Below are positions 1 through 35,619 of a stretch of 35,619 nt of DNA, piece by piece. The DNA is from Actinomycetes bacterium (GTDB taxonomy: Bacteria > Actinomycetota > Acidimicrobiia > Acidimicrobiales > RAAP-2), in contig JAKAPH010000007.1 in assembly GCA_021807265.1 (NCBI GenBank), positions 1 to 35,619 on the forward strand, in the 5' to 3' direction. The notes beneath the pieces are model-generated. The model made no database searches. It saw only the letters and a program-made list of their open reading frames with translations, and was not told where the DNA came from. Within the stretch, counting starts at the first letter, position 1, and each line of letters starts with the position of its first letter. The position numbers and the translations under genes are program-made.

Positions 1-282
1 CGAAGGTGAGCGAGGGATCTGGGCCGGGCTTGTCCTCCCGCATCGAGCTCCCGTCTCTCTTCGTCCACCTGACGGGCCCCGGGGTCTGGCGCCTCGTCGC
101 GCCAACGCCTCGACCGGTCTGGCACCAACCGTATACCTGGGCTCTTTCACGGGACCGTCACCGTGTGCCGGTGGGATGACGGCCGTTCCGGTGTCGAACG
201 CTTCTCGAGACGTGCGCGGTCACGGCGAATTCGAGCGTCGACGCCACGTTGCGCCCGCCGGGCGGGCAGTGGCGTTCGTTCC
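1..282. other. Window-edge region, possible 3' end of a gene
   Basis: I see no recognisable gene here. One plus-strand frame is open from base 3 to a TGA at 177-179 and has GC-rich third positions like the real genes, so it could be the last ~58 codons of a gene that begins to the left. The translation (it ends in RVPVG) resembles nothing I know, and a second frame is also open through this stretch, as often happens at this GC content. Bases 180-282 hold no gene I can support and lead into the hydrolase promoter. Confidence 0.25.
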
Positions 283-288
283 TATGCT
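283..288 (+). promoter_or_regulatory. Candidate -10 element of the hydrolase gene
   Basis: TATGCT lies 26 nt before the ATG at 315. Transcription would start near 295, giving a short leader of about 20 nt that contains the purine-rich ribosome site GGGGGCG. No convincing -35 is visible. Confidence 0.4.
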
Positions 289-314
289 GACGATGCAGAT
301 TGGGGGCGACGCAC

Positions 315-875
315 ATGAGCGAGTACGTCGATTGGCCGGTTGCGAGTGACCAACCGGTCGGGCTCGCCGTGCTGTTGCCGGGCCAGCACTATCCAGCGAC
401 GATGCCACTGCTCACCTTCGCGGGCAGAGTGGCAGCCCAGCGTGGCTGGCGAGTTCGTGCCGTCTCGTGGCAGGCGCCACAACTGGACATCCAGGAAGCC
501 ATTGCCTGGGTCGGGTCCGAACTGCAGCACGCGATCGGCGACTTCAACGGACGCGTGCTGGTGATCGCAAAATCGCTCGGCACGTGTAGCGCGGTTTACG
601 CGAGTCAGCTCGGCTTCGACGCCATCTGGCTGACCCCACTGCTGCACGTGCCCGATGTCGTTGCGGCGATGGCCCGCAACTCGGGTCGACAGCTGCTCGT
701 CGGTGGCACCGAGGACCCCGCGTGGGACAGCGCAATCGCGCGGACGATCGGAGGAGACATTTTCCAGGTCGACGGCGCGGACCACGGCATGTTCGTCCCC
801 GACGCGGTTCGCAGCGCCGAACTGCACGCCGACGTCGCTCGCGCGATCGACCAGTGGCTCCTAACCACGCCGTGA
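315..875 (+). CDS. Small alpha/beta hydrolase
   Basis: This is a 186-residue cytoplasmic protein of the alpha/beta hydrolase (dienelactone-hydrolase-like) type. It opens with a strand and turn (LAVLLPGQHY) typical of the oxyanion-loop region. The nucleophile elbow is AKSLG around residue 87, where the classical G-x-S-x-G has Ala in the first position. The acid is probably the Asp in GGTEDPAWD and the histidine is in GADHGMF. The ATG at 315 is preferred over an in-frame TTG at 300 because GGGGGCG sits just before it. No substrate can be inferred. The gene ends 52 bp before the c-di-GMP gene, which has its own promoter, so the two are probably separate units. Confidence 0.75.
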   Translation: MSEYVDWPVASDQPVGLAVLLPGQHYPATMPLLTFAGRVAAQRGWRVRAVSWQAPQLDIQEAIAWVGSELQHAIGDFNGRVLVIAKSLGTCSAVYASQLGFDAIWLTPLLHVPDVVAAMARNSGRQLLVGGTEDPAWDSAIARTIGGDIFQVDGADHGMFVPDAVRSAELHADVARAIDQWLLTTP

Positions 876-915
876 CGAGTCGACGTCGCACCGCGATGTC
901 AAAAGACCCGGGGCG

Positions 916-921
916 TAATCT
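916..921 (+). promoter_or_regulatory. -10 element of a leaderless promoter (GGDEF-EAL gene)
   Basis: TAATCT ends 6 nt before the GTG start at 928, so the transcript should begin at or within a base or two of the start codon. No Shine-Dalgarno sequence precedes this GTG. Confidence 0.55.
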
Positions 922-927
922 AAGGCG

Positions 928-3900
928 GTGGACGGGCACGAGGCGACACGCCGCTGGTTGATCGCGGCTGGTATCGCGTGGGAAGTCGCCGTCATCGCAA
1001 CCGACCTCGCGATGGAGAGCCATCACGTCACACTGATCTTGCTCACGGTTCCCGTCCTCGCGTTGTCGCCCTATGTGTCGCGCGCCACGACGGTCGTGGG
1101 CTCGTTCGTCGCGTTTCTCGCCGCCCTCGTGCTCAGCATCCACGACCGCACCGTCAACACCGAGCGTCAATGGACGTCGCTCGTCGTGGTGGTGCTCGTG
1201 TGCTCCTTCGCCGTGTGGATCGCGACGCTGACTCGGCGGCTTGGCAATCAGGTCGTAGCGGCCTCAGAGGAAGCGAATCACGACAGCCTCACTGGACTTC
1301 GCAATCGCCGCGGTATTAGTACCGGGACGCTGGATGGCCTCGAGGGGGGCCGGCCCCTCGCCGTGATTTTGGTGGATCTGGATCACTTCAAGCAGGTGAA
1401 CGACACCTACGGGCACGACGTGGGTGATCAGGTGCTGATTGAGGTGGCGCACCGACTGCGCGGCGCCGTGCGCGACCAAGACGTGGTCTCGCGCTACGGG
1501 GGCGAGGAGTTCGTCGTGCTCTCGCGAAGCGGGGACGACGCACCAACGATCGCCGAGCGAATCCTGCACGACCTGCGAAGCCAGCCCGTCGACACCCCGA
1601 GCGTGGCCCTCACCGTCACCGCGTCGGCAGGCGTTGCGAGCGTCGACGACGAGGGTGGGGTCGAGTTCGCCCTGCTGCGCGCCGACGAAGCGCTCTACGC
1701 GGCGAAGCGGGCTGGGCGAGATCAAGTGGTGGTGTGGAGCGCCTCGGCGTCACAGTGGTGGAATGCTCCGCGCGACGAGCACGTGCGACGGGCACCCCGA
1801 AACGGGTTGACATCGCCTGCGCCCACCCCGTTGATCGGCAGTGGCGCCCTGCTCGAGCACGTTCACTACCTCATCGGAACGGGGTCGATGGCCTGGATTG
1901 ACACGGACGTGAGTGGGCGCATTGTGGGTGCGTCGACGTCGGTGGACACGATCCTCGGCGTGACGCCCGACGAGATTGAGGGCACGATGTCCTGGGACCT
2001 GTTCGACGAGCGTGACCGAACCGTGGCCCGCTCCAGGCGACAGGCCATCTTGCGCGGCGAGGTCGTGGGCGAGCGACCATTGCGGGTGCAGCACGCAACG
2101 AGGGGCAGCCGCTGGGTCATCGTCGGAGCGACGCGGCGCGTGAGCGCCGGTGAGGTAGTCGGTGCGGTGATGAGCCTGCGCGAGTTCCACGCCGAGACGG
2201 TGCAACGTCACGCTCTCGCCGCCCTCCTGGAGGCGGGCAAGCTCTTCGCGACCGCTGAATCAGAGTCGACCCTCGTGCAGCAACTCTGCGACGCCTTGGT
2301 CAACCACGGCGAATACGTCTTCGCGTGGTACGGACGACGGCGCGAGGACTTCACGGTCGAAAAGGTCGCGATGAGTCGCGAGCACCGCGAATACCTCAAC
2401 TCGGTCTCCCTGCGCTACGACGACAGCGCCGTCGGAAGAGGTCCGACGGGGCGCGCCCTCGCGACGGAGGTGATCCAGACGATCGACGACCTTCAGAGCG
2501 AGGCGTCGTTCCTGCCGTGGCAACAGGCGGCGCTGCTGCACGGCTTCCGATCGTCGATCGCAATCCCGGTCTTCGCATCCTCGCAGCTCGACGGTGTCAT
2601 CACCATCTACGCCGGTGAGAGCGAAGCGTTCCCTCGGGTCGCTCAAGAGACGCTGACGCAGATCGCGATCCTGGTCGGTTCGAGTCTGGAGCGCATCCGC
2701 ACGAGGCAGCGCATGGCCGAGAGTTCGTCCCAAGAGGCCATTCTCTCGCGCGCCATCGATCAGACCAGCGACTCGGTGCTCATCACCGATGTTCATGGTC
2801 AGATCATCTTCGTCAACGACGCGCTGCTGGAGAACTCGGGATTCGAGCGCGATGAGGTGATCGGACACAACCCTCGCATCTTCCAGAGCGGTTTGACACC
2901 GCCCGACGTGTACACGCAGATGTGGGATCGACTGTTGCGCCGCGAAACGTGGCGCGGCCAGGTCGTCAATCGCCGCAAGGACGGACGGCTGATCTTCGAG
3001 CAGACCACTATCTCTCCACTCGTCGAAGGGGATCGCATCGTCGGCTACGTCGGCGTGCGCAAGGACATGACCGGACTGTTTGCCCTCGAGGAGCGCTTGG
3101 GTGACGTCGTCAACGAGCGCCAGGCGCTGACCCTCGCGTTCTCCGAACCGCTGGCGGCCACGGATTTTGCGGAGGCGGCGAGGGACTTCTGCGTGCGCTT
3201 GCTCTCGCTGCCGGCGGTCAAGTCCGCGCGTATCGCGGTATTGGGAACGAGCCATTCGCTGCTTCCCGAGGTGGTCGACTTCCACGGGGTGCTGCACCTC
3301 GGTGGCGAGCCCATCGAACTCGATCCAGACGTGGTCGCACGATTGGAGTCGGGACCGCTGCTGCTGGTATCGGCGACTGAGGAACACATCGGCGAGCGAG
3401 TGCTGGCCCCTTCGCTGCTGACGGCACTCGGGGAGGAGACCTACAAGCGCGCCGCGCTTGTAGGTCTCTCGTGGGGCGCAGTTCCCCGTGCGCTTGTCGT
3501 GATGGGCGTCAGCAATGACGCCGATCTGGTCCAAATGGACGACATCATGTTCCGCGAGATCGGCTTGATCGCGACGCAGTCGCTCGCCGAGCTGGCTTTG
3601 CGCTACGCGGACTCCTACGCCGGCCGCCAACAGATGGCCGAGCTCATCGCGGACAAGTCCTTCGACACGCGGTTCCAGCCGATCGTGGACTTTCGCTCCG
3701 GCACGACGCTGGGATTCGAGGCACTGACCAGGTTCCAAGACGGTCGGACGCCGGATCAGGTCTTCGACGAGTCCGGCCGGTTGGGCTATCGCGGCGAACT
3801 CGAGCGTGCGTGCGCCCAGTCCGCGCTCGACCAGGCGACGCTCCTGCCGCCCGATGCGTTCGTGACGCTCAACTTCCTTCCCAGTGTGCTCAGCGAAACG

Positions 3901-4326
3901 GCCACGCGGCACCTCATCAACGAGTCCGCTCGTCCGGTCATCGTCGAGGTCACCGAGTACGCGGCCGTCGACGACTACTCCCAATTGCTCGACGCCATCG
4001 CGACCCTGCCCAACGCGAGGCTGGCGGTCGACGATGCTGGCGCCGGGCATTCGAGCCTACGCCACGTGATGGAACTCAATCCCGACATCGTCAAGATCGA
4101 CATCTCACTCATCAGCAACATCGACGCGCGGCCCGACAAACAGGCGCTCGTCGCGTCCCTGGTCCACTTCGGATCCCTGACCGGGACGATCCTGGTCTTT
4201 GAGGGCGTCGAGCGGGCCGAGGAGTTCGAGACACTGAGCGACCTCGCCCGGGAATGGCCCGAGGCGATCGTGTGGGGACAGGGCTACTGGTGGTCCCGCC
4301 CGGCTCCCGTGTCGACGTTCCGCTAG
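928..4326 (+). CDS. Membrane GGDEF-PAS-GAF-PAS-EAL cyclic-di-GMP protein
   Basis: This 1132-residue protein probably both makes and degrades cyclic di-GMP. About four membrane helices fill residues 1-105. The GGDEF domain follows (about 117-270) with an intact GGEEF site at 191-195 and an RDQD inhibitory I-site exactly five residues upstream. Then come a PAS-like domain (~315-420), a GAF domain (~435-600), a second PAS (~605-720) and a GAF-like stretch (~730-900). The C-terminal EAL domain has E931 in FEALTRF, the Asn of LNFLP, Glu of VEVTE, the Asp pair of DDAGAG, Lys of IVKID, Glu of FEGVE and Gln of GQGYW, so catalytic residues look complete. The unusual point is order: GGDEF is N-terminal and separated from EAL by about 600 residues of sensory domains. 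The gene carries a perfect 33-bp palindrome at 3436-3468 and ends 7 bp from a convergent PAS-GAF-PAS gene. Confidence 0.9.
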   Translation: MDGHEATRRWLIAAGIAWEVAVIATDLAMESHHVTLILLTVPVLALSPYVSRATTVVGSFVAFLAALVLSIHDRTVNTERQWTSLVVVVLVCSFAVWIATLTRRLGNQVVAASEEANHDSLTGLRNRRGISTGTLDGLEGGRPLAVILVDLDHFKQVNDTYGHDVGDQVLIEVAHRLRGAVRDQDVVSRYGGEEFVVLSRSGDDAPTIAERILHDLRSQPVDTPSVALTVTASAGVASVDDEGGVEFALLRADEALYAAKRAGRDQVVVWSASASQWWNAPRDEHVRRAPRNGLTSPAPTPLIGSGALLEHVHYLIGTGSMAWIDTDVSGRIVGASTSVDTILGVTPDEIEGTMSWDLFDERDRTVARSRRQAILRGEVVGERPLRVQHATRGSRWVIVGATRRVSAGEVVGAVMSLREFHAETVQRHALAALLEAGKLFATAESESTLVQQLCDALVNHGEYVFAWYGRRREDFTVEKVAMSREHREYLNSVSLRYDDSAVGRGPTGRALATEVIQTIDDLQSEASFLPWQQAALLHGFRSSIAIPVFASSQLDGVITIYAGESEAFPRVAQETLTQIAILVGSSLERIRTRQRMAESSSQEAILSRAIDQTSDSVLITDVHGQIIFVNDALLENSGFERDEVIGHNPRIFQSGLTPPDVYTQMWDRLLRRETWRGQVVNRRKDGRLIFEQTTISPLVEGDRIVGYVGVRKDMTGLFALEERLGDVVNERQALTLAFSEPLAATDFAEAARDFCVRLLSLPAVKSARIAVLGTSHSLLPEVVDFHGVLHLGGEPIELDPDVVARLESGPLLLVSATEEHIGERVLAPSLLTALGEETYKRAALVGLSWGAVPRALVVMGVSNDADLVQMDDIMFREIGLIATQSLAELALRYADSYAGRQQMAELIADKSFDTRFQPIVDFRSGTTLGFEALTRFQDGRTPDQVFDESGRLGYRGELERACAQSALDQATLLPPDAFVTLNFLPSVLSETATRHLINESARPVIVEVTEYAAVDDYSQLLDAIATLPNARLAVDDAGAGHSSLRHVMELNPDIVKIDISLISNIDARPDKQALVASLVHFGSLTGTILVFEGVERAEEFETLSDLAREWPEAIVWGQGYWWSRPAPVSTFR
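3436..3468. repeat. Perfect 33-bp palindrome inside the GGDEF-EAL gene
   Basis: The left arm at 3436-3451 begins GAGACCTAC and its exact reverse complement lies at 3453-3468, separated by one base. It encodes residues 837-847 (around TYKRAALVG) in the GAF-like segment before the EAL domain. A 16-bp perfect arm inside coding sequence is very unlikely by chance. Confidence 0.95.
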
Positions 4327-4333
4327 GGCGAAC

Positions 4334-5686
4334 CTAGTCCTCGGGCGCTGTCGATGCGGATTCGGTGAGCACGCCAATTCGCGCGGGCCGCCCGTCAAAC
4401 TCCGTGACGATCGACCTCGCGCGCACTCCGATCCGTCGCCCCGTGTCGTCCAGTGTCTCGAAGGTGAAGTCGATGTTCCCCTCGTCGTTGGTGCGCGTCT
4501 TTTCGATCAGTGCGTCGAGGCGATCGCGGAACTCTGTTGGCACACTGAGCCGCGACTCGCGGCCGATCAGCTCCTTCGCCGAGGAGAAGCCCAGCAGTTT
4601 GGCCGAGCGGTCGTTCAGGAAACTGAACCGGCTGTCCTGGATCACGTAGATGCCGAGGTGGAGCTGGTCCAGGGCGTGATTGAGGTTTCGCTCGAACCGG
4701 GTGGCGACTTCCCTTGAGCGCAACTCCTGTCGGCGCGAGGAGAAGTTCTCGAGCGCGTAAGAGATGTCCGAGGAGACCTCGCTGAGCAGTCGGTCGATCT
4801 CCTCGCTGAAATGCAACTCGCTGCGCGAGTACGCGGTCAGGACGGCCACGGTCGACCCGTCGCGTTTGAGGGGGAGTGATTCGCTGGACGCCCAGTGGTG
4901 CTTGATCACCAGCTGGCCGATGGCGTCGTCCGCCAGTGTCGTGGACGCGCGGCGCCAGACAATGCGGCCCTCGTTCAACGAGATCAACGCCAAGTCGTAG
5001 GAGGCCGCTGGGTTCCGCTCGAGGATCTCCTGGCGCGCGGCGAGGAACTCCTCGACCCCCACCCCGGCCCAGGCCACGGGTACGAGCTCGCGTCCGTTGT
5101 CGAACTGGCCGATCCACGCGGCGTCGGCGTGACCGGAGTCCACCATCGCCTGGCACACGCGGTGGAAGAGCTCCGATTCGTCGTGGCTGTTCACCGTCGC
5201 GTGATTGCAAGCGCTGAGCGTCTTGTACAGCTTGACGAGCTCCTCGTTGGACACCTCGATCGCCTTGCGATCGCCGACATCGAAGATGACGCCCCGAATC
5301 GTGAGGCCAGAGCCCGTCTCGTCGCGGGCTACGACGCGACCGCGGACGCAGAGCCAGTGAATGCTCTGGTCCGGCCAGAGAACACGGAAGTCGAACTCGT
5401 ATGAGTCAGGCCCCCCGGGCGCGAGTGACTCATCAATGACCCGGTTGGCGAGAGGGCGGTCCTCGTCAATGGTTGCGTCTAGGAAGGTTTCAGCGTGCCA
5501 AGGGTTCTGCCAGTCCAGTCCGTAGAGCGCGTCGTGATTCGCGGATCGCTGCATCAGGTTTTCGCGGACGTTGTACTCCCAAACGGCCACACCGCTCATC
5601 TCGGTCGTTACTCGAAGCAACTCATCGGAAGCGAGCAACTCATAAGGGAGGGGGGCCCGTCTAGAACGCTCGTCGTCGCTCGACAT
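4334..5686 (-). CDS. PAS-GAF-PAS sensory protein without output domain
   Basis: This 450-residue soluble protein has an N-terminal PAS domain (about residues 20-145), a GAF domain (about 160-310) and a C-terminal PAS domain (about 330-440). It stops there, with no GGDEF, EAL, kinase, phosphatase or DNA-binding domain and no membrane helix. It may sense a ligand or redox cue and act on a partner, or be the sensory remnant of a longer signalling protein. The ATG at 5686 is chosen over a TTG at 5695 because GGAGGT sits 8 nt before it. The gene converges on the GGDEF-EAL gene, whose PAS/GAF content it resembles; a functional pairing is inference only. Confidence 0.75.
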   Translation of the reverse strand: MSSDDERSRRAPLPYELLASDELLRVTTEMSGVAVWEYNVRENLMQRSANHDALYGLDWQNPWHAETFLDATIDEDRPLANRVIDESLAPGGPDSYEFDFRVLWPDQSIHWLCVRGRVVARDETGSGLTIRGVIFDVGDRKAIEVSNEELVKLYKTLSACNHATVNSHDESELFHRVCQAMVDSGHADAAWIGQFDNGRELVPVAWAGVGVEEFLAARQEILERNPAASYDLALISLNEGRIVWRRASTTLADDAIGQLVIKHHWASSESLPLKRDGSTVAVLTAYSRSELHFSEEIDRLLSEVSSDISYALENFSSRRQELRSREVATRFERNLNHALDQLHLGIYVIQDSRFSFLNDRSAKLLGFSSAKELIGRESRLSVPTEFRDRLDALIEKTRTNDEGNIDFTFETLDDTGRRIGVRARSIVTEFDGRPARIGVLTESASTAPED

Positions 5687-5700
5687 ACGAAGCAACCTCC

Positions 5701-5718
5701 ATTGCGATGAGCCGCAAT
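5701..5718 (-). promoter_or_regulatory. Leader hairpin touching the ribosome site of the PAS gene
   Basis: On the minus strand ATTGCG and CGCAAT form a perfect 6-bp stem with a 6-nt loop. The stem ends directly against the GGAGGT ribosome site (5695-5700) of the PAS-GAF-PAS gene. It could modulate ribosome access, but no known riboswitch class is recognisable. Confidence 0.4.
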
Positions 5719-5735
5719 TGCCCTGTGGTGCACCG

Positions 5736-5741
5736 ATCCTA
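5736..5741 (-). promoter_or_regulatory. Candidate -10 element of the PAS-GAF-PAS gene
   Basis: TAGGAT on the minus strand would start transcription near 5729 and give a leader of about 43 nt holding the hairpin and a strong Shine-Dalgarno sequence. The same hexamer occurs upstream of the thiolase gene. Confidence 0.4.
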
Positions 5742-6155
5742 ACGTCGCACCCCGGAATGTCAATCGCGGGTTTCGTTCCACCACTCCCTCCGGGCCCCGT
5801 CTCCTCTTCTGACTAGGGAGACGTAGAAATGCGATTTGATTGCGAGCGGCATTCAGTGGCGCCGGGTGGCCGCGGAGTGGTCTTCGGGCCGATTCGACTG
5901 TGCACCGGCGCAGCTCGTGCGTATAGCCCTCGTCCCGTCTGACGGGTGGGCACGCGAAGACTCGAGAGTCGCGCGGCTCGACGAAGCGCGATCACCACGA
6001 ACTGCTCGATGGCGTAGAGACCGATCGACCCTCACCTGCTGTCGCGACGGCCGCGATCGAGACCGAGTTTGATCGGCGCGACCAGTTCCCTGGTACTCCC
6101 CTGCGCCCAGCGTCGCGATGGCCGGGGTCGCGAGGGCATGGAACTTCGTTGCGGA
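5742..6155. other. Gene-poor stretch between the PAS gene and tRNA-Leu
   Basis: About 410 bp hold no convincing gene. Open frames on both strands are low-complexity Arg/Ser/Pro-rich translations without a ribosome site, and one runs into the tRNA. The visible structure is a 7-bp inverted repeat CGTCTCC...GGAGACG at 5799-5824 with a 12-nt loop and no T tract on either side, of uncertain meaning. Confidence 0.5.
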
Positions 6156-6173
6156 ACCGGACGAAAGTCCGGT
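6156..6173 (-). terminator. Hairpin downstream of tRNA-Leu
   Basis: ACCGGAC and GTCCGGT form a perfect 7-bp stem; the loop is GAAA as read on the plus strand. It begins four bases past the encoded CCA end of tRNA-Leu, so on the minus strand it is well placed as a transcript end or processing hairpin. It lacks a U tract. Confidence 0.45.
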
Positions 6174-6176
6174 CGG

Positions 6177-6263
6177 TGGTGGGCGAGGGGGGACTTGAAC
6201 CCCCACATCCTTTCGAATACAGGCACCTGAAGCCTGCGCGTCTGCCTATTTCGCCACTCGCCC
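6177..6263 (-). tRNA. tRNA-Leu(CAG), CCA end encoded
   Basis: The minus strand folds as a class II tRNA. The acceptor stem is GGGCGAG/CTCGCCC, the anticodon stem CAGGC/GCCTG encloses the 7-nt loop TTCAGGT (anticodon CAG), and a variable arm and GGGGGTTCAAGTCCCCC T-arm follow. A73 and CCA are encoded at 6180-6177. It reads divergently from fhaA, whose start is under 90 bp away. Confidence 0.95.
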
Positions 6264-6334
6264 TGGGACTTGGTTACATTAGTCCAAGTTGGCTACCCCG
6301 GCGTCTACGACGTCGGTTTTGGGGCGCTGGCCAG

Positions 6335-6340
6335 TACCAT
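6335..6340 (+). promoter_or_regulatory. -10 element upstream of fhaA
   Basis: TACCAT ends 9 nt before the ATG at 6350; an in-frame GTG lies at 6344. The same hexamer sits 8 nt before crgA. Together they suggest the fhaA-pbpA message begins at or next to its start codon. Confidence 0.5.
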
Positions 6341-6349
6341 TAGGTGGTT

Positions 6350-6997
6350 ATGGTGCTCAAGTCTGTGGAAAACCGTCTGGAGCGGCTCTTCGAGCGGACT
6401 TTCGCGCGTCCGTTCAAGAGTGGGCTGCAGCCAATCGAGATCGGTGCGCGGATCATCCGCGAGGTGGACCTGACGCGCCAACTGACGAACCAGGGACCGA
6501 TCTCGCCGAACGAGATTCACGTCTGGTTGAGCCCCGCCGACGCGAATCGGTTCGACGGATTCCAAAAGGCGTTGATCAGTGAGCTCGAGGAGACGGTCCG
6601 CCAGCACGCGATCAACGAGGGGTACAACTTCGTCGGACCGGTCGCGGTCGAGATATTCGTCGACGACGATCTTCGAACCGGCGACCTCGCGGTCAAGACC
6701 GATTTCCTCGGCGGCGATGCGCACCCGCGGCTCATCGCTGACGACGGACGCACCTTCACGATCGGCGACCGACCAGTCGTGATTGGGCGTAGCCCCGACG
6801 TGGACGTCGTCATCAATGACTCGAACGTCTCGCGTCGCCACGCGGAGGTCTGGCGAACGGCTGAAGGGGTCGCCATCAGGGATTTGCAGTCAACGAACGG
6901 GACCTACGTGAACGGACATCGTGTCACCGCGGTCTCGCTCTCGCCCCGTGACGACGTGACCGTCGGGGCGCTGCACCTACGGATTGAGTTGGCTTGA
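6350..6997 (+). CDS. fhaA: FHA-domain protein FhaA (DUF3662-FHA)
   Basis: This 215-residue protein has the FhaA N-terminal domain (DUF3662, about residues 1-115, beginning with a short helix around SVENRLERLF) and a C-terminal FHA domain. The phosphothreonine-binding signature is complete: GRS, SRRH and STNGTYVNG. FHA domains dock phosphorylated kinase or partner proteins, and FhaA in mycobacteria binds phosphorylated pseudokinase MviN in control of peptidoglycan synthesis. Mycobacterial FhaA is much longer (about 527 residues) because of a low-complexity linker; here the two domains are nearly adjacent. First gene of the cluster; its TGA overlaps the TTG start of fhaB. GTG 6344 is an alternative start two codons earlier. 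Confidence 0.88.
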   Translation: MVLKSVENRLERLFERTFARPFKSGLQPIEIGARIIREVDLTRQLTNQGPISPNEIHVWLSPADANRFDGFQKALISELEETVRQHAINEGYNFVGPVAVEIFVDDDLRTGDLAVKTDFLGGDAHPRLIADDGRTFTIGDRPVVIGRSPDVDVVINDSNVSRRHAEVWRTAEGVAIRDLQSTNGTYVNGHRVTAVSLSPRDDVTVGALHLRIELA

Positions 6998-7449
6998 GTC
7001 TTCTCGCCGCGTCGTCGAACTACGCCGCGGTGATCCGGCCGCTGCAAGTCCTGGTCATGGTCGTGGCCCTGCTCTTCTTCGCGCGCGTCCTGCGCGTGGC
7101 GATGGTCGAGTCCCGGCCAGCCGACCAGGAGTCGGGCCGGTCCCGGCGCAAGCGGTCGGTCCCACTGGCGTTGGAGTTCCTTGAGCCCGACGACATGGCG
7201 GGCGGACGGATCGACGTGGACCTGGCGGTCGTGATCGGTCGCGGCGCCGACTGCGACGTCTCACTGTCGGACACCTTCCTCTCGACGCGCCACGCCCGTG
7301 TGGCGAACGATGCGGGTGACCTGTCGATCGAGGACCTGGGCTCGACGAACGGGACCTACGTGAACCAAGAGCTCATTCGCGGGCGGGTACTGCTCAAGCG
7401 GGGCGACGTGATCCAGGTCGGAGGCGTCCTCTTGGAGGTGGTTCGTTGA
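6994..7449 (+). CDS. fhaB: Membrane-anchored FHA-domain protein FhaB/FipA
   Basis: This 151-residue protein has one N-terminal membrane helix (about residues 13-32, around VLVMVVALLFF), a short basic linker, and a cytoplasmic FHA domain with GRG, STRH and STNGTYVN. In mycobacteria the homologue FipA (FhaB) interacts with FtsZ and FtsQ and is a PknA substrate. The TTG start is chosen because it forms a TTGA overlap with the fhaA stop, leaves the membrane helix intact, and matches the identical overlap at the next junction. It lies between fhaA and pstP as in other actinobacteria. Confidence 0.9.
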   Translation: MSLLAASSNYAAVIRPLQVLVMVVALLFFARVLRVAMVESRPADQESGRSRRKRSVPLALEFLEPDDMAGGRIDVDLAVVIGRGADCDVSLSDTFLSTRHARVANDAGDLSIEDLGSTNGTYVNQELIRGRVLLKRGDVIQVGGVLLEVVR

Positions 7450-8660
7450 CGCGGTGGCGCTTCGCGGCCGCGACGGATACCGGTCTCGTGCGCGACGCGA
7501 ATGAGGACGCCTGGTCGGTCGACCGCACCCTGGCCATCGTCGCCGACGGCATGGGCGGCCACGCCGCGGGGGAGGTGGCGTCGTCACTCGCCGTCGAGGT
7601 GATCACCCGCGAGTTCCACGAGAATGAGACGGTGGACGGCCTCTACGCCGCGGTCGAGGCGGCGAACCAGTCGGTGCTCGCCGACGCCGTCGCCAACCCC
7701 GAGCGCTTCGGCATGGGCACCACGGTCATCGCCATCGCGCTGACCGAGGACGCGACGGGCGTCGTCTCGCCGACCCTCGTCAACGTGGGCGACTCGCGGG
7801 TCTACCAACTCCGTGACGGGGCGCTGCGCCAGCTGAGCGACGACCACAGCGTGGCCGAAGAGTGGGTCCGGATGGGTCGGCTCACCCCCGAAGAGGCGGC
7901 GGTCCACCCGCGGCGCCACCAGCTGACCCGGGTGCTCGGCATGGACGAGTCGGTCGAGATCGACATGGTCTCGGTGGTGGCCCAGCCGGGCGACCGGCTC
8001 CTGCTGTGCAGTGACGGCCTGTCCAACGAGCTCACCCCGGAGCAGCTCGTGCAGCTGGCGAGCCCGCCGATGCCCCTTGAGGACTCGGTGGAGAAACTGG
8101 TCGCCGCGGCCAAGGACGCCGGCGGACGCGACAACATCACGGTCGTCCTGGTCGAGTTCGACGAGGTCGTGGCGACGATGACCCCGGTGAAGAAGACGAT
8201 CTCGACCGCCCCGGCGGCCGTTGCGCCGCCGCGGTCCACGCGTCGGCGCTCGTCGTGGCTCACGTGGCGCGTCGCCCTCGCGTCACTGGTGTTGGTCGGT
8301 GTGGCGGCCGGTTTCGTCGCCATCATGCACTGGTACGCGTATTCGACGTACTACCTCGCCGACGACTCGGGCTACATCGCGATCTACCAGGGACAGCCGA
8401 ACGGGGTCCTGTGGTTCTCGTCGCGTAAGGTCCTGGATACGTCGTATCCTTCCGCTCACCTCCTGCCCGCGGCCCAGCGGCAGTTGGCCGCGACCATCAG
8501 CGAACCGTCGCTCACCTCGGCGCTGAGCTACGCGGCGTACCTCAACCGGGCCTGGCACCTCTCGCGCAGCATCTCGACCCCGACGACAACCACTTCGACA
8601 TCCACCTCGACGACGACCACGACGGTTCCGGCGACCACCACGACTAAGGCGAAGGGGTAG
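7446..8660 (+). CDS. pstP: PP2C-type Ser/Thr phosphatase PstP
   Basis: This is the 404-residue partner phosphatase of the PASTA kinase. The PP2C catalytic domain occupies residues 1-240 with the metal and phosphate ligands in NEDAW, VADGMGGHAAGE, GDSRVY, SDGLSN and GGRDNI. A basic Pro/Ala linker, one membrane helix (~275-297) and a small extracellular domain beginning YYLADDSG follow, typical of PstP. The protein ends in a Thr/Ser-rich tail of about 30 residues. The TTG start forms a TTGA overlap with fhaB. In mycobacteria the next gene is rodA; here pbpA starts only 3 nt after the pstP stop. Confidence 0.95.
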   Translation: MTRWRFAAATDTGLVRDANEDAWSVDRTLAIVADGMGGHAAGEVASSLAVEVITREFHENETVDGLYAAVEAANQSVLADAVANPERFGMGTTVIAIALTEDATGVVSPTLVNVGDSRVYQLRDGALRQLSDDHSVAEEWVRMGRLTPEEAAVHPRRHQLTRVLGMDESVEIDMVSVVAQPGDRLLLCSDGLSNELTPEQLVQLASPPMPLEDSVEKLVAAAKDAGGRDNITVVLVEFDEVVATMTPVKKTISTAPAAVAPPRSTRRRSSWLTWRVALASLVLVGVAAGFVAIMHWYAYSTYYLADDSGYIAIYQGQPNGVLWFSSRKVLDTSYPSAHLLPAAQRQLAATISEPSLTSALSYAAYLNRAWHLSRSISTPTTTTSTSTSTTTTTVPATTTTKAKG

Positions 8661-8663
8661 GCC

Positions 8664-10166
8664 GTGTCGCGCCGGTTGAGCGTCTTCGCGATCGCCATCA
8701 TGCTGCTCTTCGCGGCGATCGCCGCCCAGGCGGTCAACATCCAGTTCTTCAAGGCGCCGGCCCTCGACGCGTCGATCCAGAACCCGCGCAACTCGCAGTC
8801 CAACAACCAGTACCCGCGCGGTGAGATCGTCGCCGCCGACGGGACGGTCCTGGCGGAGTCGGTCCCGGCGACGAAGGGCTACTACCCCTACACGCGCGTC
8901 TACCCGCTGGGCTCGCTGACCTCGGGCCTCGTGGGCTTCGCCTCCCCGTTCTACGGGACCTGGGCCCTGGAGGCCGAGTACAACCAGTACCTGATCTCGC
9001 ACGCCCAGCCGCCCCAGAGCCTGGCCCAGGTCCTCGCGCCGACGTCGGCCGCGGACACGGTCTCGATCACGCTCCAGCCGTCCCTGGAGCGCGTCGCCGC
9101 GACGGCCCTCGCCGGGCGCAACGGCGGTGCGGTTGTGCTCGACCCGCGCACCGGCGCGGTCCTCGCGATGTACTCCAACCCGACGTACAACCCCAAACCG
9201 TTCGAGTCGTCGAGCTTCGCCGTGGCGGCCAAGGCCTGGAAGACCGACGTCGCCAACAACGCCTACGGGTTCCCCCCGCTCGGCAACCTCGCGATCCAGC
9301 AGACCTTCCCGCCCGGCTCAACCTTCAAGATCGTGACGACGAGCGCGGTGGTCGCGAAGAAGCCGAGCCTGTTCACCAAGAGCTTCCCGGTCCTCGCGAC
9401 GATCCACCTGCCCGACTCGAACAAGACCCTCTCGAACTACGCCTTCGTGCCCTGCGGTGGCGACATCCCCCAGATGCTGCCGCCCTCGTGCGACCAGGGC
9501 TACGCGCTCATCGGCCTCGACCTCGGCGGGAACATCCTCGCCGAGACGGCCAACTCCTACGGGTTCAACGCCGTGCCCCCGATCGACCTGCCCGGCGCGC
9601 AGTCGAGCTTCTTCCCCTCGGCGGCGTCCTTCCTCTACAACAAGCCGGGCATCGCGTACTCGGCCATCGGCCAGCAGAACGTCCGTGCCTCGGCGTTGCA
9701 GATGGCGCTCGTGGCGGCCGGGGTCGCGAACGGTGGCACCGTCATGGCCCCGCACCTGCTCAACTACATCTCGGGTCCCGACGGGTCGGTCGTGAAGCGG
9801 TACCAGGACACCGCCTGGAAGACGCCGCTCACCGCCGCCCAGGCGGCCCGGATCGTGCCGCTGATGCAAGAAGTCGTCCAGGCGTCGGACGGCACGGCCT
9901 ACGGCATCTTCCCGGCGTGGGCCGACGTGGCGGCCAAGACCGGCACCGCCCAGGTCGGCAACTCGGTCCAGAACACCGACGACTGGATGATCGCCTTCGC
10001 CCCGGCGACGCACCCGACCGTCGCGGTGGCGGTCGTGCTGCCCTACCAAGTCACCTCCGCGACGGGTGCGTCGGTGGCCGGGCCGGTCATCCGCTGTCTC
10101 ATCGAAGGTGCCCTCGCGCTGCAGGCCGGGCGACCGGCGTCGGGGACGTCGACGACATGTCCGTGA
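8664..10166 (+). CDS. pbpA: Class B penicillin-binding protein PbpA, unusual second motif
   Basis: This 500-residue peptidoglycan transpeptidase has an N-terminal membrane anchor (residues 5-23), a pedestal domain with RGEIVAADG, and the transpeptidase domain. The catalytic SxxK is S219-T-F-K222 and KTGTA begins at K425. At the position of the second motif, normally SxN, the sequence reads S275-C-D277, so the conserved Asn appears to be Asp. The surrounding YALIGLDLG matches the expected helix, so misplacement is unlikely but an alignment is needed. It follows pstP by 3 nt with no intervening rodA, the usual SEDS partner. The GTG start keeps the anchor intact. Confidence 0.92.
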   Translation: MSRRLSVFAIAIMLLFAAIAAQAVNIQFFKAPALDASIQNPRNSQSNNQYPRGEIVAADGTVLAESVPATKGYYPYTRVYPLGSLTSGLVGFASPFYGTWALEAEYNQYLISHAQPPQSLAQVLAPTSAADTVSITLQPSLERVAATALAGRNGGAVVLDPRTGAVLAMYSNPTYNPKPFESSSFAVAAKAWKTDVANNAYGFPPLGNLAIQQTFPPGSTFKIVTTSAVVAKKPSLFTKSFPVLATIHLPDSNKTLSNYAFVPCGGDIPQMLPPSCDQGYALIGLDLGGNILAETANSYGFNAVPPIDLPGAQSSFFPSAASFLYNKPGIAYSAIGQQNVRASALQMALVAAGVANGGTVMAPHLLNYISGPDGSVVKRYQDTAWKTPLTAAQAARIVPLMQEVVQASDGTAYGIFPAWADVAAKTGTAQVGNSVQNTDDWMIAFAPATHPTVAVAVVLPYQVTSATGASVAGPVIRCLIEGALALQAGRPASGTSTTCP

Positions 10167-10196
10167 CCACGCGGGTAATCCAGGTGGGCCAGGACG

Positions 10197-10202
10197 TAGG
10201 CT
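10197..10202 (+). promoter_or_regulatory. -10 element of pknB
   Basis: TAGGCT ends 9 nt before the pknB ATG, in a 45-bp gap after pbpA. It suggests pknB has its own, nearly leaderless transcript. The same hexamer precedes tRNA-Ala. Confidence 0.45.
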
Positions 10203-10211
10203 GGGGCGGGT

Positions 10212-12104
10212 ATGGAGCCCGTTAGCGATCCACGTATCTACTCGCAGCGCTACCAGGTGACCCACCTGATAGCCCGCGGCGGCATGGCCATGGTCTACCG
10301 GGCCCAGGACTTGCTGCTCAATCGCGCCGTCGCCCTGAAGATTCTCTACCCCGAGCTCTCGGCCGACCCCACCTTCGTCGAGCGGTTCCGGCGCGAGGCG
10401 CAGGCCGCGGCGAACCTCTCGCACCCCAACATCGTCCCGGTCTTCGACTGGGGCCAGGACGCTGGTACCTACTTCATCGTCATGGAACTGGTCGACGGGA
10501 CCTCCCTCGCCGAGATCGTGCGGGGCTCGCGCACGCTCACGCCGTCGCGGGCCGCACAGATCACCGCGCAGGTGGCCGCCGCCCTGGGCTACGCGCACCG
10601 CGCCGGCGTCGTGCACCGCGACATCAAGCCCGGCAACATCCTCATCACCACCGACGGACAGGTGAAGGTGACCGACTTCGGCATCGCCCAGGCGGTCGCG
10701 AGCGAGGACCACCTGGCCGAGGCCGGCTCGGTCATGGGCACCGCGACGTACTTCTCGCCCGAGCAGGCCGAGGGAGCCGCGGTCGACGGCCGCAGCGACG
10801 TCTACTCACTGGGCGTCGTCCTTTACGAGTTGCTCGTCGGTCGCCCGCCCTACATCGGCGACTCGCCGGTCGCGGTGTCGAGTCAGCACGTCCACGGCAC
10901 CATCCCGTCGCCGTCGGACTTCTCGGACTCGGTTCCCACCGATCTCGAGGCGATCGTCATGCTCGCCCTCGCCAAGTCCCCGGACCAGCGCTATCAGACC
11001 GCCGACGAGTTGCGAGCCGACCTCGTTCGCTTCACCGACGGCCAACCGGTGCACGCCGCGACGCGCGACGGCGCCTACTACGGCGCCGACGTGACTCGGG
11101 CCGTCGCGACCGTCACGCCCGGCGAACGGACCCAGGCCGTGCCGGTCATGTCCGGCCCACGCACCGACGTGCGCCGTCGTCGCGGTGGCGCGCGCGGGTT
11201 CGTGATCGCGATCGTGATCATCCTGCTGCTCGCCGCCGGGGGCTACGCCTACGCCCGCCTCGCGACGGCGAACTCGGTGTCGACCATGCCCGACGTCGTC
11301 GGTCAGACCGTCGCGTCCGCGTCCTCGACCCTGCTCGCGGACAACCTCGTGATCGGCACCACGAAGCTCGTGTACTCCCCGAAGGCCTCGGGCACCGTCG
11401 TCAAGACCGACCCGTCCTCGGGTGCGTCGGTGAAGAAGGGTGACACCGTCGCCCTGGAAGTCAGCCAGGGTCCCGCGCCGACGAAGGTGACCGTCCCCGA
11501 CGAGACCGGCAAGGCCCTCTCGACCGCCCTGAGTGCGCTCCAGCAGCTCGGCTTCGTGGTCACGGTCAACCAGACCTCCACCGCGCCGGCCGGCGGCGCA
11601 CCCAACACGGTGCTCTCCCAGACGCCCCTTGGCGGCACGCAGTCCCACGCGGGGGCGAAGGTCGTCCTGACCGTGCTCTCCCAGGGCGCGACCTTCCCGC
11701 TGCCCGACGTCCGTAGCGACTCGCCGCTCCAGGCGGCGGCCACCCTCGGCCAGAACGGACTGTCGGTCAGCTCGACGACGACGGGCTGTTCGAACACGGT
11801 GGCGCAGGGCTTGGTGCTTCGCACGGTCCCGGCCGCCGGTTCGATGGTGACGTCGGGCACGTCAGTCGAGCTGGTCACGTCCTCGGGGGTCTGCCAGGTC
11901 TACGTCGCCAACGTGATCGGCCAGACGCCCGCCGAGGCGTCGTCGACCCTCTCGGCCCAGGGACTCAACCTGGGACAGGTGACCGACGCCCTGCCGACGG
12001 ACTGCCTGACGCCGGGGACCTCGGGCCAGATCATCAGCCAGAACCCCGGTCCGGGGATCTCGGTGCCCTACGACTCGAGCGTGGACGTCACCGTCTGCCC
12101 GTAG
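10212..12104 (+). CDS. pknB: PASTA-repeat Ser/Thr protein kinase PknB
   Basis: This 630-residue receptor kinase controls growth and division. The kinase domain (about residues 12-275) is complete: GGMAMVYRA glycine loop, VALKIL lysine, HRDIKPGN catalytic loop, TDFGIA metal site and SPEQAEG. A basic juxtamembrane segment and one membrane helix (~330-350) follow, then four extracellular PASTA repeats (approx. 355-425, 425-490, 490-560, 560-630) that in homologues sense muropeptides or lipid II. Repeats 3 and 4 contain cysteines (GCSN, VCQV, DCLT and the final VCP), which could form disulfides outside the cell. pknA, usually adjacent, is absent here, so this kinase may serve the roles of both. 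Confidence 0.96.
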   Translation: MEPVSDPRIYSQRYQVTHLIARGGMAMVYRAQDLLLNRAVALKILYPELSADPTFVERFRREAQAAANLSHPNIVPVFDWGQDAGTYFIVMELVDGTSLAEIVRGSRTLTPSRAAQITAQVAAALGYAHRAGVVHRDIKPGNILITTDGQVKVTDFGIAQAVASEDHLAEAGSVMGTATYFSPEQAEGAAVDGRSDVYSLGVVLYELLVGRPPYIGDSPVAVSSQHVHGTIPSPSDFSDSVPTDLEAIVMLALAKSPDQRYQTADELRADLVRFTDGQPVHAATRDGAYYGADVTRAVATVTPGERTQAVPVMSGPRTDVRRRRGGARGFVIAIVIILLLAAGGYAYARLATANSVSTMPDVVGQTVASASSTLLADNLVIGTTKLVYSPKASGTVVKTDPSSGASVKKGDTVALEVSQGPAPTKVTVPDETGKALSTALSALQQLGFVVTVNQTSTAPAGGAPNTVLSQTPLGGTQSHAGAKVVLTVLSQGATFPLPDVRSDSPLQAAATLGQNGLSVSSTTTGCSNTVAQGLVLRTVPAAGSMVTSGTSVELVTSSGVCQVYVANVIGQTPAEASSTLSAQGLNLGQVTDALPTDCLTPGTSGQIISQNPGPGISVPYDSSVDVTVCP

Positions 12105-12128
12105 CCTCGCGGCCGGCGGGCGATTAGG

Positions 12129-12134
12129 TACCAT
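12129..12134 (+). promoter_or_regulatory. -10 element of a leaderless crgA promoter
   Basis: TACCAT ends 8 nt before the ATG at 12143. There is no Shine-Dalgarno sequence between, so the message probably begins at the start codon. Confidence 0.55.
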
Positions 12135-12142
12135 GGTCCCCT

Positions 12143-12418
12143 ATGGCATCGAGTGGGCCCAAGCGGCGAACCAGCAAAGAGATGGGGCGCTACGTCACCG
12201 CTGAGCAGCGCGGCCGCTACACCCCGCCCCGGCCGCCGGGCGCGGACCACAGTCCCCACTGGTACGGGTGGATGCTGCTCGACCTGCTGCTCTTCGGCCT
12301 GATCGTCATCGTGCTCAACTACCTCCAGGTCCTGCCGGGCTCGACCTCGGCGTGGTACCTGGGCATCGGGCTGCTCGCGATGTTCTCGGCCTTCTACATG
12401 GCCACGCGGTACCGCTAA
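12143..12418 (+). CDS. crgA: Cell-division protein CrgA
   Basis: This 91-residue protein has a basic cytoplasmic N-terminus, two membrane helices (about residues 41-60 and 70-86), and the conserved CrgA signature: IVIVLNYLQVLPG between the helices and ATRYR at the C-terminus. CrgA recruits septal PBPs and FtsQ in actinobacteria. It sits just after pknB; in mycobacteria it also flanks this cluster, though usually near trpG, which is absent here. Its TAA stop overlaps the stop of the convergent thiolase gene by three bases. Confidence 0.93.
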   Translation: MASSGPKRRTSKEMGRYVTAEQRGRYTPPRPPGADHSPHWYGWMLLDLLLFGLIVIVLNYLQVLPGSTSAWYLGIGLLAMFSAFYMATRYR

Positions 12419-13593
12419 CCGAGCCGCTCGATCACGGTGGCGTTGGCCATGCCGCCGCCCTCGCACATCGTCAGGAGTCCGTAGCGCCCGTTGGTGCGCT
12501 CGAGCTCGTTGAGTAAGGTCGCCGTCAACTTCGCGCCCGAGGCGCCGAGCGGGTGGCCGAGGGCGATCGCCCCGCCGTTCACGTTCACCTTGTCGAGATC
12601 GGCGTGGTGCTCGCGCTGCCAGGCGAGCACCACCGAGGCGAAGGCCTCGTTGATCTCCACCAGGTCGATGTCGTCGAGGCTGAGCCGGGCCTTGGCGAGC
12701 ACTTTGGCGGTGGCCGGGATCGGTCCCGTCAGCATCGTCACCGGGTCCACGCCGGCGAGCGCGAAGGCGTGGAAGCGCGCGCGGGGCGTGTAGCCGAGCG
12801 CGCGGGCGCGCTCCTCGGACATGATGAGCACGGCCGAGGCCCCGTCGGTGATCTGCGAGGAGTTGCCCGCCGTGATCGACCCGCCCTCTTGGAACGCGGG
12901 CCGGAGGTTGGCGAGGACCTCGAGCGAGGTGTCCGGGCGAATGCCCTCGTCGGCCAGGAGCAACTCGTCGGTGTCGCGGCCTTCGTCGTCGCGCACCGCG
13001 ATCGGGATGATCTCGCGCTCGAAGCGGCCCTCGGCGGTCGCGCGCGCGGCGCGGCGGTGGCTCTCCATGCTGAAGGCGTCGAGCTCCTCGCGGCTGATGT
13101 CCCACTGGTCGGCGATCATCTGGGCGCCGATGCCCTGATTGCGCAGGCCGCCGACCGGCTCGTAGCGCTCGGTCACCCGGGGCCCGAAGGGAAAGCCCGA
13201 GTCCTTGCCGATCGACGAGCCCATCGGGACGCGGGTCATGACCTCGACGCCGGCCGCGACGACGATGTCGTAGGCGCCGGCCATCACGCCCTGGGCGGCG
13301 AAGTGCATCGCCTGCTGGCTCGAGCCGCACTGGCGGTCGACCGTGGTCGCCGGCACGGACTCCGGCCACCCGGCCGCGAGCACGGCGTTGCGCCCGACGT
13401 TAAATGCCTGCTCGCCGGTCTGCGAGACACAGCCCATGATGACGTCGTCGATCAGTGACGGGTCGAGGTCGTTGCGACTCGCGATCGCGCGCAGGGCCTC
13501 CGAGGCGAGGTCCACCGCGTGCCAGTTGCGCAACTTCCCGTTGCGCCGACCCCCCGCGGTGCGCAGTACGTCAACAATCACGGCTGTCGTCAT
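12415..13593 (-). CDS. Acetyl-CoA acetyltransferase (thiolase)
   Basis: This 392-residue thiolase makes or cleaves 3-ketoacyl-CoA. The acyl-accepting cysteine is in RQCGSS, and the other family motifs are present: EINEAFA, GGAIALGHPLGASG and the C-terminal CEGGGMANA with the second catalytic Cys. The chain length is normal for the FadA/acetyl-CoA acetyltransferase family. The ATG at 13593 has the ribosome site GAGAGGA about 7 nt upstream and is preferred to an earlier in-frame start at 13608. A divergent small thioesterase shares its 92-bp upstream region, a plausible acyl-CoA pairing. Degradation or synthesis cannot be told apart from sequence. Confidence 0.93.
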   Translation of the reverse strand: MTTAVIVDVLRTAGGRRNGKLRNWHAVDLASEALRAIASRNDLDPSLIDDVIMGCVSQTGEQAFNVGRNAVLAAGWPESVPATTVDRQCGSSQQAMHFAAQGVMAGAYDIVVAAGVEVMTRVPMGSSIGKDSGFPFGPRVTERYEPVGGLRNQGIGAQMIADQWDISREELDAFSMESHRRAARATAEGRFEREIIPIAVRDDEGRDTDELLLADEGIRPDTSLEVLANLRPAFQEGGSITAGNSSQITDGASAVLIMSEERARALGYTPRARFHAFALAGVDPVTMLTGPIPATAKVLAKARLSLDDIDLVEINEAFASVVLAWQREHHADLDKVNVNGGAIALGHPLGASGAKLTATLLNELERTNGRYGLLTMCEGGGMANATVIERLG

Positions 13594-13632
13594 GGGCGAT
13601 CCTCTCACTACTGGGCGAGCCCCTCGTTGCGA

Positions 13633-13638
13633 ATCCTA
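13633..13638 (-). promoter_or_regulatory. Candidate -10 element of the thiolase gene
   Basis: TAGGAT on the minus strand would start transcription near 13626, leaving a leader of about 33 nt that contains the GAGAGGA ribosome site. Confidence 0.4.
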
Positions 13639-13673
13639 GACGTCGGCCCACGAGGACCACCCTGGCGTCGCGG

Positions 13674-13679
13674 TAGGGT
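13674..13679 (+). promoter_or_regulatory. -10 element of a leaderless thioesterase promoter
   Basis: TAGGGT ends exactly 6 nt before the GTG start at 13686, the same geometry as in front of the GGDEF-EAL gene. Confidence 0.55.
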
Positions 13680-13685
13680 CGGCCC

Positions 13686-14087
13686 GTGATACCCGTCGGC
13701 GTCGATCGTTGGCTCGCCGAGCGCACGCCACCGGTCGTCGCCGCGCTCGGGGTCACGTTCGCGCGCGGCGGCGTCGACGGGGAGGACCTCGGCTGGGTCG
13801 AGGGAGGCTTCGCGCCCGACCTCGCGGCCGGCGGACCCGACGGTGTCGTCAGCGGTGGCGTCCTCGCGGTCGTGCTCGGCGCGGCCATGGCGCTCGCCGT
13901 CGACGTCGTCGACATGGCGCCGGGGCCCTCGTCATCGATCACCGCACTCACCATCGCCATCGAACGCGACGCGCGGTGCGGCGAGGTTCTCGAGCTGCGC
14001 GGCGAGGTCGAGGGGCTCACCCGTGTCGGGGGGTCGGCCCAGGCGACCGTGACCGACGCCACTGGTGCGCTCGTCGCGCGCGCGTAG
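13686..14087 (+). CDS. Hotdog-fold thioesterase (PaaI-like)
   Basis: This 133-residue protein has a single hotdog fold. SGGVLAVVLGAAMALAV is the central hotdog helix, followed by strands around ELRGEVEGLTRVGGSAQATVTD that match the PaaI/4HBT acyl-CoA thioesterase family. It probably hydrolyses an acyl-CoA. The GTG start is supported by the leaderless promoter placed 6 nt before it. It diverges from the thiolase gene and ends 28 bp before the convergent pirin gene. Substrate unknown. Confidence 0.7.
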   Translation: MIPVGVDRWLAERTPPVVAALGVTFARGGVDGEDLGWVEGGFAPDLAAGGPDGVVSGGVLAVVLGAAMALAVDVVDMAPGPSSSITALTIAIERDARCGEVLELRGEVEGLTRVGGSAQATVTDATGALVARA

Positions 14088-14114
14088 GCGACGCTCGCGC
14101 GCCACCGCGCCTGA

Positions 14115-15071
14115 TCAGATGTGTTCGGCGGGAATCTGGCCGAGGCGCCCGGCCTGGTAGTCGTCGAAGGCCTGCTGCAGCTCGGCGCGCGTGTTCATCA
14201 CGAAGGGTCCGTAGGCAGCGACCGGCTCGCGGATCGGCTGGCCGCCGAGGACGAGCACCTCGAGGGCGGTCGTGCGCGAGTCCTGGTGCTCGTCGGCCTC
14301 GAGCAACAGGAAGTCACCGTCGCGGTGCACGGCCAGCTGCCCGTCGTGGATCGGGCGCCGGTCGAGTCCGACGGTGCCCGTGCCGGCGAGGATGTAGGTC
14401 AGCGCGTTGTAGGCCGGGTTCCAGGGCAGCGCGAGCCGCGCGCCCGGCAGCAGGGTGACGTGGACCAGGCTGATCGGCGTGTGGGTGTCGCCGGGCCCGG
14501 CGTAGGTGCCGAGCTGGCCCGCGATGACCCGAATGATCGCGTCGCCGGTCTCGTTGGAGAGCAGTGAGATGGCGAGCGCTTCGATGTCCTGGTAGCGGGG
14601 CCTGGTCATCTTGAGGGCCGCCGGCAGGTTCACCCAGAGTTGGATGCCGTGGAACAGGCCGCCCGTGTCGATCAACTCGTCCGGCGGCCGCTCGATGTGC
14701 AAGATGCCACCACCGGCGGTCATCCACTGGGTCGCGCCGTTCTGGATCACGCCGCCGCCGCCGATCGAGTCCTGGTGCACGAACGTGCCGTCGATCATGT
14801 AGGTCACGGTTTCAAAGCCCCGGTGGGGGTGCCACGGCGTGCCCTTGGGCTCGCCCGGGCCGTAGTCGACCTCGCCCATCTGGTCCATGTGCACGAAGGG
14901 ATCGAGGTCGGCGAGGTCCACGCCGGCGAAGGCCCGTCGAACGGGGAACCCCTCGCCCTCGAGTCCGCGCGGGGCGGTGGTGATCGACGTCACGCGCCGC
15001 GGCCGGTCGGTCACCAGCGGTGCGACGAGTCGCGGGAGTTCGAGGGGGTTGGCGACGGTAACGGCGGGCAT
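14115..15071 (-). CDS. Pirin family protein
   Basis: This 318-residue bicupin has the pirin metal-site sequence WHPHRGFETVTYMIDG and the second ligand pair in GILHIERPP (His and Glu), so the iron-binding N-terminal cupin looks intact. A C-terminal pirin domain follows (~190-290). Bacterial pirins include quercetin dioxygenases and redox-linked regulators, and the substrate cannot be told here. The ATG is set by a -10 hexamer six bases upstream. That promoter lies over the stop codon of the upstream COG4705 gene, so pirin can be transcribed apart from that operon even though the gap is only 9 bp. Confidence 0.93.
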   Translation of the reverse strand: MPAVTVANPLELPRLVAPLVTDRPRRVTSITTAPRGLEGEGFPVRRAFAGVDLADLDPFVHMDQMGEVDYGPGEPKGTPWHPHRGFETVTYMIDGTFVHQDSIGGGGVIQNGATQWMTAGGGILHIERPPDELIDTGGLFHGIQLWVNLPAALKMTRPRYQDIEALAISLLSNETGDAIIRVIAGQLGTYAGPGDTHTPISLVHVTLLPGARLALPWNPAYNALTYILAGTGTVGLDRRPIHDGQLAVHRDGDFLLLEADEHQDSRTTALEVLVLGGQPIREPVAAYGPFVMNTRAELQQAFDDYQAGRLGQIPAEHI

Positions 15072-15077
15072 AGCCGG

Positions 15078-15083
15078 ATTCTA
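15078..15083 (-). promoter_or_regulatory. -10 element of a leaderless pirin promoter
   Basis: TAGAAT on the minus strand ends 6 nt before the pirin ATG. Its first three bases are the TAG stop codon of the upstream gene. Confidence 0.55.
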
Positions 15084-15842
15084 CGGGTGGCCCCTGTTTC
15101 GCTGAGCGCGCCACGCCCCGGCGACGCCGATGGCGATCAATCCGGTCAGTGAAAGCGCCAGGGTCCCCGGTCCGGCGTTGAGGCCACCGCGGGCGTGGCT
15201 CACCCCGACCCAGTCGGCGACCGAGGCACCGAGGGGCCGCGTGAGCACGTAGGCGGCCCAGAACGTGGCGACCTCGTGGCGTCGTGCGAGTCCGAAGTAG
15301 AGACCCGGGGCGATGAACAGCACGAGGAAGAGCACCGCGGAGTCGCGGTACCCGAGCCCGACGACGTAGGCGGCGTAGTCGCCCGCGGCGGTGCCGAGGG
15401 CGAAGGTCGTCGTGATCGCCGCCCAATAGAAGAGCTCGCGTCGGGTGGTGTCGATCGTGTGGATCGAGAGCGTCTGCTCGACCCGGTACCACACGCTAAA
15501 GACGGCGGCGAGGGTGAGCGCGAAGGTGACGGTGGACACGAGGTAGGGCACCCCGAACGCGACGTGCACGACGTCGGCGCACATCGTGCCAAAGACGCTC
15601 ACCATCACTACGGCGCTCCAGTAGGTCACGACGAAGTAGCGCGGGCTGCGCAGCTGGAGCCAGAGCACGCCGGCGAAGACCGCGGCACCCGCGAGCACCG
15701 CGAGCTCGGGGTTGAAGCGGTGGACGAGGAAGTCCGACGCCGACTCGCCCATCGCCGTCGTCAGCAGCTTCACGTACCAGAAGCGCAGGTCGACCTCGGG
15801 CACCTTGACGGTGCGGAAGTGGCGACGAAGACGCAGACCCAC
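15081..15842 (-). CDS. COG4705-type integral membrane protein
   Basis: This 253-residue membrane protein has about seven helices and an internal duplication. FWYVKLLTTAMGESASDF near the N-terminus is echoed by FYWAAITTTFALGTAAGDY in the middle, the repeated pattern of the uncharacterised COG4705 membrane family. The repeated T-T, G and acidic residues within helices may line a transport path, but function is not established. It is the last gene of a three-gene operon: its GTG start directly abuts the TGA of the thioesterase gene. A role in export of a product of the upstream aminotransferase is speculative. Confidence 0.75.
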   Translation of the reverse strand: MGLRLRRHFRTVKVPEVDLRFWYVKLLTTAMGESASDFLVHRFNPELAVLAGAAVFAGVLWLQLRSPRYFVVTYWSAVVMVSVFGTMCADVVHVAFGVPYLVSTVTFALTLAAVFSVWYRVEQTLSIHTIDTTRRELFYWAAITTTFALGTAAGDYAAYVVGLGYRDSAVLFLVLFIAPGLYFGLARRHEVATFWAAYVLTRPLGASVADWVGVSHARGGLNAGPGTLALSLTGLIAIGVAGAWRAQRNRGHP

Positions 15843-16484
15843 TCAGTTCGACTCGGACTGGTCGAGCAGGTTCGCCACGTCCACCGTGATGAAGAGGGCC
15901 TCGGCGTCGGCGACACGCACGTCGCCCGCGGACACGGTCGCGCCGATGGTCAGCTTGCGCCCGTCTCGGTGCTCGAGCCACGCGCGGGCGACGACGCTCT
16001 GGCCGACGGGCGCGGCGGCGCGGTAGGTCACCACGAGTCGTGCGGTCAGGGCGAACAGGCCGTGCAGCCCGAGCACGAAGCCCATCGTCTCGTCGATCAG
16101 CGTGGCGATGATGCCGCCGTGGCTGCGCCCCGGGGCTCCCTCGAAGGCCTTGCCGATGACGGCCTCCATCACCGCGACGTCGCCGTCGCGCCAGTGGCGC
16201 GCCCCGAGGCCCATCGGGTTCGCGCCGCCGGCGACGACCGAGTCGCTTACGAGGTACTCGTGCAGATACGAGACCGTGTCGAGGCGCTGGGCGGTGAAGG
16301 CCTCGACGAGTTCGGGGTCGATGGAGACGGTCCGCGGACCGCCGGCGAGCACCCGGGTGAGCAGGCCGTCGACGTCGTGGGCGAGGCGGTCGAGTTCGTC
16401 GTCGCTCAGGTCACGGTCGACGAAGGCGTGGCCGAGCTCGCGCAGCCGCGTGGCGACCGCGATGCGCCGTTCGTCGTTGGTCAC
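15843..16484 (-). CDS. Hotdog-fold thioesterase
   Basis: This 213-residue protein has a helical N-terminal half (LSDDELDRLAHDVDGLL) and a C-terminal hotdog domain. The family features are GRSHGGIIATLIDETMGFVL, with the His and the Asp/Glu of the central helix, and the strand AAPVGQSVVARAWLEHRDGRKL. It resembles PaaI/THEM4-like acyl-CoA thioesterases. The GTG start overlaps the aminotransferase stop as GTGA, implying translational coupling, and an antisense open frame that reaches much further upstream is not the same gene. Substrate unknown. Confidence 0.75.
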   Translation of the reverse strand: MTNDERRIAVATRLRELGHAFVDRDLSDDELDRLAHDVDGLLTRVLAGGPRTVSIDPELVEAFTAQRLDTVSYLHEYLVSDSVVAGGANPMGLGARHWRDGDVAVMEAVIGKAFEGAPGRSHGGIIATLIDETMGFVLGLHGLFALTARLVVTYRAAAPVGQSVVARAWLEHRDGRKLTIGATVSAGDVRVADAEALFITVDVANLLDQSESN

Positions 16485-17824
16485 GACCCGACGTAGTGCC
16501 GGTCGGCCGTCTCGAGCGCTCGGTCCAGACGGGCGAGACCATCGCGCAGGTCCGACTCGCCGATGATGCACGGCGGCACGACGTGGAGACGGTTGAAGTT
16601 CGCGAAGATGAGCAGACCCTCGTTGCGGCAGGCGGCGATGACGTCGTTCATCGCGGGCGAGTTCGACCCGTAGGGCGCGAGGGGCTCGCGCGTCGCGCGG
16701 TCGCTCACGAGCTCGACGGCGTGCATGACCCCGAGGCCGCGCACCTCGCCGACGCTCGGGTGGCGCTCGGCGATCGCGGCGAGCGCCGGGGCGATGATCG
16801 TCTCGCCCACGTGCGCCGCGTGCTCGATCACGCCGTCGCGCTCCATGACCTCCATCGTCGCCACGGCGGCGGCACAGGCCAGGGGGTGGCCCGAGTAGGT
16901 GAGACCGCCCGGGTAGACCCGATCGTCGAAGGAGTGGCTGATGGCCTCGTTGATGACGACCCCGCCGAGGGGGACGTAGCCCGAGTTCACGCCCTTGGCG
17001 AAGGTGACGAGGTCCGGTCGCACGTCGAAGTTCTGGTAGGCGAACCAGGCGCCGGTCCGGCCGAAGCCGGCCATCACCTCGTCGGCGATGAACACGATGC
17101 CGTAGCGGTCGCAGATCTCGCGCACGCCCTGGAGGTAGCCCGGCGGGGGCACCAGGACGCCGGCCGTGCCGGGAACCGTCTCGAGGATCACGGCGGCGAT
17201 GGTGGAGGGACCCTCGAAGCGGATCGTCTCGTCGAGACTGGCGAGCGCGCGCTCGGCCTCCTGCTCGGGGGTCGTCGAGTGGTACGAAGACCGGTAGAGG
17301 TAGGGCCCGAAGAAGTGCACGACGCCCGAGGCGCCTTGCTCGTTGGGCCACCGTCGCGGGTCACCGGTCAGGGAGATCGACGTGGACGTCGCGCCGTGAT
17401 AGCTGCGGTACGCCGCGACGACCTTGAACCGACCGGTGTGCAGACGCGCGAGTCGCACGGCGTGCTCGACCGACTCGGTGCCGCCGTTGGTGAAGAAGAC
17501 TTTGGCCGCGCCATCAAAGGAATGCTCCAGGATCATCTCGGCGGCCCGGTAGCGCGACTCGTAGCCGTGCTGGGGCGCAATCGTGCACAACCGAGCGGCC
17601 TGGGCTTGGATCGCCGCGACGACGTCGGGGTGCTGGTGACCCAGGTTCGTGTTCACGAGCTGGGACGAGAAGTCGAGGTACGTGGTGCCGTCTTCGGTGG
17701 TGACGGTCACTCCCGACGCGTCGCGCACCATCATCGGATTGATCGTCGCCTGGGCCGACCACGAGTGGAAGACCGACGCCCGCTCGCGCTCAACACTGCT
17801 CATTGTGGATCGGTCCTCGGCCAT
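16481..17824 (-). CDS. Class III PLP-dependent aminotransferase
   Basis: This is an omega-amino acid:pyruvate type aminotransferase of about 447 residues. Motifs in order: FFTNGGTESVEHAVRLAR (cofactor phosphate), SYHGATSTS, ILETVPGTAGVLVPP, FIADEVMAGFGRTG with the cofactor-ring Asp, and TFAKGVNSGYVPLGG with the Schiff-base Lys. It probably moves an amino group from an amine or omega-amino acid to pyruvate or another 2-oxoacid. Starts at 17851, 17824 and 17803 are in frame; 17824 is chosen because a GGGGAC element precedes it, but this is uncertain. It heads an operon with a thioesterase and a membrane protein. Confidence 0.88.
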   Translation of the reverse strand: MAEDRSTMSSVERERASVFHSWSAQATINPMMVRDASGVTVTTEDGTTYLDFSSQLVNTNLGHQHPDVVAAIQAQAARLCTIAPQHGYESRYRAAEMILEHSFDGAAKVFFTNGGTESVEHAVRLARLHTGRFKVVAAYRSYHGATSTSISLTGDPRRWPNEQGASGVVHFFGPYLYRSSYHSTTPEQEAERALASLDETIRFEGPSTIAAVILETVPGTAGVLVPPPGYLQGVREICDRYGIVFIADEVMAGFGRTGAWFAYQNFDVRPDLVTFAKGVNSGYVPLGGVVINEAISHSFDDRVYPGGLTYSGHPLACAAAVATMEVMERDGVIEHAAHVGETIIAPALAAIAERHPSVGEVRGLGVMHAVELVSDRATREPLAPYGSNSPAMNDVIAACRNEGLLIFANFNRLHVVPPCIIGESDLRDGLARLDRALETADRHYVGS

Positions 17825-18043
17825 GATTATCGTCCCCGTCGTCGCTGCCATCGACGCTAACGCACTGGCGAGTCGTCGCGCGAGGTGGCCGCGTCATTGC
17901 ACCGACTGGTGTGGACGGATCGGGCATTCGACGATGGCACCGCGAACTCTTAACGGGCTTTTACCGGTCGCTCACGAGCCGCTCATGGTGAGTCGCCACG
18001 CTGGGTACGGCTCGATTCGTGGAGCCATGACAAAGGAGTCACC

Positions 18044-18493
18044 GTGTACCGTTCGACCGTCACGCGACTGAAGCGAGCAGGCATCTGGACCGCGACCGCC
18101 TTCGTCGCCGTCGGTGGTGGCGTCGCGGCCGCCGCACTCACGTCATCGCCGTCGACGAATTCGGCGACCGCCTCGACCACCGCAAACGCCGCGACGGCGA
18201 GGGTCGCGTCATTGGTCACGTCCACCACCGCTGCGACGGCCGTCGCGCGCAGCACGGTGGTCGCGGTGTCAGCGTCGTCGGTCACCGTTCGTCGCCCGTC
18301 GGGCGCTGTCGCGACGTACGCGCTGACGGCATCGACGACGGTGTTGAGCGGCCACATCCGACGCAGCATCGCGAGCATCTCGGTCGGCGATGCGGTAGTC
18401 GTCGTGCCGGATCCGTCGAGTCCGTCGACGGCGGCCACCATTGGCATCGTGTCCGCCACCGAGGGCGAGGGGCCCGCGACAGCCGACGCGTGA
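18044..18493 (+). CDS. Small exported or membrane-anchored Ala/Thr-rich protein
   Basis: This 149-residue protein begins with a basic N-terminus (MYRSTVTRLKRAG), a hydrophobic signal/anchor segment at about residues 14-32, and a Ser/Thr/Ala linker. A compact beta-rich domain follows (~65-135), containing VVAVSASSVTVRRPSG and SISVGDAVVVV, the look of a DUF5666-type domain. Function is unknown; the protein probably lies outside the membrane. The GTG start is well supported by AAAGGAG five bases upstream. It stands alone between divergent and convergent neighbours. Confidence 0.65.
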   Translation: MYRSTVTRLKRAGIWTATAFVAVGGGVAAAALTSSPSTNSATASTTANAATARVASLVTSTTAATAVARSTVVAVSASSVTVRRPSGAVATYALTASTTVLSGHIRRSIASISVGDAVVVVPDPSSPSTAATIGIVSATEGEGPATADA

Positions 18494-18561
18494 TGTGTCT
18501 GTAGTGAGTCGCTTCCCGATGTGAGGGCGATGCACGTGACGCTGTCGCGCCACGGTGTCGA

Positions 18562-18870
18562 TCAGGCGGCGAGCTGCAGTAGCGCGCAGGTGACGATCGC
18601 GACGACGAAGACCGTCACGAGCGACGCGCGTAGCCGCATCGCGACGGCGCCCGCGCCGACGCCGGCGAGCAACGGCCAGGAGACGCTGTAGTGGCCGCCG
18701 GTGTCAAAGAGGTCGGTCACGATCAACGCGGTGAGCATTGCTGGCGGGAGCAGACCCGCGGTTCGCTGAACACGAGGATGGTTCAAGACCGTCCGGGGTA
18801 GCGAGACGCCGGCGAGTTTCAGGCCGTAGCTGGCGACCGACGTGATGGCGAGCATGATCCAGAGTGACAT
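18562..18870 (-). CDS. azlD: Branched-chain amino acid exporter small subunit AzlD
   Basis: This 102-residue, four-helix membrane protein matches AzlD/YgaH, which pairs with AzlC to export branched-chain amino acids or their analogues. LPPAMLTALIVTDLF is the characteristic central helix. Its ATG overlaps the azlC stop as TGATG, so translation is probably coupled. Together with the divergent Lrp-type regulator, the layout resembles the azl locus of Bacillus, where an Lrp-family protein represses azlCD. Confidence 0.9.
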   Translation of the reverse strand: MSLWIMLAITSVASYGLKLAGVSLPRTVLNHPRVQRTAGLLPPAMLTALIVTDLFDTGGHYSVSWPLLAGVGAGAVAMRLRASLVTVFVVAIVTCALLQLAA

Positions 18871-19610
18871 CAGACGGCCTCCTCGTCGCCCGTGGACTTC
18901 GTGGGCGACGCGCCCACGACGACCGCGACGACGGCCGCCGCGAGGATGGGCACCCCCGCGGGAGCGATCGGAATGAGCGCGAGCGTGACCAGCGCCGACG
19001 CAATCGCGACGGTCGTGGCGCCGTGGCGCGAGAGCTGGGGCCAGAGCAGGGCGAGGAAGATTGCGGGGGCCGCAGCCGAGAGCCCGAACGCGGCGGTGTT
19101 GATGCCGCTGCCGATCAGCGCGCCGGCCAGGGTCCCGACGGTCCAGAGCGAAAAGAGGCTGATGCCGGTGGCAAAGAAGGCGTAGCGGCCCGCTCGCGAG
19201 TCGCGCTGCGCGACGGCCATGGCGGTGGTCTCGTCGATGACGAAGTGCGCGGTCCAGAGTCGCTGTAGGCCCCGCGGTTGGACGACCTGGGTCACCGGAA
19301 CGCCGTAGAACATGTTCCGGGTGCCCAGGAGCAGGGCGGCCGAGAGGCCGGCGAGTGGCGACCCGCCCGCGCCGAGGACGCCGACGAAGGCGAACTGCGA
19401 GGCGCCGGTGTACGCGACCACGCTCATGAAGAGGGCCTGGAGGACCGTGAGGCCTGACGCGATGGCGATCGCGCCGAACGTGACGCCGAAGGCACCCGCG
19501 TAGAGGGCGATGCCGGCGGCGGCGCGGGTGATGGCGGCGCGCTCAGGGAAGTCGCGGTCGGTGGCCCGCTTGGCACGGTCACGGGGCGAGAAGTGCGTGG
19601 TCTCACTCAT
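18870..19610 (-). CDS. azlC: Branched-chain amino acid exporter large subunit AzlC
   Basis: This 246-residue membrane protein with about seven helices is the AzlC/YgaZ permease subunit. The family signature includes VAYTGASQFAFVG with an intramembrane Asn/Ser/Gln cluster, LLGTRNMFYG and HFVIDETTAMA. A charged N-terminal extension (~25 residues) precedes the first helix. The ATG at 19610 is preferred over an earlier in-frame start because a -10 hexamer ends 7 nt before it. It is followed directly by azlD. Confidence 0.93.
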   Translation of the reverse strand: MSETTHFSPRDRAKRATDRDFPERAAITRAAAGIALYAGAFGVTFGAIAIASGLTVLQALFMSVVAYTGASQFAFVGVLGAGGSPLAGLSAALLLGTRNMFYGVPVTQVVQPRGLQRLWTAHFVIDETTAMAVAQRDSRAGRYAFFATGISLFSLWTVGTLAGALIGSGINTAAFGLSAAAPAIFLALLWPQLSRHGATTVAIASALVTLALIPIAPAGVPILAAAVVAVVVGASPTKSTGDEEAV

Positions 19611-19692
19611 TCGCACAATATTACGCCGATAATAGCGCATTTATATAGCGAATACCGACGTATAAACACGTTGGAGTGCAATATCATGGCGC
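19611..19692. promoter_or_regulatory. AT-rich divergent promoter and operator region (azlC / Lrp)
   Basis: This 82-bp spacer is sharply AT-rich against high-GC flanks. Minus-strand TAATAT (19618-19623) ends 7 nt before the azlC ATG, and plus-strand TATCAT (19682-19687) ends 5 nt before the regulator ATG. Both transcripts would be nearly leaderless. The AT-rich tracts, including CAATATT and CATTTATATAG, are plausible binding sites for the Lrp-type regulator; exact operators cannot be fixed by eye. Confidence 0.6.
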
Positions 19693-20142
19693 ATGGACGA
19701 AATCGACAGGAAGATCATTGCGGAATTACAGAGCGATGGGCGCCTGTCCAACGTGGAGCTAGCCGAGCGCATCGGCCTCACGCCCGCACCATGCCTGCGC
19801 CGCGTGAAGCGGCTGGAGAGCGAGGGCGTAATCCTCGGCTACAGCGCGCGCATCAGCGCGATGGCCGTCGGACTCGGGTTCGAGGTGCTCGTGTTCGTCG
19901 ACCTCACGCACAAGGATCGTGCCACCTTCGAAGCCTTCGAGACGGGCGTCGCGAAGTTCGACGAGGTGATCGACGTGCGCCGGATGTTCGGACTGCCTGA
20001 CTACATCTTGCGCGTCGCGACCGACAGCATCGAGAGCTACGAGGCGTTCATCTCCTCGCGTCTGGGCGACGTGCCGGGCGTCGACAAACTCGACTCGCAC
20101 ATGACCATGAAGCTCGTCAAGTCCTCGGCCGAGCGACGGTGA
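19693..20142 (+). CDS. Lrp/AsnC family transcriptional regulator
   Basis: This 149-residue regulator has an N-terminal winged helix-turn-helix beginning MDEIDRKII, with the recognition region LAERIGLTPAPCLRRVKRLE. A C-terminal Lrp ligand-binding domain (approx. residues 65-140) contains GLPDYILRVATDSIESYEAF. It probably binds a branched-chain or other hydrophobic amino acid and controls the divergent azlCD exporter genes as well as its own gene. Start supported by the -10 hexamer 5 nt upstream. Confidence 0.92.
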   Translation: MDEIDRKIIAELQSDGRLSNVELAERIGLTPAPCLRRVKRLESEGVILGYSARISAMAVGLGFEVLVFVDLTHKDRATFEAFETGVAKFDEVIDVRRMFGLPDYILRVATDSIESYEAFISSRLGDVPGVDKLDSHMTMKLVKSSAERR

Positions 20143-20158
20143 GCCTCGACGCCGCTCG

Positions 20159-21190
20159 TTAGGTGGTCGGGTCGCCCGGCGAACGGTCGGTGTCGATGCC
20201 CAACGCCGATGGCGCGCTCGCCCCGTCCCACCACGTGAGGACCCGCAGCGCCTGGAGGGTGAGCCACTTCGATGGATGCCCCGCCCCCGCGTCAATCTCG
20301 AACCAGAGTCGCCCTTCCGGACGGCCCGCCTGATGCCACGTACCATCGGGTTGGCGCTGTGCGCGAACCGCCTCGATCGCGTGCGCGAGGCGCGGATCCG
20401 CGGCGGTCCCACTGAGCAGCGACGATCCACGGAAGTAGTCGAGTGCACCGAGCGCGTTGTAGACCCAGAACGAGGGGAAGGCCAACTCGGTGACCCAGGG
20501 GCCGGCGAGCGCGCCATCCGAGGCGCGATACATGAGCTGACGCGCGAGCAGGTACTCCTCGGCGCGCCGCTGCGCGTCATCAAGACCGGTCGCGTCGAGT
20601 CCGGTGAGACGGTAGGCGAGGATGCCCGTGAGCGCATTCAGCGTTGAGTGGAACGAGCTGCGTGTCGATCCCTCGACCCAGTCGCAGTTCCAGCCCCCCT
20701 CGGGCATCTGGTGTTCAACGAACCACGTCGCGATGCCCGAGACGTCCGCGCCCAGCCAGGCGCCATTGGCCAAGGTGAAACCGTTGATGCAGCAGTCCAC
20801 CTCGCCGCCCCAGTACGGCAGGTCGTTGTACTCCCATCGACAGTTGGTCGCGAGCCGCTCGGCGGTATCGGTCAGCACCGAGGCGTCAACGCCCCACTCG
20901 CGCAAGAATTTGAGCGACCACGTCGTGGCAACCCACGGCTGGCCGGGCTCGCTGGCTCCGTCCGCGCCGTCGGCGTCGCCGTGCGCCGGGAAGTAGGCCC
21001 CGCCGGCCCACTGGCCGTCCGCGTCTTGCAGTGCCAAGAGTCGTGCGCCGAAGCCAGTGGTGGCGACGGTCGAACGAGTCGCGCGCCACACGTCGGGAGC
21101 CGCGTTCAGGATGTCCCGCTCCACCTGCCAGCGAAGCGCTGGGTCGGAGTCAAGCAACCAGTCGGTCACGGATGGTTCCAAGAACCGCAT
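20159..21190 (-). CDS. Terpene-cyclase/prenyltransferase-fold protein
   Basis: This 343-residue soluble protein is built of repeated helical hairpins with QW-type motifs: QDADGQWAGG, QMPEGGWNCDW and QRQPDGTWHQ. This is the alpha/alpha-toroid fold of squalene cyclases and protein prenyltransferases. It is about half the length of a squalene-hopene cyclase, has no visible DxDD catalytic motif, and no membrane anchor, so it is probably not a classical cyclase. A cluster of Cys and aromatic residues (GGEVDCCINGF) is present. The ATG at 21190 begins MRFLEPSVTDWLLDSDP. Function unknown. Confidence 0.6.
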   Translation of the reverse strand: MRFLEPSVTDWLLDSDPALRWQVERDILNAAPDVWRATRSTVATTGFGARLLALQDADGQWAGGAYFPAHGDADGADGASEPGQPWVATTWSLKFLREWGVDASVLTDTAERLATNCRWEYNDLPYWGGEVDCCINGFTLANGAWLGADVSGIATWFVEHQMPEGGWNCDWVEGSTRSSFHSTLNALTGILAYRLTGLDATGLDDAQRRAEEYLLARQLMYRASDGALAGPWVTELAFPSFWVYNALGALDYFRGSSLLSGTAADPRLAHAIEAVRAQRQPDGTWHQAGRPEGRLWFEIDAGAGHPSKWLTLQALRVLTWWDGASAPSALGIDTDRSPGDPTT

Positions 21191-21382
21191 CGTATAGCCG
21201 TCGCCCGGCGGGTGTGCCGGTGACTGGCAAGGACATAACGCCGTGACGTGGCCGCGAGCGAACCCTGCTAGCTCGATGACTCGTGGTAGTGGCACCGTCG
21301 CAGCCAGCACCGTGCGGTCACGTGCCGCGCCGCCGACGACCAGGCCGTTCGAGGCCGCACGGGCGCGGTGCCGAGTCGGGCC

Positions 21383-22273
21383 TCACGCCTCGGCTATGTC
21401 GATGTTCCACTCCAAAGGGTCTCGCTCGTCCGGATCGGGCCCGCCGCGGTGTCCGGTGTCCAGCGCGTCGATGCGTGCCACGTCCTCAGCGCTCAACTTG
21501 AAGTCGACGACGTCGAAGTTCTCGGCGATGCGGGTGGCGTTGGTCGACTTGGGGATCGCCGAGCGACCTTCCTGGATGTGCCAGCGCAACATGACCTGTG
21601 CCGCCGACTTGCCGTGGGATTCGGCGATCGACGAAATCGCCTCGTCGTCCAACACGCTCCTGCGGTGCTCGCCGTAGCCCGGGTAGAACGTGATGCCGCC
21701 GATTGGCGACCAGGCCTGGGTGAGGATGCCGCGCGCGGCGTTCGCCGCCTGCACGTCGGGTTGCGTGAAGTACGGGTGGAACTCGATCTGGTTCACGGCC
21801 GGCACGACGGTCGCGTGCGCCATCAGCGCGTCCAGGTGGTGCGCCATGAAGTTGCTGACGCCGATGGCTCGGACTCGGCCATCGCTCAGCAACTGCTCGA
21901 GCGCGCGGTAGGCGCCGAGGGTTCGTTCGAAGTGCTGGGGCATCGGCTGGTGCAAGATCAACAGGTCAATCTGGTCGAGGCCGAGCTTGGCGGCGCTCTT
22001 GTCGAAGGCGTGCAACGTCTCGTCGTAGCCGTAGTCAGAGACCCATACCTTGGTCTCGATGAAGACCTCGCTGCGGCTCAGACCCGATCGACGCAAACCG
22101 TCGGCGACACCACGCTCGTTCCCGTAGGCGGCGGCCGTGTCCACGTGCCGGTAGCCAATCCTCAGAGCCGTGTCGACGGCCGTCGCGGTCTCGTCGGGCG
22201 GGGTCTGGAAGACGCCAAAGCCGAGTGCTGGCATCTCGACGCCGTTGTTCAGGGTGATGGTGGGGATGTTCAC
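21383..22273 (-). CDS. Aldo/keto reductase
   Basis: This 296-residue NADPH-dependent reductase of aldehydes and ketones has the catalytic tetrad in order: Asp in HVDTAAAYGNE with the Tyr in the same motif, Lys in IETKVWV, and His in LLILHQPMP. The NADPH-binding tail is AIPKSTNATRIAENF. The GTG start overlaps the cupin stop as GTGA. It is the last gene of the MerR-ADH-cupin-AKR operon and should act on reactive aldehydes or similar electrophiles; the substrate is inference. Confidence 0.92.
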   Translation of the reverse strand: MNIPTITLNNGVEMPALGFGVFQTPPDETATAVDTALRIGYRHVDTAAAYGNERGVADGLRRSGLSRSEVFIETKVWVSDYGYDETLHAFDKSAAKLGLDQIDLLILHQPMPQHFERTLGAYRALEQLLSDGRVRAIGVSNFMAHHLDALMAHATVVPAVNQIEFHPYFTQPDVQAANAARGILTQAWSPIGGITFYPGYGEHRRSVLDDEAISSIAESHGKSAAQVMLRWHIQEGRSAIPKSTNATRIAENFDVVDFKLSAEDVARIDALDTGHRGGPDPDERDPLEWNIDIAEA

Positions 22274-22683
22274 GATCGCGCTACTCGCTCCGCGTTGTAT
22301 TCGTCGTCGGTTACGTGGTCGAGCCAGGTGACGACCTGGCCGTTCTTGTCGGCCTCCTGCATGGCGACGTGCGCCATGAAGCGGTCCGGGGTCGCGCCGT
22401 GCCAGTGCTCCTCGCCGGGCTCGATGTAGACCACGTCGCCCGGACGGATCTCTTGGACGCCGCCGCGGCGAGTGGCGACGAGCCCGATGCCGTCGGTGAC
22501 GTACAGGGTCTGACCCTTGGGGTGGTGGTGCCACGCGGTTCGCGCGCCGGGCGAGAACCGAACGTGCGCGCAACCGATGGCCGACTGCTCGTCCGGGGTC
22601 CGGACGCCGTCGACGTAGACCGTGCCGGTGAAACTGCTCGATGGACCGATTGCCGTCTGTCCGGCACTCGTCGTGAATTTCAT
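22270..22683 (-). CDS. Small cupin-domain protein
   Basis: This 137-residue single-domain cupin has the metal-binding motifs WHHHPKGQTLYV and PGDVVYIEPGEEHWHG, so His/His/Glu/His ligands are present. Such cupins often accompany carboxymuconolactone decarboxylase-like or aldehyde-detoxification genes. ATG at 22683 has AAGGAG seven bases upstream. Its stop overlaps the AKR start, and the ADH gene ends 14 bp upstream, so it is in the same operon. The reaction is not known. Confidence 0.85.
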   Translation of the reverse strand: MKFTTSAGQTAIGPSSSFTGTVYVDGVRTPDEQSAIGCAHVRFSPGARTAWHHHPKGQTLYVTDGIGLVATRRGGVQEIRPGDVVYIEPGEEHWHGATPDRFMAHVAMQEADKNGQVVTWLDHVTDDEYNAERVARS

Positions 22684-22697
22684 GAGATGCTCCTTCG

Positions 22698-23732
22698 TCA
22701 GTCGTTGTTGTCGGTGGGCGTCAGCAGGACCTTGATGGCGCGGCGTTCGTCCATGGCCCGATACCCTTCGGCCGCTCGTTCGATCGGCAGCGTGAGGTCA
22801 AAGACCTTGCCGGGCTCGATGGTGCGGTCCCAGATGAGCTCAATGAGTTCGGGCAGGAACCGGCGGACGGGAGCGGGGCCGCCGTGGAGATGGACGCCGG
22901 AACCGAACAGCAGGTCGCCGGGAATCGAGACGTCGTGCGAGACGCCCACGAATCCGACGTGGCCACCGGGCCGCGTGGCGCGAATGGCCTGCATCATCGC
23001 CTCTTGCGTGCCGACCGCCTCGACGACGCTGTGTGCACCGAGCCCGTTTGTGAGGTCCTTGAGTTTGGCGACGCCGTCGTCGCCGCGCTCTTCGATGATG
23101 TCGGTCGCGCCGAACTCTCGGGCCAACTTCTGTCGGTCAGCGTGCCGGCTGAAGGCGATGATGCGCTGTGCGCCGAGCTGCTTGGCGGCGAGCACGGCGA
23201 GCAGGCCGACGGCGCCGTCACCGACGACCGCGACGGTCTTGCCGGGTCCGGCTTCGGCCGCGACGGCGGCGAACCAACCCGTGCCGAGCACGTCGGAGGC
23301 GGCGAGCAGGGACGGGATGAGGTCCGCGTCGGGCTGGGCGGGCGTCGCGACGAGCGTGCCGTCGGCGAGGGGGATGCGGGCCCTATCGGACTGGGTACCG
23401 ATGAGGCCCATGAGCACGCGGTGCACGCAGTGGGACTGGTAGCCGGCCCGGCAGATCTCACAGGTGTTGTCCGACGCAAAGAACGAGCCGACCACGAAGT
23501 CGCCCACCTTCACGGTCGCGACCTCGGAGCCGATCGCCTCGACCACCCCGACGTACTCGTGGCCCATGACTTGGCGGTCGACGTCGTAGGCACCGCGATA
23601 CGGCCAGAGGTCGGATCCGCAGATGCACGTCGCCGTCAAGCGGATGACGGCGTCCGTCGGCTCGATGATCGTTGGCTCGTCGCGGTCCTCCACCACGATC
23701 GCTCCTGGTTTGGTCATGACTACTTGGCGCAT
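22698..23732 (-). CDS. Zinc-dependent alcohol dehydrogenase
   Basis: This 344-residue medium-chain dehydrogenase has the catalytic zinc ligands in TCICGSD and GHEYVG, and the NAD(P)-binding loop VVGDGAVGLLA. The structural-zinc lobe reads NTCEICRAGYQSHC, with three cysteines in the usual spacing and the first Cys of the usual four apparently replaced. The ATG at 23732 has AAAGAGGA about five bases upstream and is preferred to an earlier in-frame start. It follows the MerR regulator by 80 bp and precedes the cupin and AKR, which suggests aldehyde or electrophile detoxification. Confidence 0.93.
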   Translation of the reverse strand: MRQVVMTKPGAIVVEDRDEPTIIEPTDAVIRLTATCICGSDLWPYRGAYDVDRQVMGHEYVGVVEAIGSEVATVKVGDFVVGSFFASDNTCEICRAGYQSHCVHRVLMGLIGTQSDRARIPLADGTLVATPAQPDADLIPSLLAASDVLGTGWFAAVAAEAGPGKTVAVVGDGAVGLLAVLAAKQLGAQRIIAFSRHADRQKLAREFGATDIIEERGDDGVAKLKDLTNGLGAHSVVEAVGTQEAMMQAIRATRPGGHVGFVGVSHDVSIPGDLLFGSGVHLHGGPAPVRRFLPELIELIWDRTIEPGKVFDLTLPIERAAEGYRAMDERRAIKVLLTPTDNND

Positions 23733-23812
23733 GGATTCCTCTTTCGTTAGCTTCGTTGCGTCGCGGACCCACACCACGGTTCAGGTTCGGACCCGCACCG
23801 GCGGTGGTGCCG

Positions 23813-24268
23813 CTACTTGGCGGGCTTGATCTGTTGTGCCAGCGTTCGCGCTTCGGCCGCTAGGCGCTGGGCGTTGGCGTCGTCGCCGGCTGCCGTGGCG
23901 CGCCAGAACGCGATCTTGATCGCGACGTACTGCTCACGGATCTTGATCAGTCTCGCCTCGTCGGCCAGGCGCTCGAGTCGCTCCTCGAGCAGTGTGATCT
24001 GTTCACTCGCCGCGGCGGCCCCCAGCGCGCCGTTGGCGACGTAGCGGCGCATGTCGGCGACCGACATGCCGGTCGCTGCCAGGCATGCCACCCCGACCAG
24101 GAGATTCATGTCGTCATCGGTGTAGACGCGGTGCCCGCTGCTCTCGCCGCGACCAACCGGCGCAATGACCCCGATCGATTCGTAGTACCGCAGCGTGCTG
24201 GCGGGAAGGCCAGTCAGGGCGGCCGCTTCCTTGATCGTGTAGGCGTGCTGACCGGTTGTCGCTATCAC
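23813..24268 (-). CDS. MerR family regulator (AdhR/NmlR-like)
   Basis: This 151-residue regulator has a MerR winged helix (YTIKEAAALTGLPASTLRYYESIGV), an HRVYTDDD wing, and a long C-terminal coiled coil (EQITLLEERLERLADEARLIKIREQ). One cysteine lies in VACLAATGMSV, the position of the conserved electrophile-sensing Cys of AdhR/NmlR proteins. It probably controls the downstream ADH-cupin-AKR genes and itself. The upstream ATG at 24277 lies inside the -10 hexamer TACAAT (24276-24281), so it cannot be translated from that promoter. GTG 24268, 7 nt below the hexamer, is chosen as a leaderless start. Confidence 0.88.
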   Translation of the reverse strand: MIATTGQHAYTIKEAAALTGLPASTLRYYESIGVIAPVGRGESSGHRVYTDDDMNLLVGVACLAATGMSVADMRRYVANGALGAAAASEQITLLEERLERLADEARLIKIREQYVAIKIAFWRATAAGDDANAQRLAAEARTLAQQIKPAK

Positions 24269-24275
24269 GCCATCC

Positions 24276-24307
24276 ATTGTAAAAACTTAAAGTACTTGAA
24301 GTCAATT
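24276..24307 (-). promoter_or_regulatory. MerR-type promoter with palindromic operator
   Basis: On the minus strand TTGACT (near 24300-24305) and TACAAT (24276-24281) are separated by about 18 nt, near the long spacing of MerR-controlled promoters. The spacer contains the palindrome at 24286-24301, which reads CTTAAAGTACTTGAAG on the plus strand; 14 of 16 positions are symmetric. This is the form of AdhR/NmlR-family operators. Confidence 0.75.
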
Positions 24308-24432
24308 GACACGTCGAAATCCTGTCGCCGCTGCTCGCGGGCGCTGGATCATGGCCAGTGGCTCGCGAACCGCGGTGGGCCGACTTCGGTATCTCGCGAC
24401 AACGTCCAACTGGCACCGTCGCGAGGTCGTCG

Positions 24433-24864
24433 CTACGAAACGTCGCGCGTGTACTTTGCGGGTAACAGGTCTAGCACCGGCACCTTCACGAGCGAGCCCG
24501 TCTCGTCGAGCACGATGACTTCGGCGTGGGGTCCGTAGTCGGAGATCATCTCGCGGCACATGCCACACGGCGCGATGATCCGCGGTTCGCCGACTCCGTC
24601 GCGTGGATGGACCACCGCGACCACCGTTCTGACATCACGGGCACCGGACGACTCGGCCGTGCCAATCGCGATGGCTTCCGCGCAAACGGCGATACGGCCG
24701 ACGTTTGTTTCCAGATGCACGCCCGTGTAGACACTCCCGTCGCCCATCCGCACCGCTGCGCCAACGTGATGACGCTCGAATTCGTAATTGGCCGAGATGA
24801 CGTCGCGGGCCGCTTCGAGCAGCGCCAGGTCACCGTCAGTGAGCGCTGCGCCGTGAAGAGCCAT
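24433..24864 (-). CDS. Cytidine/blasticidin-S deaminase-like protein
   Basis: This 143-residue zinc hydrolase has the deaminase signature: CAEAIAIGTA supplies the first zinc ligand and catalytic Glu, and APCGMCRE the other two Cys ligands. It should remove the amino group from cytidine or a related nucleoside, and small proteins of this class include blasticidin-S deaminases. ATG 24864 is chosen, but a TTG at 24894 adds ten residues and neither has a clear ribosome site. Both neighbours are unrelated in function. Confidence 0.85.
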   Translation of the reverse strand: MALHGAALTDGDLALLEAARDVISANYEFERHHVGAAVRMGDGSVYTGVHLETNVGRIAVCAEAIAIGTAESSGARDVRTVVAVVHPRDGVGEPRIIAPCGMCREMISDYGPHAEVIVLDETGSLVKVPVLDLLPAKYTRDVS

Positions 24865-25048
24865 CGCACCAGCGTGCTTGATTCCTTGAAACAAGGCAAT
24901 GCCTCGTCGCGGGTGGGGCGGAGTCGACCACGGTGGGTAGCGGCGACGCGTGACAGGTCGCTACCTAGCCACCCGGCCCTACGCTGGCCACATTGCGGAT
25001 CACGCTTCGTTTGTCGATTGTCCCGAGGACCAGCGTGATGGGGGGTCT

Positions 25049-25630
25049 ATGACGTTCGCGGATCGCTCGCTTGGCCAACGGTGTCGGCAAGCGGGCGTGG
25101 GTTTGGCCGACGACGAGGTCGAACTCGCGCCCGTCGACCCAACATGGATGACCATCGCCGGCACCGTGGCCCAGTACCTGCGCGACGAGCTGCCCGGTGC
25201 ACGTGTGGCCCACGTCGGCTCGACCGCCGTACCCGGCTGCGTGGCCAAGCCGCTGCTCGATCTCAGCGTGGGCCTCGCAACGGATCAAGTACTGCACACC
25301 GATGCAGTTAGCCGCCTCGGGCTCGTCTTTCGGTCCGTGAACCCGGAGTCCGTTCTCTTCGCCATCTATCGCGACGATGGCCCGCGCGTGGTCAACGTGC
25401 ACGTACGCCGCCGTGGTGACCGCTTTGAGCGCTGGGATCTGCTGTGGCGTGACTTCCTTCGCGCGCACGCGATGACACGCGATGACTACGTGCAGTTCAA
25501 GCGCCGTGCCATGGCCGAGACGGAGGGGCGTGTGTCCTATTCGCGCAGCAAGGGCGAGTTCATCGGGCGACTACACCCTCGAGTCGAGGAGTGGGCCGCG
25601 ACCAACGGGTGGGCGCCCGCCGAGGGTTAG
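25049..25630 (+). CDS. GrpB family protein (UPF0157)
   Basis: This 193-residue protein belongs to the GrpB family, which has a nucleotidyltransferase-like fold. The core motifs are AHVGSTAVPGCVAKPLLDLSVG near residue 60-80 and LLWRDFLRAHAMTRDDYVQFKR near the C-terminus. Activity is undetermined in most members. The ATG at 25049 is preceded by GGGGGGTCT, and longer in-frame starts (from 24950) add a tail with no support. Confidence 0.85.
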   Translation: MTFADRSLGQRCRQAGVGLADDEVELAPVDPTWMTIAGTVAQYLRDELPGARVAHVGSTAVPGCVAKPLLDLSVGLATDQVLHTDAVSRLGLVFRSVNPESVLFAIYRDDGPRVVNVHVRRRGDRFERWDLLWRDFLRAHAMTRDDYVQFKRRAMAETEGRVSYSRSKGEFIGRLHPRVEEWAATNGWAPAEG

Positions 25631-25733
25631 GCCCGCTCGGTTCGCCGGCGTGGCGAAGCCCACGTCGACCGTATCGACGGTGCGGCCAGCGCCTCGAGGC
25701 GTCGTTCCGTCGTGTGTCGAAGACGGCGACTGT

Positions 25734-25739
25734 CACAAT
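25734..25739 (+). promoter_or_regulatory. -10 element of a leaderless GNAT promoter
   Basis: CACAAT ends exactly 6 nt before the ATG at 25746, one base off the TANNNT form seen elsewhere in the window. Confidence 0.45.
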
Positions 25740-25745
25740 GGTGCG

Positions 25746-26267
25746 ATGACGCGACGTGGTGAGCCGAACCGGTCGGCGAGCAAGTCGATCGACGATCTGG
25801 TCGTGCGTCGCCTGGAACCCGAGGAGGCGGCGCGCCGTCTTGACGCGCTCGTGGCCCTCGTCCTGCGCTCGAAGGCGTCGTGGGGCTACGACGAGGACTT
25901 CATGACTCGTTTCGCCGCGACGTCGGTCACGCGCGAGCTCGTCGGGCCCCGGCGCGTCAGCCTCGTCGCCCTGTCTGGCCAGCGCGAGGTGGGACTCGCC
26001 GTGGTGGATGACGAAGGGTCGCGGGCCTGGCTCGAAGACCTGTGGGTGGAGCCCGCCCTCTTCACCCGCGGTGTGGGGCGTGCGTTGTTCGTCGCGAGTC
26101 TGGACGTCGTGCGGGGATGGGGCCGCAGCGTCCTCGAGTTGGAATCGGACCCGAACGCCGAAGGCTTCTACCTCGCGATGGGAGCAACGCGCACGGCGAC
26201 GCGGCCGTCGAGCCTGGCCCCGGACCGGCCCCTACCGCTGCTGCGCTACGAGCTTGACACGGACTGA
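25746..26267 (+). CDS. GNAT family N-acetyltransferase
   Basis: This 173-residue acetyltransferase has the acetyl-CoA site LEDLWVEPALFTRGVGRALF (motif A, R-G-V-G-R-A) and a following helix and strand with GFYLAMGATRTAT. The substrate is not evident. A longer frame upstream (to 25482) is an extension into the GrpB gene, and the ATG at 25746 is supported by a -10 hexamer at the canonical distance. Confidence 0.85.
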   Translation: MTRRGEPNRSASKSIDDLVVRRLEPEEAARRLDALVALVLRSKASWGYDEDFMTRFAATSVTRELVGPRRVSLVALSGQREVGLAVVDDEGSRAWLEDLWVEPALFTRGVGRALFVASLDVVRGWGRSVLELESDPNAEGFYLAMGATRTATRPSSLAPDRPLPLLRYELDTD

Positions 26268-26332
26268 CTGACTCGACCGGGTCGGGAGTAACGCGAGGCC
26301 ATCACCGGCGACGAGGCGCTGGCGGATCGGGG

Positions 26333-26361
26333 GCTGAGCGGCCTCGTCGAGACCGCTCAGC
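26333..26361. terminator. Perfect 9-bp hairpin between GNAT gene and tRNA-Ile
   Basis: GCTGAGCGG and CCGCTCAGC form a perfect stem with an 11-nt loop. It lies 66 bp beyond the GNAT stop and 128 bp beyond the 3' end of the oppositely read tRNA-Ile, so it may end both transcripts. No T tract is present on either strand. The rest of 26268-26488 has no gene. Confidence 0.45.
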
Positions 26362-26488
26362 GCGCCGGGTCGCTACCCGTGACCGATTCGAAAACCTCAG
26401 GACCGCTTGACGAGTTTCGAAGGCAACAACTCGTACGGCGTGTCGCTCCGACGGTTGGTGACGGCTGCCCACTGCTGGGACGCGGTTG

Positions 26489-26565
26489 TGGTGGGGCTAG
26501 TAAGAATCGAACTTACGACCTCGTCATTATCAGTGACGCGCTCTAACCGACTGAGCTATAGCCCC
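26489..26565 (-). tRNA. tRNA-Ile(GAU), CCA end encoded
   Basis: On the minus strand the acceptor is GGGGCTA/TAGCCCC. The D-loop is AGCTCAGTCGGTTAGAGC, the anticodon stem CGTCA/TGACG holds loop CTGATAA with anticodon GAU, and the T-arm is normal (GTAAGTTCGATTCTTAC). A73 and CCA are encoded at 26492-26489. The double-hotdog thioesterase gene ends 37 bp upstream on the same strand. Confidence 0.95.
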
Positions 26566-26602
26566 AAGGCCTTCCAATCTACACCAGCGGGCATTGGCGA
26601 CC

Positions 26603-27397
26603 CTACGGCGCCTCCCAGAGCCTGGTCGCCAGGGACTGACTCGCGGTTGCGAGGAGCACCCCCGATTCGCTCCAGAGAAAGGCCGTTCCTTGGGCGAAAC
26701 CACCGGCCAGGGCGTGCATGTGGATCTCGCAGAGTACCCATTCCGTAGGTTCGAGGGTGGCGATGCGGATGGTGTTGTCGAGGCTGCGACTTCGCGTGCG
26801 GCGGCCGAGCGGATCCATCGAGCCGCCCGCTACGAGGTCGCCCAGAATCGCAATCGTCGCCGCCGAGGTTTCGAGGTGGCCGGGGATCCTCGCCCACAGT
26901 GCGGTGACCGGCGAGCCGGGCGTACCGTCGATCTCGGCGAAGCGTCGTCCGAGCGCGAGGCGAGTCTCGACGTGGTCGAAGATGGAGTTCTGGTACCAGC
27001 TCGGCAGGTTGCGTGGCGGGCAGTCCAGTGGTGATGCGACCGTTGCTTGAGTGGTCCACGCGGGAGCGGTCAGCGTACCCGTGCCGAGCGCCGCGTTGAT
27101 GGTGACCACGGCCACGTCGTCCACGGTCGCGACAGCGCGGGCCTGGGTGACGTGGCCACCGACGGCGGCGAGCTCGGTCGACACGAGGACCTCGGCTCCC
27201 TCGGGCGCGTAGGAGAGGTACTGCGCACTGGCCCAGACCGTGGGTCGGCCGCTGGCCTGCTCGAGGGCGAGCGCACCCGCGGCCAGCGCGCAGCCGCCGA
27301 AGAGGAATCGACCCGGCGTCATCACCCGCTCGTTCACGCGCAGCGACCACGTCCGCTCGTCGCGGCGCTCGAGACCGAGGAATTCGCCAGCGTTCAC
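26603..27397 (-). CDS. Acyl-CoA thioesterase (double hotdog, TesB-like)
   Basis: This 264-residue protein has two tandem hotdog domains. The first (about residues 25-110) has RFLFGGCALAAGALALEQ, and the second ends with GGFAQGTAFLWSESGVLLATASQ. It is of the TesB-type acyl-CoA thioesterase family and likely hydrolyses medium- or long-chain acyl-CoA. The GTG start is set by a -10 hexamer 8 nt upstream. It diverges from the PQ-loop-like protein gene. Chain-length specificity cannot be inferred. Confidence 0.75.
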   Translation of the reverse strand: MNAGEFLGLERRDERTWSLRVNERVMTPGRFLFGGCALAAGALALEQASGRPTVWASAQYLSYAPEGAEVLVSTELAAVGGHVTQARAVATVDDVAVVTINAALGTGTLTAPAWTTQATVASPLDCPPRNLPSWYQNSIFDHVETRLALGRRFAEIDGTPGSPVTALWARIPGHLETSAATIAILGDLVAGGSMDPLGRRTRSRSLDNTIRIATLEPTEWVLCEIHMHALAGGFAQGTAFLWSESGVLLATASQSLATRLWEAP

Positions 27398-27405
27398 GCC
27401 GGTTC

Positions 27406-27411
27406 AGGTTA
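27406..27411 (-). promoter_or_regulatory. -10 element of a leaderless TesB-like promoter
   Basis: TAACCT on the minus strand ends 8 nt before the GTG start at 27397. Confidence 0.45.
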
Positions 27412-27441
27412 GTGCCGGTGTCGGCGACGACCGGGGTGGGG

Positions 27442-27447
27442 CAGACT
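27442..27447 (+). promoter_or_regulatory. -10 element of a leaderless membrane-protein promoter
   Basis: CAGACT ends 6 nt before the GTG start at 27454, back to back with the TesB-like promoter 30 bp away. Confidence 0.4.
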
Positions 27448-27453
27448 GGTCGC

Positions 27454-28062
27454 GTGATCGATCCGCGCTTCATCTATCTGGCTGCGGTGATCTCACTCAT
27501 CGGGACGGCGGGCTACGTGCGCGACACGCTGCGCGGCACGACGACGCCGAATCGCGTCACGTGGGGGCTGTGGGGCATCGAGGGCGTGCTCGCCTTCGTC
27601 GTCGAAATCCAGCAGCACGTCGGACTCGCGGCGTTGATGACGCTCATGTTCGGTCTCATCCCGCTGCTGATCGTCGGGGTGTCCTTCCGGGGCCACCACG
27701 GGGTGTGGCGGATCGGGCCCTTTGACGTGCTCTGCGGTTCGCTCTCGATCGCCGGCATCGCGTTCTGGGCCTTCGTCAACGAGCCGACCGTGGCGCTGGT
27801 CTCCTTCGTCGTGGCCGACCAGCTGGCTGGCCTGCCGACACTGCGAAAGTCGTGGCTCGTCCCCTCCTCGGAGACGGCGTGGACCTTTTTCACCGGCGTG
27901 ATCAACACGGCCATCACGATCATGTCGCTGCGCCACTTCACCACCGCGGGCGCGCTCTTTCCCGGGGCAATCTTCGTCACCGACGTCATAATCTGGGCGT
28001 TGGTGGCCTTTGACATCGGTCCGAGAGTCCGTGGTGCGCGTGCCGTGATGGGCGCGACGTGA
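27454..28062 (+). CDS. PQ-loop-like integral membrane protein
   Basis: This 202-residue protein has about seven hydrophobic helices. The N-terminal part contains TTPNRVTWGLWGIEGV, resembling the PQ-loop family motif (a Pro in a short loop followed by a helix with W-x-x-W), and a similar hydrophobic repeat occurs in the second half (SSETAWTFFTGVI). It may be a small transporter, but no substrate can be named. GTG 27454 is preferred because of the promoter geometry; an earlier in-frame start adds 14 unsupported residues. It overlaps the DUF2252 start as GTGA, so the two are coupled. Confidence 0.6.
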   Translation: MIDPRFIYLAAVISLIGTAGYVRDTLRGTTTPNRVTWGLWGIEGVLAFVVEIQQHVGLAALMTLMFGLIPLLIVGVSFRGHHGVWRIGPFDVLCGSLSIAGIAFWAFVNEPTVALVSFVVADQLAGLPTLRKSWLVPSSETAWTFFTGVINTAITIMSLRHFTTAGALFPGAIFVTDVIIWALVAFDIGPRVRGARAVMGAT

Positions 28063-29426
28063 GCGACGTGGCCCCTGGCGTGGAGGCCGAGCGCGCGCGT
28101 GGTCGCGCCGCTCGGTCCTCGGTGGCGCGTCGTGCGCACGCGACGTTCGCGGCGCGCGGCGCCGACGACGACCCGGTGGGTCGGCTGCTCGAACAGTCCA
28201 GCCACCGACTGGCCGACCTGACGCCCCTGCGCTTCGCGCGCATGGTGGTGAACCCCTTCGCGTTTCTGCGCGGCGCCGACCTGCTGATGGCCGAGGATCT
28301 CGGGGCGTCACCGAGCACGGATCTCGTCGTGCAGCTCTGCGGTGACGCCCACTTGAAGAACTTCGGACTCTTCGCGTCGCCCGAGCGGCGACTCGTCTTT
28401 GACGTGACCGACTTCGACGAGACGGCGCCCGGTCCCTTCGAGTGGGACCTCAAGCGTCTGGTCGCGTCACTCGCGATCGCCGGCGAGCTGGGCGGACTCG
28501 ACGAGTCGCGGCGAACCCGGCTCGTGCACCACTGCGTCGAGGCCTACCGCAGCTCCATGCGGCGCTTCGCCACGATGGGCCGGCTCGAGGTCTGGTACGC
28601 GTCACTCGACGTCGCGAACGTCTTCGGTGACCTCGGCGGCTTCTTCACCGACGCCGCGAAGCACAGCGTGGTGGACCTCATGGGGCGCGTGCGCACCCAG
28701 TCGACGAGGTCGAAGTTCGACGACCTGATCGAGCGGACCCCGCAGGGTCCGCGGATCCGGCTCAACCCGCCGCGGATGGTGCCCCTGCGCGACCTCGGAC
28801 CGACCGCCGACCAGTCGCGCGAGACCGTCGAGGCCGTCCTCGCGGGCTACCGCGACACCCTGGTGAGCGACCGGCGGTTCCTGCTCGAGCAGTTCCGCGT
28901 CGTGGACGTCGCGCGGCTCGTCGTCGGGGTGGGGTCGGTCGGCACCGAGGGGTACGCCGTGCTGCTCACGGGCCGTGACGACGACGACCCGTTCTTCCTG
29001 CAGATCAAAGAGGCGCGCGGCTCGGTGCTGGCCACGGCGAGGGACGCCTCGAGCGATCCGGGCGACCGCGTGGTGGCCGGCCAGCGCATCATGCAGGCGA
29101 CGCCCGACGCCTTCCTCGGTTGGTATCGCGCCCGCGCCGACCGGGGCTTCTACGTGCGCCAGCTCTACGACCGCAAGGCGTCGGTCGACGTCGAGCGCCT
29201 CGGGGCCAAGCAGCTCGAGACTTACGGACGCGTGTGCGCGTGGGTCCTCGCGCGGGCCCACGCGCGCTCGGGGACGGCCGCGGCGATCGCGGGCTACTTG
29301 GGCGGGGGCGATTCGTTCGTCGAGGCGCTCGGCGCCTTCGCCGAGTCCTACCGCGCCCAGAACCTCACCGACTACCGCGCCCTGGTGGCGGCGGTGGACG
29401 ACGGCCGCGTGCGAATCGTTCCCTGA
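28059..29426 (+). CDS. DUF2252 protein, phosphotransferase-like motifs
   Basis: This 455-residue cytoplasmic protein belongs to the uncharacterised DUF2252 family. An N-terminal motif CGDAHLKNFG (D96, N101) followed by DVTDFDET (D118, D120) matches the catalytic loop and metal site of aminoglycoside-phosphotransferase-like kinases (HGDxHxxN then D-x-D). A lysine that could bind ATP lies much later, in FFLQIKEARGS (K317). In ordinary kinases the order is the reverse. If correct, the fold may be circularly permuted, or the lysine may not be equivalent. It is translationally coupled to the upstream membrane protein through a GTGA overlap. Confidence 0.85.
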   Translation: MSDVAPGVEAERARGRAARSSVARRAHATFAARGADDDPVGRLLEQSSHRLADLTPLRFARMVVNPFAFLRGADLLMAEDLGASPSTDLVVQLCGDAHLKNFGLFASPERRLVFDVTDFDETAPGPFEWDLKRLVASLAIAGELGGLDESRRTRLVHHCVEAYRSSMRRFATMGRLEVWYASLDVANVFGDLGGFFTDAAKHSVVDLMGRVRTQSTRSKFDDLIERTPQGPRIRLNPPRMVPLRDLGPTADQSRETVEAVLAGYRDTLVSDRRFLLEQFRVVDVARLVVGVGSVGTEGYAVLLTGRDDDDPFFLQIKEARGSVLATARDASSDPGDRVVAGQRIMQATPDAFLGWYRARADRGFYVRQLYDRKASVDVERLGAKQLETYGRVCAWVLARAHARSGTAAAIAGYLGGGDSFVEALGAFAESYRAQNLTDYRALVAAVDDGRVRIVP

Positions 29427-29463
29427 CCGAGTGCCGCGGGCTCGCCGCCGACCCGGTGCTCGG
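29427..29463 (+). terminator. Hairpin downstream of the DUF2252 gene
   Basis: CCGAGTGCCG and CGGTGCTCGG pair over ten positions, two of them G-U. It starts at the stop codon of DUF2252 and ends 38 bp before tRNA-Ala. No U tract. Confidence 0.4.
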
Positions 29464-29484
29464 AGGCCGCCGCCACGCCATTGC

Positions 29485-29490
29485 TAGGCT
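29485..29490 (+). promoter_or_regulatory. -10 element of tRNA-Ala
   Basis: TAGGCT ends 11 nt before the first tRNA base, matching a transcript that starts a few bases upstream of the mature 5' end. The same hexamer precedes pknB. Confidence 0.45.
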
Positions 29491-29501
29491 TGGTTTCCTC
29501 C

Positions 29502-29574
29502 GGGGACGTAGCTCAGTTGGTAGAGCGCGGGCTTTGCAAGCCTGAGGTCGTGGGTTCGAGCCCCATCGTCTCCA
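29502..29574 (+). tRNA. tRNA-Ala(TGC), CCA end not encoded
   Basis: Acceptor GGGGACG/CGTCTCC, D-arm AGCTCAGTTGGTAGAGC, anticodon stem CGGGC/GCCTG with loop TTTGCAA (anticodon TGC), and T-arm GTGGGTTCGAGCCCCAT. Position 73 is A, but the following bases are CTC, so CCA must be added afterwards, unlike the Leu and Ile tRNAs here. Confidence 0.95.
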
Positions 29575-29587
29575 CTCGATCGAGTCC

Positions 29588-30508
29588 TCAGGTGCGCAGC
29601 ACCACGTTGCGCGGCTCGTCGCCCCGGCCGATCCGGTCGATCTGCTCGGCGAGCAGGTGCGCCATGCGCGGCATCATCGCCGAGGTCGCGCCGCCCACGT
29701 GGGGCGAGATGAGCACGTTGGGCATCGAGAAGAGCGGGTGGTCGTCGGGCAGTGGCTCGGGGTCCACGACGTCCAGGGCGAGACGGAGCCGGCCGGAGCC
29801 GGCGTGACGCACGAGGGCCCCGGTGTCGGCGACGGCGCCGCGCGAGACGTTGACGAACAGCGCCCCGTCGCGCATCGTCGCGAGGAAGGCGTCGTCGACG
29901 AGGTTCGTGGTCGACGCGGTGAGCGGTACCGCGACGATGACGACGTCGGCGGTGGGCAGCAGGTCGCCCAGCGCTTCGACGCCGAACACCTCGCCGGCGT
30001 CGTCGTGACGGGGACGTGACGCGACGCGGACGACCTCGACCTCGAAGGGGGCGAGTCGCGCGGCGATCGCCCCGCCGACCCCGCCGACCCCGACGAGCAC
30101 GATCCGCCGGTCGGCGAGGCTCTCGTGGTTGCGCGGCCGCCAGCGCCCCGCGGCGGCGTCGCGCACGAACTGGTCAATGCCGCGCTGGACGGCGAGCACG
30201 AGCCCGACCGTGAGTTCGGCGGTCGACGCCTCGTGCACGCCCGCGGCGTTGGCGAAGACGTGTCCCGGCGGGAGCACGCTCGCCACGCCGTCGTAGCCGA
30301 TCGACTGGCCCTGGACGAGACGCGTCGACAGCCCGCCGAGGTTCGCCAGGCGCGAGACCGTGCCCATGTACGGCGGCACGACGATGTCGACGTGGGCCAG
30401 GTCGAGGGGTTCGCGAAGGTCCCACTCGATGAACTCCACGGGCGTCTCGGTGGCCGGCATCGCGTCGCGCAGCTCGGTGGTGGGCAGGCTGACGAGCAGG
30501 GGACTCAT
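29588..30508 (-). CDS. D-isomer-specific 2-hydroxyacid dehydrogenase
   Basis: This 306-residue NAD(P)-dependent dehydrogenase has the Rossmann loop GVGGVGGAIAARL, the catalytic Arg in NVSRGAVADT, Glu in DVVDPEPLP and His in ISPHVGGAT, as in phosphoglycerate/glyoxylate reductase relatives. It interconverts a 2-hydroxyacid and a 2-oxoacid. The ATG overlaps the stop of the luciferase-like gene as ATGA, making it the last gene of the four-gene operon under the divergent MarR regulator. Its substrate may be a ring-cleavage or other oxoacid product, which is inference. Confidence 0.92.
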   Translation of the reverse strand: MSPLLVSLPTTELRDAMPATETPVEFIEWDLREPLDLAHVDIVVPPYMGTVSRLANLGGLSTRLVQGQSIGYDGVASVLPPGHVFANAAGVHEASTAELTVGLVLAVQRGIDQFVRDAAAGRWRPRNHESLADRRIVLVGVGGVGGAIAARLAPFEVEVVRVASRPRHDDAGEVFGVEALGDLLPTADVVIVAVPLTASTTNLVDDAFLATMRDGALFVNVSRGAVADTGALVRHAGSGRLRLALDVVDPEPLPDDHPLFSMPNVLISPHVGGATSAMMPRMAHLLAEQIDRIGRGDEPRNVVLRT

Positions 30509-31587
30509 CGTGTCGATGTTAGGGCCGATGAGCGGGCGGGCGGCGTGCGCAGGGCCCGCTCGACCTCGGGCAGGACCTCGGTCGCGAGCAGCTCGACCGC
30601 CTCGGCGGTGTCCGCGAAGGGCAGCCCGCCCAGCCCCACCTGGGCGAGGAACCGGTCGTGGCCGAGCAAGTCGTGCTCGAAGAGGATCTTGTCCACGATC
30701 TCGGCCGGGCTGCCCACGAACAGGGCGCCCTCGGGCTCGGCCCAGGACTCGAAGGCCTCGCGCGGAAGCGGGTTGCCGCGCGCGGCGGGCATGTTCTGGC
30801 CGATGTAGCGCGAGTAGTAGGGGTAGAAGGTGTCGCGCGCGCCCTGGGAGGTCCGCGCCACGTGGACGTGACTGGTCACCCCGACGCGCAGGCCGTCGTG
30901 CCCCGCGGCGGCGCCGGCCGCGCGGTAGCGCGCGGCGAGCTCGACGAACCGGCGGGGCTGACCGAGGATCGCGAGGTAGAGCGCGAGCCCGTGGCGACCG
31001 GCCCGCTCCGCGCTGGCGGGCGTGCCGCCCACCGCGACCCAGATCGGCAGGCGGTCCTGGAGCGGCCGGGGGTAGACGCCGGCGTTCGCGAGGGGGGCCC
31101 GGAATCGCCCGGACCAGGTGACCCGCTCGGCCCCGTTGAGCTGTTCGAGCAGGCCCAGCTTCTCCTCGAAGAGCTCGTCGTAGTCGTTGAGGTCGTAGCC
31201 GAAGAGGGGGAACGACTCGACGTAGGCCCCGCGCCCGACGGTGATCTCCGCGCGGGCGTTGGAGAGCAGGTCGAGGGTGGCGAAGTCCTCGAAGACGTGC
31301 ACCGGGTCCGCCGTGGAGAGCACGGTCACCGTCGAGGTGAGTCGGATCCTCGTGGTGCGCGCGGCGATCGCGGCCAGCACCACCGCCGGCGAGGCGATGG
31401 CGAAGTCGGGGCGGTGGTGCTCGCCGACGCCAAAGACGTGCAGCCCGGCCTCGTCGGCGATCCGGGCGAGCTCGATGAACTCGCCCAGGCGCGCCGCGGG
31501 GTCGCGAAGCCGCTGGGTCGCCGGATCGGTCGTGAGCTCGCCGAAGGTGAAGAGGCCGATCTCCATCGCCGGCCGCATGGTGCTCAC
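30505..31587 (-). CDS. Luciferase-like (LLM class) flavin-dependent oxidoreductase
   Basis: This is a TIM-barrel flavin-dependent oxidoreductase of about 360 residues from the bacterial luciferase family. Family features include VFGVGEHHRPDFA, TVLSTADPVHVFEDFATLD and ITVGRGAYVESFPLFG. It may use FMN or F420; which one cannot be told. The GTG at 31587 overlaps the esterase stop as GTGA and is chosen for that reason; ATGs at 31578 and 31566 are alternatives a few residues shorter. In this operon it may reduce or hydroxylate quinone-like compounds, which is inference. Confidence 0.88.
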   Translation of the reverse strand: MSTMRPAMEIGLFTFGELTTDPATQRLRDPAARLGEFIELARIADEAGLHVFGVGEHHRPDFAIASPAVVLAAIAARTTRIRLTSTVTVLSTADPVHVFEDFATLDLLSNARAEITVGRGAYVESFPLFGYDLNDYDELFEEKLGLLEQLNGAERVTWSGRFRAPLANAGVYPRPLQDRLPIWVAVGGTPASAERAGRHGLALYLAILGQPRRFVELAARYRAAGAAAGHDGLRVGVTSHVHVARTSQGARDTFYPYYSRYIGQNMPAARGNPLPREAFESWAEPEGALFVGSPAEIVDKILFEHDLLGHDRFLAQVGLGGLPFADTAEAVELLATEVLPEVERALRTPPARSSALTSTR

Positions 31588-32201
31588 GGCTGGGTTCGCA
31601 CGGTGATCCACTGGCGCAGGCTCGGCAGGATCGACTGGCTGATCTCGTGGCCGCCGGCGTGGCGGTGGGTGACCGCCAGCGCGCCGGCGTCGCCGCTCAG
31701 GTAGGCCCACGTGCGATCGAGCAGGTCGCGCGGGATCACCGCGTCCTCGGTCGCCTGCGCGTGAAAGACCGCCAGGCCGTCGAGCCGGTCGGGCTCGGTC
31801 GAGAGTCCGGCGTCAAAGGGCATCGTGCCGTAGAGCACCGCGACCCCCGCCAGCCGGTCCGGCCGGTCGAGTGCCAACCCGCCCGCGAACGCCGCGCCGC
31901 CGGAGAACCCGATCACCACGACGGGCCGGTCGTCGGCGACGTCGTCGAGCCAGTGCCAGAACCAGTCGAGCTGGGCGCGCAGCGATTCGGCCATCGGCCG
32001 GCCGATGCCGCGGTTCTCGAACCACGCGTAGCCGTCACCGCCGACGGGAATCGGCCCGCGCACGGCGGCGTAGGCGGGTCCGATGGGCAGGACGTCGGCG
32101 AGACCGGCGATCTCGCGCTCGTTGGAGCCACGGCCGTGCAGTAGCACGACGATCGGGGTTGACGGGTCCGGCGAGCCGCGCCAGATGACGACCGGCTCCA
32201 C
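31584..32201 (-). CDS. Phospholipase/carboxylesterase (MhqD-like)
   Basis: This 205-residue serine hydrolase of the carboxylesterase/phospholipase (YpfH/MhqD) family has the nucleophile elbow GFSGG, the acid in ATEDAVIP and the histidine in HAGGHEIS. The oxyanion region is VVLLHGRGSNE. In Bacillus, MhqD of this family is induced by methylhydroquinone and catechol under MarR-type MhqR. The GTG start is one base after the dioxygenase stop, and the stop overlaps the next gene, so it sits mid-operon. Confidence 0.9.
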   Translation of the reverse strand: MEPVVIWRGSPDPSTPIVVLLHGRGSNEREIAGLADVLPIGPAYAAVRGPIPVGGDGYAWFENRGIGRPMAESLRAQLDWFWHWLDDVADDRPVVVIGFSGGAAFAGGLALDRPDRLAGVAVLYGTMPFDAGLSTEPDRLDGLAVFHAQATEDAVIPRDLLDRTWAYLSGDAGALAVTHRHAGGHEISQSILPSLRQWITVRTQP

Positions 32202-32202
32202 G

Positions 32203-32979
32203 TCAGGCCCCCACGACGTAGGAGGTCATCGAGAGCGAGCCCATCGTGCAACCGTCGACCAGGACGCTCGTGGACGCGCCGCGGGCGTCGGCCACGCCGC
32301 CGATGTAGGCGAGGGGCAGGAAGTGGTCGGGCGTCGGTGCCGCCAGGCGGTAGTCGGCCGTGCCGGTGAGCCGGCCGATTCCCGTGGGGTCGTCGGCCAT
32401 CTGGCTGCGGATGTCGTCGTCGAAGCGATGGGCCCAGTCGAATCCCTCGTCGATGGCGTGCCAGTTGATCGCGCGCAAGTTGTGCACGATGTTGCCGCTC
32501 GCGAGGATCATGATGCCGTCGTCGAGCAGCGGCGCGAGACGCCGACCGAGGTCGATGTGGTAGTCGAGCGGTTGGGTCGCGTCGATCGAGAGCTGGACGA
32601 CGGGGATGTCCGCGGCGGGAAAGACGTGGGCCAGCACTGACCAGGTGCCGTGGTCGATGCCCCAGGTCGTGTCGTCGAGCGCCACGGGTACGGGCTTGAC
32701 GATCTCGGCGACCTGCTCGGCCACGTCGGGCGCCCCCGGCGCCGGGTAGTCGAAGTCGAAGAGCTGCTGGGGGAAGCCGTAGAAGTCGTGGATGACCGGC
32801 GGATTGGCCATCGAGGTCACCGCGGCGGTGTCGATGTACCAGTGCGCCGAGATCGCCAGCACGGCGCGCGGCCGGTCGCTCAGCAGGCCGAACGTCGTCC
32901 AGGCGTCGGTGAAGTGGTTGTGCTCCAGGGTGTTCATCGGGGTTCCGTGTCCGATGAACGCGGCGGGAAGGGGGGCCAT
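32203..32979 (-). CDS. LigB-family extradiol (DODA-type) ring-cleavage dioxygenase
   Basis: This 258-residue protein matches the class III extradiol dioxygenase family that includes YgiD/4,5-DOPA dioxygenases. Metal-binding histidines are in FIGHGTPMN and ISAHW; further His residues are in GIDHGTW, ILASGNIVHN and TPDHFLPL. It should cleave an aromatic diol ring. ATG 32979 is chosen: the adjacent ATG at 32982 is only two bases from the ribosome site GGGAG, while 32979 is five bases away. It is the first gene of the MarR-linked operon and has a strong promoter. Confidence 0.9.
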   Translation of the reverse strand: MAPLPAAFIGHGTPMNTLEHNHFTDAWTTFGLLSDRPRAVLAISAHWYIDTAAVTSMANPPVIHDFYGFPQQLFDFDYPAPGAPDVAEQVAEIVKPVPVALDDTTWGIDHGTWSVLAHVFPAADIPVVQLSIDATQPLDYHIDLGRRLAPLLDDGIMILASGNIVHNLRAINWHAIDEGFDWAHRFDDDIRSQMADDPTGIGRLTGTADYRLAAPTPDHFLPLAYIGGVADARGASTSVLVDGCTMGSLSMTSYVVGA

Positions 32980-33007
32980 CATGTCTCCCAACGGTCGAGG
33001 TGACCCC

Positions 33008-33036
33008 AGTGTAGTGGTGGATAGGTGACATATCAA
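33008..33036 (-). promoter_or_regulatory. Strong promoter of the dioxygenase operon with MarR operator
   Basis: On the minus strand TTGATA (33031-33036) and TACACT (33008-33013) are spaced by exactly 17 nt. An imperfect palindrome TGGATA-N7-TATCAA (33018-33036, plus strand; five of six arm bases match) lies over the -35 and the spacer. It is between the divergent MarR gene and this operon, so it is a likely MarR operator. Confidence 0.7.
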
Positions 33037-33045
33037 CAAAATGGG

Positions 33046-33051
33046 TAGCAT
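33046..33051 (+). promoter_or_regulatory. -10 element of a leaderless MarR promoter
   Basis: TAGCAT ends 6 nt before the MarR ATG at 33058. It lies close to the candidate MarR operator, so autoregulation is plausible. Confidence 0.55.
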
Positions 33052-33057
33052 GGGTCC

Positions 33058-33519
33058 ATGAGCGACACCATCTGGCTGACGGGCGAGGAACTAGCGGCGT
33101 GGAAGGGCCTCGCGCTGATGAACCTGCAGCTGAGTGCCACGCTTGGCCGCGCGCTCGCGGCCGACGGCCTCTCGTATCCGGACTACCTCGTGCTCGCCTC
33201 GCTCGCGGACCACGCGGAGGGGCGCTGTCGGGTGGTGGAGCTGAGTGACGAGCTCGGATGGGAGAAGAGCCGCGCCTCGCACCACGTGGCGCGCATGTGC
33301 CAGCGTGGCCTGGTCGACAAGCAGCGCTGTCCCACGGACCAGCGCGGCGCCTACGTCGTGTTGACCGACGCGGGGCGGCGTGCACTGGTGGGGGCGGCGC
33401 CCGGCCACGTGGCGACGGTGCGCGAGAACTTCGTCGACCTGCTCACCACCGAACAGCTCAAGGCCGTCGCGACGGTCTCGTCGGTCGTGCTCGCGCACCT
33501 GGCGAGCCACCGGGACTGA
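33058..33519 (+). CDS. MarR family transcriptional regulator
   Basis: This 153-residue regulator has the MarR winged helix with LSDELGWEKSRASHHVARMCQRGLV and a wing containing RCPTDQRGAYVVLTDAGR. Three cysteines lie in GRCRVV, RMCQRG and QRCPTD; MarR proteins that sense quinones or electrophiles often use such Cys residues. It is divergent to a dioxygenase-esterase-luciferase-like-dehydrogenase operon and probably represses it and itself. The ATG is set by the leaderless promoter. Confidence 0.92.
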   Translation: MSDTIWLTGEELAAWKGLALMNLQLSATLGRALAADGLSYPDYLVLASLADHAEGRCRVVELSDELGWEKSRASHHVARMCQRGLVDKQRCPTDQRGAYVVLTDAGRRALVGAAPGHVATVRENFVDLLTTEQLKAVATVSSVVLAHLASHRD

Positions 33520-33524
33520 CGCCG

Positions 33525-33561
33525 CAGCGCGACGCCGGGCCCGGGGCCCGGCGTCGCGCTG
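33525..33561. terminator. Perfect 37-bp palindrome, probable bidirectional terminator
   Basis: An 18-bp arm and its exact reverse complement meet around one central base (33543), GC-rich throughout. It lies in the 49-bp gap between the MarR stop and the convergent cytochrome bc-type gene, and so can end both transcripts. There is no T tract. Confidence 0.85.
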
Positions 33562-33568
33562 GCGATGC

Positions 33569-34510
33569 TTACGAGTGGTAGTACTCGCGCCAGATCAGTC
33601 GGTAGATCTTCACCTTGCGCGGGATGGACCGCAGACCGGGGATGAAGGGCACCAGTAGCAAGAGCAGCGACAGCAGGCCCATCAAGGCCGAGACCTGGAC
33701 GTCGGCGTTCGAGCTCGAGCTGAACGGGGACACCTGGTACCAGAAGGTGTAGAGCCACAGCCACGCCTGACCGGGGTAGCTGCCCGTCTCGTTCATCATG
33801 CCCCACTGGCTGCCCAGGAGGTGCTGCTTTTGGGCGAGGTTGGCGAGGTACGTGCCGTCAGCGACGAACAGCAAGGGCTTGGTGTAGTTCGTCGTGTAAA
33901 AGCCGCCACCGGTCACCAGGGCCTGGTCGAGCGCGCCCGAGCGCGCCATGGCCGTGAGCGAGTTGATCATCGTCGGCACGGGTCCGGTGTTGGTCGCGGG
34001 CACGGTGATGGTCCCGTTGCTCCAGGTCATCTTCGACGCGCCCTTGGTGTAGTTCGACACCCACGACGACTGCTGGGCGGCACTGGCGCCCTTCCACTGC
34101 GACAGCGCCGCACTGAGGTTCTTGTTGTAGGGCTGGCTCGTCAGCGGTGCGATGACGAAGTCGCGCACCGTGTTGACCGGGATGGTCACCCCGGCGAACT
34201 GGGCGAGCTTCAACGGACCGAGGTTCTGGCCGGGCGCCGCGGTGTTGTAGGGCGCGCCGTATTGGGCGGTGATGGTCGTCCCGTTGAGCTCGCCGAGCGC
34301 GGTCGTCGCGAAGTCGATGGGGTCGGCGTTGGACCACGTCTTGATCGTGATCGCGCGCTCGTCGGGCGAGCCGAAGAGCGTGGCGAGCAGGATCACGAGC
34401 AACCCCACCACGACGATCGCGATGGTCCCTTCTCGGATGATGTCGTAGGGCGTGTACTTGCCTTCGTACTTCGGCGCGTCAACGTCGGGGCGGAATGGTT
34501 TCGTACTCAC
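33569..34510 (-). CDS. Cytochrome b C-terminal/subunit IV-like membrane protein with large insertion
   Basis: This 313-residue protein has a helix near residues 26-45 (IAIVVVGLLVILLATLF), a long extracytoplasmic segment (~50-235) rich in Thr, Asn and Ser, a hydrophobic YPGQAWLWLYTFWY stretch, and a final helix (~280-298, LLSLLLLLVPFIPG). I infer a bc/b6f-type subunit IV role from its place after the cytochrome b gene. I do not see the PEWY-type quinol-oxidation motif. It is about twice the length of subunit IV because of the long segment. The GTG start overlaps the cytochrome b stop as GTGA. Confidence 0.6.
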   Translation of the reverse strand: MSTKPFRPDVDAPKYEGKYTPYDIIREGTIAIVVVGLLVILLATLFGSPDERAITIKTWSNADPIDFATTALGELNGTTITAQYGAPYNTAAPGQNLGPLKLAQFAGVTIPVNTVRDFVIAPLTSQPYNKNLSAALSQWKGASAAQQSSWVSNYTKGASKMTWSNGTITVPATNTGPVPTMINSLTAMARSGALDQALVTGGGFYTTNYTKPLLFVADGTYLANLAQKQHLLGSQWGMMNETGSYPGQAWLWLYTFWYQVSPFSSSSNADVQVSALMGLLSLLLLLVPFIPGLRSIPRKVKIYRLIWREYYHS

Positions 34511-35133
34511 TTGGTCGCTCCCTTTTCATCCTCGAACGGGGGCACGACGCCCTTCACGCGCACCAGCAGCACGTGGATCGTGGTCAGCAGCACCGCGGCG
34601 AGCGGCAGCAGCACGATGTGCCACATCAGCATCTGGCCGAGGTTCAGCACGTTGAAGATCGACCCGACGCCGGTGGCGTTGATGCCGTCCTTGGCCTGGG
34701 TGGAGATCCACTGGGAGTCGAAGTTCGTCTGGCTGACGTAGCCCGTGAAGGCCGTGCCCACCGAGGCGAGGAACGTCACGACGCCGGTCACCCAGGTGAG
34801 CGAGCGTCCGCCGCGCCAGGCCGCCATGAAGAACTTGCCCCACAGGTGCACGATCATCGCGAAGAAGAAGATCTCCACGCTCCACAGGTGCGTCGAGTTG
34901 ATGAAGTGCCCGATCGAGGACGAGTGCCACCACTGCGGACCGCGGATCGCCAGGATAATCCCCGACAGGATCACCATCGTCAGCGCGGCGATCGTCGTGA
35001 CGCCAAAGACGTAGATCCACGAGGAGACGTAGGCCGGCTGGGTGTCGGGGAGCAGCTTCTCGGGGGGCAGGTGTCCGGCGACCCGCTTGCGCAGGCGGGT
35101 CGTCCACTGTCGTTCGATTTCGGCGGTGCTCAT
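34507..35133 (-). CDS. Cytochrome b (b6-type) subunit, N-terminal four-helix domain
   Basis: This 208-residue membrane protein has four helices and the four heme-ligand histidines: THLW and IVHLW are 14 residues apart in one helix, and MWHIV and TTIHV are 14 apart in another. These are the spacings of bc1/b6f cytochrome b. It forms the heme b_L/b_H core of a menaquinol oxidoreductase. The ATG overlaps the small upstream gene's stop as ATGA and its own stop overlaps the next gene as GTGA. No Rieske or cytochrome c gene lies inside the window. Confidence 0.9.
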   Translation of the reverse strand: MSTAEIERQWTTRLRKRVAGHLPPEKLLPDTQPAYVSSWIYVFGVTTIAALTMVILSGIILAIRGPQWWHSSSIGHFINSTHLWSVEIFFFAMIVHLWGKFFMAAWRGGRSLTWVTGVVTFLASVGTAFTGYVSQTNFDSQWISTQAKDGINATGVGSIFNVLNLGQMLMWHIVLLPLAAVLLTTIHVLLVRVKGVVPPFEDEKGATK

Positions 35134-35312
35134 TGGTTCTCCTTGCGGCGGTTGCGGCCGGGGAACGGCAGGAAGAGCGCCGCGATGAAGGTCAGGATCA
35201 TCAGCACGACGACGATGAAGTTCGCCACCGAGACGTCGATCACTCCCCAATGGATGTAATGCCCGTAATTATTCAGCGGTATCAGCGCCGCCAGCGACCA
35301 GAGATAGGCCAT
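35130..35312 (-). CDS. Small one-helix membrane protein, bc-operon associated
   Basis: This 60-residue protein has an N-terminal amphipathic stretch (LWSLAALIPLNNYGHYIHWG), one membrane helix (residues 28-48, IVVVLMILTFIAALFLPF) and a basic tail. ATG 35312 has GGGAGGA about 11 nt upstream. It overlaps the cytochrome b gene as ATGA and is probably an assembly or accessory subunit of that complex; two histidines before the helix are notable. Confidence 0.65.
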   Translation of the reverse strand: MAYLWSLAALIPLNNYGHYIHWGVIDVSVANFIVVVLMILTFIAALFLPFPGRNRRKENQ

Positions 35313-35412
35313 GGGTTGCTCGTTCCTCCCAACTAGATCCGAGGTGACCAGTCTCGCGAAACGCACCCCGCCCCTCGCCGGGAACTGCGGCGTGGCCCGC
35401 GACGTTGACTAC

Positions 35413-35619
35413 TCACGCCACCGTTCTAGTTCCTGGCACGCGGTCGCGCGCGCTTTGGCGCAGGTGGAACTGAGTAACGCCTATGCAAAGCGAGACCGCA
35501 CCGGCGATGTGCAACTCGACGAGCACGACCGGCACGTGGGTGATGTACTGGGTAAAGCCGATGAGCGCCTGGACGAGGGCGATGAGCACGAGCCGGCGCA
35601 CGCCGAATCGCAGGGCGTC
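35413..35619 (-). CDS. ctaA: Heme A synthase, C-terminal part (truncated by window)
   Basis: The last 68 residues of a membrane protein read in from the right edge. LVQALIGFTQYITHVPVVLVELHIAGAVSLCI matches the C-terminal helix pair of COX15/CtaA heme A synthase in outline, with a His in ELHIAGA in the heme-ligand position. Heme A synthase makes heme a for cytochrome oxidase and fits the adjacent cytochrome b genes. The gene's start and promoter lie outside the window. Confidence 0.75.
   Translation of the reverse strand, partial: DALRFGVRRLVLIALVQALIGFTQYITHVPVVLVELHIAGAVSLCIGVTQFHLRQSARDRVPGTRTVA

What the first reader, a model, noticed from the sequence alone, without database searches (positions are those of the whole stretch)
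3436..3468. Perfect 33-bp palindrome inside the GGDEF-EAL gene
Two 16-base arms with a single central base are exact reverse complements inside coding sequence between sensory and EAL domains. Such a hairpin could stall ribosomes or RNA polymerase, bind a dimeric protein, or be the footprint of an insertion. It is not needed by the amino acid sequence, since synonymous codons would break it.
Basis: seen in the sequence. Interest (0 to 1): 0.65.

Follow-up and report, generated by a model that had tools for sequence, protein, structure and literature searches.

The report
Copy-error palindrome inside a signalling gene
A perfect 33-base palindrome inside a bacterial signalling gene is real and unlikely to be chance, but no relative examined shares it, and it looks like the scar of a known DNA-copying error (one stretch copied backwards onto its neighbour) rather than a control element.

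Summary
The palindrome is real: window 3436-3468 holds two perfect 16-base arms around one base, in frame in a 1132-aa GGDEF-PAS-GAF-PAS-GAF-EAL gene. It is the only hairpin with arms of 16 or more inside a called gene in 569 kb of its genome; synonymous shuffles give about 0.06 per Mb.

It lies inside a cryptic GAF domain, not between domains. The 28 homologues that span the site have no matching stem, and 394 other class genomes lack the sequence at up to 3 mismatches. No terminator-like site, Rfam family or second copy was found.

Best explanation: replication template switching (quasipalindrome 'correction'), one arm copied from the other. The strongest support is indirect: homologue L013 has a 14-base-arm palindrome in the same domain where two relatives pair only 5 of 14 positions, with the changes clustered in one arm. 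Homologue L125 has another, weaker case. The nearest homologue of the focal gene is 40% identical, so its ancestral sequence and the copying direction are not shown. New member of a known kind; recurrence in one domain family is the unusual part.

The parts
3436..3451 (+). Left arm GAGACCTACAAGCGCG (codons for ETYKR plus first base of A842); all common codons
3452..3452 (+). Central base (C)
3453..3468 (+). Right arm CGCGCTTGTAGGTCTC (last base of A842, then ALVGL); holds the less common codons CTT GTA GGT and the Gly (846) that stands where 28 of 28 aligned homologues have Pro
3490..3497 (+). Third copy of the 8-base word GCGCTTGT (in frame, ALV again); the only three copies in the window, one of them inverted, all lie in 3443-3497
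928..4326 (+). Host gene: 1132-aa GGDEF (116-266) - PAS - GAF - PAS - cryptic GAF - EAL (902-1125) protein
   Evidence: the cryptic GAF
3091..3612 (+). Cryptic GAF-like domain (residues 722-895) that holds the palindrome; the palindrome encodes a loop and 7 of the 9 residues of one strand (model residues 120-128)
   Evidence: No Pfam match in this protein, but 22 of 29 aligned members match GAF_2 at E<=0.01; AlphaFold2 pLDDT 85.7; top PDB matches are GAF-containing, with modest TM-scores (0.57 for rank 1)

Best explanation
The palindrome is a mutational scar made by replication template switching (quasipalindrome 'correction'). While this stretch was copied, the new strand paired with a short complementary stretch close by, either by folding back on itself or by switching to the other strand. 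It was extended using one arm as template and then returned to its proper template, so that one arm became an exact reverse complement of the other. The change stayed in frame and was tolerated in a diverged GAF sensory domain. SHOWN: the perfect palindrome; its rarity; no matching stem in the homologues examined; a local departure of the protein (Gly where 28 of 28 homologues have Pro); and, in the same domain of homologue L013, a one-arm cluster of changes that makes a perfect palindrome. INFERRED: that the focal palindrome arose the same way, that it happened in one event, and that it has no function now. Copying direction is open: codon usage and the lost Pro suggest left arm to right arm; a third copy of GCGCTTGT downstream and a possible 3-residue gain in the left arm suggest the reverse.
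For: (1) Chance is unlikely. (2) Long coding palindromes are in excess in the pooled genus sample: arms >=12, 15 seen against 5.4 expected, largest of 150 shuffles 14 (five genomes, 1.04 Mb). (3) Homologue L013: 14-base-arm palindrome CATCAAGACGGCGA-GATGG-TCGCCGTCTTGATG in the same GAF domain. Relatives L010 and L125 (80% and 76% identical over the domain) pair only 5 of 14 positions; L013's left arm has 7 private changes in 14 bases, a density reached by 6 of 2414 windows of the gene, overlapping ones included (mean 1.62); its right arm has 4 (189 of 2414). (4) L125 has another 14-base-arm palindrome in the same domain. Two such in 14.6 kb of 28 homologous domains against 0.0015 expected; 0 of 2000 shuffles had two. 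(5) At the focal site: residue 846 is P in 28 of 28 homologues, G here; the right arm has CTT GTA GGT, the left arm only common codons; three copies of GCGCTTGT in 55 bases and none elsewhere in the window. (6) The mechanism is established in E. coli (PMC7202029, abstract and passages) and reported to alter yeast proteins, with one 16-base-arm case listed though not statistically tested there (PMC8604942, abstract and section 5).
Against: No close orthologue was found: the best is 40% identical, so an imperfect ancestor was never seen. The direction clues conflict. Three-codon windows as rare as CTT GTA GGT occur at 9 of 1130 places in the gene. Where extra residues lie depends on the alignment: tblastn against L007 puts a 3-residue gap inside the palindrome, the family HMM puts 4 residues upstream. 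Neighbouring residues also depart from the family, so the lost Pro may be ordinary divergence. The excess is not clear in the own genome alone: arms >=11, 8 against 7.7; >=12, 5 against 2.3, reached by 8 of 100 shuffles. In the pooled set arms >=13, >=14 and >=15 were reached by 2, 16 and 1 of 150 shuffles; and 2 of the 15 with arms >=12 (L223, L254) look locally non-coding, leaving 13, which is within the shuffle maximum. L125's arms are not unusually altered (3 and 2 private changes; 853 and 1502 of 2414 windows as high), so that case fits ordinary substitutions. Two other coding palindromes compared with relatives (L170, L219) differ from their nearest ones by only 2-3 point changes. The domain enrichment was noticed post hoc.
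Confidence: 0.72

Rival explanations
1. Chance: ordinary substitutions and codon choice happened to give a perfect 33-base palindrome.
For: The expected number is small but not zero, 0.05-0.06 per Mb of coding sequence, so across many scanned genomes such sites will appear. The own genome alone shows no clear excess of arms of 11-13. Windows as rare in codons occur elsewhere in the gene.
Against: 0 of 100 shuffles of 476 kb gave arms >=16. In 150 shuffles of the pooled set the mean was 0.06 and the maximum 1, against 2 printed, of which I count 1 as coding. Homologue L013 shows a clustered one-arm change.
Confidence: 0.12
2. A functional hairpin or cruciform: a pause site for RNA polymerase or ribosome, an mRNA stability element, or a binding site for a dimeric protein.
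For: Very stable stem (RNA -49.9 kcal/mol over 93 nt, z -3.39; DNA z -5.46); less common codons in the right arm.
Against: No stem of comparable length at this site in 28 homologues: the best perfect arm within 101 nt is 4-8 in 27; L013 has 14, starting about 11 codons further on and with a different sequence. No terminator-like site, no Rfam match at the gathering score there, single copy. It lies inside a structural domain, not at a domain boundary, where pauses are usually invoked (recalled).
Confidence: 0.09
3. Footprint or fragment of a mobile or repeat element (insertion-sequence end, REP-like element).
For: tblastn against the probable positional orthologue L007 leaves a 3-residue gap there.
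Against: Single copy in the own genome and none in 394 other class genomes at up to 3 mismatches; no exact match in viral contigs. In the alignment 28 homologues run through the site without a gap. Target-site duplication was not tested.
Confidence: 0.03
4. Assembly or sequencing artefact of a fragmented draft genome.
For: The genome is in 156 contigs and 82% complete; reads are not available.
Against: The frame is open through the site and homology to the GAF and EAL domains lies on both sides. A fold-back chimera would continue as inverted sequence beyond 16 bases; this does not.
Confidence: 0.04

Closest known systems
[quoted passage not shown] coli (PMC7202029; abstract and passages seen)
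   Same: An imperfect inverted repeat becomes a perfect or more perfect one by copying during replication; closely spaced arms; bacterial coding sequence.
   Different: There the event is selected in a lacZ reporter and before/after sequences are known; here only the outcome is seen.
Template switching between inverted-repeat arms in yeast protein-coding genes (PMC8604942; abstract and section 5 read)
   Same: Perfect inverted repeats coinciding with multinucleotide changes and amino-acid replacements; arms of 7-16 bases.
   Different: That study places events on a strain phylogeny; here a one-arm change is seen only for homologue L013, not for the focal gene.
Coding palindromes in mitochondrial genes of Nematomorpha (PMC6649704; passages seen)
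   Same: Perfect inverted repeats embedded in coding sequence, for which template switching is offered as a possible mechanism.
   Different: Those are up to 284 bp, numerous, and four are in the same locations in four species; this one is 33 bp, single and not at the same place in homologues.

Membership tests
Template-switch (quasipalindrome-correction) product | Perfect or more perfect closely spaced inverted repeat | tested here: met
   16/16 pairs, 1-base spacer
Template-switch (quasipalindrome-correction) product | More frequent than expected given protein and codon usage | tested here: met
   For this site. For shorter palindromes of the own genome alone the excess is not clear.
Template-switch (quasipalindrome-correction) product | Ancestor or sister carries an imperfect version, with clustered changes in one arm | tested here: inconclusive
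   Focal gene: nearest homologue 40% identical, no ancestor visible. Homologue L013: met. Homologue L125: arm changes not clustered.
Template-switch (quasipalindrome-correction) product | Formation stimulated by replication stress | not testable with these tools
   Needs a reporter strain
Intrinsic transcription terminator | Hairpin followed by a T tract | tested here: not met
   0 sites on either strand of 3000-4400
REP-like repeat or other repeat family | Many copies in the genome | tested here: not met
   One place in the own genome at up to 3 mismatches; the arm alone has 3 further places, each with 2 mismatches
Known structured RNA (Rfam) | Match at the gathering score | tested here: not met
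   Only 3 tRNAs in the window; in 3300-3600 only a sub-threshold snoRNA match at 3397-3430, outside the palindrome
Conserved regulatory hairpin | Stem kept in homologues | tested here: not met
   No stem at the same place in 28 homologues; they are about 30-40% identical, so species-level conservation is untested

The most novel reading that the evidence does not exclude
The GAF sensory domain of this GGDEF/EAL family is a recurrent target of inverted-repeat template switching, so that the sensor is repeatedly rewritten by several residues at once: a local, inverted-repeat-driven source of sensor diversity in this lineage. Besides the focal gene, 2 of 28 homologous domains (L013, L125) carry different perfect palindromes with 14-base arms, against 0.0015 expected.
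Probability: 0.08. Interest if true: 0.6.

Novelty: new member of a known kind. Interest (0 to 1): 0.27.

Why it matters
It shows that a striking perfect hairpin inside a gene need not be a control element: a known copying error can make one and change several amino acids at once. If the recurrence in one sensory domain holds up, it would be a natural case of template switching shaping a bacterial signalling protein family, beyond the E. coli reporters and yeast genes of the papers seen here. On its own, the focal palindrome is a curiosity of genome evolution.

Tried and rejected
Terminator, structured RNA and repeat family: no support. Conserved hairpin: no equivalent stem in homologues. Insertion: the family HMM aligns the palindrome without an insertion and puts 4 extra residues upstream, tblastn to L007 puts 3 inside; left open. 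Direction of copying: codon rarity, lost Pro and the downstream GCGCTTGT copy disagree; left open. In one search the window ranking used a wrong offset and was replaced. The census gene caller is simple: L223 (19-base arms) scores as non-coding locally (0.01 of the median), so I do not count it as coding although it is in the printed counts; L254 is also weak (0.04). Hairpins close to predicted gene starts in L152, L212 and L213 are probably upstream of the true starts; they are absent from the list, which trims 60 codons. Searching genome contigs with the whole protein returned 80 kept loci, mostly matching only the GGDEF domain. Following two other coding palindromes into sister genomes showed only small numbers of point differences, which neither supports nor excludes template switching. 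Of 30 homologue loci, 2 did not span the site and were left out.

Full report
THE OBSERVATION. Window 3436-3468 reads GAGACCTACAAGCGCG C CGCGCTTGTAGGTCTC, a perfect inverted repeat with 16-base arms and a 1-base spacer. It lies in frame in ORF 928-4326 (+), 1132 aa, whose Pfam domains are GGDEF 116-266, PAS (two stretches), GAF 444-587 and EAL 902-1125. It encodes residues 837-847, ETYKRAALVGL. As RNA the 93-nt neighbourhood folds at -49.9 kcal/mol (z -3.39); as DNA a 53-nt stretch has z -5.46.

WHERE IT LIES. Pfam finds nothing at 722-895 in this protein, but 22 of the 29 aligned members of this region match GAF_2 at E<=0.01. AlphaFold2 gives pLDDT 85.7. The best solved-structure match is entry 4g3v, titled 'A. 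Aeolicus nlh2 gaf domain' (E 7e-6, TM 0.57 by query length), with other GAF-containing entries below it. The palindrome encodes a loop and 7 of the 9 residues of one strand (model residues 120-128 = 841-849). So it is inside a sensory domain, not between domains.

CHANCE. In 569,072 bases of the own genome (61 stretches, 35% of it) there are 7 perfect hairpins with arms >=16 and spacer <=9; only this one is inside a called gene. Synonymous-codon shuffling within genes gives arms >=16 in 0 of 100 runs (476 kb), a mean of 0.05 on 1.12 Mb from five genomes of the genus and 0.06 on 1.04 Mb with a stricter gene set; the three overlap in data. The observed number is 2, but one (L223) scores as non-coding locally, so I count 1. 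Only 1 of 1,769,472 encodings of the peptide is palindromic, probability 9e-6 under genome codon usage. Chance is unlikely but, over many scanned genomes, not excluded.

A GENERAL EXCESS? In the pooled sample arms >=12 number 15 against 5.4 expected, and no shuffle of 150 reached 15 (maximum 14). Two of the 15 look locally non-coding, and 13 would be within the shuffle range. Arms >=13, >=14 and >=15 were reached by 2, 16 and 1 of 150. In the own genome alone there is no clear excess: arms >=11, 8 against 7.7 (51 of 100); arms >=12, 5 against 2.3 (8 of 100). A published survey reports palindromes over-represented in most prokaryotic phyla and mentions template switching as one proposed cause; [quoted passage not shown] That this genome is actinobacterial is my guess from gene content (recalled), not a call.

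RELATIVES. The 33-mer with up to 3 mismatches occurs in 1 of 395 class genomes examined, its own, and has no exact match in viral contigs. The surrounding 301 bases match 1 of 99 other genomes, a 31-base match at E 9.5e-4 in G077 outside the palindrome. The protein is found at E<=0.001 in 82 of 99 genus genomes (own included), but the best match elsewhere is 40% identical over residues 320-1126 (G030, L007). L007 is probably the positional orthologue, since the window's next gene also matches about 1 kb downstream of it. Close sisters of the genome exist (601 bases of a conserved gene are 87-90% identical in G066, G002, G122 and G115), but their best matches to this protein are 33-37%. Of 30 homologue loci, 28 span the site. 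None has a stem there: the best perfect arm within 101 nt is 4-8 in 27 of them; L013 has 14, starting about 11 codons further on.

SIGNS OF A LOCAL EVENT. Residue 846 is P in 28 of 28 homologues and G here. The right arm has codons CTT, GTA, GGT (genome share 0.070, 0.055, 0.171); the left arm has common codons only. Three-codon windows as rare occur at 9 of 1130 places in the gene, so this is modest. The word GCGCTTGT occurs three times in the window, all within 3443-3497, once inverted. Residues 848, 854 and 855 also depart from the family, so part of the divergence may be ordinary.

THE SAME THING IN A HOMOLOGUE. L013 (G020) has CATCAAGACGGCGAGATGGTCGCCGTCTTGATG (14-base arms, spacer 5) in the same domain, encoding HQDGEMVAVLM. 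Relatives L010 and L125 encode IYKGEMVAVLT and LYKGEMVAVLS. Their DNA pairs at only 5 of 14 positions; L013 pairs at 14. Its left arm has 7 private changes in 14 bases (6 of 2414 overlapping windows reach this; mean 1.62) and its right arm 4 (189 of 2414). A cluster in one arm that makes it the exact complement of the other is what copying by template switch predicts. L125 has another 14-base-arm palindrome in the domain; there the relatives pair 9 and 7 of 14 and the arms are not unusually altered, so it is a weaker case. Two such in 14,613 bases of 28 homologous domains compare with 0.0015 expected from shuffles, 0 of 2000 runs with two; using the observed background rate instead, the Poisson probability is 1e-4 to 0.002. 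This enrichment was noticed after the fact, and both genes belong to one group of close relatives.

MECHANISM. The best reading is template switching, known in E. coli (PMC7202029, abstract and passages), in yeast coding genes, where a 16-base-arm case is listed (PMC8604942, abstract and section 5), and proposed for RNA stems (PMC8794818, abstract and opening text). For the focal gene this is an inference by analogy and exclusion, because no close orthologue was found. The direction is unresolved. I found nothing that requires a present function. Tolerance in a diverged sensory domain would explain why the change survived (inference).

ALTERNATIVES. Pausing, termination, protein binding and mobile-element readings lack support. 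An assembly error is unlikely because frame and homology run through, but reads were not available.

VERDICT. Real, unlikely by chance, most likely a mutational scar of a known kind. The recurrence in one domain family is worth a proper phylogenetic test.

Noticed in passing
window 33525-33561: A second perfect palindrome (18-base arms, 1-base spacer, very GC-rich), outside called genes, a few bases after a TGA on the + strand and with no T tract after it; probably a terminator-like element.
   Followed up: partly
L013 2314-2346 and L125 2622-2653: Two homologues of the host gene carry different perfect palindromes (14-base arms) in the same GAF domain; the L013 one shows a one-arm cluster of changes as template switching predicts.
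   Followed up: yes
window 928-4326 versus L007: The host gene reads GGDEF and PAS-GAF-PAS-GAF-EAL as one protein, whereas at the homologous place in G030 the GGDEF part and the rest are in separate adjacent reading frames: a fusion or a split.
   Followed up: no
window 4334-5695 (-): The next gene, on the other strand, is another PAS-GAF-PAS protein.
   Followed up: no
L223 10034-10072: A 39-base perfect palindrome (19-base arms) in G123, in a stretch that the simple gene caller took as coding but that scores as non-coding.
   Followed up: partly
window 6344-12101: FhaA-FHA, PP2C phosphatase, penicillin-binding protein and PASTA kinase genes close together on one strand, a cell-wall/division signalling cluster typical of Actinobacteria (recalled).
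   Followed up: no
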